A DNA stretch of 64,000 bases from Oscillospiraceae bacterium (GTDB taxonomy: Bacteria; Bacillota; Clostridia; Oscillospirales; Acutalibacteraceae), in assembly GCA_015066625.1 (NCBI GenBank), contig SVOC01000001.1:1-64000 (forward strand), written 5' to 3'. The translations under genes were made by a program, and so were the position numbers. Positions 1-64,000 of the stretch are shown in pieces; position 1 is the first letter of the stretch; the number at the start of each line of letters is the position of its first letter. Under the pieces are notes generated by a model, which was given only the letters and a program-made list of their open reading frames with translations, was not told the DNA's origin and searched no databases.

Positions 1-264
1 TATTCCGAAATGGCGGAATACTCAATCCTCACAAAGTATCTCGGCAAGGACAGAATTGAAGAAATCAACATAAACGCTTGGAACGATATTGCGATTACCT
101 ACACAAACGGTAAAACAGAAAAGGCAAAGGAACATTTCTATTCACCGAGCCACGCAGTGGATATTGTAAAGCGTTTGCTTCACCACTCGGGAATGATTAT
201 CGACAATTCCACACCTATGTCGCAGGGACACTTACCCAACAATAACCAACATAAAACTTCCTGA
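1..264 (+). pseudogene. CpaF/TadA-type secretion ATPase fragment of a conjugative element
   Basis: The frame is open from base 1, so the gene begins before the window. The residues EEININAWNDIAITY, HAVDIVKRLLHHSGM and DNSTPMSQGHLPNN match the N-terminal region of the CpaF/TadA (T2SS/T4SS) ATPases of Firmicutes integrative conjugative elements. Those proteins normally continue past HLPNN-T for several hundred residues to a Walker A motif. Here the reading frame leaves the family after HLPNN and stops six codons later. The 3' part has been replaced at about base 243 by the CD-NTase gene. This is a broken copy or the edge of an insertion, and it is not expected to be functional. An assembly join cannot be excluded. 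Confidence 0.75.
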
Positions 265-268
265 TGAA

Positions 269-1297
269 TTGCGTGAAGAATTAAAAAATGCACACAAAGA
301 ACTTAGGGATAATTTAAAAACTGACGATATCACATCAACAATCCTTGTTGATTCATTCTTGCAAGGTAGCTATGCCAGAGCAACATGCATTAAGCCCCAA
401 AAAGGAGACAAGGTTGATGTTGATGTAATTGCAGTCACAAACATTAATCACAATTTAGTTTCTGCAGAAGATGCGTTTCAAAAAATATTACCTTTTGTTG
501 AAAAATATTATGAAGACTTTAGACCTCAGAAAAGGTCTGTTGGAATTTCGTTGGATAATGTTGATGTTGATTTGGTTATTACTGCAGCGCCTAGCGAAGA
601 AGTGATGAGAGAAATTACAAGTGCAAGATTGAATGAAGGATTTACAATAGATAACATTCTTGAGGTTGGTTCAATTAACTATAGAAACGATTCCTTGAGT
701 TGCTTCTTCAATTCTGATGAAAGCGAAAAAATGTGGAGAAAAGAGCCATTGTTAATACCTGATTCAGAGGAAAACAATTGGTTTAGAACACATCCGCTTG
801 AACAAATTAGATGGACTAAAGAAAAAAATCGACTTTGTAACGATAACTATGTAAATGTTGTTAAAGCTTTAAAATGGTGGAAAACAAAAGCGATGCCTGA
901 TGCTAAACACCCTAAAAGCTACCCTCTCGAACATTTTATAGGTGACTGTTGTCCAAATGGAATAGAAAGTGTTGCCGAAGGCATTGTGAAAACCTTAGAA
1001 AAAATGCTTTGTTATCCTTCAAAGCCGATTTTAAATGACCGAGGGGTGCCAGAACACGATGTTTTTGAAAGTCTTTCTACTGAAGACTACAATAAATTTT
1101 ATAACACAATAAAAAAATATGCAGTAATTGCACGAAGGGCATATGACTGTGAGGAATCAAATATCGAAGAGTGTGTTTGCTTGTGGAGGGAGTTTTTTGG
1201 TAATTGCCCTGAATTTCCGCCATTTAGAGGGCCGTCTGGAGGATTTACTCCTCGCACACAAAAAACTGAAACATTGCCATCAGGAAGGTTTGGATAA
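269..1297 (+). CDS. CBASS CD-NTase (cyclic oligonucleotide synthase), N-terminus lost
   Basis: CD-NTases sense phage infection and make cyclic di- or trinucleotide signals. The nucleotidyltransferase signature is present: GSY at residues 33-35, the metal-binding pair D50 and D52 in KVDVDVIAV, and a third acid in NVDVDLVIT (about residue 99-101). The only available start is TTG at 269, without a clear ribosome site. The frame stays open upstream to about base 230, reading ITNIKLPDELREEL, which resembles the family N-terminal helix, so only the first 10-20 residues appear missing. The protein ends in PSGRFG, and a C-terminal glycine is what Cap2 conjugates in type II CBASS. The next gene starts 2 bases after the stop. 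DNA here is visibly more AT-rich than the core genome. Family call is firm; activity is doubtful. Confidence 0.85.
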   Translation: MREELKNAHKELRDNLKTDDITSTILVDSFLQGSYARATCIKPQKGDKVDVDVIAVTNINHNLVSAEDAFQKILPFVEKYYEDFRPQKRSVGISLDNVDVDLVITAAPSEEVMREITSARLNEGFTIDNILEVGSINYRNDSLSCFFNSDESEKMWRKEPLLIPDSEENNWFRTHPLEQIRWTKEKNRLCNDNYVNVVKALKWWKTKAMPDAKHPKSYPLEHFIGDCCPNGIESVAEGIVKTLEKMLCYPSKPILNDRGVPEHDVFESLSTEDYNKFYNTIKKYAVIARRAYDCEESNIEECVCLWREFFGNCPEFPPFRGPSGGFTPRTQKTETLPSGRFG

Positions 1298-1299
1298 TT

Positions 1300-2745
1300 A
1301 TGATATACCCAAGCGATGATTTGCGTGCTGCTAGGAGACGACTTGAAGAAATCAAAGAAATTTCAATTTTAGATGATTTGACTTGGGATGACAAAACAAA
1401 AGTATTTTACATACGAATTTCAATTTATCTTGATAAAGAATATGACTTCATCCCGCAAAATACCGAGTGGTATATAACGGTTAAATCATCATACCCTTTT
1501 GGGGAAATTGCTTTTTATCCAAGCAAGATCAATGGTATTACCGATACATTTCCTCATCAGTCAAATAATTTTTCTGATAAGTATTATGATTTATGGCGGA
1601 CAGGAAAGCTGTGTTTGGATTACTATTCTAATTCTCTTGGAATTAATTCGTCCGAGACAGAACCGTCATCCGCTTTTGATAGATTATATTGGCATGCAAC
1701 CCGTGCTATCTCTTGGCTATATGATGCCGCTAATTGTTCACTTGTTAAAAACGGAGATCCTTATGAATTACCGTCGTATGAATCAACAAGCACCGATTTG
1801 TTTGTATTCAATGAAGATTTGTGCTCTTTGACAATATGGGAAGATATCCAATATAAATATGGTATCGCAAAAATTAATGTTAAGTGTTTATCAGATGAGC
1901 AAAAAGTTAATTATGTTACACGTTTTTTCTCTTTTGATGGTAAAGAAAACATATACTCTCCTTTTTGGAATGAGAATTTTAAAGGCGAAAACATTGATAC
2001 AGACGTTGAGGCTCTTTGGGTTATGATTGATAGTCCTCTTGTTGTAAACCATTGGCAGGCTCCAATGACTTATTCCGAATTGTTTGATGCTTGTAAAAGG
2101 CAAAATATAGATTTAATAAATCTTATTAAGAATTTTGCACGTAAGGCTAGAGATGCTAAAAATCATCTTGTTATTTTCGGCTTTCCTGCGCCTAAACAAT
2201 TCGGAGGCGAACCATATGAAATTGTTTGGCAAGCACTTGAACTTCCTATATTGTCATTTAAAAAACAGGATTTTAACAGTTGTGTTAAAGCCAAATCAAA
2301 AAATAATTTTCGTTCTTACCCCGGATTTCGTCCAGGAGAAAAAGGTTGGTGGCAAAACGATAGAATGAATATTCTAAAATCCGATAAACAATTGTGTTGG
2401 ATAGATAGTGAAAATTGGAGTTCTGACACCATCCAAGCAAGAGGCTCTTTGCCTAACTCAATTTCAGGAAAGAGAATTGCTGTTATAGGTGCAGGTAGTT
2501 TAGGGTCAACTATATCTGAAATTCTTGTTAGAGCAGGTGTTAGAAATATAACTTTTATTGATAACGAAATTTTAGAAGCTGGAAATCTATGCCGTCACAC
2601 TTTGTCGCTGTCAAACATCGGCCAAAACAAAAGTGAAGCTCTTGCTTCTAAACTATACAACATAAACACACAAAATACGGTTAAAGCAATCACTGAAAAA
2701 GTCAGATTAACTGAATCAAGCGTTGCCGCCGCCTGTGGCGGATGA
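1300..2745 (+). CDS. CBASS Cap2 E2-E1 ubiquitin-transfer-like protein, C-terminus truncated
   Basis: Cap2 activates and conjugates the CD-NTase C-terminus to prime it. The N-terminal half is E2-like, with the catalytic cysteine in TGKLCLDYY (C105) after FPHQSNNF. The C-terminal half begins an E1/ThiF adenylation domain: IAVIGAGSLGS (about residues 394-404), then TFIDNE and an Asn-Leu-Cys-Arg motif typical of the ATP site. The protein stops at 481 residues in VAAACGG, before the E1 catalytic cysteine and the rest of the domain; full Cap2 proteins are usually nearer 600. The stop lies inside a 47-base hairpin, so the last residues are foreign. No Cap3 (JAB peptidase) or effector gene follows. 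Probably an inactive remnant of a type II CBASS operon. Confidence 0.82.
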   Translation: MIYPSDDLRAARRRLEEIKEISILDDLTWDDKTKVFYIRISIYLDKEYDFIPQNTEWYITVKSSYPFGEIAFYPSKINGITDTFPHQSNNFSDKYYDLWRTGKLCLDYYSNSLGINSSETEPSSAFDRLYWHATRAISWLYDAANCSLVKNGDPYELPSYESTSTDLFVFNEDLCSLTIWEDIQYKYGIAKINVKCLSDEQKVNYVTRFFSFDGKENIYSPFWNENFKGENIDTDVEALWVMIDSPLVVNHWQAPMTYSELFDACKRQNIDLINLIKNFARKARDAKNHLVIFGFPAPKQFGGEPYEIVWQALELPILSFKKQDFNSCVKAKSKNNFRSYPGFRPGEKGWWQNDRMNILKSDKQLCWIDSENWSSDTIQARGSLPNSISGKRIAVIGAGSLGSTISEILVRAGVRNITFIDNEILEAGNLCRHTLSLSNIGQNKSEALASKLYNINTQNTVKAITEKVRLTESSVAAACGG

Positions 2746-2760
2746 AGGCAATGCTTGATT
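2714..2760. repeat. Long imperfect hairpin at the truncation point of Cap2
   Basis: AATCAAGCGTTGCC (2714-2727) pairs with GGCAATGCTTGATT (2747-2760) with one mismatch. Inside it, CCGCC/GGCGG closes a TGT loop (2729-2741). The Cap2 stop codon lies within it. There is no T-run, so it is not a standard terminator. It may be the end of a mobile element. Confidence 0.6.
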
Positions 2761-2830
2761 AGGAAGAAACACAGAGCAGTGCGATGCGCTCCAAGCGAGC
2801 AATGCGACAATGTTTCTGACCGAGCGTGTC

Positions 2831-2857
2831 ACAGGTTCGTGTCCTGTTTGACGCGCC
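2831..2857 (+). other. tRNA 3'-end fragment, probable integration (att) site
   Basis: A perfect T-arm is present: stem ACAGG/CCTGT around loop TTCGTGT. It is followed by a 7-base acceptor half TTGACGC, discriminator G and CC. The matching 5' acceptor (GCGTCAA), D-arm and anticodon arm are absent upstream. The end resembles tRNA-Arg genes (acceptor GCGTCA/TGACGC). A 3' tRNA fragment beside foreign genes is the classic footprint of a tyrosine-recombinase element inserted in a tRNA gene. Confidence 0.6.
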
Positions 2858-2862
2858 GGGAT

Positions 2863-2898
2863 AAAACCAATCGATTCGTTCGGTTGGTTTTATTTTTT
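2863..2898 (+). terminator. Rho-independent terminator after the tRNA fragment
   Basis: AAAACCAATCG (2863-2873) pairs with CGGTTGGTTTT (2881-2891), followed by ATTTTTT. It probably served the intact tRNA gene. Confidence 0.8.
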
Positions 2899-2919
2899 GT
2901 ACTGACTTTGTTACAAACA

Positions 2920-2962
2920 ACACAAAGCCCCTGCGTGATGATACACGGCAGGGGCTTTGTGT
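2920..2962. terminator. Strong symmetric hairpin, bidirectional terminator or element boundary
   Basis: ACACAAAGCCCCTGC (2920-2934) is perfectly inverted as GCAGGGGCTTTGTGT (2948-2962). T-runs are weak on both sides. The rest of the gene-free stretch 2963-3170 is AT-rich and shows no feature I can support. Confidence 0.5.
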
Positions 2963-3170
2963 TTGGGTCGTGTTTAAATTTTCTATATATTACCACATAT
3001 CCCTTTATATGTCAATAGGTTTTTGCGAAAAATGTGACGGAATATCACATTTAGAGTGCGAGTTACCTTCAAAGGGGATTTTTTGAACAGTTTACGGCAT
3101 CCCCCTGGTCAACAAACAATTTAAAAATGTGGTTGGCAGGGGTGATTCGCAAATTGCCCGCAAAAACCAC

Positions 3171-3199
3171 TTGCAATTTATAAAATTTTGAAGTATAAT
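3171..3199 (+). promoter_or_regulatory. Promoter of the leader-peptide/methyltransferase unit
   Basis: TTGCAA (3171-3176), a 17-base spacer and a perfect TATAAT (3194-3199). The predicted start is near 3206, about 24 bases before the leader peptide. Confidence 0.75.
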
Positions 3200-3229
3200 C
3201 GGTTCAAATCTTAATTGGAGGAAACGGGT

Positions 3230-3265
3230 ATGTTTTTTATCTCTGTTCGACGCAGACGAAGATAG
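3230..3265 (+). CDS. Arg-rich leader peptide (MFFISVRRRRR)
   Basis: An 11-codon reading frame starts at ATG 3230, 6 bases after a strong GGAGGAAA ribosome site, and ends at TAG 3263. It encodes MFFISVRRRRR. Downstream come hairpin AAGATA/TATCTT (3259-3275, overlapping the last codons), hairpin CAGGC/GCCTG (3285-3308) and a terminator (3340-3376), all before the methyltransferase start. This is the layout of a ribosome-stalling attenuator. Consecutive arginines form the R-x-R (+X+) motif at which macrolide-bound ribosomes are known to arrest, as in the ErmD-type leader. That the inducer is an antibiotic is inference. Confidence 0.65.
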   Translation: MFFISVRRRRR

Positions 3266-3339
3266 CTTGTATCTTATTCGGGTACAGGCTTTGAATGCTG
3301 TGTGCCTGACGGAGTGACAGAGGAAAATGCCTTTTGATT

Positions 3340-3376
3340 TACTGTTAACGGCGCATGGCTGTTAACAGTATTTTTT
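3340..3376 (+). terminator. Attenuator terminator before the methyltransferase
   Basis: TACTGTTAAC (3340-3349) pairs perfectly with GTTAACAGTA (3361-3370), followed by TTTTTT. It sits between leader peptide and structural gene, so readthrough must be conditional or partial. Confidence 0.8.
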
Positions 3377-3398
3377 ATATTTCGGAGGTTATTTAAAA

Positions 3399-4142
3399 AT
3401 GAACAGTAACAAATATTCATCATTAGTAAAAGAGATTTTTAAGCAGATAAACCTACCCCATAATGCGGTCGTTGCGGATTTGGGCTGTCGTGATGCTGGT
3501 TTTCTTTTGAAATTGCAGCAGGCGTTTCCCGATAAAATCAAATATGCCGTCGGTGTTGATATAAATGACAAGGGTTTTAAAAATATTAAATACAAAAAGC
3601 CTGTAAGGCTTGAAGTTATGAATTGCTCAAAGAAACTTGAATTTGACGATAATACATTTGATTTTGTGTTTACAAAAGATATGTTTGAGTGTGTGACGGA
3701 TAAGGATTTTCTTGTCAGTGAGATTCACAGGATTTTAAAGCCGGGCGGAGTGGTGATTTGCGTAAACTGCGATTGGGACAGCATTGCTTATAATGGCGAA
3801 GACAAGGAACTGATTTCAAAAGCAATCCACGCTTATGCAGTAACAAAGCAGCCTTGGATGGCTGACCTTGACAGTTGGATTGGCAGGAGGATGTATGGGA
3901 TTTTCAAGATGAGCAAGTTGTTTGAAAGTTCTGTCAGCATTCATAATGTGGTCGAAACCGAATATATAGAAGGTACCTTCGGCTATGAATTAAGCAGGGA
4001 TATTGCCTGGCTACATAAGGAAAACACGGGTGCATTGAGCAAAAAAGAGTATGGCAAGTTCATTTCGGAATTAGAAACGGCATATCGGAACGGAAGTTAT
4101 ATATTCTCCAAGCCTTACTATATATATAAAGGTATAAAATAA
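3399..4142 (+). CDS. Class I SAM-dependent methyltransferase behind an attenuator
   Basis: This 247-residue protein has the Rossmann methyltransferase pattern. Motif I is VVADLGCRDAGFLLKL (about residues 25-40), motif II is the acidic VGVDIN, and motif IV/post-I lies in FDFVFTKDMFEC followed by HRILKPGGVVICV (Methyltransf_11 type). The ATG at 3399 follows a GGAGG at 3383. The substrate cannot be read from sequence. The C-terminal half (PWMADLDSWIGRRMYG, then WLHKENTGALSKKEYG) is not one I can assign. The leader peptide and attenuator suggest translation-sensing induction, as for antibiotic-resistance rRNA methylases, but no Erm signature is seen. It stands alone between two terminators, consistent with a transferred cassette. 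Confidence 0.75.
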   Translation: MNSNKYSSLVKEIFKQINLPHNAVVADLGCRDAGFLLKLQQAFPDKIKYAVGVDINDKGFKNIKYKKPVRLEVMNCSKKLEFDDNTFDFVFTKDMFECVTDKDFLVSEIHRILKPGGVVICVNCDWDSIAYNGEDKELISKAIHAYAVTKQPWMADLDSWIGRRMYGIFKMSKLFESSVSIHNVVETEYIEGTFGYELSRDIAWLHKENTGALSKKEYGKFISELETAYRNGSYIFSKPYYIYKGIK

Positions 4143-4239
4143 GGTTCAACACCCGATAGAATCAAATCATTTGCCCAATTATTAAATTACGCAAAATTTG
4201 TGTGTAGTATTATGGTAAAACACGGCACGGAGGTTTTGT

Positions 4240-4360
4240 ATGAATCATTCAATGGGGGCAAACATTAGAAGAACCCGTCTTGAACGTAACCGAGAGCAAT
4301 TCTGCATATCCTGAAAAAGTAAAAAGAATAAAGGATATCCTTTTTAATGATGAGGATTAA
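4240..4360 (+). pseudogene. Internally deleted XRE-family regulator
   Basis: After an ACGGAGG ribosome site, ATG 4240 opens MNHSMGANIRRTRLERNREQ, the usual start of an XRE helix-turn-helix protein. The frame breaks after 24 codons. From about 4300 a second frame reads NSAYPEKVKRIKDILFNDED and stops at 4358, which looks like the tail of the same kind of protein. The helix-turn-helix core between them is missing. Confidence 0.5.
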
Positions 4361-4365
4361 AAAAG

Positions 4366-4392
4366 CGGCACACTTCATTGCGAAGTGTGCCG
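4366..4392. terminator. Bidirectional terminator between accessory and core regions
   Basis: CGGCACACTTC (4366-4376) pairs perfectly with GAAGTGTGCCG (4382-4392). A-rich sequence lies to the left and a short T-run to the right, so it can serve the converging gene at 4405-5187 as well. Confidence 0.75.
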
Positions 4393-4404
4393 TACTGCTT
4401 TTGA

Positions 4405-5187
4405 TTATTCTTCAATATTGCCTGCGTTAGGCTTTTCGATTTTGCCTGTAACATTTCTGATGTTGTCACGGGCGGTCTGAATCTGAACAAGGCTTGCTGC
4501 AACTGCGTCGTTGGCGGTCTTCATAATATCCTCAATAAAATCGCCTGCGGCAATTCTGATTTCTGCTGACCACTTGTTAGCCTTGTCAATAGCTTCGTCA
4601 GAGGTTCTTCTTGCTTCGTCAATCATTCTTTCAGCCTGCTCCGTTGCGGCATTAACAATATTTTCAGCCTGAGCTTTTGCACCTGCAAGAGTTGAAGCGG
4701 CTTCGTCCTGAGCGTTCTTTGCGATTGATTCTGCGGCAGCCTTTGCCTGAACAACAATTTCACTGCTGTCTACCATTGCGGCAGCTTCAAGCTGAGCATT
4801 TGCTCTGATGATTTTTGCATCTTCAGTAGCTGTATCTCTGATCTGCTTTGCCTGAGCTTCAGCTTCTGCAACCTTATTCTTTGAATAATCCTCTGTTTTG
4901 AGAACGAGAGCTCTTACCTTATCCTCAGCGGATGAAATGAGTGCTCTTGATTTTTCCTGAGCACCGGTAACGCAGTTAACTGCTTCATCTTTTGCTTTGA
5001 TGAGGATGTTGTTTCTGTCGGCAACGATTGCTCTTGCCTGAGTTATTTCGCCGGGAAGATTGAGTCTGATATCTTCAATAGCTGTTCTTATTGCGGCGGC
5101 ATCAACGCCGATTTTGCTTGACAGGGGAACCTTTGAACCCGAATCAATAATATCTTCAATCTGGTCAAGTAAGCTTTCAATGTTCAT
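4405..5187 (-). CDS. Long coiled-coil protein (V-ATPase subunit H/DivIVA-like)
   Basis: A 260-residue, almost wholly helical protein. From residue 60 to 230 it is a charged Ala/Glu/Lys-rich coiled coil with repeated AEAQAKQ, ANAQLEAA and AEAIAK-like heptads. The N-terminal MNIESLLDQIEDIIDSGSKVP resembles the membrane-targeting start of small DivIVA-like proteins. The ATG at 5187 is chosen because it has AAAGGAACAGG upstream and shares the ATGA overlap with coaD; a longer frame to 5235 would overlap coaD deeply. It is the last gene of rsmD-coaD-this, a linkage common in Clostridia. Function unknown; a structural or division-associated role is a guess. Confidence 0.65.
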   Translation of the reverse strand: MNIESLLDQIEDIIDSGSKVPLSSKIGVDAAAIRTAIEDIRLNLPGEITQARAIVADRNNILIKAKDEAVNCVTGAQEKSRALISSAEDKVRALVLKTEDYSKNKVAEAEAQAKQIRDTATEDAKIIRANAQLEAAAMVDSSEIVVQAKAAAESIAKNAQDEAASTLAGAKAQAENIVNAATEQAERMIDEARRTSDEAIDKANKWSAEIRIAAGDFIEDIMKTANDAVAASLVQIQTARDNIRNVTGKIEKPNAGNIEE

Positions 5188-5684
5188 TTTGTAATCCTGT
5201 TCCTTTCTTTTATTCGTCTGATTATATCTTCGCATACCTCTGAGGGGACAAATTCGCTTATATCTCCGCCGAACTCACAAACCTGCTTTACAACGCTTGA
5301 TGAGAGATACATATTCTCTGCATTTGCGGTGAGGAACACGGTTTCAAGCTCGGGATTGAGTTTTTTGTTGGTCAGTGCCTGCTGGAATTCATATTCAAAG
5401 TCAGATACCGCACGCAAGCCTTTTACTACCGCACAGGCACCTTTCGCTTTTGCATATTCCGCAAGCAGACCGCTGTTTGTTTCGATTTCAACATTGTTTA
5501 TATCCGTCAGACTGCGTTTAAGTAAATCCACACGCTCATCAACGGTGAAGTAGCCGTCGGGCTTATGGTAATTAATCATTACCACCACAATAACCTTATC
5601 GAAAAGCTTTGCGGCACGGCGGATAACGTCGATATGACCTATTGTAACCGGGTCGAAGCTTCCGGGACAAATTGCGGTTTTCAT
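5184..5684 (-). CDS. coaD: Phosphopantetheine adenylyltransferase
   Basis: CoaD transfers AMP from ATP to 4'-phosphopantetheine in coenzyme A synthesis. The 166-residue length is standard. The nucleotidyltransferase signature AICPGSFDPVTIGHIDVIRRA (residues 4-24) carries the T/HxGH motif, and a C-terminal SSSVVKQV matches the ISSSLVKE motif. It lies 3 bases downstream of rsmD and overlaps the following coiled-coil gene by ATGA, so the three are probably co-transcribed. Confidence 0.96.
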   Translation of the reverse strand: MKTAICPGSFDPVTIGHIDVIRRAAKLFDKVIVVVMINYHKPDGYFTVDERVDLLKRSLTDINNVEIETNSGLLAEYAKAKGACAVVKGLRAVSDFEYEFQQALTNKKLNPELETVFLTANAENMYLSSSVVKQVCEFGGDISEFVPSEVCEDIIRRIKERNRITK

Positions 5685-5687
5685 TGG

Positions 5688-6227
5688 TCATCCTTCCTTC
5701 CGGTAAACGGTTACAGCCGTTTTGCTGTATTTATATTCTTTTGTCTTTATAAGTGAGCCGTATCTTTCTTCAAGCTCTTCTTTGAAGGGATGCTCGCAGA
5801 TAACCGCGCCTCCCTCGGAAATAAGGCTGTCTATTTTTGAAAGTGCCTTCTGAAGCAGACCCTTTTCGTAAGGCGGGTCAAGAAAAGCAAGGTCAAAAAC
5901 TCTGTCTGTCATTGAAAGAAAAGCGATTGAATCGGTCTGAACGACAGTTGCACGGGAATCAAGCTTTGTTTTTGCAAGATTTTCTTTGACGATTTTAACC
6001 GCATTTTTATCCGCATCAACAAATACCGCACTTTCAGCACCCCTGCTCAGTGCTTCTATTCCCAGCTGACCCGAACCTGCAAACAAATCAAGAATCCGTC
6101 TGCCTTCGATTTCAAACTGAAAAGCACTGAAAACAGCTTCCTTTACCTTATCGGTGGTAGGACGAACATCGTTGCCTTCAAGAGTTCTGAGAACCATTCC
6201 TCTCGCTGTTCCGGTAATTACTCTCAT
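5688..6227 (-). CDS. rsmD: 16S rRNA (guanine966-N2)-methyltransferase
   Basis: RsmD methylates G966 of 16S rRNA. It shows the RsmD start MRVITGTARG, motif I ILDLFAGSGQLGIEALSRGA, and the catalytic motif FLDPPYEKG. The ATG at 6227 is preferred over an upstream one at 6254 because GGAGGAATT lies right before it and family members begin there. The protein is 179 residues. The rsmD-coaD pairing is widespread in Firmicutes. Confidence 0.95.
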   Translation of the reverse strand: MRVITGTARGMVLRTLEGNDVRPTTDKVKEAVFSAFQFEIEGRRILDLFAGSGQLGIEALSRGAESAVFVDADKNAVKIVKENLAKTKLDSRATVVQTDSIAFLSMTDRVFDLAFLDPPYEKGLLQKALSKIDSLISEGGAVICEHPFKEELEERYGSLIKTKEYKYSKTAVTVYRKEG

Positions 6228-6324
6228 TATAATTCCTCCGCGGAGTATTATCACTCTATTATCGCATTAAATATAATCGTATGTCAAGATTAAATACATA
6301 ACAAATGGTAAAAAAGTTGTAAAA

Positions 6325-8181
6325 TTAATCCTCATCTGTATTATTTTGACCGTGAAAAGCTTCAAAAACCGCCTTCGCCGCATTTTTATTCATACCTTTT
6401 ACGGCGGCAAGCTCGTCAATGCTTGCTTCGGAAACAGCTTTCACAGTTCTGAAATGTCTGAGAAGTGCTTTACATCTGCTTTCGCCTATGCCCTCGATTG
6501 AGGTAAGGGTTGAAGAAAGGGCGGAGTTTTTTCTGCGGCTGCGGTGATATTCAACGGAATATCTGTGCACTTCCTCCTGAATTGTGGAAACAAGAGTAAA
6601 TGCGCTGCGTTTTGAAGTCAGTGACAGCTCGTCACCCGAAAGTGCAATGGCACGGGTTTTATGGTGAGAATCTTTGACCATGCCGAAAAGGGGAATATCA
6701 AGATTGTATTTATCGAGAATGGGTTTTACTGCATTTACCTGCCCGCTTCCGCCGTCAAGCAGAATAAGGTCAGGCAGTCTGCCAAAGCCTTCGCCGCTGT
6801 CTTTTTCTTCAAAATAGCGAAGAATTCTGCGCTCAATAACCTCTGCCATTGAAGCATAGTCATCCTGACCCGTAAAGCCCTTAATTTTAAAACGGCGGTA
6901 TGCCTTTTTATACGGTATTCCGTCTTTGAAAACAACCATGCCTGCAACGTTTTCGGTGCCTGCGGTGTGGGAAATATCGTAGGATTCAATGAATTTCGGG
7001 GGAGCTTTCAGCCCAAGCAGTGTTCCCAGTTCATCAAGTGCGGCAGTGGATTTACCGGTTTTGCCAAGGTAAACCGCAAGCTTCTGTGCCGCATTTGAAC
7101 GGCACATTTCAACAAGCGAATGTTGCTCGCCTCTTTGGGGCACAGCAATGCTTACCTTGCGTTTTGCAAGAGAAGAGAGCCATTCGCTGAGCAAATCACT
7201 GCCCTCAACTTCGCCGTCAACGGCAATGCGTCGAGGCACAAAATCCCTCATGGAATAGTAACTGCGGATAAGTTCGTAGCGGGCTTCGGGCATATCTTCG
7301 GGCAAATCAATAATGAAATGCTCGCTGTCATAAAGTCTTGAATCCTTGAAGCGTAAAACCGAAAGACATGCTTTAGAGTCTGAACATACGGTTGCAAAAA
7401 CATCCTGCTCCTCAACGGAAGCAGCAACAACCTTTTGCTTCTCGGTAATTTTTTTTATGGCGTTTATTTTATCGCGGATTTTTGCCGCCTTTTCAAATTC
7501 AAGGTTTTCAGATGCTTCAAGCATTTTTTGCGTAAGCTTTTCAATTGCCTGACCCGAGCCGTTTATAATGAAATCTATTGCCTGGTCAACGGCTTCAGAA
7601 TGGGCTTCCTCGCTCATTTTGCCTGCACAGGGTGCGGCACACTGACCGATGAAATGGTTAAGGCAGGGTCTGCTTTTCTTGAAATCACGGGGAAAAACCT
7701 TGTTGCACTGAGGAAGCATAAATATCTTTTTTGCGGCATCGATAGCGTTTGTTATGCCGTAGGAATTGTTATAGGGTCCGATGTATTCTGCGCCGTCGTC
7801 AAGACGTTGCTTGACGGCAGAGAAATTTTTCCACCCGTTTTTGGTGATTTTGATGTAGTGATAACCCTTGTCATCTTTGAGAAGAATATTGTATTTTGGG
7901 CTGTGCTGCTTTATGAGTGAGCATTCAAGAATAAGCGCTTCAAATTCACTGTCGCAGAGAATATAATCAAAATCCTCAACGTTTTCAACCATACGGCGCA
8001 CCTTAATCCAAAGGCTGTTCTGAGAGCCGAAATAGGTGCTGACCCTGTTTTTGAGTGCTTTTGCCTTGCCCACATATATGATTTCGCCCTTTTTGTTTTT
8101 CATCAGGTATACACCGGGAGTCAGGGGCAGACTCATTGATTTTTTTCTCAGATAAGGCAGCCTTTCGTTTATAATGCTCAC
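6325..8181 (-). CDS. uvrC: Excinuclease ABC subunit C
   Basis: UvrC makes both incisions in nucleotide excision repair. The GIY-YIG nuclease domain is at the N-terminus (LTPGVYLMKNKKGEIIYVGKAK), the UVR helix LEFEKAAKIRDKI is central, the RNase-H-like 5' nuclease includes SYDISHTAGTENVAGMVVF, and a helix-hairpin-helix pair (SIEGIGESRCKALL, VKGMNKNAAKAV) ends the protein. Family members begin at or near NERLPYLRKK. Upstream, GGAGGTGAGC is followed by ATT-ATA-AAC, so the start may be GTG at 8181 (used here), or the rare ATT at 8175, or ATG at 8136. A longer frame to 8283 runs through a repeat cluster and is unlikely to be translated. Confidence 0.93.
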   Translation of the reverse strand: MSIINERLPYLRKKSMSLPLTPGVYLMKNKKGEIIYVGKAKALKNRVSTYFGSQNSLWIKVRRMVENVEDFDYILCDSEFEALILECSLIKQHSPKYNILLKDDKGYHYIKITKNGWKNFSAVKQRLDDGAEYIGPYNNSYGITNAIDAAKKIFMLPQCNKVFPRDFKKSRPCLNHFIGQCAAPCAGKMSEEAHSEAVDQAIDFIINGSGQAIEKLTQKMLEASENLEFEKAAKIRDKINAIKKITEKQKVVAASVEEQDVFATVCSDSKACLSVLRFKDSRLYDSEHFIIDLPEDMPEARYELIRSYYSMRDFVPRRIAVDGEVEGSDLLSEWLSSLAKRKVSIAVPQRGEQHSLVEMCRSNAAQKLAVYLGKTGKSTAALDELGTLLGLKAPPKFIESYDISHTAGTENVAGMVVFKDGIPYKKAYRRFKIKGFTGQDDYASMAEVIERRILRYFEEKDSGEGFGRLPDLILLDGGSGQVNAVKPILDKYNLDIPLFGMVKDSHHKTRAIALSGDELSLTSKRSAFTLVSTIQEEVHRYSVEYHRSRRKNSALSSTLTSIEGIGESRCKALLRHFRTVKAVSEASIDELAAVKGMNKNAAKAVFEAFHGQNNTDED

Positions 8182-8188
8182 CTCCAAG

Positions 8189-8317
8189 GTTTCGCGCTGC
8201 GAAACAGTTATATAAATTCCTGCGGAATTTGTGATATATTCTGCGAATGTGAAAATTTCGGCTGTGCCGAAAGTATACGCCATACGGCGTGTTTCGGATT
8301 GGCTCCGCCTATGACCG
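8189..8317. repeat. Cluster of mini-hairpins upstream of uvrC
   Basis: Short palindromes with 3-4 base loops follow one another about every 15-25 bases: GTTTCGC-gct-GCGAAAC (8189-8205), AAATTCC-tgc-GGAATTT (8214-8230), ATTC-tgc-GAAT (8238-8248), TTTCGGC-tgt-GCCGAAA (8256-8272), ACGCC-atac-GGCGT (8277-8290) and GGC-tcc-GCC (8301-8309). Spacers contain GTGATATAT-like sequence. The stems differ but the design is constant. The last module (8291-8317) recurs inverted at 9643-9669. Confidence 0.7.
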
Positions 8318-8378
8318 TTTGTTATATTATATCCTTATATAATATTTTGTGCAAGTGTAAAGTTATTTCAAAAAAGCC

Positions 8379-8407
8379 TTGACAAGCTCGTATAATTCTG
8401 TTAAAAT
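8379..8407 (+). promoter_or_regulatory. Promoter of rpsF-ssb-rpsR
   Basis: TTGACA (8379-8384), 17 bases, TAAAAT (8402-8407). Confidence 0.85.
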
Positions 8408-8454
8408 AATAAACCGCTGTGAAAGAACAGCAGGATTAAAACAAATTTTATTCC

Positions 8455-8483
8455 TTGCCACGGATGCACCGTGGCCAAAGACC
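8455..8483 (+). promoter_or_regulatory. Probable S6:S18 autoregulatory leader hairpin
   Basis: GCCACGG-atgca-CCGTGGC forms a stem-loop just before the rpsF ribosome site. Its CACCG segment resembles the conserved CCG element that mimics the S6:S18 binding site in 16S rRNA. Position and shape fit the known leader family; the details are not verified. Confidence 0.5.
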
Positions 8484-8502
8484 AGAAGGAGGTGCTTTAA
8501 GA

Positions 8503-8793
8503 ATGTCAGCAAACATCAGCTATGAGACAATGATGGTTTTTTCAGTTGCCAAGGGCGAAGAAGCTGTTCAGCCTCTCATGGAGAAATTCAAGGCTATGAT
8601 CGAAGCTAACGGCACTCTTGAGAGCGTTGATGAATGGGGCAAGCGCAAGCTCGCTTACCTTATCAACGACGAGGCAGAGGGTTACTACGTTCTCTTCAAT
8701 TATCAGGCTGCTCCCGAATTTCCCGCAGAGCTTGACCGTGTTGTAAAGATTACAGACGGCGTGCTTCGTTCACTCATTGTCAAGAAGAACTAA
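8503..8793 (+). CDS. rpsF: 30S ribosomal protein S6
   Basis: A 96-residue protein with the S6 ferredoxin-like pattern: YETMMVFSV start, VDEWGKRKLAYLINDEAEGYYVLFNY and the RVVKITDGVLRSLIVK end. The ATG at 8503 follows AGAAGGAGGTGC; upstream in-frame codons lie in the leader hairpin. First gene of the conserved rpsF-ssb-rpsR operon. Confidence 0.97.
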   Translation: MSANISYETMMVFSVAKGEEAVQPLMEKFKAMIEANGTLESVDEWGKRKLAYLINDEAEGYYVLFNYQAAPEFPAELDRVVKITDGVLRSLIVKKN

Positions 8794-8805
8794 GGAGGTC
8801 GCAAA

Positions 8806-9249
8806 ATGTTAAACAATGCCGTAATTATGGGCAGACTTGTTGCAGACCCCGAGCTTCGCACTACAGGAAGCGGAATTTCCGTATCATCGTTCACGGTAGC
8901 CGTTGACAGACGCTTCAACCGTCAGGGTGAAGACCGTCAGGCAGATTTCATTGATATTATTGCTTGGAGACAGACTGCAGAATTCGTCTGCAAATATTTC
9001 CGCAAAGGTTCAATGATTGCTGTTCAGGGCTACATCCAGACAAGAATGTATGAGGATAAGAACGGCAACAAGAGAAAGGCTGTTGAAATTGTAGCAGATA
9101 ATGTCAGCTTCTGCGGTTCAAAGGCAGAAAGCGGCACAGGCTCTTATTCAAGAGAGGACAGCTACGCAGCAGCTCAGCCCGCACCCTCATATTCAACTGC
9201 GGATGAGGGCGATTTCAAAGAAATTCCCGAAGACGACCTTCCGTTTTAA
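8806..9249 (+). CDS. ssb: Single-stranded DNA-binding protein
   Basis: A 147-residue SSB. The OB fold spans about residues 1-105 (NAVIMGRLVADPELRTTGSG, FIDIIAWRQTAEFVCKYFRKG, VQGYIQTRMYEDKNGNKR). A disordered linker then leads to the acidic tip EIPEDDLPF that binds repair and replication partners. It follows rpsF by 12 bases with AAGGAGG and precedes rpsR, the usual Firmicutes order. Confidence 0.97.
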   Translation: MLNNAVIMGRLVADPELRTTGSGISVSSFTVAVDRRFNRQGEDRQADFIDIIAWRQTAEFVCKYFRKGSMIAVQGYIQTRMYEDKNGNKRKAVEIVADNVSFCGSKAESGTGSYSREDSYAAAQPAPSYSTADEGDFKEIPEDDLPF

Positions 9250-9286
9250 GGTCGCACAAACTGAAACTGAAAAGGAGGTTTAATCC

Positions 9287-9532
9287 ATGGCTTACGATAG
9301 AAGCGAAAGAAGACCCAACAAAAAGGGCCGCAGAAAGGTTTGCGCTTTCTGTGTTGAAAAGGTTGAATGCATCGATTACAAGGATGTAAACAAGCTTAAC
9401 AAGTTCACTTCAGACAGAGCAAAGATCCTTCCCCGCCGTGTGACAGGTACTTGCGCTAAGCATCAGCGTGAGCTGACAACCGCTATCAAGCGTGCACGTC
9501 AGATTGCTCTTCTTCCCTACACAAGTGACTGA
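9287..9532 (+). CDS. rpsR: 30S ribosomal protein S18
   Basis: An 81-residue S18. It carries the four-cysteine pattern C-x2-C (CAFC), C and C ([13 protein letters not shown]), [12 protein letters not shown] and the [10 protein letters not shown] end. AAAGGAGG precedes ATG 9287. Last gene of the operon, followed by a terminator. Confidence 0.97.
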
Positions 9533-9546
9533 TTATAAAAAAATCA

Positions 9547-9577
9547 CCCGTTGTACTCCGGTACAACGGGATTTTTT
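9547..9577 (+). terminator. Terminator of the rpsF operon
   Basis: CCCGTTGTAC (9547-9556), loop TCCG, GTACAACGGG (9561-9570), then ATTTTTT. Perfect 10-bp stem. Confidence 0.92.
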
Positions 9578-9582
9578 GTAGT

Positions 9583-9699
9583 GAAAAGGTAAGAGTGAAC
9601 AGTGAAGAGTTAAGGGTGGGCGTTGCCCACACCCATTTTATTCGGTCATAGGCGGAGCCTATCCGAAACTTTTCACTTTTAACTGTTCATTATTCACTG
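9583..9699. repeat. Palindromic intergenic repeat element
   Basis: The outer arms are inverted copies: GTGAAAAG and GAACAGTGAAGAGTTAA on the left against TTTTCACTTTTAACTGTTC on the right. Inside are a GTGGGC-gtt-GCCCAC hairpin and the module at 9643-9669 (TTCGG..ATAGGC-gga-GCCTAT..CCGAA), which recurs inverted at 8291-8317 with one difference. It looks like a non-autonomous or REP-like repeat. Confidence 0.6.
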
Positions 9700-9701
9700 A
9701 A

Positions 9702-9725
9702 AAAGCGGAGCGACTGCGCCGCTTT
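9702..9725 (-). terminator. Terminator of the UPF0210 operon
   Basis: Read on the minus strand, AAAGCGG-CGC-AGTC-GCT-CCGCTTT is followed by TTT, directly after the stop of the gene at 9728. Confidence 0.7.
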
Positions 9726-9727
9726 TA

Positions 9728-11086
9728 TCAATTTTTAAGGCTCTGCATGGGGGCAGGTATTCTGCCGCCTCTGCCGATGAATTTTGCAGGGGAGTAGGTT
9801 GAAAGAGGCATTACGGGGCCGCTTCCCAGAAGTCCGCCGAAGCTTAATTCTTCGCCTACCTGCTTGCCGATTGCAGGGATGACTCTTACTGCGGTTGTTT
9901 TTGAGTTGACCATACCGATTGCCGCTTCGTCTGCAATGATTGCGGAGATAACCTCAGCAGGTGTATCGCCGGGAATGTTTATCATATCAAGACCTACCGA
10001 GCAAACAGCGGTCATTGCTTCGAGCTTGTTGAGGGTGAGTGCACCGCAGCGTGCGGCATCAATCATGCCTGCATCCTCGGTAACGGGGATGAACGCACCC
10101 GAAAGTCCGCCAACATGTGATGAAGCCATTACGCCGCCTTTTTTGACTGCATCGTTAAGAAGGGCAAGTGCGGCGGTTGTGCCATGGCATCCGCAGCACT
10201 CAAGACCCATTTCTTCAAGAATATGTGCAACAGAGTCGCCGATTGCAGGTGTGGGAGCAAGCGAAAGGTCAACAATGCCGAAGGGCACGCCAAGTCTGCG
10301 TGAAGCTTCCGTTGCAACAAGCTGACCCATACGGGTGATTTTGAATGCGGTTTTCTTTATAAGGTCTGCAACGGCTGTAAGGTCGCAGTCGCCTGCTTTT
10401 GCAAGTGCCGCTCTTACAACACCGGGACCTGAAACGCCTACATTGATAACGCAGTCGGGCTCGCCTGCACCGTGGAATGCACCTGCCATGAAGGGGTTAT
10501 CCTCGGGTGCGTTGCAGAATACAACAAGCTTTGCGGGGCCGATGCAATCTCTGTCTGCGGTAAGCTCTGCACTTCTTCTTACAACCTTGCCCATAAGTGC
10601 AACTGCATCCATATTGATGCCTGCCTTTGTTGAGCCGATGTTGACAGATGAACAGATGTGGTCGGTTACGCTGAGTGCCTCGGGAATAGCCTCGATAAGC
10701 TCCTTGTCGCCGGGACCGAAGCCCTTCTGCACAAGTGCCGAAAATCCGCCCAGGAAGTTGACACCGCAGGTAACGGCGGCTCTTTCGAGGGTTTTTGCAA
10801 GCTTTACCGCATCCTTATCGTCGCAGGATGCGAGAATCATAGCTGCAGGTGTAACGGAAATACGCTTATTGATAATGGGGATGCCCAGCTCTTTTTCAAT
10901 CTGCTCGCCTGTGCGGACAAGGTCTTTGGCATAGCGTGTGATTTTGTCATATACTCTTTGGCACATAACGTCAACATCGCTGTGACAGCAATCAAGCAGG
11001 GAGATACCCATTGTGATTGTGCGCACGTCAAGATGCTCATCCTGAATCATTGTTATGGTTTCGAGAATATCTCTTGCATTAAGCAT
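9728..11086 (-). CDS. UPF0210 (DUF711, PFL) family protein
   Basis: A 452-residue protein of the UPF0210/DUF711 family, which has a glycyl-radical-enzyme-like barrel fold but no established reaction. Family hallmarks are the start [33 protein letters not shown], the glycine-rich [23 protein letters not shown], and the end [17 protein letters not shown]. It lies 10 bases downstream of an ACT-domain gene, and the two families are almost always adjacent, suggesting that the ACT protein senses an amino acid for this one. Confidence 0.92.
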
Positions 11087-11096
11087 TTAAGTCACC

Positions 11097-11366
11097 TCAT
11101 ATTGTGTGCATGGCGTTGAAAATATCCTCATGCATAACGTGGATTGAAAGACCCATTTCATTACCCATTTTGCCAAGCATATCCGAAAACTCGGTGAAGG
11201 GGATGTCTGATTTTGAAAAATCAACCATCATAATCATGGCAAAAAGATCCTGAAGGATGGACTGTGTAACTTCAAGTACATTTATATTGTGGTTTGAACA
11301 TTCGGTTGAAACCTTTGCAAGAATACCAACCATATCCTTACCGATAACAGTAATAACAGCTCTCAT
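11097..11366 (-). CDS. ACT-domain protein, UPF0237 family
   Basis: An 89-residue single ACT domain (MRAVITVIGKDMVGILAKV, then NHNINVLEVTQSIL and FAMIMMVDFS). ACT domains bind amino acids or similar ligands. The ATG at 11366 has AAGGAGAAAATT upstream. It sits between galE (10 bases) and the UPF0210 gene, its regular partner, so galE-ACT-UPF0210 may form one transcript. Confidence 0.92.
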   Translation of the reverse strand: MRAVITVIGKDMVGILAKVSTECSNHNINVLEVTQSILQDLFAMIMMVDFSKSDIPFTEFSDMLGKMGNEMGLSIHVMHEDIFNAMHTI

Positions 11367-11376
11367 AATTTTCTCC

Positions 11377-12393
11377 TTATGCATCGTATCCGTTGGGATT
11401 CTGCGACTGCCAGCGCCATGAATCCTCACACATTTCGTCAATACCTCTTGTTGCAACCCAGCCAAGCTCTTCTTTTGCCTTTGAGGGGTCTGAATAGCAG
11501 GTCGCGATGTCGCCGGGTCTGCGGGGTGCGATTTCATATTTGACGGGCTTGCCGCAAGCTTTTTCAAATGCCTTCACAACTTCAAGCACGCTGTAGCCGT
11601 TGCCGGTGCCGAGATTATATGTGAAGCAGCCTTTTTCGCCCAGAACTTTTTCAACTGCTTTAAGGTGACCCAGTGCAAGGTCAACAACGTGAATATAGTC
11701 GCGCACGCCCGTGCCGTCGGGTGTGGGATAATCGTTGCCGTTTACGTTAAGGTGGTCAAGCTTGCCGATGGCAACCTGTGTTATATAGGGAACAAGGTTG
11801 TTGGGAATACCGTTGGGGTCTTCGCCGATTCTGCCGCTTTTGTGTGCGCCGATAGGGTTGAAATAGCGGAGAAGGCAGGCACTCCATTCGCCGTCGGAGA
11901 TGCAGGTGTCTTTGAGCACACGCTCAATGTAGAGCTTTGTTGTGCCGTAGGGGTTTGTTGTTTTGCCTTCGGGCATATCCTCTTTGAGAGGTGAGGGATT
12001 TTCACTGCCGTAAACCGTTGCGGATGAACTGAAAACAATTTTTTTGCAGCCTGCCGCAGCCATAGCTTCGCAAAGGATAACGGTGCCGCCGATATTGTTG
12101 TCGTAATATTTGAGAGGCTGGCTTATGCTTTCGGGTACGCATTTGAGACCTGCAAAGTGAATAACAGCCTCAATGTTATTTTCTGCAAAAATTTTGTCAA
12201 GACCTTCACGGTCTCGGATATCGCATTCGTAGAACTTAACATCCTTACCCGTAATTTCTTTAATACGTTTTACACTTTCGCTCTTGCTGTTGCAGAGATT
12301 ATCAAGTATAATGGTATCATAACCGGCATTGAGAAGTTCAACGCAGGTGTGTGAACCGATAAATCCTGCACCGCCTGTAACAAGAATTGACAT
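11377..12393 (-). CDS. galE: UDP-glucose 4-epimerase
   Basis: GalE interconverts UDP-glucose and UDP-galactose with bound NAD. It is an extended short-chain dehydrogenase of 338 residues. The NAD motif is [15 protein letters not shown] (residues 6-20), the catalytic serine lies in [10 protein letters not shown], and the Tyr/Lys pair is in [11 protein letters not shown]. Substrate-side motifs [10 protein letters not shown] and [13 protein letters not shown] are present. A GGAGG site precedes ATG 12393. Confidence 0.95.
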
Positions 12394-12436
12394 TGCAACA
12401 TTCCTCCACTATAATCAAATTATAATTCCATATACA

Positions 12437-12464
12437 ATTATAAATATATTTTTGAAAAAATCAA
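12437..12464 (-). promoter_or_regulatory. Promoter of galE
   Basis: Minus strand: TTGATT (12464-12459), 16 bases, TATAAT (12442-12437), about 45 bases before the galE ATG. Confidence 0.65.
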
Positions 12465-12496
12465 CGGAACTGTAAACAATATTTCGTGAAAAGGTT

Positions 12497-13165
12497 GTGT
12501 GTTTTTTGTTAAGTTACGAAAATTTGAAGAATGACAGTGAAATTATAAGCTATGTAAAGGCGGCAAACGATGTTCTGGGTGCCATAGGCTACACGGAGCA
12601 CGGCCTTGCACACGCAGTCAAAACGGGCACGGATGCAAGCAGGATTCTTGAAACACTGGGCTATTCCGAAAGGGAGTGTGAGCTTGCAAAAATAGCAGGT
12701 CTGCTTCATGATACGGGAAATGCAATCAACCGTACAGATCACGCTCAGAGCGGTGCATTTCTTGCCTTTGAACTTCTCAGAGCAAGAAAATTTCCCGTTG
12801 AAGAGGTTATTGCCGTAACAACTGCCATAGGTCATCACGACGAAAAGACGGCGGCACCGGTAACGCCCATTGCGGCGGCACTTATCCTTGCAGATAAAAG
12901 TGACGTGCGCACAACAAGAGTCCGCAACAAAAGCACCGTTTACACCGATATTCACGACAGAGTCAATTATGCTGTTTTCGGTTCGAAAATCGAAGTCAAA
13001 AAAGATAAAAAGCTGATAATCCTTGCTTTGAGCATCGATACGCTTATCTGCCCCGTTATGGAGTATTTTGAAATATTTCTTGACAGAATGGTGCTTTGTA
13101 AAAAATCCGCCGCATTTCTCGGCTGCGATTTTGAGCTTATTATTAACGATACGAGGTTACTGTAA
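12497..13165 (+). CDS. HD-domain phosphohydrolase
   Basis: About 220 residues with an HD metal site: H in HGLAHAVKT, the HD pair in GLLHDTGNAINRTDH, and H-H-D in IGHHDEKTAAP, followed by ALILADKSDV. Such proteins cleave phosphoester or phosphoanhydride bonds; the substrate is unknown. GTG 12497 is close behind AAAAGG; TTG 12506 gives better spacing and may be the true start. The stop overlaps the rsmA start (TAATG), so the two are translationally coupled. Confidence 0.85.
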   Translation: MCFLLSYENLKNDSEIISYVKAANDVLGAIGYTEHGLAHAVKTGTDASRILETLGYSERECELAKIAGLLHDTGNAINRTDHAQSGAFLAFELLRARKFPVEEVIAVTTAIGHHDEKTAAPVTPIAAALILADKSDVRTTRVRNKSTVYTDIHDRVNYAVFGSKIEVKKDKKLIILALSIDTLICPVMEYFEIFLDRMVLCKKSAAFLGCDFELIINDTRLL

Positions 13166-14034
13166 TGTATAATTTGACCGACATAGGAACAATAAAGGAT
13201 ATTCTCGGCAGGCACGGCTTTCATTTTTCAAAGGCGCTGGGTCAGAATTTCATTGTCAACCCTTACGTTTGCCCCCGAATGGCGGAGGAAAGCGGGATTG
13301 ACGAAACCTGCGGAGTAATCGAAATCGGCGCAGGCATAGGCGTTCTTACCGCAGAGCTTGCAAAAAGAGCAAAAAAGGTAGTGTGTGTTGAACTTGATAC
13401 AAGACTTCTGCCTATTCTTGCGGAAACCCTTGCGGATTTTGATAACATTGAAATAATCAATCAGGATGTGCTGAAAACCGACCTTGCCGCACTGATTGAA
13501 GAAAAGTTTGAAGGTATGCCCGTCTATGTATGCGCAAACCTGCCTTACTACATCACTTCTCCCGTGATCATGACCCTGCTCGAAAGCAGGCTTCCCATAG
13601 AATCGATTACCGTTATGGTGCAGAAAGAGGCGGCACAAAGGCTTTGTGCGCCTGTTGGAAGCAGACTTTCGGGTGCTGTTACGGTTGCGGTTGATTATTA
13701 TGCCGAGGCACAGAAGCTTTTTGATGTTTCTGCAGGCTCATTTATGCCTGCACCCAAGGTTGACAGTGCGGTTATCAGAATGGATATCCGTAAAAATCCC
13801 GAAATTGAAATTACGGATGAGGCACTGTTTTTCAGAATGGTGCACGCCGCCTTCGGTCAGCGCAGAAAAACCGCCGCAAACTCCATCAGCGCAGGTTCGG
13901 GAATTCCCAAGGATGTGGTAATAAAAGCCATTGAAGAATGCGGTTTTGAACCGTCAGTCCGTGCAGAGGGGCTGACAATGCAGGAATTGTCGCAACTCAG
14001 CGAAAAAATAGGCAGTTTGTTAAAAAACAGTTGA
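13165..14034 (+). CDS. rsmA: 16S rRNA dimethyladenosine transferase
   Basis: RsmA/KsgA dimethylates A1518 and A1519 of 16S rRNA late in 30S assembly. Hallmarks: KALGQNFIVNP near the N-terminus, motif I EIGAGIGVLTAELAKRAKKV, motif IV CANLPYYITSPVIM (NLPY), PAPKVDSAVIRM, and FGQRRKTAANS near the C-terminus. Length is 289 residues. Confidence 0.97.
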   Translation: MYNLTDIGTIKDILGRHGFHFSKALGQNFIVNPYVCPRMAEESGIDETCGVIEIGAGIGVLTAELAKRAKKVVCVELDTRLLPILAETLADFDNIEIINQDVLKTDLAALIEEKFEGMPVYVCANLPYYITSPVIMTLLESRLPIESITVMVQKEAAQRLCAPVGSRLSGAVTVAVDYYAEAQKLFDVSAGSFMPAPKVDSAVIRMDIRKNPEIEITDEALFFRMVHAAFGQRRKTAANSISAGSGIPKDVVIKAIEECGFEPSVRAEGLTMQELSQLSEKIGSLLKNS

Positions 14035-14040
14035 TTTTTC

Positions 14041-14069
14041 TTGACAAAAAACCGGTATTAAGTTAATAT
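14041..14069 (+). promoter_or_regulatory. Promoter of the lysine riboswitch transcript
   Basis: TTGACA (14041-14046), 17 bases, TAATAT (14064-14069). Confidence 0.8.
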
Positions 14070-14075
14070 CAAAGA

Positions 14076-14230
14076 GATAGAGGTGCAGAAGTCAAGAGTA
14101 ATTCTCACACACAGGGCACAGATGAGAATGAAAGGGGCTTTTGCCGAAGTGAATGCAGGCTTGCCCGAGGCGGCATTTGCTGGTACGTTATAAAACATAT
14201 AACGTACTGTCACGGTTGTGGAGCGCTATC
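14076..14230 (+). promoter_or_regulatory. Lysine riboswitch (L box)
   Basis: The aptamer core is recognisable in order: GATAGAGGTGCAGAAGTCAAGAGTA, GAAAGGGGC..GCCGAAG, GGCATTTGCTGG, a stem ending in ACTGTCACGG, and TGTGGAGCGCTATC closing the first helix with GATAG. Between aptamer and gene (14231-14311) a hairpin CGATAT..ATATCG precedes a T-rich stretch and may be the expression platform. It controls the NhaC-type transporter. Confidence 0.9.
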
Positions 14231-14311
14231 GGAAAATCTTTGATATTGCATTGATTTTTTGCTTCGATATGCAGCCGTGTATATCGGAGCTTAATTTTTG
14301 GAGGTTTTCAG

Positions 14312-16138
14312 ATGACACGCAAATCAAAGCTTTTTGCACTCATTATGGCTGTTGCATTGATCGGCTCGCTTTTCTGTTCATTCGGTTTTGCAACAGAAGC
14401 AGACACTGCAGCAACAGGCGAAGCTGTGCTCCTTATGGCAGAGGATGCTCAGGCGGCAGGCACATTTACCGTTGATGTTGACGGCGAGGCTGTTGAATAT
14501 GACCTTGCAGACGGTGAATCTGCACACGCTTATGTTGACGCTTATGCGGACAACCTTACAAACGACCCCGATTTCAAAACAAATATCAACACTGCTATTG
14601 CAAAGGTGCGTGAGAGCATAGGCTCATACGCTTCAATCCTTGCACTTCTTCCTCCCGTAATTGCAATCGTTCTTGCACTTATCACAAAGGAAGTTTATTC
14701 ATCTCTTATTATCGGTATTGTAGTGGGCGGCTTCATTTTTGCAGGCGGCAATTTTGAAACCGCAATCAACCACGTTCTGTTTGACGGCTTTGTTTCAAGC
14801 CTTTCAGACAGCTATAATATGGGTATCATCGTATTCCTTGTTCTTCTCGGTGCACTTGTTTCAATGATGAACAAGGCAGGCGGCTCGGCAGCTTTCGGCA
14901 GATGGGCTTCAAAGCACATCAAGTCAAGAGTGGGCGCTCAGCTTGCAACCATTCTTCTCGGCTGCCTTATTTTTGTTGACGACTATTTTAACTGCCTTAC
15001 GGTGGGTTCGGTTATGCGCCCCGTATGCGACGAAAAGAAGGTTTCAAGAGCAAAGCTTTCATATCTTATTGATGCTACCGCAGCTCCCGTCTGCATTATT
15101 GCTCCCATTTCATCCTGGGCAGCAGCTGTTGCAGGCTTTGCAAGAGGTGCAGGCGCAGAAAGCGGCATCAGCCTTTTCGTTCAGGCAATTCCCTTTAACT
15201 TCTATGCACTTTTCACCATTCTTATGATGGTTGTTCTTGCAGTTACAAAGCTTGATTACGGCCCCATGAGACTTCATGAAAAGAACGCACTTGAAAAGGG
15301 CGACCTCTTCACAACAGGTGACCGTGTTGTAACCGAAGAAGTTGAAGCAAACTCAAAGGGTAAGGTTATTGACCTTATTCTTCCCGTTGTTGTTCTTATT
15401 ATCGCTTGTGTATTCGGTATGATTTATTCGGGCGGCTTCTTCGACGGAGAAAGCTTCATTGACGCATTCTCAAATTCGGACGCTTCCGTAGGTCTTGTTA
15501 TCGGTTCGGCGATTGCAATTGTTTTCACTGTTATTTATCTTCTCCTCAGAAGAGTTATCAGCTTCAAGGATGCAATGGGTTCACTTCCCGAAGGCTTCAA
15601 GGCAATGGTTCCTGCTATCCTTATTCTTACCTGTGCATGGACTCTCAAGGCTATGACAGACAGCCTCGGTGCAAAGATTTACATTTCACAGCTTGTTGAA
15701 GGCAGTGCAGGTGCATTCCAGGCACTTCTTCCTGCAATCATCTTCCTTATTGCCGTAGGTCTTTCATTTGCAACAGGCACATCATGGGGCACATTCGGTA
15801 TTCTTATCCCCATCGTACTCAGCGTATTTGAAGCAACAAACCCCCTTACAATCGTTGCAATTTCAGCTTGTATGGCAGGTGCCGTATGCGGTGACCACTG
15901 CTCACCCATTTCGGATACAACCATTATGGCATCCGCAGGCGCACAGTGCAACCACATCAACCATGTTTCAACTCAGCTTCCCTACGCTCTTACGGTTGCA
16001 GGCGTTTCGTTCGTAACATACGTTATTTCAGGTGCTCTTGCAAGCAAGGGTCTTGCCATTGTTGCGCTGCCCATCGGTGCGGTGCTTATGATTGCAACAC
16101 TTGTTGTTATCAAGGCTGTTACAAAGAAAAAGGCATAA
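14312..16138 (+). CDS. NhaC-family transporter, probable lysine importer
   Basis: A 608-residue polytopic membrane protein of the NhaC superfamily. A signal-like segment (LFALIMAVALIGSLFCSFGFA, cut in two halves here: residues 7-17 and 18-27) and an 80-residue Ala/Asp/Glu-rich segment come first; transmembrane helices start at about residue 112. Family motifs include IFVDDYFNCLTVGSVMRP, ATAAPVCIIAPISSWAA and AGAVCGDHCSPISDTTIM. The lysine riboswitch upstream argues for lysine rather than sodium/proton exchange as its main job. Riboswitch-linked NhaC proteins are regarded as lysine transporters. The processed-looking N-terminal extension is unusual. GGAGG is 8 bases before the ATG. Confidence 0.85.
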   Translation: MTRKSKLFALIMAVALIGSLFCSFGFATEADTAATGEAVLLMAEDAQAAGTFTVDVDGEAVEYDLADGESAHAYVDAYADNLTNDPDFKTNINTAIAKVRESIGSYASILALLPPVIAIVLALITKEVYSSLIIGIVVGGFIFAGGNFETAINHVLFDGFVSSLSDSYNMGIIVFLVLLGALVSMMNKAGGSAAFGRWASKHIKSRVGAQLATILLGCLIFVDDYFNCLTVGSVMRPVCDEKKVSRAKLSYLIDATAAPVCIIAPISSWAAAVAGFARGAGAESGISLFVQAIPFNFYALFTILMMVVLAVTKLDYGPMRLHEKNALEKGDLFTTGDRVVTEEVEANSKGKVIDLILPVVVLIIACVFGMIYSGGFFDGESFIDAFSNSDASVGLVIGSAIAIVFTVIYLLLRRVISFKDAMGSLPEGFKAMVPAILILTCAWTLKAMTDSLGAKIYISQLVEGSAGAFQALLPAIIFLIAVGLSFATGTSWGTFGILIPIVLSVFEATNPLTIVAISACMAGAVCGDHCSPISDTTIMASAGAQCNHINHVSTQLPYALTVAGVSFVTYVISGALASKGLAIVALPIGAVLMIATLVVIKAVTKKKA

Positions 16139-16146
16139 ATAACAGA

Positions 16147-16177
16147 AAGGGCAGCTTGCGGGCTGCCCTTGATTTTT
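16147..16177 (+). terminator. Terminator after the transporter
   Basis: AAGGGCAGC (16147-16155), GCTGCCCTT (16162-16170), GATTTTTTT. Confidence 0.9.
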
Positions 16178-16193
16178 TTGAAGAGGTGATTTT

Positions 16194-16532
16194 ATGGCAA
16201 AGCTTGAAGCTCAGCTTCACGGAAATTTTGATGAAGTACTTGATGAAATAAGCAGTGCGATTCTTAACCGGAGTGCAACTGCAAGCCTTGAAGAAAAAAG
16301 TGATTTTGCAGGACTGAACGCCCGATGCGCCGTGCGTGTATATGAAAGATACAGTTATACCGGTCAGAACAGAGTGAGTATGAATGTGACACTGTTTGAA
16401 ACAGAGGGCAGACTTTTTGTTTCGGCGGTTACATCAGGCGGCAGTCAGGCAATGCTTTTTAAGATAAACACCTTCGGAGAAGAAGCTTTTCTTGACCTTA
16501 TCAGAGATGTGATTGATAAATACAGAGCATAA
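16194..16532 (+). CDS. Small conserved protein, DUF6054-like
   Basis: A 112-residue soluble protein (MAKLEAQLHGNFDEVLDEI, VRVYERYSYTGQNRVSMNVTLFE, VTSGGSQAMLFKINTFGEEAFLD) resembling the DUF6054 family of Clostridia. No catalytic motif or membrane segment is visible; an alpha/beta fold is likely. GAAGAGGTG precedes ATG 16194. It lies between two terminators, though readthrough from the transporter is possible. Function unknown. Confidence 0.7.
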   Translation: MAKLEAQLHGNFDEVLDEISSAILNRSATASLEEKSDFAGLNARCAVRVYERYSYTGQNRVSMNVTLFETEGRLFVSAVTSGGSQAMLFKINTFGEEAFLDLIRDVIDKYRA

Positions 16533-16537
16533 AAATA

Positions 16538-16569
16538 ACGGTCAGTTCAATGTGAACTGACCGTATTTT
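16538..16569. terminator. Bidirectional terminator
   Basis: ACGGTCAGTTCA (16538-16549), loop ATG... (16550-16552), TGAACTGACCGT (16553-16564), with A-run left and ATTTTT right. It serves both converging genes. Confidence 0.9.
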
Positions 16570-16580
16570 TGCGTCTTGAA

Positions 16581-18446
16581 TTAACCGAAGATCTTACCGA
16601 TAAGGTTGCGTGCAGGTGAAAGAATCCAGTCAACAAGGCTGCCGCCGCCGATGGTATCAACAAGGAATTTGCTGGTGCCTTCAAGAGCGTCGCCAAAGAA
16701 TTTTTCAATGCCTGTGGGCTCTTCGGGATATGTATACATACCGTATTTTGCAAGAACTGCGTTGAGCGCATCTTCTGCTTCTTTGATTTTTTCCTGATCA
16801 ACTACTGTTAATTTGAGAACTTCTTCGCCCTTTGCAATAGCAGCTTCAAGCTCTGCAATCTGCTCAGGAGTGAGTTCAAATTCATCTTCTTCGTTTGTGA
16901 GAAGACCCTGTGCATCGGGAATTCTCCAACGGCGGATGTACTTTGTGTTGCAGGAATAATTGAACTGAGGATAGTTTGCGGGATTGTCGTTGACATTTGC
17001 AACCTTGCCCTCGATGATAGCCTGAACAAGGTTAAGGACAACATCGTTATTACCAACTTCGTGGTGCTGTTCAAGGAAAATCCAGGTGTTTTCGGGCAGT
17101 ACCGCAGTTGAAACGTCAACCATATTGTCGGGTGAAATGTGGTTGTGCGCAGAGTTTGTGCACTTTGTGTTCTTTTCGTAATCAACATCTGCAAGGGTCT
17201 GATCGCCTGCTGCACCGGTTGCACCGATGGTTGTTGAGGGAAGGTTGATGATGCCGTCTGAGTTGTGTTCTTTTGCGGAAGCAACGATAGCAAAGAAGGT
17301 GTAATCCTGCTCACCGAAATCAAGGTTTGAAGCGGCAATTGAGTTGACTCTTACACCGTCTTCAACAGCATCAAGAATGTTCTTTTCAAGGTTAAGACGT
17401 GCATCCTGGAAGCGGTCTGTCTTTTCTTTGAGAACCTTCTTTGCAGGGTCATTAAGATATCTTTCAGCAAGTGCATCGTATCTGTATGAGGGAATCATTG
17501 CCCATATCTGGGGGCAGTTAATCATCATTGAATCAAGAATTGCGCTGATTGCACCGGTGAGAATTGAATCAACACCTGAACGGGGAATGATGTGAAGAAC
17601 AATGTTGATAAGGTAGCCGAGAGTTGCATCGTCGCCGAGAATGGGAGGAATGAATTCGTGGTAGAAGTATTCATCAGCAAGGTTCCATTTTCTGTCCATC
17701 ATATCCGCAACGATGTCAGTACCGTTGAGGCAGGCAACAACATTGATAATCTGGTCAAGGTCGCCGTGACCGTATTCGTTAAGGTATGCGGTGAGTATTG
17801 TGCCGCCCAGTGAAACGGGAAGAAGCGTAACCTTGTCGTGACCTGTCTGCTCTTTAACCATATCAATGTATTCGTCAAGCTCAGCCGCTGACTGAATGGG
17901 ATCGCCTACAAGGTTGAAGGTGAACATATAGATGTGGTCGCCGCCGATGGCTTCTTCAACTCTCTGAAGGGGAATCATTCTGTAAAGCCAGTCCTTGTCG
18001 TCCTCAGTCATTTCGGAAATGGGGTGATTCCATCTCTGAGTCTGAAGGTTGTTGACGAAATTGCCGTCGTTGTCACATTCCTGAACCCAGAAAGCTGCCT
18101 TTGCGGCATTGTATGCAGCCTGCTCAAGGCCAATGCTGTGCTGGAGCATAATCGTGCCAAGAAGGCTGAGAACAAGTGCGGGGATTTTGCCCCAGAGCTT
18201 GCTCAGTTCAAGAATAAGCAGTGTGCCGCCTACGTGTCCGCCGTCAGCATCGAGGTAGGGCTCGTCGTTTTCATCATAAAGGTATGTGGGTGAATGGTTG
18301 ATGCCGGGAAGAATAACTACGGGCGAAATATCGCAGTCGCCGCCGCACTCTGTTTTTGTTGCAGCCGAAGCACCGATGGCACCTATCGAAACAAGCATTG
18401 CCGCACACAGAATGATTGAAATCACTCTTTTGAATCCGTTTTTCAT
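16581..18446 (-). CDS. Secreted alpha/beta-hydrolase, lipase/LCAT-like
   Basis: A 621-residue exported protein. A signal peptide (residues 1-29, ending GAIGASAAT) is followed by PVVILPGINHSPTYLY, the oxyanion-side strand of lipases. The nucleophile elbow reads VTLLPVSLGGTILTAYLNEYG, with serine in P-V-S-L-G rather than the usual G-x-S-x-G. Later segments include ACLNGTD (the strand after the elbow), HEFIPPILGD and a C-terminal EQHHEVGN that could hold the catalytic histidine. The ATG at 18446 has AAAGGAGAG upstream. The substrate is unknown, probably a lipid or ester. The C-terminal 150 residues are helical and Glu-rich. Confidence 0.65.
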   Translation of the reverse strand: MKNGFKRVISIILCAAMLVSIGAIGASAATKTECGGDCDISPVVILPGINHSPTYLYDENDEPYLDADGGHVGGTLLILELSKLWGKIPALVLSLLGTIMLQHSIGLEQAAYNAAKAAFWVQECDNDGNFVNNLQTQRWNHPISEMTEDDKDWLYRMIPLQRVEEAIGGDHIYMFTFNLVGDPIQSAAELDEYIDMVKEQTGHDKVTLLPVSLGGTILTAYLNEYGHGDLDQIINVVACLNGTDIVADMMDRKWNLADEYFYHEFIPPILGDDATLGYLINIVLHIIPRSGVDSILTGAISAILDSMMINCPQIWAMIPSYRYDALAERYLNDPAKKVLKEKTDRFQDARLNLEKNILDAVEDGVRVNSIAASNLDFGEQDYTFFAIVASAKEHNSDGIINLPSTTIGATGAAGDQTLADVDYEKNTKCTNSAHNHISPDNMVDVSTAVLPENTWIFLEQHHEVGNNDVVLNLVQAIIEGKVANVNDNPANYPQFNYSCNTKYIRRWRIPDAQGLLTNEEDEFELTPEQIAELEAAIAKGEEVLKLTVVDQEKIKEAEDALNAVLAKYGMYTYPEEPTGIEKFFGDALEGTSKFLVDTIGGGSLVDWILSPARNLIGKIFG

Positions 18447-18484
18447 TTTAACACTCTCCTTTTGAAAGTTGCGGTATACACCAT

Positions 18485-18513
18485 ATATTAACACGGATTC
18501 CGTATAATTTCAA
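18485..18513 (-). promoter_or_regulatory. Promoter of the secreted hydrolase
   Basis: Minus strand TTGAAA (18513-18508), 17 bases, TAATAT (18490-18485). The spacer contains the palindrome ACGGAATCCGT, a possible operator. Confidence 0.65.
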
Positions 18514-18556
18514 TAACGTATCAGTAATTTTCATATATATAACAATCTTAATTTTA

Positions 18557-18590
18557 CTTGACCGCACAAGGGTCAAGGTGATATTATTAT
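18557..18590 (+). promoter_or_regulatory. Promoter with dyad operator for the HAD gene
   Basis: CTTGACC (18557-18563) and its inverse GGTCAAG (18571-18577) overlap the -35 and spacer; the -10 is TATTAT (18582-18587, 18-base spacer). The dyad suggests regulator binding. Confidence 0.5.
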
Positions 18591-18610
18591 ACGGGAAAGG
18601 GGGATTGACC

Positions 18611-19219
18611 TTGATTAAAAACATAATTTTTGATATGGGCGGAGTGCTCATAGACTATAATCCCGAAAAAACTTTGTATGCAATGTTTGAAAAAGAAACC
18701 GCCGATATACTTCTGAACGAAATATTCAGAAATCCCGTCTGGTCTGATAAGGACAGAGGAATAATTTTCCCCGACGATATAATGAGAATGAAAAAATACC
18801 TTATTCCTGAAGCGCATCTTGAAAAGGTGACGGAGCTTGTGGAGAATTTCTTTCCCTACATGCCTCCTTTTGAAAAGATGTATGACCTTGTAAAGGAGCT
18901 TAAAGAAAAGGGCTACGGAATATATTTGCTTTCAAATGCATCCTCGGATTTTCACGAAAGAAGGCAGGGCATACCTGCACTTTCTTTTTTTGACGGAGTT
19001 ATTGTTTCGGCGGATTATAAGCTTCTTAAACCCGAAAAAGAGATTTATCTCACCCTTTTCAATGAATTTTCTCTTAACCCTGAAGAATGTTATTTCATCG
19101 ACGATGTTCAGAAGAATATTGACGGTGCAAGGGCTGCGGGAATGGACGGTCACTGCTATTACCACGGTGATGTTGAAATTCTTAAGGCTGATATGAGAGG
19201 AAAAGGAATCAATATATAA
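18611..19219 (+). CDS. HAD-superfamily phosphatase (subfamily IA)
   Basis: A 202-residue haloacid-dehalogenase-type hydrolase. Motif I is IIFDMGGVLIDYNPEKT (nucleophile Asp with Asn/Gly variation of DxDGT), motif II YLLSNASSDF, motif III KLLKPEKEIYLTLF and motif IV CYFIDDVQKNIDGARAAGM. The cap lies between motifs I and II. TTG 18611 is chosen because AAAGGGGG is 7 bases upstream and family members begin right before IKNIIFD. Substrate unknown, probably a small phosphorylated metabolite. mfd starts 75 bases later from its own promoter. Confidence 0.88.
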   Translation: MIKNIIFDMGGVLIDYNPEKTLYAMFEKETADILLNEIFRNPVWSDKDRGIIFPDDIMRMKKYLIPEAHLEKVTELVENFFPYMPPFEKMYDLVKELKEKGYGIYLLSNASSDFHERRQGIPALSFFDGVIVSADYKLLKPEKEIYLTLFNEFSLNPEECYFIDDVQKNIDGARAAGMDGHCYYHGDVEILKADMRGKGINI

Positions 19220-19234
19220 AACGACACAATTTTC

Positions 19235-19264
19235 TTGACGGTATCGCATATAAAATGCTATCAT
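19235..19264 (+). promoter_or_regulatory. Promoter of mfd
   Basis: TTGACG (19235-19240), 18 bases, TATCAT (19259-19264). Confidence 0.6.
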
Positions 19265-19294
19265 TTAATCACTACATAATCAAAGGCAATCAAT

Positions 19295-22200
19295 ATGAAT
19301 TTTTACAGTGAAACCGCAAAAAGAATACCGGAATTTATTTCCCTTGCGAATACTATCCGCAAAACCCGTCTGCCTGCCGGCGTGACGGGTCTTTCGCACA
19401 TACATAAGGCACACGTTATTGCATCGATGTGCCAATGCCTTGAGAGAAAGGCGCTTGTAATTGCACCCGATGAGGCTCAGGCAACAAGACTCAGGCAGGA
19501 TATGGAAGCTTTCGGTATAAACTCACTCCATTTTCCTGCAAGAGATTTTTCATTCCGTACCATGGAAACCGTGTCAAGAGAATACGAGCACGCACGGCTT
19601 AAAGTGCTTGATAAAATGCTGACGGGTGATTTTGATGCGGTTGTTGTTTCAGCGGAAGCGGCATCCCAGCTTACAGTACCCCCTTCAATGCTTATGAACA
19701 GCAGTCTTTCCGTTGAATCGGGTGAAGATTATGATGTTGATGAACTGGTTTTCAATCTTGTGCGCTGCGGATACACACGGAGCGAGCAGGTTGACGGACC
19801 GGGTCAGTTTGCCCTGCGCGGCGGAATACTTGATTTCTACCCTCCTGATTCCAAGCTTCCCTGCCGTGTTGAATTCTGGGGTGACAGTGTTGACAGTATT
19901 TCTCTTTTCGATCCTGAAACTCAGCGCCGAGAAGATACGGTGAATGAAATCCGAATAACACCTGCAAGAGAAATTCTCTGCACCGATGAACTGCTTTGTG
20001 CACTTATCGAAAAGCACATTGCGGATAAAAAAATAAAAGGCGATGCACTGAAAAAGCTTAACGAAGATATTGAAGCTCTTCGCGGCGGCATTCGTCTGTC
20101 ATCTCTTGATAAATATATGCCCCTTATCTATCCTCAGAGTGCGGGAATTTTTGATTACGCAGAGGGCTGTATGCTCTTTGTGTGCGAAAGCTTTGCAGTC
20201 AAGGATAAATTTTCCGCATCCTGCCAGCTTATGAATGAAACCGTCAAGGGACTTTTTCAGGACGGTGTGCTGTGTAAAGGTCTTGATGAATATATAATTC
20301 AGCCCTATGAGCTTTTTGCAAAATACGAAAAAACAGGTGCTGTTTATCTTGATAATCTTCCCAGAGGCAGCTTTGATACTCCCGTTAAGGAGCTTATTAC
20401 TTTCACCGCAAAGCAGATTGCACCCTGGAACGGTACTTTTTCAACCGTTGTTGACGATATAAGTGCTGTGAGGAGCAAGTTGGGTCACGCCTGCGTTGTT
20501 CTTGCAGGTACGGATAAAGCGGCAAAAACTCTGGCGGAAGATTTAGAATTTGAAGGTATACCTGCCGTTTTCTGCCCCGTGCCTCCTGCGGATATTCCGC
20601 AGAAAACGGTTTGCGTTCTTCCGGGCGGCGTATCCTACGGAATGGAGTATCCGTCGGCAAAATTCACACTTATCACATACCGCAACCGGGTTGTTACCAA
20701 AAACAGGGTCGTTTCAACCAAGAAGGGCAAAAATGCCTTCAATAACCTTGACGAGCTTCACAGAGGAGAATATGTTGTTCACGCCGCACACGGTATCGGT
20801 ATTTTTGAAGGCATACAGACTCTGGAAGCTTCTGGCACCACAAAGGATTACATTAAAATCAGATATGATAAAGGCGATAATCTTTATGTGCCTGTTACTC
20901 AGCTTGACCAGGTATCAAAATATATCGGACCGAAAAATGACGATAAGCCGCTGAAGCTCAGTAAGCTCGGCGGCAAGGATTGGCAGAAAACACGTTCAAA
21001 GGTCAAGAGTGCCGTCAAGGATATGGCGAAGGAGCTTATTGAACTTTATTCAAAAAGAATCAAGGTCAAGGGTCACGCTTTCTCATATGATATTGATATG
21101 CAGAGCGATTTTGAAAGACGGTTTGAATTTGTTGAAACCGATGACCAGCTTCGCTGTATCCGCGAAATCAAAAAGGATATGGAAAAGCCTTATCCTATGG
21201 ACAGACTTCTTTGCGGCGATGTAGGCTTCGGCAAAACAGAGGTTGCGCTGAGGGCTGTGTTCAAGTGTATTGCTGACGGCAAGCAGTGTGCCATTATGGT
21301 CCCCACAACAATTCTTGCCTTGCAGCACTATCAGACAATACTCAGGCGCTTTGAAGGCTTTCCCATTGAAGCAGGTATGCTTTCCAGGTTCTGCACAAGA
21401 AAGGAAATCGAAAAAACCCTGAACGGTCTTCGCCGCGGCTCTGTTGATGTTGTTGTAGGCACTCACAGAGTCATCTCAAAGGATGTGCAGTTCAGGGATT
21501 TAGGTCTTATCATCATTGACGAAGAACAGCGCTTCGGCGTTGCACAAAAAGAAAAATTAAAATCTCTTTTCCCTGCGGTGGATGTGCTTACCCTTACCGC
21601 AACGCCCATTCCCAGAACACTGAATATGGCGATGACGGGTATCAGGGATATGTCCGTGCTTGAAGAGGCACCTCAGGACAGACTTCCCGTTCAGACCTAT
21701 GTTATCGAGCATAACATGCCCGTGCTTGTTCAGGCTATGGAGCAGGAGCTTCGCAGGGGCGGTCAGGTTTATTATCTCTACAACAGAGTTGAGGATATTG
21801 AGAAAAAGGCGGCCGAAATCAAAAGTCTTCTGCCCGATGCCAATGTAGGCATAGGTCACGGAAAAATGAGCGAGGATGAGCTCAGTGAGGTGTGGCGCAG
21901 GCTTCTTGAAGGCGAGATAGATATTCTTGTGTGCACAACCATTATTGAAACCGGCGTTGATGTACCCAATGCAAACACCCTCATTATTGAAAATGCGGAC
22001 AGAATGGGCCTTGCACAGCTTCATCAGATAAGAGGAAGAGTAGGCCGTTCGTCACGAAGGGCAAGTGCATATTTCACATTCACAAGAGGAAAACAGCTTT
22101 CCGAAATTGCCACACGCAGACTTGATTCAATAAGAGAATTCACGGAATTCGGCTCCGGATTTCACATTGCAATGCGTGACCTTGAACTCAGAGGTGCAGG

Positions 22201-22753
22201 CAATGTGCTGGGTTCGTCACAGCATGGTCATATGGAATCCGTAGGCTATGAAATGTATGTGAAGCTTCTTGAACAGGCAATATGCGAAGAAAAAGGCGAA
22301 GCACCCTCCGAGCCCGAAAAGGATTGCGTTGTTGACCTGCCCATTGATGCTCATATTCCCGATGAATATATTGAAAGCGTGCCTCAGAGACTTCAGATTT
22401 ACCGCAGAATTGCAGACATCAAAACAAACGAAGATGCATCGGATGTTATTGATGAGCTTTGCGACCGTTTCGGCGATCCGCCAGAAAGCGTTGAGGGTCT
22501 TATAAAAATTGCCCTGCTCAGAGGCAAGGCGGCAAGACACGATATTTATGAAATCACCAATCAGGCAGACAGGCTCATTTTTAAAATCAGTAAGCTTGAT
22601 ATGGAAAAAATCGCAAAGGCTTCGGCACATTTCAAGGGCAGATTTGTTGTCAGTGCAGGAGGAGGCAAGCCTCATATTGCAGTAAAAATGCTCAGAGGCG
22701 AAAACAAGCTGAATCTTATTGACCGCGTGCTGGATTATATGGATGAACAATAA
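19295..22753 (+). CDS. mfd: Transcription-repair coupling factor
   Basis: Mfd removes stalled RNA polymerase and recruits UvrA to the template strand. The protein is 1152 residues, full length. The UvrB-like module is at the N-terminus (GQFALRGGILDFYPPDS), the RNA-polymerase-binding region follows (GEYVVHAAHGIGIFEGIQTLE, in two parts), then the SF2 translocase with Walker A LLCGDVGFGKTE (near residue 638) and DEEQ box IIIDEEQRFGV (near 741), and helicase motif VI HQIRGRVGRSSR. The C-terminal TRCF domain ends the protein. With uvrC in the same window it supports nucleotide excision repair. Confidence 0.97.
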   Translation: MNFYSETAKRIPEFISLANTIRKTRLPAGVTGLSHIHKAHVIASMCQCLERKALVIAPDEAQATRLRQDMEAFGINSLHFPARDFSFRTMETVSREYEHARLKVLDKMLTGDFDAVVVSAEAASQLTVPPSMLMNSSLSVESGEDYDVDELVFNLVRCGYTRSEQVDGPGQFALRGGILDFYPPDSKLPCRVEFWGDSVDSISLFDPETQRREDTVNEIRITPAREILCTDELLCALIEKHIADKKIKGDALKKLNEDIEALRGGIRLSSLDKYMPLIYPQSAGIFDYAEGCMLFVCESFAVKDKFSASCQLMNETVKGLFQDGVLCKGLDEYIIQPYELFAKYEKTGAVYLDNLPRGSFDTPVKELITFTAKQIAPWNGTFSTVVDDISAVRSKLGHACVVLAGTDKAAKTLAEDLEFEGIPAVFCPVPPADIPQKTVCVLPGGVSYGMEYPSAKFTLITYRNRVVTKNRVVSTKKGKNAFNNLDELHRGEYVVHAAHGIGIFEGIQTLEASGTTKDYIKIRYDKGDNLYVPVTQLDQVSKYIGPKNDDKPLKLSKLGGKDWQKTRSKVKSAVKDMAKELIELYSKRIKVKGHAFSYDIDMQSDFERRFEFVETDDQLRCIREIKKDMEKPYPMDRLLCGDVGFGKTEVALRAVFKCIADGKQCAIMVPTTILALQHYQTILRRFEGFPIEAGMLSRFCTRKEIEKTLNGLRRGSVDVVVGTHRVISKDVQFRDLGLIIIDEEQRFGVAQKEKLKSLFPAVDVLTLTATPIPRTLNMAMTGIRDMSVLEEAPQDRLPVQTYVIEHNMPVLVQAMEQELRRGGQVYYLYNRVEDIEKKAAEIKSLLPDANVGIGHGKMSEDELSEVWRRLLEGEIDILVCTTIIETGVDVPNANTLIIENADRMGLAQLHQIRGRVGRSSRRASAYFTFTRGKQLSEIATRRLDSIREFTEFGSGFHIAMRDLELRGAGNVLGSSQHGHMESVGYEMYVKLLEQAICEEKGEAPSEPEKDCVVDLPIDAHIPDEYIESVPQRLQIYRRIADIKTNEDASDVIDELCDRFGDPPESVEGLIKIALLRGKAARHDIYEITNQADRLIFKISKLDMEKIAKASAHFKGRFVVSAGGGKPHIAVKMLRGENKLNLIDRVLDYMDEQ

Positions 22754-22758
22754 AAACC

Positions 22759-22809
22759 GACCGTATTTTGCAAGGCTCGGACTGTGAAATTGCAAAATAC
22801 GGTCTTTTT
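22759..22809 (+). terminator. Terminator of mfd
   Basis: GACCGTATTTTGCAA (22759-22773) pairs perfectly with TTGCAAAATACGGTC (22790-22804), then TTTTT. Confidence 0.92.
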
Positions 22810-22839
22810 ACATAAAAGAAATTATTTTTATGCAGTATA

Positions 22840-22868
22840 TTGACAATGCAACTTTCATAATATATAAT
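22840..22868 (+). promoter_or_regulatory. Consensus promoter of the 126-residue gene
   Basis: TTGACA (22840-22845), 17 bases, TATAAT (22863-22868). It matches the sigma-A consensus exactly. Confidence 0.88.
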
Positions 22869-22902
22869 ATAACCAACATATTTAATTAAGGAGGCAACCG
22901 CT

Positions 22903-23283
22903 ATGAAAAACCACGATTTACCGTTACTTCTTCTCGATAACGCAGCTATGAGCACCGTTATAAACGAGGGTGAATTCAAAAGTGAAATGATGACCTTTGA
23001 AGAAACAAAGGCAATTATTGAGATGTATGAAGAAAAGGATGTTCTTCGTTGCTTTACGGGAGACCTTCTTGAAGAAATTATCTATAAGTATCTTGATATT
23101 CAGGGTCAGCATTTTGAGTATAAGAAGATATCGGATATGAGAGCAGGTCAGCATGCAATCGTATTCAAGGTATACATAACTCCTTCGGAAACACAGCCCG
23201 TAATCAACACAAAATATGATTCTGAGGCAAAGAAAATTCAGAATGTTTACGTATACTGTCAGCATATAGTGAAAATGGCATAG
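22903..23283 (+). CDS. Small protein, possibly DUF1874-like (divergent)
   Basis: A 126-residue soluble protein that I do not firmly recognise. Its order of features, LLLLDNAAMSTVINEGEF, then TFEETKAIIEMYEEKDVLRC, then LLEEIIYKYLDIQ and AGQHAIVFKVYI, follows the pattern of the DUF1874/orfB116 family (L-N-A..G-x-[YF]..EEAK..IGHE-x-TA-x-LL..GD-x-A-[LI]-V-F). The catalytic histidine of the GH-x-x-T motif in ring-nuclease members is not present; the aligned residues are TGD. It has a consensus promoter, AAGGAGG at 22889, and its own terminator, so it is a strong single-gene unit. Similarity is by eye only. Confidence 0.6.
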   Translation: MKNHDLPLLLLDNAAMSTVINEGEFKSEMMTFEETKAIIEMYEEKDVLRCFTGDLLEEIIYKYLDIQGQHFEYKKISDMRAGQHAIVFKVYITPSETQPVINTKYDSEAKKIQNVYVYCQHIVKMA

Positions 23284-23301
23284 GATACGGCAAAAATATA
23301 A

Positions 23302-23337
23302 CAGGGATGTCTTGATATACAAGGCATCCCTGCTTTT
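23302..23337. terminator. Terminator between converging genes
   Basis: CAGGGATGTCTTG (23302-23314), loop ATATA, CAAGGCATCCCTG (23320-23332), CTTTTT. Confidence 0.88.
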
Positions 23338-23888
23338 TATTCGGGAATAACGAGAAACTGTACGGCTTCATCCTGATTTATGAGTTTGCAGAGAATATCC
23401 GAAATTTCTTCTGCTGATTCAACCATTCCGTTGTCAAACCACATTCTGAAAACTCCGATTATCGCACTGACATAAAACTGAATGGCGTATCTGCCTGCAA
23501 TGTCGTTATTGACTACGGGGAAATAGCTCTGAATTCTTTCGGCAAGCAAATTGGTTATTGAATGAACAAGCCCTGCGTCAAAAACAGCTTTGATAACCTT
23601 TACGTTTTCCTGAAAAAACTCGGCTATGTAGCATATCATTCCTTTAACTGTTTGTGCGTGACCGCCGTGAAGCTCTTTTATGAGTCTGCTTTCCTGTTCA
23701 AGCAGGTAGTTTATAAGAATATCGTCCTTGGTTTTATAGTTACGGTAGTATGCCATTCTGGAAACGCCTGCCAGATTTGTGATGTCCGTTATGGTGATGC
23801 TTGAATAGCTTTTGACCTCCATGAGTCTGAGCAGGGCGGTGACTATGCATTCTTTTGTCAGAATGTTGGTTTCGCTGACTCTTTCCAT
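23337..23888 (-). CDS. TetR/AcrR-family regulator of the adjacent ABC protein
   Basis: A 183-residue regulator. The N-terminal helix-turn-helix is ECIVTALLRLMEVKSYSSIT..DITNLAGVSRMAYYRNYKTKDDIL, and the variable C-terminal half (TetR_C-like, VKAVFDAGLVHSI) binds ligand. ATG 23888 has GGGGG upstream; a longer frame to 23951 is unlikely. It is divergent from the MacB-like ABC gene, with a palindromic operator between them, so it most likely represses the exporter until a ligand arrives. Confidence 0.88.
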   Translation of the reverse strand: MERVSETNILTKECIVTALLRLMEVKSYSSITITDITNLAGVSRMAYYRNYKTKDDILINYLLEQESRLIKELHGGHAQTVKGMICYIAEFFQENVKVIKAVFDAGLVHSITNLLAERIQSYFPVVNNDIAGRYAIQFYVSAIIGVFRMWFDNGMVESAEEISDILCKLINQDEAVQFLVIPE

Positions 23889-23970
23889 TACAAATCTGCC
23901 CCCGATGTAACATTTTTTTGAAAAAAAGGAATTTGTTGATGATTTGTTCATAAACTAATGATAAAATCAT

Positions 23971-23990
23971 ACTGTTACAAGTGTAACACT
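23971..23990. promoter_or_regulatory. TetR operator palindrome
   Basis: ACTGTTACAAGTGTAACACT contains the perfect inverted repeat TGTTACA-AG-TGTAACA (23973-23988). Another half-site, TGTAACA, lies at 23906-23912 beside the regulator start. Placement suggests control of both divergent genes. Confidence 0.65.
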
Positions 23991-24019
23991 GCAAATTTGC
24001 TTTGTCAAGGGGATTTTTT

Positions 24020-27000
24020 ATGCTGAAACTTAAAGACATAGTTAAGGAATATCCCACGGGGGATACCAAAGTAACTGCTCTTAAAGGTATTAATATTGAA
24101 TTCCGCAGAAATGAGTTTGTTTCCATTCTCGGTCACTCGGGCTGCGGCAAAACCACACTGCTGAATATTATCGGCGGTCTTGATCAATATACCACGGGCG
24201 ACCTTATTATCGAAGGTAAGTCCACAAAGGATTTCAAGGACGGCGACTGGGATTCATACAGAAACCATTCCGTGGGCTTTGTTTTCCAGAACTATAACCT
24301 CATTCCTCATCAGAGCGTGCTTTCAAATGTTGAGCTTGCTTTGACTCTTTCGGGCGTATCAAAGGCTGAAAGAAAGAAAAGAGCGGTCGAGGCTCTTGAA
24401 AAAGTGGGTCTGGGCGACCAGATAAACAAAAAGCCCAACCAGATGTCAGGCGGTCAGATGCAGAGAGTTGCAATTGCACGTGCTCTTGTCAACAACCCCG
24501 AAATCCTGCTTGCCGATGAGCCTACCGGTGCGCTTGACAGCGAAACAAGCGTTCAGATTATGGATCTTCTCAAAGAGATTTCACAGGAAAAGCTTGTTGT
24601 TATGGTTACTCATAACCCTGAGCTTGCCGATGAATATTCAACAAGAATCATCCGCCTTGTAGACGGTAATATTGTTGACGATACAAATCCTTACACAACC
24701 GAGGATGTTGAAAGAAAAGAAAAAACAAAAGCAGAGAAGAAGTCCGAAAAGAAGGCGGCAAAGCAGATGCCCAAAAAGCCTTCAATGTCCTTCTTCACCG
24801 CACTTTCACTTTCGCTCAACAATCTTATGACAAAGAAGATGAGAACCTTCCTCACTTCCTTTGCAGGTTCAATCGGTATAATCGGTATTGCTCTTATTCT
24901 TGCTCTTTCAAGCGGTTTTCAGGCATATATCGATTCAATCCAGCAGGAAACACTGACTTCATACCCCATGATGGTTGAAAGCACAACAATGGATATGAAT
25001 GCAATGATGACGGGTATGAGCGGCGTTAACCCCGGCGAGGTTAAGCATCCTCTTGATAAGGTTTACTCAAACACAATGGCAGCGAGCATGATGGAGTCAT
25101 TCTCATCGGAAATCTGGCAGAATGACCTTAAATCTTTCAAGGAGTATCTTGAAAGCGATGCAAGCATAATCAAGGATTATGCAAGCAGTGTGCAGTATAC
25201 CTACGGAGGTAAGCTCAATATATTCTCCGCGGATATGACAAACGGCATAAATCAGGTTTACCCCAGCCCTGCTGTTTCGATGATGGAATCAATGATGGGC
25301 GGCGTTGACCTTGGCGGAATGCAGATTGACACCTCAATGATGTCAAGCATGACCAAAATGATGAACTCCTGGCAGGAGCTTATTGACAACAAAGCATTGC
25401 TTGAAGAGCAGTATGAGGTTGTATCGGGCAAATGGCCCGAGGCTTACAACGAGGTTGTTCTTATTGTAGACAAAAACAATGAAATAAGCGATATCGCCAT
25501 TCAGGGTCTGGGTCTTATGACACAGCAGGATATGATGCAGGCATTTATGGCGATGCAGAACGGCGAGGAATATAAGGCGACATCCCACGAAATCGAGTAT
25601 TCCGATGTTCTTGATCTTACATTCAGGGTTGTCCTTGAACCCGAATATTTCAGCTACAACGAAGAAACAAAAACCTGGGACGATATGCGCGGCGACGAGC
25701 AGTATGTTGCAAAGCTTATCGAAAAAGGTGAAGAAATAAAGGTTGTAGGTATCATCAGACCTTCCGAAGAATCGGTTATGGTTGCAACGACCGGTGCGGT
25801 AGGCTATACATCCGCACTTACTGAGCACATTATCACGAAAACAAACGAGTGTGAAATTGTAAAACAGCAGATGGCAGCCCCCGAAACAGATGTTTTCACG
25901 GGTATTCCTTTTGCTAAAGCACAGGAACAGCAGACGCAGCAGCTTCGCCCCGTTGCACCTGCTCCCTCAGATGTATCTCTTGACCCTCAGGTCAATACAC
26001 CTGCTCTTGCAGAAGGCATGGCACCCAAGGCAAGCGCAATGAAATTTGACGGCAATGCACCCGAAGCAAGCTTTACGGCGGCGGGAATGATGGATTTCAG
26101 CAGCTTCCCTGCTGTTACGGAGGAAGAAGTTTATGCTTCCATTGATGAAACCTTCAGCGGTGCGGAAGCTGAAAAAATGAAGCGCACCGTTGAGCTTATG
26201 CTTAAAACAACCCTTTCAATCAGCGAAAGACGCGAGCTTTCGGGCTATCTTGATGAAATGCTCGCAGGTCAGGAAATTGAAGGAATGGGTCAGATAAGCG
26301 GCAGTCAGGCTCTTTCTTTCCTTCAGATGATGGATAAGGAAACAAAGCTTAAAATGCTCAACGCCATTATGACGGGCCAGTTCGGCAACTACGCTCCTCC
26401 TGCGAACAACGAAAATCCCGAGGAGCCTTCAGAAGAACAGACAGAAACACCTGTTGAACCCGAACCCGAGCCGGAACCCGAGCCTATGCCGCTTGCTTCA
26501 AGCTATGAAGAAGCACTGACAATGCTTGGTGTTGCAGATATCAGCACACCCCAGTCAATCTATATTTATCCCAAGGATTTTGAATCCAAGGATATTATTT
26601 CGGATGAAATCGCAAAATACAACGAGGCAAAAACTGCTGAGGGTAAGGAAGAAAGCTCAATCAAATACACCGATTATATCGGGCTTCTTCTTTCGTCGGT
26701 TTCAACCATAATCGATATCATTTCGTATGTTCTTATTGCATTCGTTGCAATTTCACTTGTGGTTTCTTCAATTATGATTGGAATTATCACGTATATCTCT
26801 GTTCTTGAAAGAACCAAGGAAATCGGTATTCTCCGTGCAATCGGTGCATCGAAGAAGGATATTTCAAGAGTGTTCAACGCAGAAACGCTTATCGTGGGCT
26901 TTGTTTCGGGTGCATTGGGTATCGGTTCAACAATATTGCTGACAATACCCATCAATGCGATTATTTCTCACCTTACCTCACTTCCCGAGGTTGCAAAGCT

Positions 27001-27121
27001 TCCTGCTGACGGAGCAATAATCCTTGTTGTAATCAGTATGGTACTGACTCTGATTTCAGGTCTTATTCCTTCAAAAATTGCGTCAAGAAAAGACCCTGTT
27101 GAAGCACTCAGAACAGAATAA
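24020..27121 (+). CDS. MacB-like ABC transporter, fused ATPase and FtsX permease
   Basis: A 1033-residue single-chain exporter subunit. The ATPase occupies residues 1-225: Walker A GHSGCGKTT (about 38), signature MSGGQMQR (about 142), Walker B ILLADEPTG, and H-loop MVTHN. A transmembrane helix (about 275-305) is followed by a very large extracytoplasmic domain and three C-terminal FtsX-type helices, ending DPVEALRTE. The external domain is Met-rich (residues 314-450) and has a Pro/Glu repeat near 797-826 before the last helices. MacB-type proteins export peptides, drugs or lipids or work as mechanotransmitters. ATG 24020 follows AAGGGGA. Controlled by the divergent TetR. Confidence 0.9.
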   Translation: MLKLKDIVKEYPTGDTKVTALKGINIEFRRNEFVSILGHSGCGKTTLLNIIGGLDQYTTGDLIIEGKSTKDFKDGDWDSYRNHSVGFVFQNYNLIPHQSVLSNVELALTLSGVSKAERKKRAVEALEKVGLGDQINKKPNQMSGGQMQRVAIARALVNNPEILLADEPTGALDSETSVQIMDLLKEISQEKLVVMVTHNPELADEYSTRIIRLVDGNIVDDTNPYTTEDVERKEKTKAEKKSEKKAAKQMPKKPSMSFFTALSLSLNNLMTKKMRTFLTSFAGSIGIIGIALILALSSGFQAYIDSIQQETLTSYPMMVESTTMDMNAMMTGMSGVNPGEVKHPLDKVYSNTMAASMMESFSSEIWQNDLKSFKEYLESDASIIKDYASSVQYTYGGKLNIFSADMTNGINQVYPSPAVSMMESMMGGVDLGGMQIDTSMMSSMTKMMNSWQELIDNKALLEEQYEVVSGKWPEAYNEVVLIVDKNNEISDIAIQGLGLMTQQDMMQAFMAMQNGEEYKATSHEIEYSDVLDLTFRVVLEPEYFSYNEETKTWDDMRGDEQYVAKLIEKGEEIKVVGIIRPSEESVMVATTGAVGYTSALTEHIITKTNECEIVKQQMAAPETDVFTGIPFAKAQEQQTQQLRPVAPAPSDVSLDPQVNTPALAEGMAPKASAMKFDGNAPEASFTAAGMMDFSSFPAVTEEEVYASIDETFSGAEAEKMKRTVELMLKTTLSISERRELSGYLDEMLAGQEIEGMGQISGSQALSFLQMMDKETKLKMLNAIMTGQFGNYAPPANNENPEEPSEEQTETPVEPEPEPEPEPMPLASSYEEALTMLGVADISTPQSIYIYPKDFESKDIISDEIAKYNEAKTAEGKEESSIKYTDYIGLLLSSVSTIIDIISYVLIAFVAISLVVSSIMIGIITYISVLERTKEIGILRAIGASKKDISRVFNAETLIVGFVSGALGIGSTILLTIPINAIISHLTSLPEVAKLPADGAIILVVISMVLTLISGLIPSKIASRKDPVEALRTE

Positions 27122-27125
27122 AAAG

Positions 27126-27173
27126 AAATGGCTTGCATCGGTAACTGCACCTTTGCAAGCCATTTGATTTTAC
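27126..27173. terminator. Terminator between ABC gene and lipoprotein gene
   Basis: AAATGGCTTGCA (27126-27137) pairs with TGCAAGCCATTT (27154-27165), then GATTTT; usable from both sides. Confidence 0.8.
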
Positions 27174-28121
27174 TCAATAAAACTTTTTGATTATCCTGTC
27201 GATAATACTCTTTTCTTCAACCGTAAAAGAGGAGATATATTCATCTGTTTCAGCCTCTGCTTTGTCGGCATAAAGGTCGCTTATACATACGGAACGGTAA
27301 TTCGCATAAACGCTTTCGCCTTTTTCACGGAGATTTTCTTTCCACACAATAAAAATACATTCGTCATATGTGATAACCTGAACCGTTCCGTCTTTCTGGG
27401 CTGCAACTTTTTCAAAAAAGCCTACGGGATAGCCTTCTGCACCTTTTTTGAGAAGCACGGAATCCGAAAGGCTGTATCCTGCCGCCTGTGCCGCTTCACC
27501 GAACTTTTCGATGTCGGTGCCTGCATTTTCCGCCAGCAGATTTATTGATTCAACAAGCTTGTTCTTTTCAAGCTGGGTAAGGGGCGTTGAACCGTCGGCA
27601 GAGGTGAAATATGCACATACATTGCGGAAACTGATGTAGTTATCATAAAAATAATTCTGAAGAACCGCTTCTTCTTTGGCATTTGCGGTGCCTTTGTCGT
27701 ATTTTGCGGCGAAAACAGCTTCCTCATATGCCTTGGCGGTAAGTATTTTTGTCAGAGTCTGTTTTGAAACACCGATACTGTTATAATGATTTTCAAATCT
27801 TACCCAGTAGTCATTTACGGTCTGAGCGATTTCAACCTTTTCCGAAGATGTCAGCGAAAGCCCCATATCTCTGAATGATGTGTTGGCGGCAAGATATTTT
27901 TTGCACTGAACGATAGCTGCTTCTTTCAGCTCAGCTTTCTTGGGGTTTTCGGGTAAATCATATTCAATGGGTCTGCCCATAACCTTATCAAGGTAATAAG
28001 TAAAAATTTCGCTGTCTGTTTCAGTGCCGGAAATAACAAGCGCGGTTTTCTTTGAATTACCGCAGGCGGCAAGTGAGGATATAAGCAAAACGGCAAGGAG
28101 AATCGCCGTGAATTTTTTCAT
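27174..28121 (-). CDS. Lipoprotein, SurA/PrsA-like chaperone type
   Basis: A 315-residue lipoprotein with a type II signal (MKKFTAILLAVLLISSLAAC, lipid on C20). The body is mostly helical with a SurA/trigger-factor-like N-terminal layout (YYLDKVMGRPIEYDLPENP, KAYEEAVFAAKYD), and the segment around FGEAAQAAGYSLSDSVLLKKGAEGYP could be a degenerate parvulin domain. An extracytoplasmic folding role is inference; no complete PPIase motif is seen. RBS GAAAGGATTG lies before the ATG. Confidence 0.6.
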   Translation of the reverse strand: MKKFTAILLAVLLISSLAACGNSKKTALVISGTETDSEIFTYYLDKVMGRPIEYDLPENPKKAELKEAAIVQCKKYLAANTSFRDMGLSLTSSEKVEIAQTVNDYWVRFENHYNSIGVSKQTLTKILTAKAYEEAVFAAKYDKGTANAKEEAVLQNYFYDNYISFRNVCAYFTSADGSTPLTQLEKNKLVESINLLAENAGTDIEKFGEAAQAAGYSLSDSVLLKKGAEGYPVGFFEKVAAQKDGTVQVITYDECIFIVWKENLREKGESVYANYRSVCISDLYADKAEAETDEYISSFTVEEKSIIDRIIKKFY

Positions 28122-28200
28122 AAAATCAATCCTTTCGCAGTCATTATATCATATTAAACTCCGTTTATAAAGCTATCTTCAAAATTTTTTAAAAAATGTC

Positions 28201-28229
28201 TTTATTAGTTCATTTTTTTGTTGTATAAT
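28201..28229 (+). promoter_or_regulatory. Promoter of zapA-U32 protease
   Basis: Weak TTTATT (28201-28206), 17 bases, perfect TATAAT (28224-28229). Confidence 0.55.
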
Positions 28230-28262
28230 CGGAGTGTAACAATATTGACCGAGGTGAAAACC

Positions 28263-28598
28263 ATGGAGAAAATCAGACTTTTAATCGCAGGCGAAGAATA
28301 CAACATCGGTACCGATGACGACCTTGATTACGTTGCAGAGCTGGGCGCAGAGCTTGACAAAAAAATCAGCGGCCTTATGAGCAGCAACATAAGAATTTCC
28401 GTTACTCAGGCGGCTATTGTAACAGCTCTCGAATATGCGGATATGGCAAAGAAAAGCGAAATTACTTCCGAAAATCTCAGAGGTCAGATTCAGGAATATC
28501 TTGAAGATGCCGCAAGAGCAAGAACAGACGCTGAAGTTACAAAGCGTGAGCTCGAAAGAGTAACAAAAGAGCTTGCAGCTCTCAAGGCTTCAAAATAA
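28263..28598 (+). CDS. zapA: Cell division protein ZapA
   Basis: A 111-residue ZapA. The N-terminal beta-rich domain MEKIRLLIAGEEYNIGTDDDLDYVAELG matches the family, followed by a long coiled coil (residues 65-111). ZapA bundles FtsZ filaments. ATG 28263 follows GAGGTGAAAACC. The stop overlaps the next start (TAATG at 28598); zapA-U32 protease is a common Firmicutes pair. Confidence 0.92.
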   Translation: MEKIRLLIAGEEYNIGTDDDLDYVAELGAELDKKISGLMSSNIRISVTQAAIVTALEYADMAKKSEITSENLRGQIQEYLEDAARARTDAEVTKRELERVTKELAALKASK

Positions 28599-30646
28599 TG
28601 GGAGCTGAAATTCTTGCACCTGCAGGCAGTATCGAATCCCTCAAGGCTGCGGTGCGTTGCGGAGCAAATGCTGTTTATCTTGGCGGTAAAGCACTTAACG
28701 CACGGAGAAATGCATCCAATTTTTCCGAAGCGGAGCTTGCCGAGGCGGTTGAATATTGTCACGCAAGAAATGTTAAGGTTTATCTTACCCTTAATACTCT
28801 TGTGAGCGACAGTGAATTTGAAACCGCATACGATGCGGTGAAGTGTGCCTGCAGAGCGAATGCAGACGCACTCATATTACAGGATTTAGGGCTCGCCGCA
28901 GCAGTGCGGCGGGTCTGTCCGTCTATGCCTGTGCACGCATCCACACAGATGTCGGTGCAAAGCATAGAAGGCATAAGAAAACTTGAAGAGCTGGGATTTT
29001 CAAGAGCTGTTCTTCCCCGTGAACTTTCAGAAAGAGAAATAATCGCCATATCCTCTCAGACTAATATGGAGCTTGAGTATTTTGTTCACGGCGCACTGTG
29101 TATGTGCGTTTCGGGCCAGTGCCTTATGAGCTCGGTTCTTGGCGGAAGAAGCGGTAACAGAGGTCTTTGCGCCCAGCCCTGCAGGCTTCCCTTCGGAGTT
29201 AACGGCAAAGGCGGAAACAATCTGAGCCTTAAGGATTTGTCTCTTACCGATGAACTTCACAGACTTGAAAAAGCAGGTGTTTGTTCCTTCAAAATTGAAG
29301 GCAGAATGAAGCGCCCCGAATATGTTGCGGCGGCAGTTACCGCCTGTAAAAACAGCCTTGAAAACAAAAAAGACGAAGAAATAAATCAATCTCTGAAGGC
29401 AGTATTTTCACGCTCGGGTTTTACCAAAGGTTATTTTGAAGGTAAGCTTGGCAGTGAAATGTTCGGAACAAGGCGCAAAGAGGATGTTGAGGGTGCAGGC
29501 GGTGTGCTTTCGGGTCTGCAAAGGCTTTACGATAACGAAAATCCTCTTATTCCCGTTGAACTGAACCTTATATTCAAAGAAAATGAACCTGTGAAGCTTG
29601 AAGCTTCCGCACTCGGAATTTCGGTTTGTGCCGTCAGCGAAACATATCCCGAAAAGGCTCGCAATAAGCCTCTTGACCGTGACGGGTTGACACAGAGAAT
29701 TTCGAAATGCGGCGGTACGCAGTTTTATGCAGATAAAATAAACATTGAATTTACAGAGGGTCTGATTGCTTCGGCAGGTACAATAAACGGACTCAGAAGA
29801 ACTGCTCTGGAATTGCTTGAAAAAGAGATAATCCGCAGAGAAAAAATTCCTGTTTTCGAACCTGAACACACCTTCAAACCCTATAGCAGTGAGCTGAAAT
29901 CAACTCACGCAAGATTTTTCAGAGAAGAACAGATTCCCGAAAATCTTGACGGTATATCAAGAGTGATTCTTCCCGTTGAGGTCAGCGGCGAAACCGTTGA
30001 AAAGCTTTGCGGAATGGGAATTGAAACCGCGGTTGAGATTCCGTCGGCGGTTTTCTCAAACAGTGATAAATATATTGAAAAGTTAAAAGAGCTGAAAAAA
30101 CGCGGTGTATCCCTTGCCTGGGTATGCACTCTTGACGGTGTGGGAATTGCAGAAAAAGCCGGCCTGCCTTTTGCTTCCGGCTTCGGCATGAATATCTACA
30201 ACAGTCTGTCCGTCGAAGAAATAAAGCGTATGGGAGGAAAGGATTGTCTGCTTTCCTGCGAAATATCGCTTTCCGATGCATCAAGATTGGGAGGAGATTT
30301 GCCACGAGGTATTATGACTTACGGAAGGATTCCGCTGATGCTTACCCGTAATTGTCCCGTTAAGAACAAGCTTACCTGCGGTGAGTGCGGCGGAAAAAGC
30401 GTATTGACGGACAGAATGGGTATTGATTTCCCCGTTGTGTGCAAAAACGGGGCAAGCTTTGTTCTGAATTCAGTGCCTCTCTGGCTTGCGGATAAGAAAA
30501 ACGAGCTTCGCAACATCGATTTTGACCTGCTGTATTTCACAAATGAGTCAAAGGATGAATGCGACGGAATAATCATCGCCTATAATAATAATGAAAAGGC
30601 AGGCGTCGGGTTTACAAGAGGATTGTATTTCAGAAAAGTTTTATAA
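28598..30646 (+). CDS. U32-family peptidase
   Basis: A 682-residue U32 protein. The family begins AEILAPAGSIESLKAAV..GANAVYLGG, and the U32 signature is EYFVHGALCMCVSGQCLMS with GNRGLCAQPCRLPF, the cysteines of which bind an Fe-S cluster in related enzymes. The C-terminal half is the collagenase-like extension (about residues 400-682) ending with a CPVKNKLTCGECGG cysteine cluster. Some U32 relatives hydroxylate tRNA or nucleotides, so protease activity is not assured. Translationally coupled to zapA. Confidence 0.9.
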   Translation: MGAEILAPAGSIESLKAAVRCGANAVYLGGKALNARRNASNFSEAELAEAVEYCHARNVKVYLTLNTLVSDSEFETAYDAVKCACRANADALILQDLGLAAAVRRVCPSMPVHASTQMSVQSIEGIRKLEELGFSRAVLPRELSEREIIAISSQTNMELEYFVHGALCMCVSGQCLMSSVLGGRSGNRGLCAQPCRLPFGVNGKGGNNLSLKDLSLTDELHRLEKAGVCSFKIEGRMKRPEYVAAAVTACKNSLENKKDEEINQSLKAVFSRSGFTKGYFEGKLGSEMFGTRRKEDVEGAGGVLSGLQRLYDNENPLIPVELNLIFKENEPVKLEASALGISVCAVSETYPEKARNKPLDRDGLTQRISKCGGTQFYADKINIEFTEGLIASAGTINGLRRTALELLEKEIIRREKIPVFEPEHTFKPYSSELKSTHARFFREEQIPENLDGISRVILPVEVSGETVEKLCGMGIETAVEIPSAVFSNSDKYIEKLKELKKRGVSLAWVCTLDGVGIAEKAGLPFASGFGMNIYNSLSVEEIKRMGGKDCLLSCEISLSDASRLGGDLPRGIMTYGRIPLMLTRNCPVKNKLTCGECGGKSVLTDRMGIDFPVVCKNGASFVLNSVPLWLADKKNELRNIDFDLLYFTNESKDECDGIIIAYNNNEKAGVGFTRGLYFRKVL

Positions 30647-30651
30647 AATAC

Positions 30652-30680
30652 TTGCATATTGAAAAAAATAGCTGTATACT
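30652..30680 (+). promoter_or_regulatory. Promoter of DAP dehydrogenase
   Basis: TTGCAT (30652-30657), 17 bases, TATACT (30675-30680). Confidence 0.65.
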
Positions 30681-30709
30681 TTTTTATCGTAAAAAGGGGA
30701 TGTATGATT

Positions 30710-31693
30710 ATGAGTATAAGAATCGGAATTTTCGGCTACGGCAATATCGGCAAAGGTATTGAATGCGCCGTAAAGCAGAATAGTGATATGGAGCTTGTTG
30801 CGGTGTTTACACGCAGAGACCCTGCAACGGTGAAAACCGTTTTCGGTGAAGCTCCTGTTATTTCTTCAAGCGAAGTTGAAAATTATGTTGATAAAATTGA
30901 TGTTATGATTATGTGCGGCGGCAGTGCAACGGATTTGCCTGTGCAGACCCCCGCAATGGCAAAGCTTTTCAATGTTATTGACAGCTTTGATACCCACGCA
31001 CGCATTGCAGAGCATCAGGCGAATGTTGATAAAACCGCAAAGGAAGGCGGCAAAACCGCTATTATTTCCGTCGGTTGGGATCCCGGTCTTTTTTCGCTCA
31101 ACAGACTTTATGCGGATGCAATCCTTCCCGAGGGTGAGAATTACACCTTCTGGGGCAAGGGCATAAGCCAGGGTCATTCCGATGCAATCAGACGCATTGA
31201 CGGTGTTGCGGATGCAAGACAGTATACCGTGCCCGTGCCCGAAGCGGTTGAGGCGGTAAGAAGCGGTGCAAATCCTCAGCTTACAACCCGTATGAAGCAT
31301 ACAAGAGAATGCTATGTTGTTGCTGAGGAGGGCGCAGATAAGGCAAGAATTGAGCAGGAAATAAAAACAATGCCCAATTACTTCGCGGATTACGATACAA
31401 CCGTTACCTTTGTTACTCAGCAGGAGCTTGACGAAGATCACGGCGGTTTGCCCCATCAGGGAATTGTTATCCGCTCAGGTGTGACAGGAGCAAACAAAGA
31501 GCATAACCATATTATTGAATATAAGCTTAAGCTTGACTCAAATCCCGAGTTCACTTCAAGTGCGCTTGTTGCCTATGCAAGAGCCGCTTACAAGCTCAAC
31601 AAGGCAGGGGATACAGGCTGCAAAACAGTTCTTGACATTGCTCCCTCAATGCTTTCACCCAAGAGTACGGCAGATATAGTGCAGTATCTGTAA
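30710..31693 (+). CDS. ddh: meso-Diaminopimelate dehydrogenase
   Basis: Ddh makes meso-diaminopimelate from tetrahydrodipicolinate, ammonia and NADPH in one step, feeding lysine and cell-wall synthesis. Motifs: IGIFGYGNIGKGIE (NADPH), MCGGSATDLPVQTP, SFDTHARI, VGWDPGLFSLNRLY, FWGKGISQGHSDAIRRI and the C-terminal RAAYKLNKAGDTGCKTVLDIAP. Two ATGs, 30704 and 30710, follow AAAAGGGG; 30710 (MSIRIGIF) matches family starts and gives 10-base spacing. Length 327 residues. Its presence means lysine is made by the dehydrogenase branch. Confidence 0.95.
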   Translation: MSIRIGIFGYGNIGKGIECAVKQNSDMELVAVFTRRDPATVKTVFGEAPVISSSEVENYVDKIDVMIMCGGSATDLPVQTPAMAKLFNVIDSFDTHARIAEHQANVDKTAKEGGKTAIISVGWDPGLFSLNRLYADAILPEGENYTFWGKGISQGHSDAIRRIDGVADARQYTVPVPEAVEAVRSGANPQLTTRMKHTRECYVVAEEGADKARIEQEIKTMPNYFADYDTTVTFVTQQELDEDHGGLPHQGIVIRSGVTGANKEHNHIIEYKLKLDSNPEFTSSALVAYARAAYKLNKAGDTGCKTVLDIAPSMLSPKSTADIVQYL

Positions 31694-31760
31694 GTGCCAT
31701 ACTATATATAATGTAATAATATATATCCCAAAAATAAATCAAAAAATCAGAAAAAAGTGC

Positions 31761-31789
31761 TTGACTGCAAGGGTAGAATGTGATATTAT
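31761..31789 (+). promoter_or_regulatory. Promoter of rpmG-secE-nusG-rplKA
   Basis: TTGACT (31761-31766), 17 bases, TATTAT (31784-31789). A leader of about 138 bases follows, with an early T-run (31814-31820) after a GGAGGG that I cannot assign to a known regulator. Confidence 0.75.
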
Positions 31790-31933
31790 AGTTCTACCTC
31801 TGCAGGAGGGTTCTTTTTTTGTGCCCGAAAATAAATTGTAAAAATTGTTAAGCAGAGGGAGGCCTGGCTCTGTTTCAGGTTGCCTGATAGACCCGTTTCA
31901 GGGCTAATTATTCCAAAAATGGAGGTGCCGCAC

Positions 31934-32098
31934 ATGGCTGCTAACGGTAAAAGAGTAAAAATCACACTTTCTTGCACCGAATGCAAACAGCGCAATTACA
32001 ACACAATGAAAAACAAGCAGAACACACCCGACAGGATGGAGATGAACAAGTACTGCCGTTTTTGCAGGAAGCATACTCTCCACAAAGAAACAAAGTAA
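31934..32098 (+). CDS. rpmG: 50S ribosomal protein L33
   Basis: A 54-residue L33 with the zinc-binding pairs CTEC and CRFC ([34 protein letters not shown]). Zinc-containing (C+) form. ATG 31934 follows GGAGGTG. First gene of the secE-nusG operon. Confidence 0.96.
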
Positions 32099-32115
32099 GC
32101 GGGAGGTTTTAACCT

Positions 32116-32481
32116 ATGGCTAAGAAAGAAAAAGCTGCAGAAAAGGTTGTCGCCGCTGACAAGAAAGAAAAGAAGCCTGCTAACCCCAACGGAAATATTT
32201 TCGTGAGAGCCGGCAAGGCAATCAAAAAGTTCTGCAAAGATCTCAAGGGCGAAATCAAGAAGATTGTTTGGCCCGATGCAAAAACCGTTCTTAAATCAAC
32301 TGCGGTTGTTCTCGTAGTTGTTGCAATCTGCGGTCTTGCTATTTTTGCTGTTGATCAGCTCCTTTCACTTGGCCTTTCAGGTCTTAAGGATGTTGCTCAG
32401 AGCATAGGCGATTCCGCTAACACAACAACAACCGCCGCAAACACCGGTATGATTGGCCTCGGTAATTTCTTTATCGGCTGA
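32116..32481 (+). CDS. secE: Preprotein translocase subunit SecE
   Basis: A 121-residue SecE. A Lys-rich N-terminus leads to the amphipathic FCKDLKGEIKKIVWPDAKTV and the single transmembrane helix at about residues 70-92. The tail after the helix (SIGDSANTTTTAANTG) is a longer, Thr-rich extension than usual. It stabilises SecY in the membrane. GGGAGG precedes the ATG. Confidence 0.95.
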   Translation: MAKKEKAAEKVVAADKKEKKPANPNGNIFVRAGKAIKKFCKDLKGEIKKIVWPDAKTVLKSTAVVLVVVAICGLAIFAVDQLLSLGLSGLKDVAQSIGDSANTTTTAANTGMIGLGNFFIG

Positions 32482-32499
32482 TAAAGGAGGCTGAATACT

Positions 32500-33048
32500 A
32501 TGGCGATTGACGCAAGATGGTACGTTGTTCATACCTATTCAGGCTATGAAAAGAAGGTTGCAACCAATATCGAAAAGATGGTTGAAAACCGCAAAATGCA
32601 GGATCAGATTCTTGAAGTTACCATTCCCGTTGAAACCGTTACCGATATCGAAAAGAACAAAACTGTTGAGCGTCTGCTCTTCCCCGGTTATGTTCTCGTT
32701 AAGGTAGCAGTTACACCCGATAGGGACAACCGTCCCGCAATGAGCGATGAAACATGGCTTCTCATCCGCAACACAAGAGGTGTAACAGGTTTTGTCGGTC
32801 CCGAAAACAAGGCAATCCCCCTTACCGACGAAGAAGTTATCAGGCTCGGAGTCGAGAAGAGAGTTGTTGAGGTTTCATATAAGGTTGGCGATACAGTCAA
32901 CATCATCGATGAAATCTTCGATGGCTTTACGGGAGTTGTTGAGGAACTCGACGTTGACAATAATATGGTTAAAGTTTCGGTATCCGCACTCTTTGGCAAA
33001 CAGACAACCGTTGAGCTTGAGCTTGACCAGGTTGAGCTTGCCGAATAA
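32500..33048 (+). CDS. nusG: Transcription antitermination factor NusG
   Basis: A 182-residue NusG: RWYVVHTYSGYEKKVATNIE start, LLFPGYVLVKV, and NTRGVTGFVGPENKAIPLT in the NGN domain, then the KOW domain (GDTVNIIDEIFDGFTGVVEEL). Binds RNA polymerase and couples to ribosome or Rho. AAAGGAGG precedes ATG 32500. Confidence 0.97.
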   Translation: MAIDARWYVVHTYSGYEKKVATNIEKMVENRKMQDQILEVTIPVETVTDIEKNKTVERLLFPGYVLVKVAVTPDRDNRPAMSDETWLLIRNTRGVTGFVGPENKAIPLTDEEVIRLGVEKRVVEVSYKVGDTVNIIDEIFDGFTGVVEELDVDNNMVKVSVSALFGKQTTVELELDQVELAE

Positions 33049-33123
33049 TCACGGTAATTTGAGGGTTAATCCCTTTCAAATTTAGCGCTTTTAACAGCGC
33101 AGTCCGCCTAAAGGCGCGGCTTC

Positions 33124-33158
33124 GTGGGAGGAGCATAAAAAGCTCCGCAATTTACCAC
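33124..33158 (+). promoter_or_regulatory. L1-binding operator hairpin before rplK
   Basis: GTGGGAGGAGC..GCTCCGCAATTTACCAC folds as outer stem GTGG/CCAC, an internal loop and inner stem GGAGC/GCTCC, matching the L1 mRNA-binding motif. A second copy lies at 33614-33642. Confidence 0.6.
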
Positions 33159-33179
33159 ATTATATGGAGGTTTTTAATT

Positions 33180-33605
33180 ATGGCACAGAAAGTTGTAGGC
33201 TTAATTAAGTTACAGATCCCCGCAGGCAAGGCTACCCCCGCACCCCCTGTAGGTCCTGCACTCGGTCAGCACGGCGTTAACATCATGTCCTTCACAAAGG
33301 AATTCAACGAGCGTACAAAGAACGATATGGGTCTTATCATCCCCGTTGTTATCACAGTTTACGCTGACCGTACATTCAGCTTCATCACAAAGACACCGCC
33401 CGCAGCAGTTCTTATCAAGAAGGCTTGCGGCATTGAAAGCGGTTCGGGCGTTCCCAACAAGACCAAGGTTGCAACAATCACACAGGATCAGATCCGCAAG
33501 ATTGCTGAGACAAAGATGCCTGACCTCAACGCAGCTTCAGTTGAAGCAGCAATGAGCATGATCGCAGGTACAGCTCGCAGCATGGGCGTTACAGTTACTG
33601 ATTGA
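33180..33605 (+). CDS. rplK: 50S ribosomal protein L11
   Basis: A 141-residue L11: [33 protein letters not shown] in the N-terminal domain and [23 protein letters not shown] at the C-terminal 23S-binding domain. It forms the GTPase-associated stalk base. TGGAGG precedes the ATG. Confidence 0.98.
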
Positions 33606-33613
33606 TGCACACT

Positions 33614-33642
33614 GTGGGAGGAAAAATCCGATTTAACCACAT
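33614..33642 (+). promoter_or_regulatory. L1-binding operator hairpin between rplK and rplA
   Basis: TGTGG (33614-33618) pairs with CCACA (33638-33642) around GGA..TCC, the same motif as before rplK. L1 binding here would block rplA translation. Confidence 0.6.
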
Positions 33643-33662
33643 GATTGGGAGGAATTATTAAC

Positions 33663-34373
33663 ATGAAACACGGAAAGAAATATAACGAGAGTGTAAAGCT
33701 TATCGACAAAGCAGCACTCTATGATACCGGCGCAGCTCTTGACCTCGCTGTTAAGACTGCAAGCGCAAAGTTTGACGAAACTGTTGAAGTTCACATCCGT
33801 CTGGGTGTTGACTCACGTCACGCTGACCAGCAGGTCAGAGGTGCTGTTGTTCTTCCTAACGGTACAGGCCGTTCAGTAAGAGTTGCAGTTTTCGCAAAGG
33901 GTGCCGATGCCGATGCAGCTGCAGCAGCAGGCGCAGAAATCGTTGGCGCAGAAGATCTCGTTGCAAAGATCCAGGGCGAAGGCTTTATGGATTTCGACGT
34001 ATGTATCGCAGCACCTAACATGATGGGCCTTGTTGGTCGTCTTGGTAAGGTTCTCGGTCCCCGCGGTCTTATGCCCAGCCCCAAGGCAGGTACTGTTACA
34101 CCTGATGTTGCCAAGGCTGTTACAGAAGCTAAGGCAGGTAAGATTGAGTACCGTCTTGACAAGACAAACATCATCCACTGTCCCATTGGCAAGGCTTCAT
34201 TCGGCGTTGAGAAGCTTGAAGAAAACTTCAACACTCTCCTTGACGCTGTTATCAAGGCAAAGCCCGCAGCTGCTAAGGGTCAGTATATCCGCTCATGCGT
34301 TGTAGCTTCAACAATGGGCCCCGGCATCAAGGTTAACCCCAACAAGGTTGGCACTGTTGCAACAGAAGCATAA
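33663..34373 (+). CDS. rplA: 50S ribosomal protein L1
   Basis: A 236-residue L1: [16 protein letters not shown] start, [23 protein letters not shown] and [19 protein letters not shown] 33663 follows GGGAGGAATTATTA. Binds 23S rRNA at the L1 stalk and represses its own mRNA. Confidence 0.97.
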
Positions 34374-34383
34374 AAAATAATGC

Positions 34384-34412
34384 TTGACAAGCACAGATAA
34401 TTGTGCTATCAT
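34384..34412 (+). promoter_or_regulatory. Promoter of rplJ-rplL
   Basis: TTGACA (34384-34389), 17 bases, TATCAT (34407-34412). Confidence 0.8.
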
Positions 34413-34430
34413 ATCTAAGCTGTTCTTTTT

Positions 34431-34555
34431 GAAGACAGCAGGTGCTTTTCGCATAAAGGTTATTTTAACCGCCTGCCGAGAGAGGAAGCATACAATTCAG
34501 ATTATACACTGTAAGTATGTTATGCCCTTTCTGCGGTTTGCGGAAAGGGCTTTTA
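34431..34555 (+). promoter_or_regulatory. L10 leader with attenuator
   Basis: GAAGACAGCAGGTGC..GCCTGCCGAGAG is the L10(L12)4-binding kink-turn element of Firmicutes. It is followed by the hairpin GCCCTTTC (34524-34531)/GAAAGGGC (34543-34550) and TTTTAATTTT, the attenuator. Excess L10 complex would favour termination before rplJ. Confidence 0.85.
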
Positions 34556-34591
34556 ATTTTGTATTTATTCCATATGGAGGTGAAAATACAC

Positions 34592-35158
34592 ATGCCTAGC
34601 GCAAAAGTTTTGGAACAGAAAAAGCAGATCGTTGCTGACCTTACCGATATGCTTCAGAATTCAGTAGCAGGTGTTGTTGTTGATTATAAGGGCATCAACG
34701 TTGCTGATGATACAAAGCTCCGTAAAGAGCTTCGTGAAGCAGGCGTTAAGTATTCAGTAGTAAAGAACACACTTCTCGGCCTTGCAGCTAAGAACGTTGG
34801 TCTTGACGATATCTGCGGCGTTCTCGAAGGCACAACAGCTATCGCTATCAGCCCCGAGGATCACACCGCAGCAGCAAGAATCCTTTCAAAGTTTGCCGAT
34901 ACTCACAAGAACTTCTCAGTAAAGAGCGGTTACCTTGACGGCAAGGTTGTTGACACAGCAACCATCGATTCACTTGCAAAACTTCCCACAAGAGACATCC
35001 TTCTTGCAACAGTTTGCAACGCATTCAATGCACCTATCTCAGCATTTGCACGTGCTATTCAGGCTATTGTTGATAAGGGCGGCGCTGATGTAGCAGCAGC
35101 AGAAGCTGCTCCCGCAGAGGAAGCACCCGCAGCAGAAGAAGCACCTGCAGCAGAATAA
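34592..35158 (+). CDS. rplJ: 50S ribosomal protein L10
   Basis: A 188-residue L10: KVLEQKKQIVADLTDMLQNS start, VVDYKGINVADDTKLRKELR and KNTLLGLAAKN. It has an Ala/Glu-rich C-terminal tail (AAAEAAPAEEAPAAEEAPAA), longer than usual. ATG 34592 follows GGAGGTG. Holds L7/L12 dimers on the stalk. Confidence 0.97.
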   Translation: MPSAKVLEQKKQIVADLTDMLQNSVAGVVVDYKGINVADDTKLRKELREAGVKYSVVKNTLLGLAAKNVGLDDICGVLEGTTAIAISPEDHTAAARILSKFADTHKNFSVKSGYLDGKVVDTATIDSLAKLPTRDILLATVCNAFNAPISAFARAIQAIVDKGGADVAAAEAAPAEEAPAAEEAPAAE

Positions 35159-35200
35159 TTCAAATCTAAACTAAAAATTCATTAATTGGAGGAAAATAAA

Positions 35201-35575
35201 ATGGCATCAGAAAAGATTGCAGCAATGATTGAAACAATCAAAGAACTTACAGTACTTGAGCTTTCAGAGCTCGTTCACGCAGTTGAAGAAGAATTCGGCG
35301 TATCAGCAGCAGCAGCAGTTGCAGTAGCAGCTCCCGCAGAAGCAGCTGCAGCAGCAGAAGAGAAGACAGAGTTTGACGTTGTTCTCGCTGAAGTTGGCGC
35401 AGAAAAGATCAAGGTTATCAAGGTTGTTCGTGAAATCACAGGTCTCGGCCTTGCAGAAGCAAAGGCAGTTGTTGACGGCGCTCCCAAGGCTATCAAGGAA
35501 GGCATCAGCAAGGAAGACGCAGAAGCAGCTAAGGCTAAGCTTGAAGAAGTTGGCGCAAAGGTTGAACTTAAATAA
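35201..35575 (+). CDS. rplL: 50S ribosomal protein L7/L12
   Basis: A 124-residue L7/L12: the dimerisation helices [20 protein letters not shown], an Ala-rich hinge, and the C-terminal domain [43 protein letters not shown] 35201 follows GGAGGAAAAT. The gene is followed directly by a terminator; rpoBC does not follow. Confidence 0.98.
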
Positions 35576-35596
35576 GTTAATTTTCACCAAAAACAT

Positions 35597-35629
35597 AACC
35601 GCCGTGCAGAAATGTACGGCGGTTTTTGT
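35597..35629 (+). terminator. Terminator of rplJL
   Basis: AACCGCCGT (35597-35605) with ACGGCGGTT (35616-35624), then TTT. Confidence 0.88.
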
Positions 35630-35630
35630 A

Positions 35631-35954
35631 TCAGTTTTTAATCATTGATTCTATAAGGTCAATGATTATTTTTTTATCCCGTTCAGAGAGTCGGGAAAAT
35701 TTTTCGGCAATCTCATCTTTAAGATAATTGTTCTGTTTTGTTGCAGTGCCGGCAACAAGATAACTCATTTCGCCGTTAAGAACAGCGCAGATTTCGCTGA
35801 GAGTATCAAGGCTGATTTTGGTTATTCCCCGTTCTATCTGACTGATATATCCGACAGAAACATCAATTTGTTCTGCAAGCCATTCCTGTGTTTTTCCTGC
35901 TTCTTTTCTCGTTTCTTTGATTCGGGCACCGATAAGCCCAAAATCTATACTCAT
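35631..35954 (-). CDS. XRE-family repressor
   Basis: A 107-residue regulator. The Cro/C1 helix-turn-helix (GARIKETRKEAGKTQEWLAE, then VSVGYISQIERGITKISLDTL) fills residues 7-65, and a helical C-terminus (DEIAEKFSRLSERDKKIIIDLIESMIK) probably dimerises. ATG 35954 has GAGGTG at good spacing; GTG 35963 overlaps the ribosome site. Divergent from the two secreted-protein genes, with a 32-bp palindrome between. Confidence 0.9.
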   Translation of the reverse strand: MSIDFGLIGARIKETRKEAGKTQEWLAEQIDVSVGYISQIERGITKISLDTLSEICAVLNGEMSYLVAGTATKQNNYLKDEIAEKFSRLSERDKKIIIDLIESMIKN

Positions 35955-35979
35955 AACTTTCACCTCAATTATATTGTGA

Positions 35980-36034
35980 TAGTTATAACTAAATATTTAC
36001 AGACATGAATAACTAAATATTTAGTTATTCATGT
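35980..36034. promoter_or_regulatory. XRE operator region with a perfect 32-bp palindrome
   Basis: Bases 36003-36034 form a perfect palindrome with half-arm ACATGAATAACTAAAT. A second palindrome TAGTTATAACTA is at 35980-35991. The 15-mer ATAACTAAATATTTA occurs at 35985 and again at 36009, 24 bases apart. The right edge touches the -35 box of the forward promoter, which suits repression. Confidence 0.8.
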
Positions 36035-36062
36035 TGACAGGCGCAAACTTTTGTGATATTAT
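36034..36062 (+). promoter_or_regulatory. Promoter P1 of the secreted-paralogue operon
   Basis: TTGACA (36034-36039), 17 bases, TATTAT (36057-36062). Its -35 abuts the XRE palindrome. Confidence 0.75.
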
Positions 36063-36089
36063 GACGTTGCAGGTTATTACAGTTAATTA

Positions 36090-36118
36090 TTGACAAATTC
36101 TGCAGGCGGTGATAATAT
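36090..36118 (+). promoter_or_regulatory. Promoter P2 of the secreted-paralogue operon
   Basis: TTGACA (36090-36095), 17 bases, TAATAT (36113-36118), 56 bases downstream of P1 and clear of the operator. Confidence 0.65.
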
Positions 36119-36170
36119 GTAAATAACAGGTAATCGGATTTTGCCAAACATTTAAAAAGGGGGAGTTATA

Positions 36171-36671
36171 ATGAAACTTATATCATTTTTTATATCTGTA
36201 ATTGTCTTTCTTTCGGGAACATTTCCTGTACTGTTTGACGGGAAGGTTTACATTAATCCTTACGGTGATGAAGTTCATATATGTGAATACTATTATTTTC
36301 CCGAAACGAAAGTTTTTTCTGAAAGGGAAACATTTAGCAAGTATGGCGGCAATGGGTGTATGGTTTATGAACCACCTGAGGAGTATAATTCGGAATATTT
36401 CGAAAACAAATCTCTTGTGTGTTTTTCGGTTATGGAAACACAGGATTTCAGGGTTTGGATAAAATCCATTACCGAAGATGGTGATACATTAAACGTTGAA
36501 TATTGTGTAATAAAGGATACAAAGCTGCACGCACAGCTTTACACTGTGTATTCCTGTGAAATTTTCATAGAAGTCAGTAAAAACATAAAAAATATTAACC
36601 TGATTTCTTCCGAAAAAACAATACCCTTTGATGTTGAAAAATTACCCTTTGAACACCCCGAAAGATTTTAA
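36171..36671 (+). CDS. Secreted protein of unknown function, paralogue A
   Basis: A 166-residue protein with a hydrophobic signal (MKLISFFISVIVFLSGTFP). The mature part begins VLFDGKVYINPYGDEVH and is mostly beta-strand by pattern, with one Cys-rich variation (C44-like ICEYYY, NGCMVY, LVCFSV, EYCVIK, YSCEIF). It is related to the next gene: both share FP-[VA]-LFDGKVYI-x-P-x-GD, a strand pair around F-E-x-x-x-L, and [VT]-SKN near the end. The alternation of strands recalls PrcB-type small domains, but this is weak. GGGGGAG precedes the ATG. Divergent XRE gene controls it. Confidence 0.7.
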   Translation: MKLISFFISVIVFLSGTFPVLFDGKVYINPYGDEVHICEYYYFPETKVFSERETFSKYGGNGCMVYEPPEEYNSEYFENKSLVCFSVMETQDFRVWIKSITEDGDTLNVEYCVIKDTKLHAQLYTVYSCEIFIEVSKNIKNINLISSEKTIPFDVEKLPFEHPERF

Positions 36672-36692
36672 AAAACAAGGAGAGATTTGATT

Positions 36693-37178
36693 ATGGTATC
36701 TGTTTTAATAAAAGTATCTTCATTTTTTATGTCTGTAATCGCATTTGTTTCCGGAGTGTTTCCCGCACTGTTTGACGGGAAGGTTTACATTGACCCCAAC
36801 GGAGATAAGGTAACGGTTGTTGACGGTGTGGATATCGGCGATGATGCTTTGGTAATCAAGGATTATGAAAGCTTCAAAGCACTCGGAGATATTGGCGTAA
36901 GCTACGATGAAGAATTCTTTGAAACAAATAATCTTGCAATATTTACAAAGGAATATCATTATCAGTATGACTTCCATCTTGTTTCGGTAAGCATCAGGGA
37001 TGACAAATATGTAGATGTAAAATATTATATTGATCACAGAGATTTTATTGCGTTATTCTATTCTCCCACATTCAGAACTGTTATCATTGAGACATCAAAG
37101 AACACTCTTTCGATCAGCCCTTCAGCCGTTGAACAAATAAATTTTATAAAGCTTTACAGGGATATTTTTGAAAACTGA
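36693..37178 (+). CDS. Secreted protein of unknown function, paralogue B
   Basis: A 161-residue paralogue of the preceding gene, 21 bases downstream. The signal segment (KVSSFFMSVIAFVSGVFPA) leads to LFDGKVYIDPNGDKV, then YESFKALGDIGVSYDEEFFETNNLAIF and a C-terminal ETSKNTLSISPS. It lacks the cysteines of paralogue A. ATG 36693 gives better spacing to AAGGAGAG than TTG 36687. The order sy-x-FF-x-x-N-x-L-x-[IV] resembles protease-inhibitor-like PrcB domains, an unverified hint. Confidence 0.7.
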   Translation: MVSVLIKVSSFFMSVIAFVSGVFPALFDGKVYIDPNGDKVTVVDGVDIGDDALVIKDYESFKALGDIGVSYDEEFFETNNLAIFTKEYHYQYDFHLVSVSIRDDKYVDVKYYIDHRDFIALFYSPTFRTVIIETSKNTLSISPSAVEQINFIKLYRDIFEN

Positions 37179-37194
37179 ATTTCTGAATGAAAAA

Positions 37195-37226
37195 GCCGCT
37201 TGGAGAAATCCAAGCGGCAATTTTTT
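37195..37226. terminator. Terminator between converging genes
   Basis: GCCGCTTGG (37195-37203), loop AGAAAT, CCAAGCGGC (37210-37218), AATTTTTT; A-run on the left. Confidence 0.92.
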
Positions 37227-37233
37227 ATGTTTA

Positions 37234-39285
37234 TTATTCGTCGTCTGCTTCAACCTTAGCTTCTGCGATAACCTTCTGAGCAACGTTTTCGGGAGCTGCT
37301 TCATAGTGGTCAAACTCAAATGAGAACCAGCCTCTGCCGATTGTTACGGAACGGAGAACTGTTGCAAAGTCGCCCATTTCAGCCATGGGAACTTCTGCTA
37401 CAAGCTCCTGCATCTTGGGGTTATCCTCGCAGGGACCCATGCCGAGAACACGGCCGCGTCTCTTTGTAATATCGCCCATGATATCACCAAGGTTGTCGCC
37501 GGGCATATAAGCCTTCAGTGAGCCGTAGGGTTCAAGAAGCTTGGGGTTAGCCTGAGGCATACCGTTCTTATATGCAATCTTGGCAGCCATCTTGAATGCC
37601 ATTTCGTTTGAGTCAACGGGATGTGATGAACCGTCATAAAGAGTAGCTCTCAGACCTACAACGGGGTAGCCTGCAAGAGGTCCTTTAAGGATTGCTTCGC
37701 GAAGACCCTTTTCAACTGCGGGGAAGAAGTTCTTGGGAACCGAACCGCCTACAACTCTCTCTGCGAATTCGAAATCTTCTGTGGGAATGGGCTCAAATTC
37801 AACCCATACATCACCGAACTGACCGCTGCCGCCTGACTGCTTTTTATGACGACCCTGAACAGCAACCTTTTTGCCGATTGTTTCTCTGTAGGCAACCTTG
37901 GGAACTGTAAGCTCAACTTCAACGCCGAACTTATTCTTAAGCTTTGTAACAAGTGAATCAAGATGCTGCTCGCCGAGACCTGCAACAATCTGTTCCTTGG
38001 TTTCTGTATTGGTGTAGTAGCTGATGGTAAGGTCTTCTTCAGCAAGTCTGTTAAGACCTGCGGCAATCTTATCTTCCTCGCCCTTCTTCTTAGCCTTTAC
38101 AGCCATGGGAAGGCAGGGCTTGGGGAAGCTTACGCCCTTAAGCTTGATTTCTGATTTGGGAGCACAGAGTGTGTCGCCCGTCTTGAAGCTTGAAAGCTTG
38201 GTAATGATACCGATATCGCCTGCAAGGATTGCAGAGGCTTCTTCCTGCTTGCCGCCCTTGGGGAAGAGAAGCTTACCCATTCTCTCGGTTTCGCCTGTGC
38301 GCTCGTTATAAGCAGGTGTATCGGGAGTGATTTTACCTGAAATAACCTTGAAATATGACATCTTACCAACGAAGGGGTCGGCAACTGTCTTGAAGCAGAT
38401 AGCTGCAAGAGGTGCGTTTTCATCGCAGGTAACATCAGCTTCTGAAGCAACGGATGCTGCGTCGGGAGCAGACTGAACAATACTGTTGTTGATAAGGTCA
38501 ACAGCTTCTACCATGTAGCCCGAGCAAGCATATACGGGGCAGATTTCGCCGGCGAGAATACCTGCTTTAAGACCCTTGTCGATTTCTTCGTCTGTAAGGG
38601 GAGTGCCCTCAAAGAATTTTTCCATAAGCTCATCATCGGTGCAGGCAACTGCTTCGATGAAAGCGTCTCTCATTCTGTTTGTTCTCTCGTCATTTTCGGG
38701 CATGGGAGCGTCTGAACGCTTGCCGTCTTTGTATGAGAAAGCTTCGTTACGTGAAAAGTCAACGTATGAAATAACCTTGTCGCCTTCAACATAAGGAACA
38801 ACAACGGGGCAGATTTTGTTGCCGTATTCTTCCTGGAGTGACTCGAAGGTTTTGTAGAAATGAGCATTTTCACCGTCACACTTTGTGATTGCAAACATCT
38901 TGTTGATGCCTCTTTCGGTAGCGGCGTTGAATGCCTTTTCTGCACCAACATCAAGAAGATGGCCTGAAGCGAGAACGATAAGCACTGCGCCTGCCGCACG
39001 GATACCTTCGCTCATACCGCCTGCGAAGTCAAAAAGACCCGGAGTGTCGATTATGTTAATTTTTGTGTTTTTCCATTCATATGAGGCAATAGCCGAAGCG
39101 ATTGAACACTTACGTCTTTTTTCTTCTGCATCAAAGTCCATAACAGTGTTGCCGTCTGCAACTCTGCCAAGTCTGTCAGTTGCGTTTGATACGTAGAGCA
39201 TAGCTTCCGCAAGGGTAGTTTTACCTCTGCCGCCGTGACCGGCGAGAACGATGTTTCTGATGTCTTTTGCGCTGTAAGATTTCAC
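37234..39285 (-). CDS. Elongation factor G-like GTPase (FusA paralogue)
   Basis: A 683-residue translational GTPase with all EF-G domains. G1 reads GHGGRGKTT (residues 16-24) instead of the AHxDxGKTT of true EF-G; G3 is IDTPG, and G4 ITKCDGE replaces the usual NKxD. Domain IV (QSGGSGQFGDVWVEFEP) and the C-terminal SFEFDHYEAAP are kept. Such divergent paralogues are widespread in Clostridia and Actinobacteria; their role in translation or ribosome rescue is not settled. GTG 39285 has AAAGGAGG seven bases upstream and is better than ATG 39315. Confidence 0.88.
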   Translation of the reverse strand: MKSYSAKDIRNIVLAGHGGRGKTTLAEAMLYVSNATDRLGRVADGNTVMDFDAEEKRRKCSIASAIASYEWKNTKINIIDTPGLFDFAGGMSEGIRAAGAVLIVLASGHLLDVGAEKAFNAATERGINKMFAITKCDGENAHFYKTFESLQEEYGNKICPVVVPYVEGDKVISYVDFSRNEAFSYKDGKRSDAPMPENDERTNRMRDAFIEAVACTDDELMEKFFEGTPLTDEEIDKGLKAGILAGEICPVYACSGYMVEAVDLINNSIVQSAPDAASVASEADVTCDENAPLAAICFKTVADPFVGKMSYFKVISGKITPDTPAYNERTGETERMGKLLFPKGGKQEEASAILAGDIGIITKLSSFKTGDTLCAPKSEIKLKGVSFPKPCLPMAVKAKKKGEEDKIAAGLNRLAEEDLTISYYTNTETKEQIVAGLGEQHLDSLVTKLKNKFGVEVELTVPKVAYRETIGKKVAVQGRHKKQSGGSGQFGDVWVEFEPIPTEDFEFAERVVGGSVPKNFFPAVEKGLREAILKGPLAGYPVVGLRATLYDGSSHPVDSNEMAFKMAAKIAYKNGMPQANPKLLEPYGSLKAYMPGDNLGDIMGDITKRRGRVLGMGPCEDNPKMQELVAEVPMAEMGDFATVLRSVTIGRGWFSFEFDHYEAAPENVAQKVIAEAKVEADDE

Positions 39286-39375
39286 GATATATCCTCCTTT
39301 ATTTGCATACTGCACAATTATGCAGCAGGAAAATCTTATTTTGCCAAAATAAAATTTTGCACCGTATTGTATAGG

Positions 39376-39404
39376 ATTATATCACAAAAGTTTTCCCATT
39401 TCAA
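39376..39404 (-). promoter_or_regulatory. Promoter of the EF-G-like gene
   Basis: Minus strand TTGAAA (39404-39399), 17 bases, TATAAT (39381-39376). Transcript leader is about 85 bases. Confidence 0.7.
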
Positions 39405-39521
39405 TGATTTTTTTGTTATTTTTTATGAATAAGAAAAGGTTTTTTAAAACTTTTTTGTTGCTTTGAAATAAGCTTTCATCGTATTTCACGAAAAAGAATA
39501 TGTATTTTTGTAACATTATAC

Positions 39522-39547
39522 AAAAAGCCCCGCTCAGAGAGCAGGGC
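39522..39547 (-). terminator. Terminator of the AI-2E-family gene
   Basis: Minus strand GCCCTGCTC-tct-GAGCGGGGC (39547-39527) followed by TTTTTG. One G-T pair in the stem. Confidence 0.75.
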
Positions 39548-39553
39548 AGGGGT

Positions 39554-40714
39554 TTATGAAATTTTTGTTTTGTTGCGACCCCAGAGGTGAACAATTCCTT
39601 CGTCGTTGAGGGCTTTCACAAGGAAGAAGGTAATGGGAAGAGTGAAGATTCCCATAACGCCGAAAAGCTGAACACCAAGATACATTCCCATAAGAGTGAT
39701 AACGGGATGCATACCCACATTCATCGAAACAAGCTTGGGTTCAAGTATCTGACGAATAACGGTTACTGTGGCATAAAGCACAAGAAGCCCGATGCCGAGA
39801 CCGAAATTACCCGAGAAAAAGCTGATTATTGCCCAGGGTACCATTACCGTCCCCGTGCCGAGAACGGGGAAAATATCAACAAATGCGGTTACAATGGAAA
39901 TTGCGATAATGTATCCGCCGTCATAGACGCCGATAAATTTCAGCACATTAAGACCGATGGCAACTTCGCAGAAGGTTATGAGTATAATGGTTGCATAGGA
40001 CTTAACCATTTTGCCCAGGATGTCACCGAAAAGCTTTTTTGTTCTGACCAGTGATGCCTCGTGGGATTCCGAAACAGCAGATTTAATCATTTTGGTGAAG
40101 TTATCGTAATCGCAGGTCAGGAAGAAGCAGGCGATTATACTTATGAGGACTGCGGCGAAGAAAGCGGGGATTTGTTTTGCAGTTGAAAGCAGACCGCCCA
40201 GGGGAGTTGCAAGAGCAGATAAATCTATTCCGCTTGCGGCTGTCTGACCGAAGGTGTTTTTCTGCTCAACAACAAGCAAAAGAAGTCTGTCTGCAAAGTC
40301 ATTTATTGCCTCAACGGCTGTTGTTTCAACGGAGTCGGGCAAAAATTCAAGGTGACCTATGAGCCAGGCTTCAACGGTCCGGATGAGATTGGGTAAATCG
40401 TTGAGCTTCGCCATAAGGTATTGACCCAGACCGCGGAATTCAACAAAAATTCTGTATCCCACAAGCACAACAAGGCTTGCGAGTATTGCGATTATCAGAA
40501 TAAGTGCAACTGCGGCAATAATATTTTTTTTAATTTTCGTTTTCTTTGAGATTGCCCTGACGGGTTTCTGAAGAAACATTGCAATAAGAAAAGCAACCCC
40601 GAACGGTGCTACCAGCCAGAAGGCAAATTTCATAAAAAGAAAGTAGCCGGCAATGAGCAATGCATAAAATGTAAAATTAATCAGCATTGAACGCCTTTTT
40701 TCAACAATATTCAT
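39554..40714 (-). CDS. AI-2E-family permease (YtvI-like)
   Basis: A 386-residue polytopic protein. Helix pair at the N-terminus (residues 10-75), a soluble middle (about 85-175), then six or so helices with the family motifs DIFPVLGTG and EPKLVSMNVGMHPV. The AI-2E family contains Na+/H+ antiporters, AI-2 exporters and the sporulation protein YtvI; the 386-residue length and no N-terminal extension favour the YtvI type. Substrate not determinable. AAAAGGATGA... RBS lies before ATG 40714. Confidence 0.85.
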   Translation of the reverse strand: MNIVEKRRSMLINFTFYALLIAGYFLFMKFAFWLVAPFGVAFLIAMFLQKPVRAISKKTKIKKNIIAAVALILIIAILASLVVLVGYRIFVEFRGLGQYLMAKLNDLPNLIRTVEAWLIGHLEFLPDSVETTAVEAINDFADRLLLLVVEQKNTFGQTAASGIDLSALATPLGGLLSTAKQIPAFFAAVLISIIACFFLTCDYDNFTKMIKSAVSESHEASLVRTKKLFGDILGKMVKSYATIILITFCEVAIGLNVLKFIGVYDGGYIIAISIVTAFVDIFPVLGTGTVMVPWAIISFFSGNFGLGIGLLVLYATVTVIRQILEPKLVSMNVGMHPVITLMGMYLGVQLFGVMGIFTLPITFFLVKALNDEGIVHLWGRNKTKIS

Positions 40715-40914
40715 CTTTTATCCTCCTGAAAACGGTGTGAAAAACCGTCTTGCAGAAGTATTTTACACTATTTTACCCGCAATAGCAATGAATGAGGAAA
40801 AAAATACATAAAAATTTAATAAATTTGAAAATAAGGCTTTATTATTTTTAAATTATATGATATTATATACAGTAATTATTAAGTAAAATAACCTTCCCGA
40901 AAGGAGCGCTTTGT

Positions 40915-42153
40915 ATGTATGTTGCTATAATGGGCTATGGTGTGGTTGGTTCGGGCGTTGCAAGCCTGCTCAATAAAAATCACGAGCATATCCTTAAAAA
41001 AAGTATGCAGAGCGAAATGGAGCTCAAGTACATTCTTGACCGCCGAACATTCCCCGGCGACCCCTATGAAAATCTTGTAATCTCCGATTTTTCAAAAATC
41101 GCTGAGGATAATGAGGTTAAAATTGTTGTAGAAACCATGGGCGGTCTTAACCCTGCCTATGACTATGTTGTAGCCTGCCTCAAAGCCGGCAAGCACGTTG
41201 TTACTTCCAACAAAGAGCTTGTTGCCGCAAAGGGCTGTGAGCTGCTTCAGATAGCGGATGAGAACAATGTCAACTTCCTCTTTGAGGCAAGCGTAGGCGG
41301 CGGTATTCCCATTATCAGACCCATCAGCCAGTGCCTTGCCGCAAACGATATTGATGAAATTGCAGGTATCCTTAACGGTACAACAAACTTCATCCTTACC
41401 AAAATGATAACGGACGGTATGACCTTTGAAGAGGCTCTTCTTCTTGCCCAGAAAAACGGCTATGCGGAGAGAGACCCTTCTGCCGATGTTGACGGTCACG
41501 ACGCTTGCAGAAAAATCTGTATCCTTGCCGCACTTTGCTTCGGCAAGCACGTATATCCCGATTTTGTTCATACGGAAGGTATCCGCAAAATTTCACTTTC
41601 CGATGTTGAGTATGCCCGTGCCTGGGGCGGCGTAATCAAGCTTATCGCAAAGGCAAAAAAGCTTGAAGACGGCAGAGTCTCCGTTCTTGTTTCACCTGCA
41701 TTTATTCAGAATCACAGTCAGCTTGCTTCCGTTGATGATGTATTCAACGCAATCCTCGTAAGAGGCGATGCTATCGGCGATGTTGTATTCTACGGCAGAG
41801 GCGCAGGCAAAATGCCTACCGCAAGTGCTGTTGTGGCTGATGTTATCGACTGTGCAAGAAATATGAACCGCAAGCGCTTTATCGCATGGCAGGATTGCAC
41901 AGACGGCTATGTTGCCGATTATCTTGAAAATGTTACCGCATTTTACATAAGAGCAACAACCGAAAATGCAGCGGCTGCCGTTGCAAAAATAAACGGTCTT
42001 TTCAGCGGAGTAACCACTCTTGCCCGTCAGGATGCTCCCGAAGGCGAGATTGCTTTTGTAACTGCTCCCGTTTCCGAGAAGGAGCTTAACGAAAAGCTTG
42101 CTCTTATTGACGAGGCAAATATTGAATCGGTAATCCGCATTACAAATTATTGA
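40915..42153 (+). CDS. hom: Homoserine dehydrogenase
   Basis: Reduces aspartate semialdehyde to homoserine, the branch to threonine and methionine. Motifs: IMGYGVVGSGVASLL (NAD(P)), VETMGGLNPAYDYV, TSNKELVAAKG, EASVGGGIPIIRPISQCLAANDI, LNGTTNFILTKM and AERDPSADVDGHDACRK. A C-terminal ACT domain (ENVTAFYIRATTENAAAAVAKI) suggests feedback control. 412 residues. GAAAGGAGC precedes the ATG. Aspartokinase follows at 24 bases: an operon. Confidence 0.97.
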   Translation: MYVAIMGYGVVGSGVASLLNKNHEHILKKSMQSEMELKYILDRRTFPGDPYENLVISDFSKIAEDNEVKIVVETMGGLNPAYDYVVACLKAGKHVVTSNKELVAAKGCELLQIADENNVNFLFEASVGGGIPIIRPISQCLAANDIDEIAGILNGTTNFILTKMITDGMTFEEALLLAQKNGYAERDPSADVDGHDACRKICILAALCFGKHVYPDFVHTEGIRKISLSDVEYARAWGGVIKLIAKAKKLEDGRVSVLVSPAFIQNHSQLASVDDVFNAILVRGDAIGDVVFYGRGAGKMPTASAVVADVIDCARNMNRKRFIAWQDCTDGYVADYLENVTAFYIRATTENAAAAVAKINGLFSGVTTLARQDAPEGEIAFVTAPVSEKELNEKLALIDEANIESVIRITNY

Positions 42154-42177
42154 TTCGCAGTTTATTAGGAGGATAAT

Positions 42178-43389
42178 ATGTCTTTAATTGTTCAGAAGTT
42201 CGGCGGCAGCTCAGTTGCAAATGCCGAAAGAGTAATGAATGTTGCAAGAATTGTCACAGATACCTACAAGGCAGGCAACGATGTTGTGGTTGTTGTTTCT
42301 GCTCAGGGTGATACAACCGATGACCTTATTGAAAAGGCTCAGGAAATCAATCCCAAGGCATCCAAGAGAGAAATGGATATGCTTCTTGCATCAGGCGAGC
42401 AGATTTCAATTGCACTGCTTGCAATGGCTATTGAAAGCCTTGGTTATCCCGTTTGCTCCCTTCTCGGCTGGCAGGCAGGATTTTCAACAAATTCCGTTTA
42501 CGGCTCCGCAAGAATCAAGAAGGTTTCCGCAGAGCGCATCAAAATGGAAATTGCAAAGAAAAACATCGTTGTTGTTGCAGGCTTCCAGGGTCTTAATAAG
42601 TATGACGATATAACAACTCTCGGCAGAGGCGGTTCAGACACAAGCGCGGTTGCAATTGCCGCTTCAATGCACGCAGACCGTTGCCAGATTTATACCGATG
42701 TTGAAGGCGTTTACACTGCTGACCCCAGAAAAGTAAAGGGCGCGGTAAAGCTCAATGAAATCACATACGATGAGATGCTTGAACTTGCAACTCTCGGCGC
42801 ACAGGTTCTCAATAACCGTTCAGTAGAAATGGCTAAAAAATATAATGTTAAGCTTGAGGTGCTTTCAAGCCTTGTGCGTGCACCCGGTACCATTGTCAAG
42901 GAGGTAGCAGATATGGAAAAAATGCTTGTTAGAGGTGTAACAAAGGATACGGATGTTGCCCGTGTTTCAATAGTAGGTGTTCCCAATGTTCCCGGAATCG
43001 CTTATAAAATTTTCGGTAAGCTTGCCGCTAGAAATGTTAATGTTGATATCATTCTTCAGTCGGTAGGCAGAGGCGATACAAAGGATATCACCTTCACAAC
43101 CGCAAAGTCACACCTTAACGATACACTTGAAGTTCTCCGTGAGCTTGACCTTGTTGCAGGTCTTGAAATCCTTACAGATACAGATGTTGCAAAGGTTTCT
43201 GTTGTAGGCGCAGGCATGGAATCACATCCCGGCATTGCCGCAAAGATGTTTGAAGCACTCTTTGAGAGCGATATCAATATTCAGATGATTGCTACAAGCG
43301 AAATCAAGATTTCTGTTCTCATTGATGTTAAGGATGCGGATAAGGCTGTTTCAGCAATCCACGAAGCATTTATTCCTGAACTTAGCTGA
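42178..43389 (+). CDS. lysC: Aspartate kinase
   Basis: First step of the aspartate family. Kinase motif LIVQKFGGSSVANAERV, then LGRGGSDTSAVAIAA and YTDVEGVYTADPRKV. Two C-terminal ACT domains begin near residue 263 (VSIVGVPNVPGIAYKIFG, VSVVGAGMESHPGIAAKMFEAL) and bind lysine and/or threonine. 403 residues, the monofunctional beta-type class. AGGAGG is 7 bases before the ATG. Ends in a terminator. Confidence 0.96.
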   Translation: MSLIVQKFGGSSVANAERVMNVARIVTDTYKAGNDVVVVVSAQGDTTDDLIEKAQEINPKASKREMDMLLASGEQISIALLAMAIESLGYPVCSLLGWQAGFSTNSVYGSARIKKVSAERIKMEIAKKNIVVVAGFQGLNKYDDITTLGRGGSDTSAVAIAASMHADRCQIYTDVEGVYTADPRKVKGAVKLNEITYDEMLELATLGAQVLNNRSVEMAKKYNVKLEVLSSLVRAPGTIVKEVADMEKMLVRGVTKDTDVARVSIVGVPNVPGIAYKIFGKLAARNVNVDIILQSVGRGDTKDITFTTAKSHLNDTLEVLRELDLVAGLEILTDTDVAKVSVVGAGMESHPGIAAKMFEALFESDINIQMIATSEIKISVLIDVKDADKAVSAIHEAFIPELS

Positions 43390-43403
43390 TTGAATATAAT
43401 GAA

Positions 43404-43435
43404 AAGGGACTTCTCACGAAGTCCCTTGATTTTTT
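43404..43435 (+). terminator. Terminator of hom-lysC
   Basis: AAGGGACTTC (43404-43413), TCAC, GAAGTCCCTT (43418-43427), GATTTTTT. The mirror serves the minus-strand gene at 43434. Confidence 0.92.
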
Positions 43436-43868
43436 ATGTATTATTTTTTGTCTGCGGATGCATTCTGTTGAGGAAAAGGTTTGAGATGATAACAAGTACA
43501 AGCATAAGCACCGTTACCGAAATGGGGGAGTTGATTCCGTAGAAGGGTGCACAGATTAGTTCAAATAGAACATCGAAAATTTCTGTTGCGCCCAGTGCGG
43601 AGGTCATCATTGTGAGAACGGCTACCGCAAGACCTGCGGCGGAGTAAATGCTGACTATTCTTATCCACAGTGCTTCGCCAAGCTTGAAAGCAACCGCTAT
43701 GGAGGCGATTACGAGCACCGCATAACCTGAAGCTGCAAGAATTTCGGCAGCATTGGGGATTGTTTTGAGAATTTCGGGTACAAGCTTTATGAGCTTGATT
43801 ATGTAGGGTGCTCCGAGAAGCAGACCGCATACAACATAAAAGGTGAGCCTGACATTTTTCTTATCCAT
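43434..43868 (-). CDS. Small integral membrane protein
   Basis: A 144-residue protein with four predicted membrane helices (LTFYVVCGLLLGAPYII, ILAASGYAVLVIASIAVAF, IVSIYSAAGLAVAVLTMM, ISVTVLMLVLVIISNLF). No family is recognised. ATG 43868 overlaps the stop of the upstream TSCPD gene by 8 bases, so it is co-translated with it. Function unknown. Confidence 0.7.
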   Translation of the reverse strand: MDKKNVRLTFYVVCGLLLGAPYIIKLIKLVPEILKTIPNAAEILAASGYAVLVIASIAVAFKLGEALWIRIVSIYSAAGLAVAVLTMMTSALGATEIFDVLFELICAPFYGINSPISVTVLMLVLVIISNLFLNRMHPQTKNNT

Positions 43869-44112
43869 TTTCAACAGCCTTTCTTAATGCTTTTGCAAGC
43901 TGGTCGGGGCAGGATGTGCTTTTGAATCCGCAGCGGATTCCTTCCAGTCTTGCTATAACTTCCTTTGCGTCCATTCCTTCAACCATTGCGCTCATACCTT
44001 TAAGGTTGCCGTCGCATCCGCCGTGGAAACGGACATTTTTCACCTTGCCGTTTTCGATTTCAAAATCAATCGAGCGGGAGCAGGTGCCGCTTGTTTTATA
44101 CTGATGTTTCAT
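43861..44112 (-). CDS. TIGR03905 TSCPD-domain protein
   Basis: An 83-residue protein: MKHQYKTSGTCSRSIDFEIE, VRFHGGCDGNLKGMSAMVEG and GIRCGFKSTSCPDQLAKAL. The TSCPD motif is known from the C-terminus of ribonucleotide reductases, where cysteines bind metal. ATG 44112 follows AGGAGTGATTGAT. Overlaps the membrane-protein gene. Biochemical role unknown. Confidence 0.9.
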   Translation of the reverse strand: MKHQYKTSGTCSRSIDFEIENGKVKNVRFHGGCDGNLKGMSAMVEGMDAKEVIARLEGIRCGFKSTSCPDQLAKALRKAVENG

Positions 44113-44269
44113 ATCAATCACTCCTGTTATCCTATATTTTACACTATTTCTTCGGCTATTTCAAGCTACATAAGAATATATAACAGTGAAAAAACAAGAA
44201 AAAAATCGCATTTTTCAGCCATAAGTAAAATTGCGATGGGGAAAATCAGCGAAAAATCGGAATCGTTTT

Positions 44270-44611
44270 TCATTTGTTATCACCGCCCATAAGTCCGCTT
44301 AAAGCAGGCAGAATTTCAAAAAGCTTCATCATTTGCATAGCCTCATCTGCCCGTTTTCTTCTTTTTTCGCTGAGCAGAGGTTTCAGTGCTTCAATCAGAC
44401 GGGTGCGGTCATCGCTTTTGTTCATTGCGCCCATAAGCGAGCTTATTTTTGCAATCATACGGGCGTTGCCGAGAATATCGGTAAAATCAGGTATACCGCC
44501 GCCGCTTTTTTCACCGCCTTCATCAGATGAAAACAGTGAATCTGCGGCAGCTCTCAGGTTTTCCATATCCTCCTCTGTGAGGGATGATAAAATATCGTTT
44601 ATGCTGTCCAT
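44270..44611 (-). CDS. Small conserved protein, unknown
   Basis: A 113-residue helical protein. The N-terminal MDSINDILSSLTEEDMENLRAAADSLF is acidic; the end (EILPALSGLMGGDNK) and the repeated Met-rich MQMMKLFE are distinctive. It follows the 73-residue gene by 18 bases and both share an LSEEKR/LGDKKALE-like helix layout. No membrane segment. Pairs like this occur in Clostridia; the function is not known to me. Confidence 0.55.
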   Translation of the reverse strand: MDSINDILSSLTEEDMENLRAAADSLFSSDEGGEKSGGGIPDFTDILGNARMIAKISSLMGAMNKSDDRTRLIEALKPLLSEKRRKRADEAMQMMKLFEILPALSGLMGGDNK

Positions 44612-44629
44612 AACCGTCACCCGTAAAGC

Positions 44630-44851
44630 TTATTTTTTGAATCTGCGTAAAAGCTGCTGAGCCTGCTCGCTTTTGAGAAGTTCTTCAAGTGCTTTTTTAT
44701 CGCCCAATATTTTTTTGATCTCATTTATTTTATCGGCAGAAACCTTGTTTTGCATCGCACCCAGAATATCCTGAGGATTATTGCTTTTTGATGCCTGAGC
44801 CATACGCATCAGTTCCTCGATTGAGAGATTATCTTTGCTTATTGCAATCAC
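44630..44851 (-). CDS. Small helical protein, unknown
   Basis: 73 residues, fully helical: LSIEELMRMAQASKSNNP, VSADKINEIKKILGDKKALEELLKSEQAQQLLRRFKK. The only start in frame is GTG at 44851, tight behind AAAAGGC. Probable operon with the following 113-residue gene. Role unknown. Confidence 0.5.
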   Translation of the reverse strand: MIAISKDNLSIEELMRMAQASKSNNPQDILGAMQNKVSADKINEIKKILGDKKALEELLKSEQAQQLLRRFKK

Positions 44852-44895
44852 CGCCTTTTAATTGTATAATAAGATATGTTGCAAAGGAGAATATT

Positions 44896-45354
44896 ATGAG
44901 AATTATTGTTTTTTCGGATTCCCACGGTTCAACAGGCTGTATGCAGGCTGCTTTGCTTGACCATCCAGAAGCGGATATGATTATTCATCTCGGGGACGGC
45001 GAAAAAGATCTTGAAAAGCTGAGTCATCTTACGGCAGGCAAAAAAATCATTCAGGTTTGCGGCAACTGTGATTTATATTCTTTCCTGCCTGCCAATGAAA
45101 TTGTTGATGTTGCAGGTGTAAGGATTTTTTGCACCCACGGGCACACCGAGCTTGTAAAGCACGGCACGGAGCAGCTTGTTGAAAAAGCAAAAAGCCTTAA
45201 TGCCTCTGTAGCATTATATGGCCATACCCATCAGACCGTTACTTGGTATGATGACGGACTTTATGTTTTGAATCCCGGCAGCATAAGAGGCGGAGAATAC
45301 GGAATGATTGATATTACACCTTCGGGAATAATGGTTTTGCAGGCAGATGTGTAA
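44896..45354 (+). CDS. YfcE-type metallophosphoesterase
   Basis: A 152-residue small calcineurin-like phosphodiesterase. All metal motifs are present: FSDSHGS (D-x-H), HLGDGEKD, VCGNCD, CTHGH and YGHTH. NPGSIRGGEYGMI near the end is typical of the YfcE/MJ0936 group. GGAGAATATT precedes ATG 44896; a longer frame lacks a ribosome site. Substrate unknown. Confidence 0.9.
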   Translation: MRIIVFSDSHGSTGCMQAALLDHPEADMIIHLGDGEKDLEKLSHLTAGKKIIQVCGNCDLYSFLPANEIVDVAGVRIFCTHGHTELVKHGTEQLVEKAKSLNASVALYGHTHQTVTWYDDGLYVLNPGSIRGGEYGMIDITPSGIMVLQADV

Positions 45355-45399
45355 TAATTAATCACCGCACTGAATATATTTCTTTCAGGCGGTGAGATT

Positions 45400-45945
45400 A
45401 TGTTTGTTTATTCTGTTAAAACTTCAAAAGCGAAAATAGGAGCACTTCTTCTTGCCATAGGTGCGGTTGTGATTGCGGTAGCAATGACTCTGACGGGCAG
45501 TAAGACTCCTGCGGCAAATGACGGCGCGGTTAACGTGAAGGCTGAAAATTCTGCCGAAAGAACAGCTTTTCTTTCTCAATACGGCTGGAATGTATCCGAA
45601 GATCCCGTTGAGGTGAGCGAGGTTATCATTCCCGAGGATTTCGATGCGGGCTACCGTGAATATGCGTCAATGAACAAGGCTGTCGGTTTTGACCTTGAGC
45701 CTTATAGGGGTATGCGTGCCAAAAGATGGACGTACGATGTGCTCAATTACCCGGGATTTGAAAATATGAAGGGTATTGTTCAGGCAAATCTTCTTGTTTT
45801 TGAGGGGAGAGTCATCGGCGGAGATGTGTGTTCGCTTGAAGCGGGCGGATTTATACACTGTTTTGAAATGCCCGAAAATGCCGTGCCGCAGACCACTGCA
45901 CAGCCTTTGAGTGCGGTTGAAGTTACTTCAGCGGTTCAGAATTAA
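45400..45945 (+). CDS. Membrane-anchored DUF4830 protein
   Basis: A 181-residue protein: one N-terminal transmembrane anchor (AKIGALLLAIGAVVIAVAMTL) and an extracytoplasmic DUF4830 domain with FLSQYGWNVSEDPVEVSEVIIPEDF, KAVGFDLEPYRGMRAKRWTYDVLNYPG and FEGRVIGGDVCSLEAGGFIH. Known only as a Clostridia-specific domain. TTTCAGGCGGTG precedes ATG 45400. Confidence 0.85.
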   Translation: MFVYSVKTSKAKIGALLLAIGAVVIAVAMTLTGSKTPAANDGAVNVKAENSAERTAFLSQYGWNVSEDPVEVSEVIIPEDFDAGYREYASMNKAVGFDLEPYRGMRAKRWTYDVLNYPGFENMKGIVQANLLVFEGRVIGGDVCSLEAGGFIHCFEMPENAVPQTTAQPLSAVEVTSAVQN

Positions 45946-45966
45946 GCAAATTATAAATAATATCTG

Positions 45967-45995
45967 TTGTAATTTATAAAAAAAGGTGTTACAAT
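45967..45995 (+). promoter_or_regulatory. Promoter of tetR-rluA
   Basis: TTGTAA (45967-45972), 17 bases, TACAAT (45990-45995). Imperfect dyads around GTTACAATTC..TTAATGCAAC may bind the TetR product. Confidence 0.5.
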
Positions 45996-46072
45996 TCTAA
46001 TGTTAATGCAACAATTTTGAGCTTTTTCGACACTTATTATATGGGAAGTCAGAAAAATGGAGGGGTTAAAAA

Positions 46073-46666
46073 ATGCAAAAGGATACGAAAAGCCTTATCT
46101 TTCATACTTTTATAGAATTGCTTGAGAAAAAGCCTTTTGATAAAATTACCGTTAAAGATATTGTTGAAACCTGTGAAATAAACCGTAATACGTTCTATTA
46201 TTATTACAGCGATATCTACGATTTACTTGAAGAAATGTTTCTTAAGGAGCTTAATGAGATTTCGGAAGCTCACAAAGAAGGCAAATCGTGGGTCGAAGCC
46301 TTTATAAAAATTGCCAATGTTGCATACAGCCATAAGAAACTGATAAACAATATATGCTCGTCACGCAGTTACAACTATCTTGAAAATTATATGTATAAAG
46401 CGTGCAAATTTATTGTTGTTGATGCGGTACAGTCTATGGCTGAGGGTATGCTTGTCCCGGATGAGGATATTGAATTTATAGCATCGTTTTATGAGTATGC
46501 ATATTTCGGCATTGCTTCCGAATGGTTCAGAACAGGTATGCGCGAAGATCCCCTGAAACTGGCAACCCAGATATGGCTTGTTTCCGACCATATAAGATAC
46601 GCACTCAGAAAGAGTGAAAAAAGAGCGAAGAACAGGATTGAAAATGGAGATTCTATTTCAGGATAA
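46073..46666 (+). CDS. TetR-family regulator
   Basis: A 197-residue regulator. Helix-turn-helix: FIELLEKKPFDKITVKDIVE, then CEINRNTFYYYYSDIYDLL. The C-terminal ligand domain has a run EFIASFYEYAYFGIASEWFRTGM. Its end overlaps rluA by 23 bases. No divergent target gene; it may act on its own operon or elsewhere. GGAGGGG precedes the ATG. Confidence 0.88.
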   Translation: MQKDTKSLIFHTFIELLEKKPFDKITVKDIVETCEINRNTFYYYYSDIYDLLEEMFLKELNEISEAHKEGKSWVEAFIKIANVAYSHKKLINNICSSRSYNYLENYMYKACKFIVVDAVQSMAEGMLVPDEDIEFIASFYEYAYFGIASEWFRTGMREDPLKLATQIWLVSDHIRYALRKSEKRAKNRIENGDSISG

Positions 46667-47291
46667 AAATATTGCTGTGTGTTTTAAGCCTGCAGGGATT
46701 ATAAGTCAAAGCACAGACGGCGGCGAAGATATGATTTCGCTTCTGAATGAAGTTTTTGAAAAGAACGGTGAAAATGCAAAGGCATATCCCGTTCACAGGC
46801 TTGACAGAGAAACCGCAGGTGTTATGGTGTATGCAAAGAACTCAAAAGCGGCGGCGCTTCTTTCAAAGCAGGCGGAGCAGAACACTATAAAGAAGCGATA
46901 TTATGCGGTTATCCGCGGAGTGCCTGATGAAAAAAGAGGTGTACTCAAAGATTTCCTTTTCAGAGATAAGCAAAAAAATAAGACCTATACGGTCAGAAGA
47001 ATGCGCAAGGGTGTTCGTGAAGCATCCCTTGAATATAATGTAATAGGGGATAACGGTGAACTGAGCCTTCTTGATGTTCTTCTTCATACGGGAAGAACCC
47101 ATCAGATAAGGGTGCAGTTTGCAAGCAGGAAAATGCCTCTTTACGGGGACGGGAGATACGGCGGCGGAAGCGGAAAGCTTGCACTTTTTGCCCATACCCT
47201 TGAATTTGAGCATCCCGTTAGTGGCGAAAAGATGACTTTCTGCGCAAAGCCCGATAAAAATGAATATCCGTGGAATGAATTTGAATTTTAA
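46644..47291 (+). CDS. RluA-family pseudouridine synthase
   Basis: A 215-residue pseudouridine synthase: NIAVCFKPAGIISQS start, catalytic aspartate in PVHRLDRETAGVMVYAKNS, KKRYYAVIRG, and LLHTGRTHQIRVQFASRKMPLYGDGRYGG near the end. It lacks an S4 domain, as in short RluA proteins. ATG 46644 lies inside the end of the TetR gene. Acts on 23S rRNA or tRNA; the exact site cannot be told. Confidence 0.92.
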   Translation: MEILFQDKNIAVCFKPAGIISQSTDGGEDMISLLNEVFEKNGENAKAYPVHRLDRETAGVMVYAKNSKAAALLSKQAEQNTIKKRYYAVIRGVPDEKRGVLKDFLFRDKQKNKTYTVRRMRKGVREASLEYNVIGDNGELSLLDVLLHTGRTHQIRVQFASRKMPLYGDGRYGGGSGKLALFAHTLEFEHPVSGEKMTFCAKPDKNEYPWNEFEF

Positions 47292-47319
47292 CAGACGGTT
47301 TTTGCCGTCTGTTTTTTTG
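47291..47319 (+). terminator. Terminator of tetR-rluA
   Basis: ACAGACGG (47291-47298), CCGTCTGT (47305-47312), TTTTTTT. Confidence 0.88.
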
Positions 47320-47325
47320 TGCAAA

Positions 47326-47355
47326 AACGGCCCGGTTCCGAAGAACCGAGCCGTT
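47326..47355 (-). terminator. Terminator of the PFOR gene
   Basis: Minus strand AACGGCTCGGTTC-ttcg-GAACCGGGCCGTT (47355-47326), with one G-T pair, then TTTTTGC. Confidence 0.85.
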
Positions 47356-47369
47356 AATTTTATTTAAGA

Positions 47370-50300
47370 TTAGTCAGCTTTGGGAGCATAGAGGTCCTTA
47401 AGGCGAAGAAGGTGATCGTATCTCTCAACTGCTGTCTTCTCAGCAAGAGCGAAGAGTTCTTCTGCTCTTTCGGGGAATGAGCGTGTGAGTGATGAGTAAC
47501 GAGCTTCGTTGAGAAGGAATTCTCTGTAGCTGCCTGTTGCAGGCTTGCTGTCGATGGTGAAGGGATTCTTGCCTTCAGCCTTGAGTGCGGGGTTGTAACG
47601 GAACATGTTCCAGTAACCGCAGTCAACAGCCTTCTTCATTTCAGCCTGGCAGTTAACCATACCGCCCTTGATTGAGTGCATTTCGCAAGGTGCGTATGCA
47701 ATGATGATTGAAGGACCGTTGTAAGCTTCTGCTTCTGCAATAGCCTTGATTGTCTGGTTCTGGTCTGCACCCATAGCAATCTGTGCAACGTAAACATAGC
47801 CGTAGCTCATTGCGATTTCAGCAAGTGACTTCTTAGCGATGCCCTTACCTGCTGCAGCAAACTGTGCAACCTGACCGATGTTTGAAGCCTTTGAAGCCTG
47901 ACCGCCGGTGTTGGAGTAAACTTCGGTATCGAATACCATGATGTTTACATCTTCACCTGCTGCAAGAACGTGGTCAACACCGCCGAAGCCGATGTCGTAT
48001 GCCCAACCGTCGCCGCCGAAGATCCATACGGACTTCTTGGCAAGGTATTCTTTGCTTGCGAGGATTTCCTTGCAAGTTGCGCAATCGCAACCTTCAAGAG
48101 CTGCTACAAGAGCATCTGTTGCAGCGCCGTTCTTTGCACCGTCGTTAACTGTATCAAGGTAAGCTGCTGCAGCTGCCTTGATTTCTTCTGTAGCGCAATC
48201 TGCTGCTGCAACTTCCTTAACCTTAGCGATAAGGCTGTTGCGGATAGCATTCTGACCAAGGTACATACCGTAACCGTGCTCAGCGTTATCCTCGAAGAGT
48301 GAGTTTGCCCAGGCAGGACCGTAGCCCTTCTTGTTAACGGTGTAGGGTGATGTAGCTGCGGGACCGCCCCAGATTGATGAACAGCCTGTTGCGTTTGAAA
48401 TGTACATTCTGTCGCCGAAGAGCTGAGTGATAAGGCGTGCATAAGCTGTTTCGGCACAGCCTGCGCATGAGCCTGAGAACTCAAGGAGAGGAGTCTTGTA
48501 CTGGCTGCCGATAACAGTGTTGTCAACAACATCTTCCTTAACTGTTACATTTTCAACCATGTAGTCGAATACGGGCTGCATAGCATCCTGGCTCTCTCTT
48601 GAAACCATCTTGAGTGAGTTTGTGGGACATACGCCTACGCAAACGCCGCAACCCATACAGTCGAGGGGAGAAACAGCGAGTGTGTACTTGTAAACACCCT
48701 TGCCTTTACCTGCTTTCTTGTCAACGATGATTGCGTTTTCGGGAGCAGCAGCAGCTTCTTCAGCTGTGAGGCAGTAGGGTCTGATTGTTGCGTGGGGACA
48801 TACATATGAGCACTTGTTACACTGAGCACAGGTTGTGCCGTCCCATTCGGGAACGAGAACTGCAACGCCTCTCTTTTCGTAAGCGGAAGCACCCTGCTCG
48901 AATGTACCGTCAGCATGGTCAACGAATGCTGAAACGGGAAGTGAGTCACCGTCCATAAGTGCAACGGGCTTCATGATGCCGTCAACCATCTTAACGAGCT
49001 TTGCAGCGCCCTTTGAAGCTTCTGCAGCTGCGTCATCTGTTGCGTCTGCCCATTCTGCGGGAACGTTGATCTTAACGTAAGCTGATGCACCTGCATCGAT
49101 AGCTTTTTCGTTCATTTCAACGATTTCCTTACCCTTCTTCATGAACTTCTGAGCCTTCTCTTTCATATAGCCGATTGCTTCCTCAGCGGGAAGAACCTTT
49201 GAAAGTGAGAAGAATGCAGACTGAAGAACGGTGTTTGTTCTCTTGCCGAGACCGATCTGTGCGGCAAGGTCAATAGCATTAACGGTGTAAAGCTGAACGT
49301 TGTTCTTTGCAATGTATCTCTTTGCTTCTGCGGGAAGTTTTTCAGCGAGTTCAGCTTCGTCCCACTGGCAGTTGATAAGGTAAACGCCGCCGGGCTTAAC
49401 ATCGTTAACCATCTTGTAGCCTTTTTCAACGTATGAGGGGTTGTGGCAGGCTACGAAGTCAGCCTTGTTGATGTAGTAGGGGGACTTGATGGGGCTGTCG
49501 CCGAAACGAAGGTGAGAAATTGTGATACCGCCGGTCTTCTTTGAGTCATACTGGAAGTAAGCCTGAACATACTTGTCGGTATGGTCGCCGATGATTTTGA
49601 TTGAGTCTTTGTTTGCACCAACTGTGCCGTCGCCGCCGAGACCCCAGAACTTGCACTCGATTGTGCCTTCTGCTGCGGTGTTGGGAGCTTCTTTCTCTTC
49701 GAGTGAAAGGTTTGTAACGTCGTCGGTGATACCGAGAGTGAACTGGGCTTTGGGTGCATCCTTTGCAAGCTCATCGTATACTGCGAAGATGCTTGAGGGA
49801 GGTGTATCCTTTGAACCGAGACCGTAACGGCCGCCGATTACCTGGATGCCTGTCTTACCTGTAGCTGCAAGAGCTGCAACAACATCGAGGAAGAGGGGCT
49901 CGCCGAGTGAGCCGGGTTCCTTTGTTCTGTCGAGAACAGCAATCTTCTTTGCTGTTGCGGGGATAGCTTCAACAAGCTTCTCTGCTGAGAAGGGTCTGTA
50001 AAGACGAACCTTAACAAGACCAACCTTCTCACCCTTAGCGGTAAGATAATCGATAACTTCTTCTGCTACGTCACAGATTGAACCCATTGCAACGATAACC
50101 TTCTCTGCATCGGGAGCGCCGTAGTAGTTGAAGAGCTTGTAGTTTGTGCCGAGCTTTGCGTTAACCTTATCCATGTATTCCTCAACGATAGCGGGAAGTG
50201 CATCGTAGTATGAGTTACATGCTTCTCTGTGCTGGAAGAAGATGTCGCCGTTTTCGTGTGAACCGCGCATAACGGGTCTTTCGGGGTTGAGAGCTCTCTT

Positions 50301-50912
50301 TCTGAAAGCTTCAACAGCGTCCATATCGCACATTTCCTTAAGGTCTTCGAAATCCCAAACTTCAATCTTCTGAAGCTCGTGTGAAGTACGGAAACCGTCA
50401 AAGAAATTGATGAAGGGAACTCTGCCCTTGATTGATGCAAGGTGTGCAACAGCACCGAGGTCCATAACTTCCTGAGTATTTGTTTCAGCGAGCATTGCAA
50501 AACCTGTCTGACGGCAGGCGTAAACGTCTGAATGGTCGCCGAAAATGTTAAGAGCGTGTGAAGCTACGCAGCGTGCCGAAACATGGAAAACGCTGGGAAG
50601 GAGCTCACCTGCGATTTTATACATATTGGGAATCATAAGAAGAAGACCCTGTGATGCAGTGTAGGTTGTTGTGAGAGCGCCTGCTGCAAGTGAACCGTGA
50701 ACGGTACCTGCTGCACCTGCTTCTGACTGCATTTCAGCAACTCTTACGGTTGTGCCGAAGATGTTCTTCATACCCTGAGCTGACCACTGGTCAACATAGT
50801 CTGCCATGGGGCTTGACGGAGTGATGGGGTAAATGCCTGCAACTTCTGTGAAAGCATATGACACCCATGCAGCGGCGTTGTTACCGTCCATGGTCTTCAT
50901 TTTTCTGGCCAT
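47370..50912 (-). CDS. nifJ: Pyruvate:ferredoxin (flavodoxin) oxidoreductase
   Basis: PFOR splits pyruvate to acetyl-CoA, CO2 and reduced ferredoxin, the central anaerobic energy step. The single 1180-residue chain holds all domains: the N-terminal gamma/alpha region (AAWVSYAFTEVAGIYPITPSSP), two 4Fe-4S clusters (TCAQCNKCSYVCPH near residue 694 and CMGCGVCVGVC near 750), a further cysteine set SGSCAGCAETAY, and the TPP site GGDGWAYDIGFGGVDH near 967 with DTEVYSNTGGQASKAS. AGGAGGAAAAGATT precedes the ATG. Monocistronic. Confidence 0.97.
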   Translation of the reverse strand: MARKMKTMDGNNAAAWVSYAFTEVAGIYPITPSSPMADYVDQWSAQGMKNIFGTTVRVAEMQSEAGAAGTVHGSLAAGALTTTYTASQGLLLMIPNMYKIAGELLPSVFHVSARCVASHALNIFGDHSDVYACRQTGFAMLAETNTQEVMDLGAVAHLASIKGRVPFINFFDGFRTSHELQKIEVWDFEDLKEMCDMDAVEAFRKRALNPERPVMRGSHENGDIFFQHREACNSYYDALPAIVEEYMDKVNAKLGTNYKLFNYYGAPDAEKVIVAMGSICDVAEEVIDYLTAKGEKVGLVKVRLYRPFSAEKLVEAIPATAKKIAVLDRTKEPGSLGEPLFLDVVAALAATGKTGIQVIGGRYGLGSKDTPPSSIFAVYDELAKDAPKAQFTLGITDDVTNLSLEEKEAPNTAAEGTIECKFWGLGGDGTVGANKDSIKIIGDHTDKYVQAYFQYDSKKTGGITISHLRFGDSPIKSPYYINKADFVACHNPSYVEKGYKMVNDVKPGGVYLINCQWDEAELAEKLPAEAKRYIAKNNVQLYTVNAIDLAAQIGLGKRTNTVLQSAFFSLSKVLPAEEAIGYMKEKAQKFMKKGKEIVEMNEKAIDAGASAYVKINVPAEWADATDDAAAEASKGAAKLVKMVDGIMKPVALMDGDSLPVSAFVDHADGTFEQGASAYEKRGVAVLVPEWDGTTCAQCNKCSYVCPHATIRPYCLTAEEAAAAPENAIIVDKKAGKGKGVYKYTLAVSPLDCMGCGVCVGVCPTNSLKMVSRESQDAMQPVFDYMVENVTVKEDVVDNTVIGSQYKTPLLEFSGSCAGCAETAYARLITQLFGDRMYISNATGCSSIWGGPAATSPYTVNKKGYGPAWANSLFEDNAEHGYGMYLGQNAIRNSLIAKVKEVAAADCATEEIKAAAAAYLDTVNDGAKNGAATDALVAALEGCDCATCKEILASKEYLAKKSVWIFGGDGWAYDIGFGGVDHVLAAGEDVNIMVFDTEVYSNTGGQASKASNIGQVAQFAAAGKGIAKKSLAEIAMSYGYVYVAQIAMGADQNQTIKAIAEAEAYNGPSIIIAYAPCEMHSIKGGMVNCQAEMKKAVDCGYWNMFRYNPALKAEGKNPFTIDSKPATGSYREFLLNEARYSSLTRSFPERAEELFALAEKTAVERYDHLLRLKDLYAPKAD

Positions 50913-51092
50913 AATCTTTTCCTCCTGAGAATTAATTATTATAAGTGAAATAATAACACATCATTGATAATACTAACACTTTTCTCGCGGTTTGTAAATA
51001 CTTTAATTATTCCAAAAAGTGTGTGTTTTTCACAAAATATTTGTATAAATTTTCAGCAATATGTAAAAATATAAGTTTGATACTCCGATTTG

Positions 51093-51121
51093 TTGACAAT
51101 TCACCTTTTTAGTGGTAATCT
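51093..51121 (+). promoter_or_regulatory. Promoter of the exported phosphoesterase genes
   Basis: TTGACA (51093-51098), 17 bases, TAATCT (51116-51121). Confidence 0.65.
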
Positions 51122-51155
51122 AATAGAGTATATTTGTGTCAGGAGGAGTATAAGT

Positions 51156-52151
51156 ATGACATTGATTCAGCAGATTTCGTTCAAAATTTTTACGCTCATT
51201 ATCACAATCATGTATTCGTTTAACGGCGGTGTTGTTGCCCCTTCAACGGCAGACCCCATCAAGGCGAAGGACCCTGCAAATGTCAAAATGGTATTTGCGG
51301 CAGTAGCAGACCCTCAGGTTTCAAATTATATGTTCGGCAGATATCAGTCCTTCCAGGAAGCTTGCATTGACCTTGAAAATGCAGAGTGCGAATTCGATGC
51401 AATCGTAGGTATCGGTGATATCGCAGAAAACGGTCTTCTTGAAGAATATCAGCTTGTTTATGATGAAATCAACGGTTTGAGTAAGCGTTTTATCATGGCA
51501 GAGGGCAACCACGATATCAGACTCCGTGCATACAGCCAGAGTTATGATCGCTTTTCGAACTTTACAAACTCGCTGAACAGAGATGAGAGTATGATCGAAA
51601 ATGCATATGCAGAGGGTAAGTTTGCATATTCTGAAATTCTCAACGGCTACAAGTTCATTGTTATGGGCTCGGATAAAACGGAATTCGAAGAGTCATACAT
51701 CAGCCCTGAACAGCTTGAATGGCTTGATAAGGAGCTTGCAACAGAAAAGGGCAAGCCCGTATTCGTTGTTCTTCATCAGCCTCTGAAGCTTACACACAAC
51801 CTGCCTACAACCTGGGGTAACGGCACAAACAAGGAAGCCGGCTCCGTAGGCGACCAGAATGATGAAATCAAGGCTGTTCTTGCAAAGCACGCAGACGACA
51901 GCACCGTTATCCTCATCACGGGCCACCTTCATGCAGGTTTCAGCCAGTACAGCTACGAGCAGATTGAAGGCTTCCATTCATTCAATGTTCCCTCTTTCAC
52001 CATTGAAAACAAAGACGGTGAGGAAGGCGGAAACGGTGCAGGTCTTACATACATCGTTGAGGTTTACAATGACGAAGTTCTTTTCAGAGCAAGAAACTGC
52101 AAGACAGGCGAGTGGCTTTCCAAGTGGGATGTAAGCGTTCCCGTTAAATAA
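51156..52151 (+). CDS. Exported metallophosphoesterase
   Basis: A 331-residue calcineurin-like phosphoesterase. A hydrophobic N-terminus (ISFKIFTLIITIMYSFNGG) exports or anchors it. Metal motifs: AAVADPQVSNY (first motif with Q in place of H), GIGDIAENG, AEGNHDIR, VVLHQPLK and ITGHLHAGF. ATG 51156 follows AGGAGGAGTATAAGT. The next gene, 59 bases on, encodes a larger exported phosphoesterase, so they may be co-transcribed and scavenge phosphate. Substrate unknown. Confidence 0.85.
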   Translation: MTLIQQISFKIFTLIITIMYSFNGGVVAPSTADPIKAKDPANVKMVFAAVADPQVSNYMFGRYQSFQEACIDLENAECEFDAIVGIGDIAENGLLEEYQLVYDEINGLSKRFIMAEGNHDIRLRAYSQSYDRFSNFTNSLNRDESMIENAYAEGKFAYSEILNGYKFIVMGSDKTEFEESYISPEQLEWLDKELATEKGKPVFVVLHQPLKLTHNLPTTWGNGTNKEAGSVGDQNDEIKAVLAKHADDSTVILITGHLHAGFSQYSYEQIEGFHSFNVPSFTIENKDGEEGGNGAGLTYIVEVYNDEVLFRARNCKTGEWLSKWDVSVPVK

Positions 52152-52210
52152 GGTACTGACGGCGCAAAGTCGTTATGATATTGAAAAGTCATTATGAAAG
52201 GAAAAGAAAT

Positions 52211-53728
52211 ATGAAGAAGAATTTTCTCAGAGTTCTCAGTGTTGTGCTTTGCTTTGCAATGCTCTCAACCTGCCTTGTTTTCCCCGTATCCGCAGAGGAA
52301 GCAACAGCTCCCGGCACAACACCTACCCGTATTTCCGTTGCAGTTAACGGGGATCCCTCAACTCAGAAGGGTATCACATGGTACACCAACGAAAACACAT
52401 CAAGCGTAGTTGAAATCGTTGATGAGCTGGGTGCACCCGTTAATGCTCAGATTACATATGAAGATGTTTTCGAGTGGGAAGGCAAGTTCGTTCACAAGGC
52501 CCTTGTTTCGGGTCTTGAGGCGGGCAAAACCTACTATTATGATGTAGGCGATGAGATTGTTCGCAGTGCTGCGGGCACTTTCACAACAGACAACGACGAC
52601 GACAAGTTCAGCTTTGTTGCCATTGCTGATATTCAGGCAGGCAATCAGGAAAACTTTATGAAGGGTGCAAAGGTTGCACAGGCAGCTTTTGAAACAGCTC
52701 CCACAGCAGAATTTATGGTAAACCTTGGTGACTTCACAGACGACAGCACCAACGAAGAATGGGATTACTACGATACAGCTATGAAGGCTATCAACCTCAG
52801 CACAACAATTGTACCCGTAGCAGGCAATCACGACGGTCTCGGCGTTGAGCATTGGTTCAATAATATGTTCAACCTTGACACAAGCGAAAGCGTTCAGATT
52901 AAGGACGGCGTCAACTATTCATTCGACTACGGCAATGCTCATTTCGCAGTGCTTAACACCAATGACATTCTTTCAATTTCAATCGCACAGCTTAACTGGC
53001 TTGAAAATGACCTTAACAGCACAGATAAGGATTGGAAAATCGTATTCCTTCACAAGTCACCCTACTCACTCGGCAAGGACGCAAAGTGGCCTGATGCTCT
53101 CTATTTGCAGAAGTCCCTTACAAGAGTTCTTGACAAGTGCAATGTTGACCTTGTAATGAGCGGTCATGACCATCAGTACCTCAGAACAAAGGCACTCAAA
53201 AACAACAAGGTGAATGAAGACGGCACCGTTTATGTTCTTTCGGGCACAGCAGGCACAAAGAGATATGAAATCCGTGAATTCCTTGCAAATAACTTTATGA
53301 AGACGGAATGGATTAATGCTCTTACCATCCAGAAAGGCGGCTACGGCAACTACTGGGACGGTCAGGATTGGGATCAGGTCAATCAGGCTTATATCGGCGG
53401 TATCTTCAATACAATTTCAATTGACGGCGGCACTCTGACTTTTGATTCATATGTTCTTTCCGATATCCCCACCGATGAAAACGGCAAGGAAATCGAAGGC
53501 GCAGAGCAGATTATCACACGTCACGATACATTTACTCTTGAAAAGAAAACAGGCGAAAATAAAATTACATTTACCGGCGATAACACCACAAGCGAAGCCG
53601 AATACAACGCACTTGTTGTTCCCAGCTTCTTAGGTCTTGCAGCATATGCATTTATGGAATGGCTTCCCAAGTTCCTTATCATGGTTCCCGCACTTCTCAA
53701 GAGTGTAATCGTTGACGATGTATTTTAA
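52211..53728 (+). CDS. Secreted purple-acid-phosphatase-like protein
   Basis: A 505-residue secreted enzyme. Signal peptide at 1-29 (VVLCFAMLSTCLVFPVSAEE end), then a fibronectin-like N-terminal domain of purple acid phosphatases (TPTRISVAVNGD..KGITWYTNE). The catalytic domain has AIADIQAGN, LGDFTDDST, VAGNHDGL, FLHKSPY and MSGHDHQYLR. The last 35 residues (SFLGLAAYAFMEWLPKFLIM..LLKSVIV) are hydrophobic and may anchor it. Follows the smaller phosphoesterase gene. Phosphomonoesterase activity is likely. Confidence 0.88.
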   Translation: MKKNFLRVLSVVLCFAMLSTCLVFPVSAEEATAPGTTPTRISVAVNGDPSTQKGITWYTNENTSSVVEIVDELGAPVNAQITYEDVFEWEGKFVHKALVSGLEAGKTYYYDVGDEIVRSAAGTFTTDNDDDKFSFVAIADIQAGNQENFMKGAKVAQAAFETAPTAEFMVNLGDFTDDSTNEEWDYYDTAMKAINLSTTIVPVAGNHDGLGVEHWFNNMFNLDTSESVQIKDGVNYSFDYGNAHFAVLNTNDILSISIAQLNWLENDLNSTDKDWKIVFLHKSPYSLGKDAKWPDALYLQKSLTRVLDKCNVDLVMSGHDHQYLRTKALKNNKVNEDGTVYVLSGTAGTKRYEIREFLANNFMKTEWINALTIQKGGYGNYWDGQDWDQVNQAYIGGIFNTISIDGGTLTFDSYVLSDIPTDENGKEIEGAEQIITRHDTFTLEKKTGENKITFTGDNTTSEAEYNALVVPSFLGLAAYAFMEWLPKFLIMVPALLKSVIVDDVF

Positions 53729-53737
53729 TTAACCGAA

Positions 53738-53772
53738 AAATCCCCCTGCTTCACAGTGAAGCGGGGGGATTT
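53738..53772. terminator. Terminator between converging genes
   Basis: AATCCCCCTGCTTCAC and GTGAAGCGGGGGGATT form a long stem around base 53755 with one G-T pair; T-run on the right, A-run on the left. Confidence 0.85.
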
Positions 53773-53783
53773 CTGCATATTTA

Positions 53784-55946
53784 TTATTTATCTTTCTTGA
53801 TTGTCTGCAAGAACTGATTTGCAAGACCGATTGCATCGCCTGCCCCAAGCTTTGAAGCTACGGTGCTGACGGATTTCAGAGGAATTTTGCCGATGTATCT
53901 GAGAGCGGGATGGTCAATTTCTTTGCCCGTGTGGTTTCTGATAAGGTTCTGCACCTCCGAATTGAACAATATATCGCCTACTGTATCGTTGAGTGAAAGT
54001 CTGTCGGGGTCAATATTCTCATTCGAGTCGAACCAGTTGCGGACAAAGGACTGTGCACCATCGGGAAGCGTGTAATCGGGGTTGGGAATATCCGTGCCGT
54101 TAACGGTAATTTTATGGGTAAGCTTTCCCGATTTTGCGGTGATAACATTTTCTCCTTCCTTGATGACGGCATCAAAAACAAATATTTTATCGCCTTCAAG
54201 CTCGGTTGCTTCGCCGTTCACGGTAAGCTTTACTTTATCGCAGTTCGAATAAACTTTTATCTTCTGTTCGCCTGTGGGTCTGTCAACGAATCTTTCGCCT
54301 GCAATGTGAACGAATTTTTCGTCTGACCAGTGTGCTTTATAAACGTAGAATGAATCTTTTCTGATTTTTCTGTCAAATGTAACAAGGCCTTTGTTATTGC
54401 GTCCTCTTACACCGCCCTCGTTGCGCATTGCGGAGCCGAAATCAAACATATTCCACACATATGAGCCCCAGAGCCATTCTCTTTCATTAATTGCTTTTAC
54501 ATAGTGCTCGTGGTAATATGCCTGATATTCTTCGGTGTAGTCACCCTGCACGGGGTTTGCGGAATGCAGTGCGGTGTTTGCCTCTGCACCGTATTCGGAA
54601 ATGCAGAGCTTGATTTCCGGCTTCTTTGCGTGGAAATCGTCCAGCCACTTGTCAATCTGTTCAACGGTCTGAACATACCAGCCGAAATACTGATTGTAGC
54701 CCAGGATATCGGGGATACCGTTCAGCTTGGAGTTAACGGAGCTGAATGTAACCTGAGCCGTTGCGGTAGGTCTTGTGGAGTCAAGGGCGTGGGCGATATC
54801 GTTAAGCTCTTTTATGCCGTCATAAACGCTTGAACCTGCACCGCCGATTGAAATTTCATTGGCAACGCTCCAACAGAAAATTGAGGGATGGTTGAAATTC
54901 TGCCTGATAAGTTCTTCAAGCATGAATTTCGCCTGGTCCTGCTTCTTTCTGCTGAATCTTGAAATAACGGGGATTTCAGCCCATACAAGGAAGCCTGCCT
55001 CATCGCAGAGATCGTAGAACTTTTCGTCGTGCTGATAATGGGCAAGACGGATTGAATTTGCACCGACTTCTTTAATGAGGTCAATATCCTTTTTGTGTTC
55101 ATTATAAGTGAGGGCGTTGCCGATGTCTTCCCAATCCTGATGCCTTGAAACGCCTTTCATTTTAACACTTTCGCCGTTGAGGAAAAAGCCTTTTTCACTG
55201 TCAAAATAAAATTCACGGACACCGAATCTGTCGCTTACTTCATCAATGATTTTGTCACCGTCTTTAAGTCTTGCGGTCATTGTGTAAAGATAGGGATTTT
55301 TTGTTCCGTTCCAGAGAACGGGTTCATCAATGAAAAGCTTGACGGCATCAACATCTGCCGCAACCTCTCTTTTTGCAACCTCATTACCCCGGGCATCGGT
55401 GATAATAAATTCCTTTGTCAGACCCTTGCAGCTGCCTTCAATAAGCGATTTCACAAAAACTCTGCCGTCTGCTTTGGGCGTGATATACATACCGCAAAGG
55501 CTCATGTCAAGCAGTGAAAAATGTGATTTCGCAATCTGGCTGATGATATTCACATCACGGTAAAGACCGCCGTAAAATGTGAAATCCGCCATTTCGGGGT
55601 AGAGAAATTCATTGGGACTGTTGTCAACAATAATTCTGATTTCATTGTCACCGTCTTTAAGGAAATCGGTAATTTCAAAGCGGAACATTGCATAACCGTT
55701 TTCGTGGCTGCCGATATAAATTCCGTTGATAAAAACCTCGGCAACGGTATTTGCACCGTTGATTTCAAGGTATACTCTTCCTTCAAAAAAGGGGATTGTC
55801 TTTTCATAAACACATCTGCATCTGTCATAGGTTTCCGCGCCGCCCTGACCGTCAAGGTTATTCCAGGTATGGGGAAGGTTGATTGCCCGGGTAATGCCGT
55901 CTTTGGTGAAGGACCAGCCCTCGTTGATGTTTGTTATTTTTCTCAT
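53784..55946 (-). CDS. Glycoside hydrolase family 2 protein (beta-galactosidase/glucuronidase type)
   Basis: A 720-residue cytoplasmic GH2 enzyme without signal peptide. Sugar-binding domain at 1-150 (INLPHTWNNLDGQGG, TFYGGLYRDVNII), Ig-like domain at 150-250, barrel with FLNGESVKMKGVSRHQDW. The acid/base Glu is in WSVANEIS (near 364) and the nucleophile Glu in CISEYGAEA (near 447). The C-terminal domain (DKVKLTVNGEATELEG) is as in related beta-galactosidases, followed by an extra 100-residue tail. Substrate, galactoside or glucuronide, cannot be settled; no NxKG loop typical of glucuronidases was seen. Confidence 0.88.
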   Translation of the reverse strand: MRKITNINEGWSFTKDGITRAINLPHTWNNLDGQGGAETYDRCRCVYEKTIPFFEGRVYLEINGANTVAEVFINGIYIGSHENGYAMFRFEITDFLKDGDNEIRIIVDNSPNEFLYPEMADFTFYGGLYRDVNIISQIAKSHFSLLDMSLCGMYITPKADGRVFVKSLIEGSCKGLTKEFIITDARGNEVAKREVAADVDAVKLFIDEPVLWNGTKNPYLYTMTARLKDGDKIIDEVSDRFGVREFYFDSEKGFFLNGESVKMKGVSRHQDWEDIGNALTYNEHKKDIDLIKEVGANSIRLAHYQHDEKFYDLCDEAGFLVWAEIPVISRFSRKKQDQAKFMLEELIRQNFNHPSIFCWSVANEISIGGAGSSVYDGIKELNDIAHALDSTRPTATAQVTFSSVNSKLNGIPDILGYNQYFGWYVQTVEQIDKWLDDFHAKKPEIKLCISEYGAEANTALHSANPVQGDYTEEYQAYYHEHYVKAINEREWLWGSYVWNMFDFGSAMRNEGGVRGRNNKGLVTFDRKIRKDSFYVYKAHWSDEKFVHIAGERFVDRPTGEQKIKVYSNCDKVKLTVNGEATELEGDKIFVFDAVIKEGENVITAKSGKLTHKITVNGTDIPNPDYTLPDGAQSFVRNWFDSNENIDPDRLSLNDTVGDILFNSEVQNLIRNHTGKEIDHPALRYIGKIPLKSVSTVASKLGAGDAIGLANQFLQTIKKDK

Positions 55947-55957
55947 TCTTATTTACC

Positions 55958-56668
55958 TCAATATCCGTTTATTTCTTTCCTTTGCATCGCGCCCAGAATC
56001 TTACTTCTCACGTCGCCGTATTTCTTTTCAAGGGCACTGAGCATTTCTTTGACCTCCTGCCTTTCGGTTGTACCGTCGGCGGGGCAGTTGCTTTTGACGG
56101 TGGGAAGATTTTCTTTGCGTACGACCCTTGCACAGTCGCTTTCCCTTGCAAAAATCATAGGTCTTATCATATATATATCTTTTCGTGAAAGATAGGTGAC
56201 GGGCATAAAACAATCCAGTGTGCCGCCGTTGAAAAGATTCATAACAAAGGTTTCGGCAACATCGTCAAGATGGTGACCCAACGCGATTTTATTGCATCCG
56301 TTTTCTTTTGCGGCATCGTGAAGTGCACCCCGGCGCATTCTTGCACACAGGCTGCAGGGGTTGCTTTCTTTCCGAATGTCGAATATAACCTCCGCAAGCT
56401 GAGTGCGTTTGATTATGTACTCAATATCAAGTTTTTTGCATAAAGCTTCAATTTCTGAAAAATCGCCGTCAACACCGCCGAAACGGGGGTCGAGAGTTAT
56501 TGCCGCAATATCAAATTTTTCGGGATAAAATCTGCGGAGATTCGCCATGCCTGCAAGCAGTGCAACTGAGTCCTTTCCGCCCGAAACGCCGATTGCGATT
56601 CTGTCGCCCTCTTTTATCATTTCATATTGCTGGCAGGCGGCGCGCATATGACTGAGAAGTTTCTGCAT
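55958..56668 (-). CDS. ttcA: TtcA-type tRNA thiolation ATPase
   Basis: A 236-residue PP-loop enzyme: SGGKDS at 29-34, the CxxC pair in NPCSLCARMRRGAL, and a third cysteine near KSNCPADG. These fit TtcA, which uses an Fe-S cluster to make 2-thiocytidine-32 in tRNA. Firmicutes also have close relatives with other substrates. It starts 10 bases after the ymdB-like gene stop, so rny-ymdB-ttcA may be one unit. Confidence 0.85.
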   Translation of the reverse strand: MQKLLSHMRAACQQYEMIKEGDRIAIGVSGGKDSVALLAGMANLRRFYPEKFDIAAITLDPRFGGVDGDFSEIEALCKKLDIEYIIKRTQLAEVIFDIRKESNPCSLCARMRRGALHDAAKENGCNKIALGHHLDDVAETFVMNLFNGGTLDCFMPVTYLSRKDIYMIRPMIFARESDCARVVRKENLPTVKSNCPADGTTERQEVKEMLSALEKKYGDVRSKILGAMQRKEINGY

Positions 56669-56677
56669 TTCAATTCC

Positions 56678-57448
56678 TCATTCTATGGTCACGGGCTCAA
56701 TGCTTATTGCCTTGCCCGTCTTATTGTCGATTTCAAAAATACAGCCGTTCATCATACATTCACCTTCGGCTGTGTCAAAGCGTGCAGGCATACCGGTTTT
56801 AAGCCATTCAATTGATATTTCGGGCTTTACACCGAGAACGGAATATTTGGGACCGGTCATACCGATATCTGTAATGTATGCGGTGCCTTGGGGGAGTACA
56901 GCTGCATCGGCGGTCATAACGTGGGTGTGTGTACCGAAAACGGCGGACACCTTGCCGTCAAGATAAAATCCCATTGCCTTCTTTTCAGCGGTTGCCTCTG
57001 CGTGAAAATCAACCAGCTTTATTCTGCAATCCGAAAGCTCGGGAATAATTTCATCTGCGGCAGTAAAGGGGTTGCTGCATCTGTCCATATAAACCATACC
57101 CGAAAGGTTGATTATTCCAACCTTCACACTTCCCATATCCACAACCGAATACCCCTTGCCGGGATTTGTTTTGCAGAAATTTGCGGGGCGGATTATATCA
57201 TCTCTTTCATCAAGCATCTCATAGAATTCTCTGCGGCGGTAAACATGATTGCCGGTTGTGATAAAATCAACACCGCTGTCAAAAAGATACTGTGCGGAGA
57301 AAGGAGTTATGCCGTTGCCTACTGCCGAATTTTCACCGTTGGCGATGCAAAGGTCGATTTTTTTCAGCCTTTTGTATGCGGGTAGTACGCTGCGAAGAAA
57401 TTCACAACCCTTTGCCGAAACAACATCGCCGATAACAAGAATATTCAT
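56678..57448 (-). CDS. ymdB: YmdB-family metallophosphoesterase (TIGR00282)
   Basis: A 256-residue phosphodiesterase: ILVIGDVVSAKGCEFL, ANGENSAVGNGITP, TTGNHVYRRREFY, VDFHAEATAEKKAMGFYLDGKVSAVFGTHTHV (in two motifs) and ITDIGMTGP. YmdB acts on cyclic nucleotides and affects sporulation and biofilm in Bacillus. Directly downstream of rny, the usual linkage. Confidence 0.94.
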   Translation of the reverse strand: MNILVIGDVVSAKGCEFLRSVLPAYKRLKKIDLCIANGENSAVGNGITPFSAQYLFDSGVDFITTGNHVYRRREFYEMLDERDDIIRPANFCKTNPGKGYSVVDMGSVKVGIINLSGMVYMDRCSNPFTAADEIIPELSDCRIKLVDFHAEATAEKKAMGFYLDGKVSAVFGTHTHVMTADAAVLPQGTAYITDIGMTGPKYSVLGVKPEISIEWLKTGMPARFDTAEGECMMNGCIFEIDNKTGKAISIEPVTIE

Positions 57449-57471
57449 TTGCTTATCATCCTAACAAATAA

Positions 57472-57490
57472 GGGCTGCGCAAGGCAGCCC
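57472..57490 (-). terminator. Weak terminator after rny
   Basis: Minus strand GGGCTGC-cttgc-GCAGCCC then TTATTT. The short U-run would allow readthrough into ymdB. Confidence 0.5.
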
Positions 57491-57500
57491 CCAAAATAAA

Positions 57501-59054
57501 TTACTTTGCGTAGTCGATAGTTCTGCTTTCTCTGATAAGGTTAACCTTAATCTGACCGGGATATTCCATGCTTTCTTCAATCTTCTTTGCGATATCCCTT
57601 GCAAGAAGAACCATCTTATCGTCATTGACAACTTCGGGCTTAACCATAATTCTGACCTCACGGCCTGCCTGAATGGCGAATGAACGGTCAACACCGTCAA
57701 ACGAAGTTGCGATTTCTTCAAGCTTCTGAAGGCGCTTGATGTAGTTCTGAACATCTTCGCGTCTTGCGCCGGGTCTTGCGGCCGAGATAGCATCGGCAGC
57801 CTGAACAAGAACTGCGGTGATGGTCTTTGCCTCAACCTCACCGTGGTGAGCCTTGATTGCGTGAAGAATGTTATCGTTTTCTTTGAATTTCTTAGCGAAT
57901 TCAACGCCCAGGTCAACGTGTGAGCCTTCCATTTCATGGTCGAGTGCCTTACCGATATCGTGAAGAAGACCGGCTCTTTTTGCAGTCTTAACGTCGGTGC
58001 CAAGTTCCGATGCCATAAGACCTGCAATATAGGAAACTTCAAGCGAATGCTTAAGAACATTCTGACCGTAGCTTGTGCGGTATCTGAGCTTACCGATAAG
58101 CTTGACAATTTCGGGGTGAACATTATTGACACCTGCGTCGATAAGTGCGTGTTCACCTGTCTGCTTGATTGTTGCCTCAACCTCGCGCTTTGCCTTTTCG
58201 TACATTTCCTCAATTCTTGAAGGATGTATTCTGCCGTCGGCAATAAGCTTTTCGAGAGTAAGCCTTGCGATTTCTCTGCGTACGGGGTCAAAACTTGAAA
58301 CCGTAATAGCTTCGGGAGTATCGTCAATGATAAGGTCAACACCGGTTATCATCTCGAGAGTTCTTACGTTTCTGCCTTCACGGCCGATGATTCTGCCCTT
58401 CATTTCATCGTTGGGCAGAGCAACAACGGAAACGGTAGCCTCCGCAACGTGGTCAGCGGCACAGCGCTGAATGGCAGTTGTGATAATTTCTCTTGCGAGG
58501 GAGTCGGATTCATCCTTTGTTTTCTGCTCAAATTCCTGAATCTTGACAGCCTTTTCATGGTTAAGGTCTTCATCAAGAACGCTGAGGATATATTCCTTAG
58601 CCTGCTCTTTTGTAAAGCCCGAGATTCTTTCCAGCATTTCAAACTGGCTCTTTTTGATGCTTTCGATTTCTTCAAGACGTTCGTCTGCTGCCTTGATTTT
58701 TTCGTCAAGCACTTCGTTTTTCTTTTCAAGGTTTTCACTCTTCTTATCAAGAGTTTCTTCCTTCTGAGTGATTCTGCGTTCAAGTCTCTGAACTTCGTTG
58801 CGCCTTTCACGGAGTTCTTTTTCTGTTTCTGTTCTCTGTTTGTGAATTTCATCCTTGGCTTCAAGGATGGCTTCCTTTTTCTTTGCTTCGGCTGTTGAAA
58901 TGGCATCGCTGATGATTTTGTTTGCTTCCTGCTCAGCTGAACCGATTGCAGCTTCCGCAACCTTCTTCCTATGTAAACCGCCCAGAACAAAACCGAGAAC
59001 AAGTCCGATTATAAGTGCTGCGACGGCAATAAGAATTGCAATCCAGATTTTCAA
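57501..59054 (-). CDS. rny: Ribonuclease Y
   Basis: RNase Y starts bulk mRNA decay in Firmicutes. The 517-residue protein has an N-terminal membrane anchor ([21 protein letters not shown]), a long coiled coil (30-190), the KH domain [21 protein letters not shown] (near 220) and the HD domain [20 protein letters not shown] (near 366). It ends [16 protein letters not shown] site precedes the ATG. Confidence 0.97.
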
Positions 59055-59254
59055 GTCTGTGTTTTCCTCCTTTGTAAATGAATTTTTTTGACTTTCCTGA
59101 AAAAGTCATATAGAAAAAGATTAATGAAAATCAACCAATGGTGTTTCGGAACGTAAAAACGCTCATCTTGGCACAATATAACACCATTGTATTAATAGTA
59201 TACTTTTAAAAGTATAATGTCAAGTTTTTTATTTACTTTTCATTAAAAAATATA

Positions 59255-59283
59255 TTGACTTTGATGTGCGGTAGTGCTAATAT
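59255..59283 (+). promoter_or_regulatory. Promoter of thrS
   Basis: TTGACT (59255-59260), 17 bases, TAATAT (59278-59283). Confidence 0.75.
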
Positions 59284-59289
59284 TAAGAC

Positions 59290-59530
59290 AATATCAAAAT
59301 CGTTGAAGCAGAAGGCTGTTTGCAACGGCATTTTTTCAGAGAGCCGCCTCACGGGCTGAAAGGGCGGTAAAATGCAGCAAGCCGCTACCGCCTGCCGAGT
59401 GCCGCCGTATTCAAGGCGTGCCGTATGAGCTGCGTTAAAGCTGCCAGAGAGCCGATTTATGTCGGAATTACGGGTGGAACCGTGGAGTATATTATGCTTC
59501 ATCCTGTTTTTACAGGGTGAAGTTTTTTTA
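59290..59530 (+). promoter_or_regulatory. Threonyl T-box riboswitch
   Basis: Stem I spans about 59306-59440; the T-box GGGTGGAACCG is at 59472-59482. The terminator hairpin is CTTCATCCTGT (59497-59507) with ACAGGGTGAAG (59512-59522), then TTTTTTT. A candidate threonine specifier ACC is at 59387-59389. Uncharged tRNA-Thr would hold the antiterminator and turn thrS on. Confidence 0.9.
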
Positions 59531-59560
59531 TTTGTAAATCGCAGAAAGGATATGATAAAC

Positions 59561-61507
59561 ATGATTAATGTAACACTTAAAGGCGGTGTCGTTAAGGAGT
59601 TCGAAAACGGCACAACCGCTATGGATGTTTGCAAAAGCCTTGGCATGGGTCTTTACAAAGCCGCTTGTGCATGTAAAATTGACGGTGTTGTATGCGACCT
59701 GAGAACCGCTCTTGATAAGGACTGCCAGCTTGAAATTCTCACATTCGACGATGCAGACGGCAAGTGGGCACTCCGCCATACAGCATCGCACATTCTTGCT
59801 CAGGCAGTTAAAAGACTTTACCCCGATGCAAAGCTTGCAATCGGCCCCGCTATCGATAACGGCTTTTATTACGATTTTGATGTTGACGTACCCTTCACTC
59901 CCGAAGTGCTTGAAAAGATTGAAGCTGAGATGAAGAAAATCGTCAAGGAAGGTCTTCCTCTTGAAAAATATGAGCTTGACCCCGAAGATGCAATAAAAAT
60001 GATGGAAGAGAGAGGCGAAACCTTTAAGGTTGAGCTTATCAAAGAACATTCCGATAAGGGCGAAAAGATTTCATTCTACAAGCAGGGCGAGTTTGACGAG
60101 CTTTGCGCAGGTCCGCATATTCCCGATACAGGCAGAGTAAAGGCATTCAAGCTGACCTCCTGCACGGGTGCATATTGGAGAGGTGACTCAAACAACAAGA
60201 TGCTTCAGAGAGTTTACGGCACCGCTTTCACAAAGAAAGAGGATCTTGAAGCACATCTTGAAGCAATCGAAGAGGCAAAGAAGCGTGACCATAACAAAAT
60301 CGGCAGAGAGCTTGGCTATTTCACAACCGTTGAATCGATCGGTCAGGGTCTTCCCATCCTTATGCCCAAGGGTGCAAGAGTTGTTCAGCTTCTTCAGCGT
60401 TGGGTTGAAGATGTTGAGCAGGCAAACGGCTATCTTCTTACCAAAACTCCTCTTATGGCCAAGAGAGATCTCTACAGAATTTCAGGACACTGGGATCACT
60501 ACCGTGACGGTATGTTCATCCTCGGCGATCCTGACGATGAAGAAAAGGAATGCCTTGCACTCCGTCCCATGACCTGCCCCTTCCAGTATCAGGTTTATCT
60601 TAACAGTGCAAGAAGCTACCGTGACCTTCCCATGCGTCTGGGTGAAACATCAACTCTTTTCCGTAATGAAGATTCAGGCGAAATGCACGGCCTCATCCGT
60701 GTCCGCCAGTTCACAATTTCAGAGGGTCACCTTGTTATCAGACCCGACCAGCTTGAAGAAGAATTCAAGGGCTGTCTGAGCCTTTGCAAATACTTCCTCG
60801 GAACAGTAGGTATGCTCGATAAGTGCACCTTCCGTTTCTCACAGTGGGATCCCTCCAATACAGCTAAGTACGAGGGCACTCCCGAACAGTGGAATGCTGC
60901 TCAGGAGGCAATGGGTAAAATTCTTGACAACCTTGGCGTTGATTACGAAATCGGTATAGATGAAGCGGCTTTCTACGGTCCCAAGCTTGATATTCAGTAT
61001 AAGAATGTTTTCGGCAAGGAAGATACAATCGTTACCATTCAGATCGATATGCTTCTTGCAGAGAAGTTTGGTATGTATTACGTTGATACAGACGGACAGA
61101 AGAAGCTTCCCTATATCATTCACAGAACAAGCCTTGGCTGCTACGAAAGAACACTTGCATATATTCTTGAAACCTTTGCAGGTGCCCTTCCTCTCTGGCT
61201 TTCACCCGAGCAGGTAAGACTTCTTCCCATCGCAGACCGTCACCACGCTTATGCAAAGGAAGTTGCGGCAAAGCTTGAAAGCATGGGTATGAGAGTTACC
61301 GTTGACGACAGAAGCGAGAAAATCGGCTATAAAATCCGTGAAGCTCAGCTTGAAAAGCTTCCCTATATGCTTCTTGTGGGCGATAAGGAAATCGAAGACG
61401 GTGCAGTTTCCGTGCGTAAGAGAGGCGAAGGCGATATCGGAGCAAAGAGCGTTGATGAATTCATCGCATCCGCACTGGCAGACATCGCATCAAAGAAGAT
61501 CTGGTAA
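59561..61507 (+). CDS. thrS: Threonyl-tRNA synthetase
   Basis: A 648-residue class II synthetase. Order: TGS domain (MINVTLKGGVVKEFENGTTA), editing domain with the HTASHILAQAVKRLYPDA and cysteine motif DELCAGPHI, catalytic core with motif 2 (MTCPFQYQVY..YRDLPMRLGE..FRNEDSGEMHGL), and the anticodon-binding end (PEQVRLLPIADRHHAYA). ATG 59561 is preferred over 59552 for AAAGG spacing. Controlled by the T-box. Confidence 0.97.
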   Translation: MINVTLKGGVVKEFENGTTAMDVCKSLGMGLYKAACACKIDGVVCDLRTALDKDCQLEILTFDDADGKWALRHTASHILAQAVKRLYPDAKLAIGPAIDNGFYYDFDVDVPFTPEVLEKIEAEMKKIVKEGLPLEKYELDPEDAIKMMEERGETFKVELIKEHSDKGEKISFYKQGEFDELCAGPHIPDTGRVKAFKLTSCTGAYWRGDSNNKMLQRVYGTAFTKKEDLEAHLEAIEEAKKRDHNKIGRELGYFTTVESIGQGLPILMPKGARVVQLLQRWVEDVEQANGYLLTKTPLMAKRDLYRISGHWDHYRDGMFILGDPDDEEKECLALRPMTCPFQYQVYLNSARSYRDLPMRLGETSTLFRNEDSGEMHGLIRVRQFTISEGHLVIRPDQLEEEFKGCLSLCKYFLGTVGMLDKCTFRFSQWDPSNTAKYEGTPEQWNAAQEAMGKILDNLGVDYEIGIDEAAFYGPKLDIQYKNVFGKEDTIVTIQIDMLLAEKFGMYYVDTDGQKKLPYIIHRTSLGCYERTLAYILETFAGALPLWLSPEQVRLLPIADRHHAYAKEVAAKLESMGMRVTVDDRSEKIGYKIREAQLEKLPYMLLVGDKEIEDGAVSVRKRGEGDIGAKSVDEFIASALADIASKKIW

Positions 61508-61514
61508 TTTTATC

Positions 61515-61557
61515 GGCAGGTGCACACACCGTGTGTGCCTGCCATATTTTTTTGATT
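61515..61557 (+). terminator. Terminator of thrS
   Basis: GGCAGGTGCACACA and TGTGTGCCTGCC form a stem with a two-base bulge, followed by ATATTTTTTT. Confidence 0.8.
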
Positions 61558-61621
61558 TATATATGGATTTTATCGGCAGTTAGTGGTATAATTAACAAAA
61601 TAACCGACAGGAGCTTAATTT

Positions 61622-62158
61622 ATGATACTTTCAGATAAAACACTGATGAAAATGCTTGATGAAGGAACTCTGGTTGCACAGCCCATTGAGCCTGCACAGA
61701 TTCAGCCTGCAAGCATCGACATCAGACTGGGAAATACTTTCAGTATTGTTAAGGATTCTTCAACGGGAATTATAAACCTTGAAGACAAAATCGAATATGA
61801 AACCATTGAAACGGATACATATGTTTTGCTTCCCGGTCAGTTTGTGCTTGCTACCACTATGGAATATTTTGAATTGCCTGATGACCTGACAGCCTTTGTT
61901 GAGGGCAGAAGCTCTCTGGGCAGAATGGGTCTTTTTATTCAGAATGCAGGCTGGGTTGACCCCGGCTTCAAAGGCGAAATCACTCTTGAACTTTTCAATG
62001 CAAACCGCTGTGCAATTCAGCTTAAAGCAGGTCGCAGAGTGGGTCAGCTTGTTTTTGCAAAGATGGATGAAAAAGCACTCAATCCCTATAACGGCAAATA
62101 TCAGGGACAGCGCGGTGCAACGGGTTCAAGAGTTTTTCAGGATAAGGAGATAAAATGA
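61622..62158 (+). CDS. dcd: dCTP deaminase
   Basis: Deaminates dCTP to dUTP for dTMP synthesis. 178 residues: MILSDKTLMKMLDEG start, PASIDIRLGNTF, VEGRSSLGRMGLF, the catalytic NAGWVDPGFKGEITLELFN, and the C-terminal YQGQRGATGSRV. The bifunctional dCTP deaminase/dUTPase form cannot be excluded. The stop overlaps the next start by ATGA. Confidence 0.95.
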   Translation: MILSDKTLMKMLDEGTLVAQPIEPAQIQPASIDIRLGNTFSIVKDSSTGIINLEDKIEYETIETDTYVLLPGQFVLATTMEYFELPDDLTAFVEGRSSLGRMGLFIQNAGWVDPGFKGEITLELFNANRCAIQLKAGRRVGQLVFAKMDEKALNPYNGKYQGQRGATGSRVFQDKEIK

Positions 62159-62568
62159 GAAAATTTGAGCTGTTGAGAGCTTTTTCCGAAATGTTTGACT
62201 TCAAAACCGTAACGGATGAAAACGGCAATGAATATGTAATTTATGCCAATTCGGTTTTGAATGAAATCGGTTCTGAACTCAAAGATAAAACACAGTTCGA
62301 AGCAGTTGAAAATCATATTCATTTGATTGATAATGTGAAAAAATATGATTTTGATGAATTGATTGAGATTGGCAAGGTTTTAGGTGAAACACAGATGAGT
62401 GCGCTCAAATCGAAATACCCCGACAAGGAATTCTGTGTGTTTGTTACGGTTGACATTGGTGAATCAATGATAATAAGATTTCATCAGGTTTGGGAAAATG
62501 AGCCTGTTTATTATAATCCCGATGATTTTAATTCGGAAAAAACAAGAGTATTGATGTTCAGAAAATAA
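62155..62568 (+). CDS. Small unknown protein coupled to dcd
   Basis: A 137-residue soluble protein with no recognised motif: MRKFELLRAFSEMFDFKTV, TQFEAVENHIHLID, EIGKVLGETQMSALKSKYPDKEFCVFVTV and IRFHQVWENEPVYYNPDDF. The ATGA overlap with dcd shows translational coupling, but content gives no metabolic clue. It could be a small immunity-like or structural protein of alpha/beta fold; this is a guess. Confidence 0.6.
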   Translation: MRKFELLRAFSEMFDFKTVTDENGNEYVIYANSVLNEIGSELKDKTQFEAVENHIHLIDNVKKYDFDELIEIGKVLGETQMSALKSKYPDKEFCVFVTVDIGESMIIRFHQVWENEPVYYNPDDFNSEKTRVLMFRK

Positions 62569-62592
62569 ATCTTTCACGGAAGGATGATATAT

Positions 62593-63804
62593 ATGAAATA
62601 TGCAGTAGTGCTTTATGACGGCATGGCGGATTATCCCGTACCTGCACTTGACGGCAAAACCCCTATGGAGCTTGCAAAAAAGCCCAATTTTGATGCCCTT
62701 GCTCAGAAGGGCAGAGTAGGTCTTGTTAAAACCGTTGCCGACGGTCTCAAGCCCGGCAGTGACGTTGCAAACCTCAGTGTTCTCGGTTATGACCCCAAGA
62801 TTTGCTATACGGGCCGTTCACCCCTTGAAGCTGTCAGCATCGGCGTTAAAATGAAGGATACGGATGTTGCTCTCCGCTGCAATGTTGTAACCCTCAGCGA
62901 TGAGGAAAACTATGAGGATAAAACAATGATTGATTATTCCGCAGGCGATATTTCAAGCGAGGATGCGGCGGAAATTATCAAAACCGTTCAGGAGCATTTC
63001 GGCAACGATGAGTTCAGATATTATAACGGCGTCAGCTACCGTCACTGCCTTATTTGGAATAACGGAACCGTTGACCTTGGCAAAATGACTCCTCCTCACG
63101 ATATTTCGGGCAGAGTTGTGGGCGAATATCTTTCAACCGCACCCAATGCAGAAAAGCTTATAGCAATGATGAAAGAAAGCTATGAGCTTCTCAAGAACCA
63201 TCCCGTTAACAAAAAGAGGATTGCAGAGGGCAAGGCTCCTGCGAATTCAATCTGGCTCTGGGGTGAAGGCAGTAAGCCTGCACTCAGCGATTTTGAAGAA
63301 ACCTACGGAGTAAAGGGCAGTATCGTATCGGCGGTTGACCTGCTTAAAGGTATTGCAATCTGCGCAGGTATGGGCGTGCCCGAGGTTGAGGGCGCAACAG
63401 GCTACATAGACACCAATTTCGAGGGCAAGGCTCAGGCTGCCGTCAACGAATGGAAAAACGGCAAGGACCTTGTTTATATCCATATCGAAGCTCCCGATGA
63501 GTGCGGACACAGAAACGAGCCCGAAAATAAGATAAGAGCAATCGAGCTTATTGATGAGCGCGTATTGCCCATAATTCTTGATTATCTCAACGGCTGCGGT
63601 GAGGATTACAAAGTTATGATTCTTCCCGACCATCCCACACCCATTGTTACGAAAACCCACGCAAGTGACCCGGTACCCTTTATGATTTATCACAAAAACG
63701 GCGAGGTTGAGGGCGTTGATACAATAAATGAAATTACCGCAAAGGCAACAGGCGACTTTGTTGAGGTTGGCTGCGGACTTATGAAAGAATTCTTGGAGGC
63801 ATAA
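62593..63804 (+). CDS. ApgM-family phosphoglycerate mutase, possible homoserine kinase
   Basis: A 403-residue alkaline-phosphatase-fold protein of the cofactor-independent, archaeal-type PGM family: KYAVVLYDGMADYPVPALDGKTPME, GSDVANLSVLGYDP with the nucleophile-type Ser/Thr, YIHIEAPDECGHRNEPENK and MILPDHPTPIVTKTHASDP for metals. One branch (TIGR02535) was proposed as a homoserine kinase because its genes sit with threonine/methionine genes. Here an O-acetylhomoserine sulfhydrylase-like gene follows at 3 bases, which favours that branch. ATG 62593 follows GGAAGG. Confidence 0.85.
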   Translation: MKYAVVLYDGMADYPVPALDGKTPMELAKKPNFDALAQKGRVGLVKTVADGLKPGSDVANLSVLGYDPKICYTGRSPLEAVSIGVKMKDTDVALRCNVVTLSDEENYEDKTMIDYSAGDISSEDAAEIIKTVQEHFGNDEFRYYNGVSYRHCLIWNNGTVDLGKMTPPHDISGRVVGEYLSTAPNAEKLIAMMKESYELLKNHPVNKKRIAEGKAPANSIWLWGEGSKPALSDFEETYGVKGSIVSAVDLLKGIAICAGMGVPEVEGATGYIDTNFEGKAQAAVNEWKNGKDLVYIHIEAPDECGHRNEPENKIRAIELIDERVLPIILDYLNGCGEDYKVMILPDHPTPIVTKTHASDPVPFMIYHKNGEVEGVDTINEITAKATGDFVEVGCGLMKEFLEA

Positions 63805-63807
63805 AAA

Positions 63808-64000
63808 ATGAGCTATAAAATTAACACAAAATGTATTTTAAGCGGATATTCACCCAAAAACGGCGAGCCCAGACAGGTGCCTATTTCACAGAGCACAACC
63901 TTCAAATATGATTCAAGCGTTGAAATGGGCAAGCTTTTCGACCTTGAGGCATCGGGCTATTTCTACACCCGTCTTGCAAACCCCACCAACGATGCGGTTG
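63808..64000 (+). CDS. O-acetylhomoserine sulfhydrylase-like enzyme (partial)
   Basis: The first 64 residues, cut by the window end: MSYKINTKCILSGYSPKNGE, PRQVPISQSTTFKYDS, and FYTRLANPTNDAV. This is the start of the Cys/Met-metabolism PLP enzymes, closest by eye to O-acetylhomoserine aminocarboxypropyltransferase (MetY type), which makes homocysteine from O-acetylhomoserine and sulfide. TTGGAGG lies within the end of the upstream gene. The catalytic lysine lies beyond the window. Confidence 0.85.
   Translation, partial: MSYKINTKCILSGYSPKNGEPRQVPISQSTTFKYDSSVEMGKLFDLEASGYFYTRLANPTNDAV

Follow-up and report, generated by a model that had tools for sequence, protein, structure and literature searches.

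An arginine-codon leader attenuator before an accessory methyltransferase gene of gut Clostridia, a probable reader of charged tRNA-Arg

A short leader gene encoding the peptide MFFISVRRRRR and the RNA that follows it very likely form a ribosome-mediated transcription attenuator, which probably uses its arginine codons to gauge how much charged tRNA-Arg is available and controls an accessory methyltransferase gene. They are located in the window, meaning the whole stretch of 64,000 nucleotides of an Oscillospiraceae contig that was analysed. The signal is likely to be a shortage of charged tRNA-Arg, upon which the terminator would be read through; signal and read-through are both proposed from the sequence. 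An anonymous methyltransferase is thereby given a regulatory signal that is defined in sequence and testable, as the enzyme would be wanted when arginine codons are unreadable. In the open-access papers searched (best 15 of 26 and best 8 of 1,069 matches), no description of this element was found, and the leader RNA could join Rfam as a family.

All elements of the window discussed here are on the forward strand. A promoter-like pair of boxes (TTGCAA, 17 nt, TATAAT; 3171..3199) matches the consensus at 10 of 12 positions. Taken alone, this site is not clearly above chance, with six promoter-like sites in the scanned 2 kb and 4.2 (sd 2.1) in shuffled sequences. The Shine-Dalgarno sequence GGAGG (3217..3221), which is found as GGAGG or similar in the aligned loci, precedes the leader ORF (3230..3265), in which the arginine codons CGA CGC AGA CGA AGA are followed by TAG. 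The first codon of the run, CGA, accounts for 2.1% of 527 arginine codons, counted over the 25 window frames of at least 250 aa, unfiltered for real genes. An intrinsic terminator (3340..3376), consisting of a stem of 13 pairs (3340-3370) and a T run, is followed by the methyltransferase gene (3399..4142). The promoter-like site, the strong ribosome site, the 11-codon peptide, the terminator and the methyltransferase had all been pointed out in an earlier note on this DNA, and each is in place. The leader RNA of 188 nt folds better than all 200 of its shuffled versions (z -4.74). Rfam 15 gave no match up to E 10 at 3150-3420, and a T-box or riboswitch identity was dropped on that ground. Elsewhere in the window, Rfam matches a lysine riboswitch (14070-14236) and a ribosomal L10 leader (34411-34565), both of which are ordinary.

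The earlier note had described the region after the peptide as two mutually placed hairpins. The two-hairpin picture gives way to a chain of mutually exclusive segments, numbered 0 to 4, together with the 3' arm of the terminator. Segment 0 (3250..3258) is made of arginine-codon nucleotides and pairs with segment 3 in the predicted untranslated fold. Segment 1 (GCTTGTATC, 3265..3273) begins at the last base of the leader stop codon. Segment 2 (GGTACAGGC, 3281..3289) has segment 1 or 3 as partner, segment 3 (GCTGTGTGCC, 3297..3306) has segment 0, 2 or 4, and segment 4 (GGCGCATGGC, 3350..3359), located inside the terminator, is the antiterminator partner of segment 3.

Across 20 aligned sequences, 99.2% of the cells are paired in the antitermination state (1:2 with 3:4) and 98.6% in the termination state (2:3 with the terminator), and sliding the partner by 1-3 columns leaves at most 46% paired in either case. 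The 3:4 helix alone is paired in 98.5% of cells and the terminator helix in 97.5%, with changes on both sides in five of its 12 pairs. A mutually exclusive antiterminator and terminator are thus present and conserved. The terminating state contains six pairs changed on both sides and 16 double-change cells, which was reached by none of 500 shuffles, and the antiterminating state contains two pairs with changes on both sides, reached by 13 of 500; these counts are not probabilities, the aligned sequences being related. A second alignment combined 15 methyltransferase leaders with three leaders of argS, the gene for arginyl-tRNA synthetase (ArgRS), and two histidine-run leaders, both described below. 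Here, the 1:2 helix is paired in 180 of 180 cells, A-U to G-C exchanges included, and the 2:3 helix in all cells but one. The share of paired cells and the covariation score of 1:2 were matched by none of 500 shuffles, and its both-side changes and pair types, two of the five measures, by 82 and 68 of 500. In the argS and histidine leaders, the 3:4 helix and the terminator were read by eye and are uncounted.

The pairing of segment 0 with segment 3 is found in 95% of cells in the 20 sequences. Five of its eight pairs are invariant, which places this helix beyond proof by covariation, and one pair is broken in seven of the 20 sequences. This pairing may be the reason why the nucleotides of the arginine codons are near-fixed. 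A further stretch (3316..3324) is complementary to leader codons 2-4 and is paired in 87.8% of cells, compared with 56-63% when slid, with covariation about as in shuffles; this pairing is weakly supported, less well than 0:3.

With segment 1 free and the RNA ending at segment 4, folding gives 1:2 and 3:4 as the prevailing helices in all 20 sequences, and with segment 1 covered in the full RNA the terminator prevails in all 20. Two results speak against a purely thermodynamic switch: at equilibrium with segment 1 free, the terminator of the full-length RNA is still favoured in 11 of 20 sequences, including the window (0.98), and if segment 1 is covered in RNA that ends at segment 4, 17 of 20 sequences have 3:4 as the prevailing helix. 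Antitermination must therefore be kinetic, with the switch acting during RNA synthesis. The available text of a study on Bacillus subtilis places the leading edge of the ribosome at a distance of 15-16 nt, counted from the first P-site base (PMC6851288). By that distance, a ribosome at the first arginine codon covers segment 0 and ends short of segment 1, a ribosome at codon 8 touches only the first bases of segment 1, and all of segment 1 is covered once the ribosome has come to the stop codon.

Geometry and folding together predict expression only with a ribosome on the arginine run. Without translation, segment 0 would hold segment 3, 1:2 would form and the terminator would end transcription. 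With a ribosome at the stop codon, segment 1 would be covered and 2:3 and the terminator would form, so that the gene again stays off. A ribosome held up where the arginine run begins would mask segment 0 and leave segment 1 free, allowing 1:2 and 3:4 to form, upon which the terminator would fail and the gene would be read. The codon run would thus double as an RNA segment and create a three-state switch that is off both when the leader is untranslated and when it is fully translated.

Leader and gene are conserved together. A scan of genome contigs resulted in 20 relatives of the methyltransferase with 66-83% identity, titled Clostridia or Oscillospiraceae; where the titles give a host, this is goat, sheep, deer or cattle. 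A leader of the MFFISVRRRRR kind is present in 19 of the 19 homologous loci with upstream sequence, and the segments and the terminator recur too. The contig of the twentieth locus (L005) begins 82 bases before the gene, and this locus was left out of the count. The peptide and the terminator, for which the earlier note had suggested a comparison of homologues, are therefore both kept. Common leader forms are MFFIS[IV]RRRRR, MFFITIRRRRR or close variants; MTFFIRRRRR or MTLFIRRRRR is found in L018 and L019, and the deviating arginine runs are RRRQR (L008) and RRRRI (L016, L020). Three to five arginines are kept, mostly five, and the run ends at the stop codon or one codon earlier. The methyltransferases behind the compared leaders differ from that of the window by 17-43%.

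A covariance model, R1, built from 20 leaders (the 19 loci plus the window) gave matches in 18 of 300 genomes of the family, spread over 14 of 135 genera; these matches overlap with the loci of the 20 relatives and are not independent of them. In 17 of the 18 matches, including the window and one locus whose gene runs off the contig (L030), the leader precedes the methyltransferase family, and in the remaining one (L039) it precedes argS. A pattern search with segments 1-3 matched 18 of 300 genomes, compared with three for a reversed control pattern, and five of those 18 matches (L057-L060, L067) were judged to be chance from the matched strings alone. The methyltransferase itself is found at E 1e-20 or better in seven of 45 genomes in the genus of the window (its own included), in one of 16 in the rest of the family sample and in none of 38 in the order sample. 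Besides the window, the leader is present at all seven sampled methyltransferase loci of the genus and family samples.

The surroundings of the gene differ between loci. Within the available flanks, no other gene group recurs in more than five of 21 loci, the window counted. In most loci, the part that resembles the window at the nucleotide level extends from near the promoter or the Shine-Dalgarno sequence to the stop codon of the gene or close to it. Since the similarity is confined to leader and gene and the neighbours differ, leader and gene form a single accessory unit, which usually has a promoter to itself. At many of the homologous loci, promoter-like boxes were seen by eye, unscored, in front of the leader. 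At L006 and L009, the Shine-Dalgarno sequence of the leader directly follows the stop codon of the upstream gene, which leaves no room for a promoter, so the leader has none of its own there. By eye, this upstream gene is proC-like and is itself located behind proB- and proA-like genes. A kinase-like gene is found near the methyltransferase in five of 21 loci (L004, L011, L015, L017, L021; PRK10593 81 of 319 bits in L004), accompanied in four of these five by a second shared gene, on varying sides. Upstream in the window (269-2745) is a CBASS remnant, consisting of an oligonucleotide cyclase (PADLOC E 1.3e-117) and, behind it, an E1-E2 (Cap2) frame, whose best profile is matched only to position 459 of 607, with the C-terminal part seemingly missing. 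The end of this frame falls inside a dispersed repeat of about 160 bases (2700-2870), which has five matches in its own genome, itself included, and similar pieces in L010, L012, L014, L015 and L017. Carriage on phages or plasmids was rejected: the leader has no match in phages and plasmids, no relative of the methyltransferase was found in viral contigs, and the six plasmid records with matches to the enzyme reach only 22-31% identity. The single viral match to the leader pattern (L099) looks like chance in GC-rich DNA.

Related leaders stand before genes with a clearer tie to amino acids. Among 394 genomes of the order, R1 found, besides the window, two genomes of family f20 (G652 and G554), with the leaders MFNSLSIRRRR and MNHFISLSTRRRR before argS; a partial match (L042) covers only model positions 125-161. 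Among 391 genomes of the class, R1 found G992 and G1025, where the leader MKIYKLNGNKHHHKI or MKLYKLNGNKHHHKI precedes genes for a binding protein and a permease. The histidine-run leader MKIYKLNGNKHHHKI is located at 1498-1646 of L044 on the forward strand, and the matching stretch of L045, on the reverse strand, carries MKLYKLNGNKHHHKI. In both, segments 1:2 and 2:3 align with those of the arginine switch. Two weak matches (L043, L046) had no fitting leader ORF in the scan and were called chance. Outside the methyltransferase family, believable R1 matches thus come from one of 300, two of 394 and two of 391 genomes; these samples overlap, and the large ones were scored with stricter filters. 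A second model, R2, found the window only among 398 genomes of the phylum, two of 24 genomes in the genus of G652 and one of 35 in the family of G992.

The argS genes were compared in 18 genomes, namely 15 of the 17 with a methyltransferase leader and G209, G652 and G554. In G652 and G554, two argS genes each score over the cut-off, and the leader is located at the divergent second copy. The leader in G209 (L039), MLFVCTRHIH, contains one arginine and two histidines, and its argS is the only one over the cut-off in a genome that is 87% complete. The three leader-borne ArgRS (L089, whose leader has a single arginine, L090 and L091) share 49-56% identity with each other and 20-31% with the others compared. 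No leader of this kind was found at the 17 other argS loci, one of which (L079) has almost no upstream sequence. The methyltransferase profile A3 was not found in G209, G554, G992 and G1025, and G652 has two weak partial matches only (best E 3e-7). The binding protein behind the histidine leaders is below the cut-off of every NCBIfam model among the matches listed; the Lys/Arg/Orn subfamily scores best (167 of 256 bits) and HisJ reaches 98.5 of 459 bits. The target is an ABC transporter of the polar amino-acid type. Given an arginine run before argS and a histidine run before an amino-acid transporter, the leaders follow the logic of amino-acid attenuators.

The gene behind the arginine leader of the window encodes a stand-alone class I SAM-dependent methyltransferase of 247 aa (Methyltransf_11, E 1.2e-14). 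It matches seven Pfam families at E 0.001 or better, all of which are generic methyltransferase, UbiE or mRNA-cap-type domains; an RrnaAD-type (Erm) domain, which we take to be PF00398, is absent among them. None of the best 25 of the 26 NCBIfam models that match the enzyme reaches its cut-off, and no RlmA(II) model is among these 25. The model for the 23S rRNA G745 enzyme of the RlmA(I) type (NF008300) gives 19.2 bits against a cut-off of 303, and the RlmA chain 1p91 matches at an E value of only 7.4e-4. An Erm or RlmA identity was set aside as unsupported by the profiles. The earlier note had called the enzyme an orphan with no Erm signature, and both descriptions hold as far as Pfam and NCBIfam profiles and the comparison of neighbours go. 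Among solved structures, the best relatives are phosphoethanolamine methyltransferases, which match over the SAM domain, together with 3mgg (residues 7-234), which is named just Methyltransferase and is the only solved relative matched over nearly the full length. These relatives are not decisive for the substrate. The stretches CDWDS and TKQPWMDDLDSWIGRR are strongly conserved and located behind the SAM-binding part, a region that is often substrate-binding in methyltransferases of this type. With low confidence, a small molecule or tRNA is favoured as substrate. The defence model mad2 (E 1e-11) was rejected as an identity, its match being limited to residues 8-125 in the generic methyltransferase part.

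The main rival explanation, close to what the earlier note had proposed, is that a macrolide-like drug in the ribosomal tunnel arrests the ribosome at R-X-R, frees segment 1 and so induces a protective or drug-altering methyltransferase. R-X-R is present within the arginine run of the methyltransferase leaders read, in the window as RRR at codons 7-9, and a ribosome arrested at codon 8 would lie over segment 0 and spare most of segment 1. The explanation keeps some probability through a real resemblance: the tlrB leader of Bacillus, MIIQFIRYR, is of similar shape, with a hydrophobic start and arginines at positions 7 and 9, and arrest by tylosin is reported from toeprinting in the text available (PMC6851288). 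The sporadic, stand-alone occurrence of the methyltransferase gene also resembles that of resistance genes. On the other hand, three to five arginines are kept where R-X-R needs two, the enzyme lacks the Erm domain and is far below the RlmA model, and the same kind of leader precedes argS and a transporter gene. The resemblance of FFIS-V to the stalling core of ErmC-type leaders, an argument of the earlier note, fell away, as leaders with the same segments differ in what precedes the run (MTFFIRRRRR, MFSIIIRRRR, MFNSLSIRRRR) and codons 2-4 face the complementary stretch downstream. Altogether we regard drug arrest as rather unlikely. From the antibiotic-inducible layout that had been proposed, a ribosome-controlled attenuator is retained, and induction by a drug is weakened by the argS and histidine-run leaders. 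Given these same leaders, arginine is the better supported signal, which suggests that stress or a toxin is sensed, more than it suggests resistance of the classical macrolide type.

Ribosomes slowed at rare arginine codons by any agent, such as ribosome drugs, cold or stationary phase, could also operate the switch, since it answers to the position of the ribosome, whatever the cause, and the run does contain rare CGA codons. We consider such a general sensor of slow translation improbable, because the pairing of arginine with argS and of histidine with an amino-acid transporter points to specific amino acids. It is hardly credible that the leader was inherited with the cassette and has lost its regulation, with constant read-through of the gene: even when segment 1 is free, equilibrium folds do favour termination in roughly half of the sequences, but compensatory changes and near-fixed segments persist in front of enzymes as different as those compared.

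Returning to a shortage of charged tRNA-Arg as the signal, no tie to arginine is known for the methyltransferase, whereas the second argS and, loosely, the histidine-run transporter go with the amino acid of their leader. From the sequence context, the enzyme would plausibly protect against some condition or agent by which Arg-tRNA is depleted. More tentatively, and as a notion that we would not bet on, gut Clostridia might possess an inducible resistance with two branches to a natural agent that leaves ribosomes short of Arg-tRNA. The stall at arginine codons would be sensed by one type of switch RNA, which would turn on a divergent second ArgRS as a bypass, and in other lineages the same type of switch would turn on the methyltransferase, which might modify the agent or tRNA-Arg. 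Candidate agents would be an inhibitor of arginyl-tRNA synthetase, a toxic analogue of arginine or a tRNA-Arg-cleaving nuclease. If the arginine reading is right, it would suggest that arginine charging in the animal gut is under a pressure so far unrecognised, and that natural products or toxins are active there.

Several known systems share parts of this arrangement. Vecchione and Sello reportedly described in 2010 an auxiliary, inhibitor-resistant tryptophanyl-tRNA synthetase of Streptomyces under ribosome-mediated attenuation, which is a precedent for the leader-borne second argS, but with tryptophan instead of arginine and without a methyltransferase. Leader attenuators for amino acids are known in Firmicutes, including his attenuators (PMC9413887) and the hisZ/hisS leader (PMC2965389). 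As far as the available texts describe them, these also combine a short ORF, in which codons for a single amino acid stand in tandem, with a terminator/antiterminator, and also occur before aminoacyl-tRNA synthetase genes; the present element differs in the use of arginine, in the accessory methyltransferase as target and in the codon run as RNA segment (0:3), in a comparison at the level of layout and target. The tlrB (yxjB) gene of B. subtilis similarly encodes a methyltransferase behind a terminator and a short hydrophobic leader that ends in R-X-R. In the accessible part of that paper, its product is the 23S rRNA methyltransferase RlmA(II), and the drug-dependent stall at RYR with tylosin is accompanied by a need for NusG pausing and sequestration of the Shine-Dalgarno sequence (PMC6851288). 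In contrast to tlrB, the present type of leader also occurs before a second argS. The orf34 leader of Salmonella speF also senses arginine through consecutive arginine codons, by ribosome pausing and RNA refolding; as its partial text presents it, it works with Rho and RNase G and no intrinsic terminator, targets an ornithine decarboxylase gene and belongs to Gammaproteobacteria (PMC6386406). In the Gram-positive Staphylococcus aureus, the rbfL leader peptide senses arginine with rare arginine codons, but in the portion of the report at hand it occludes the next ribosome site and represses upon limitation, without a terminator switch (PMC13009471). The present element differs from these systems in its target, in the combination of an intrinsic terminator with arginine codons, and in segment 0.
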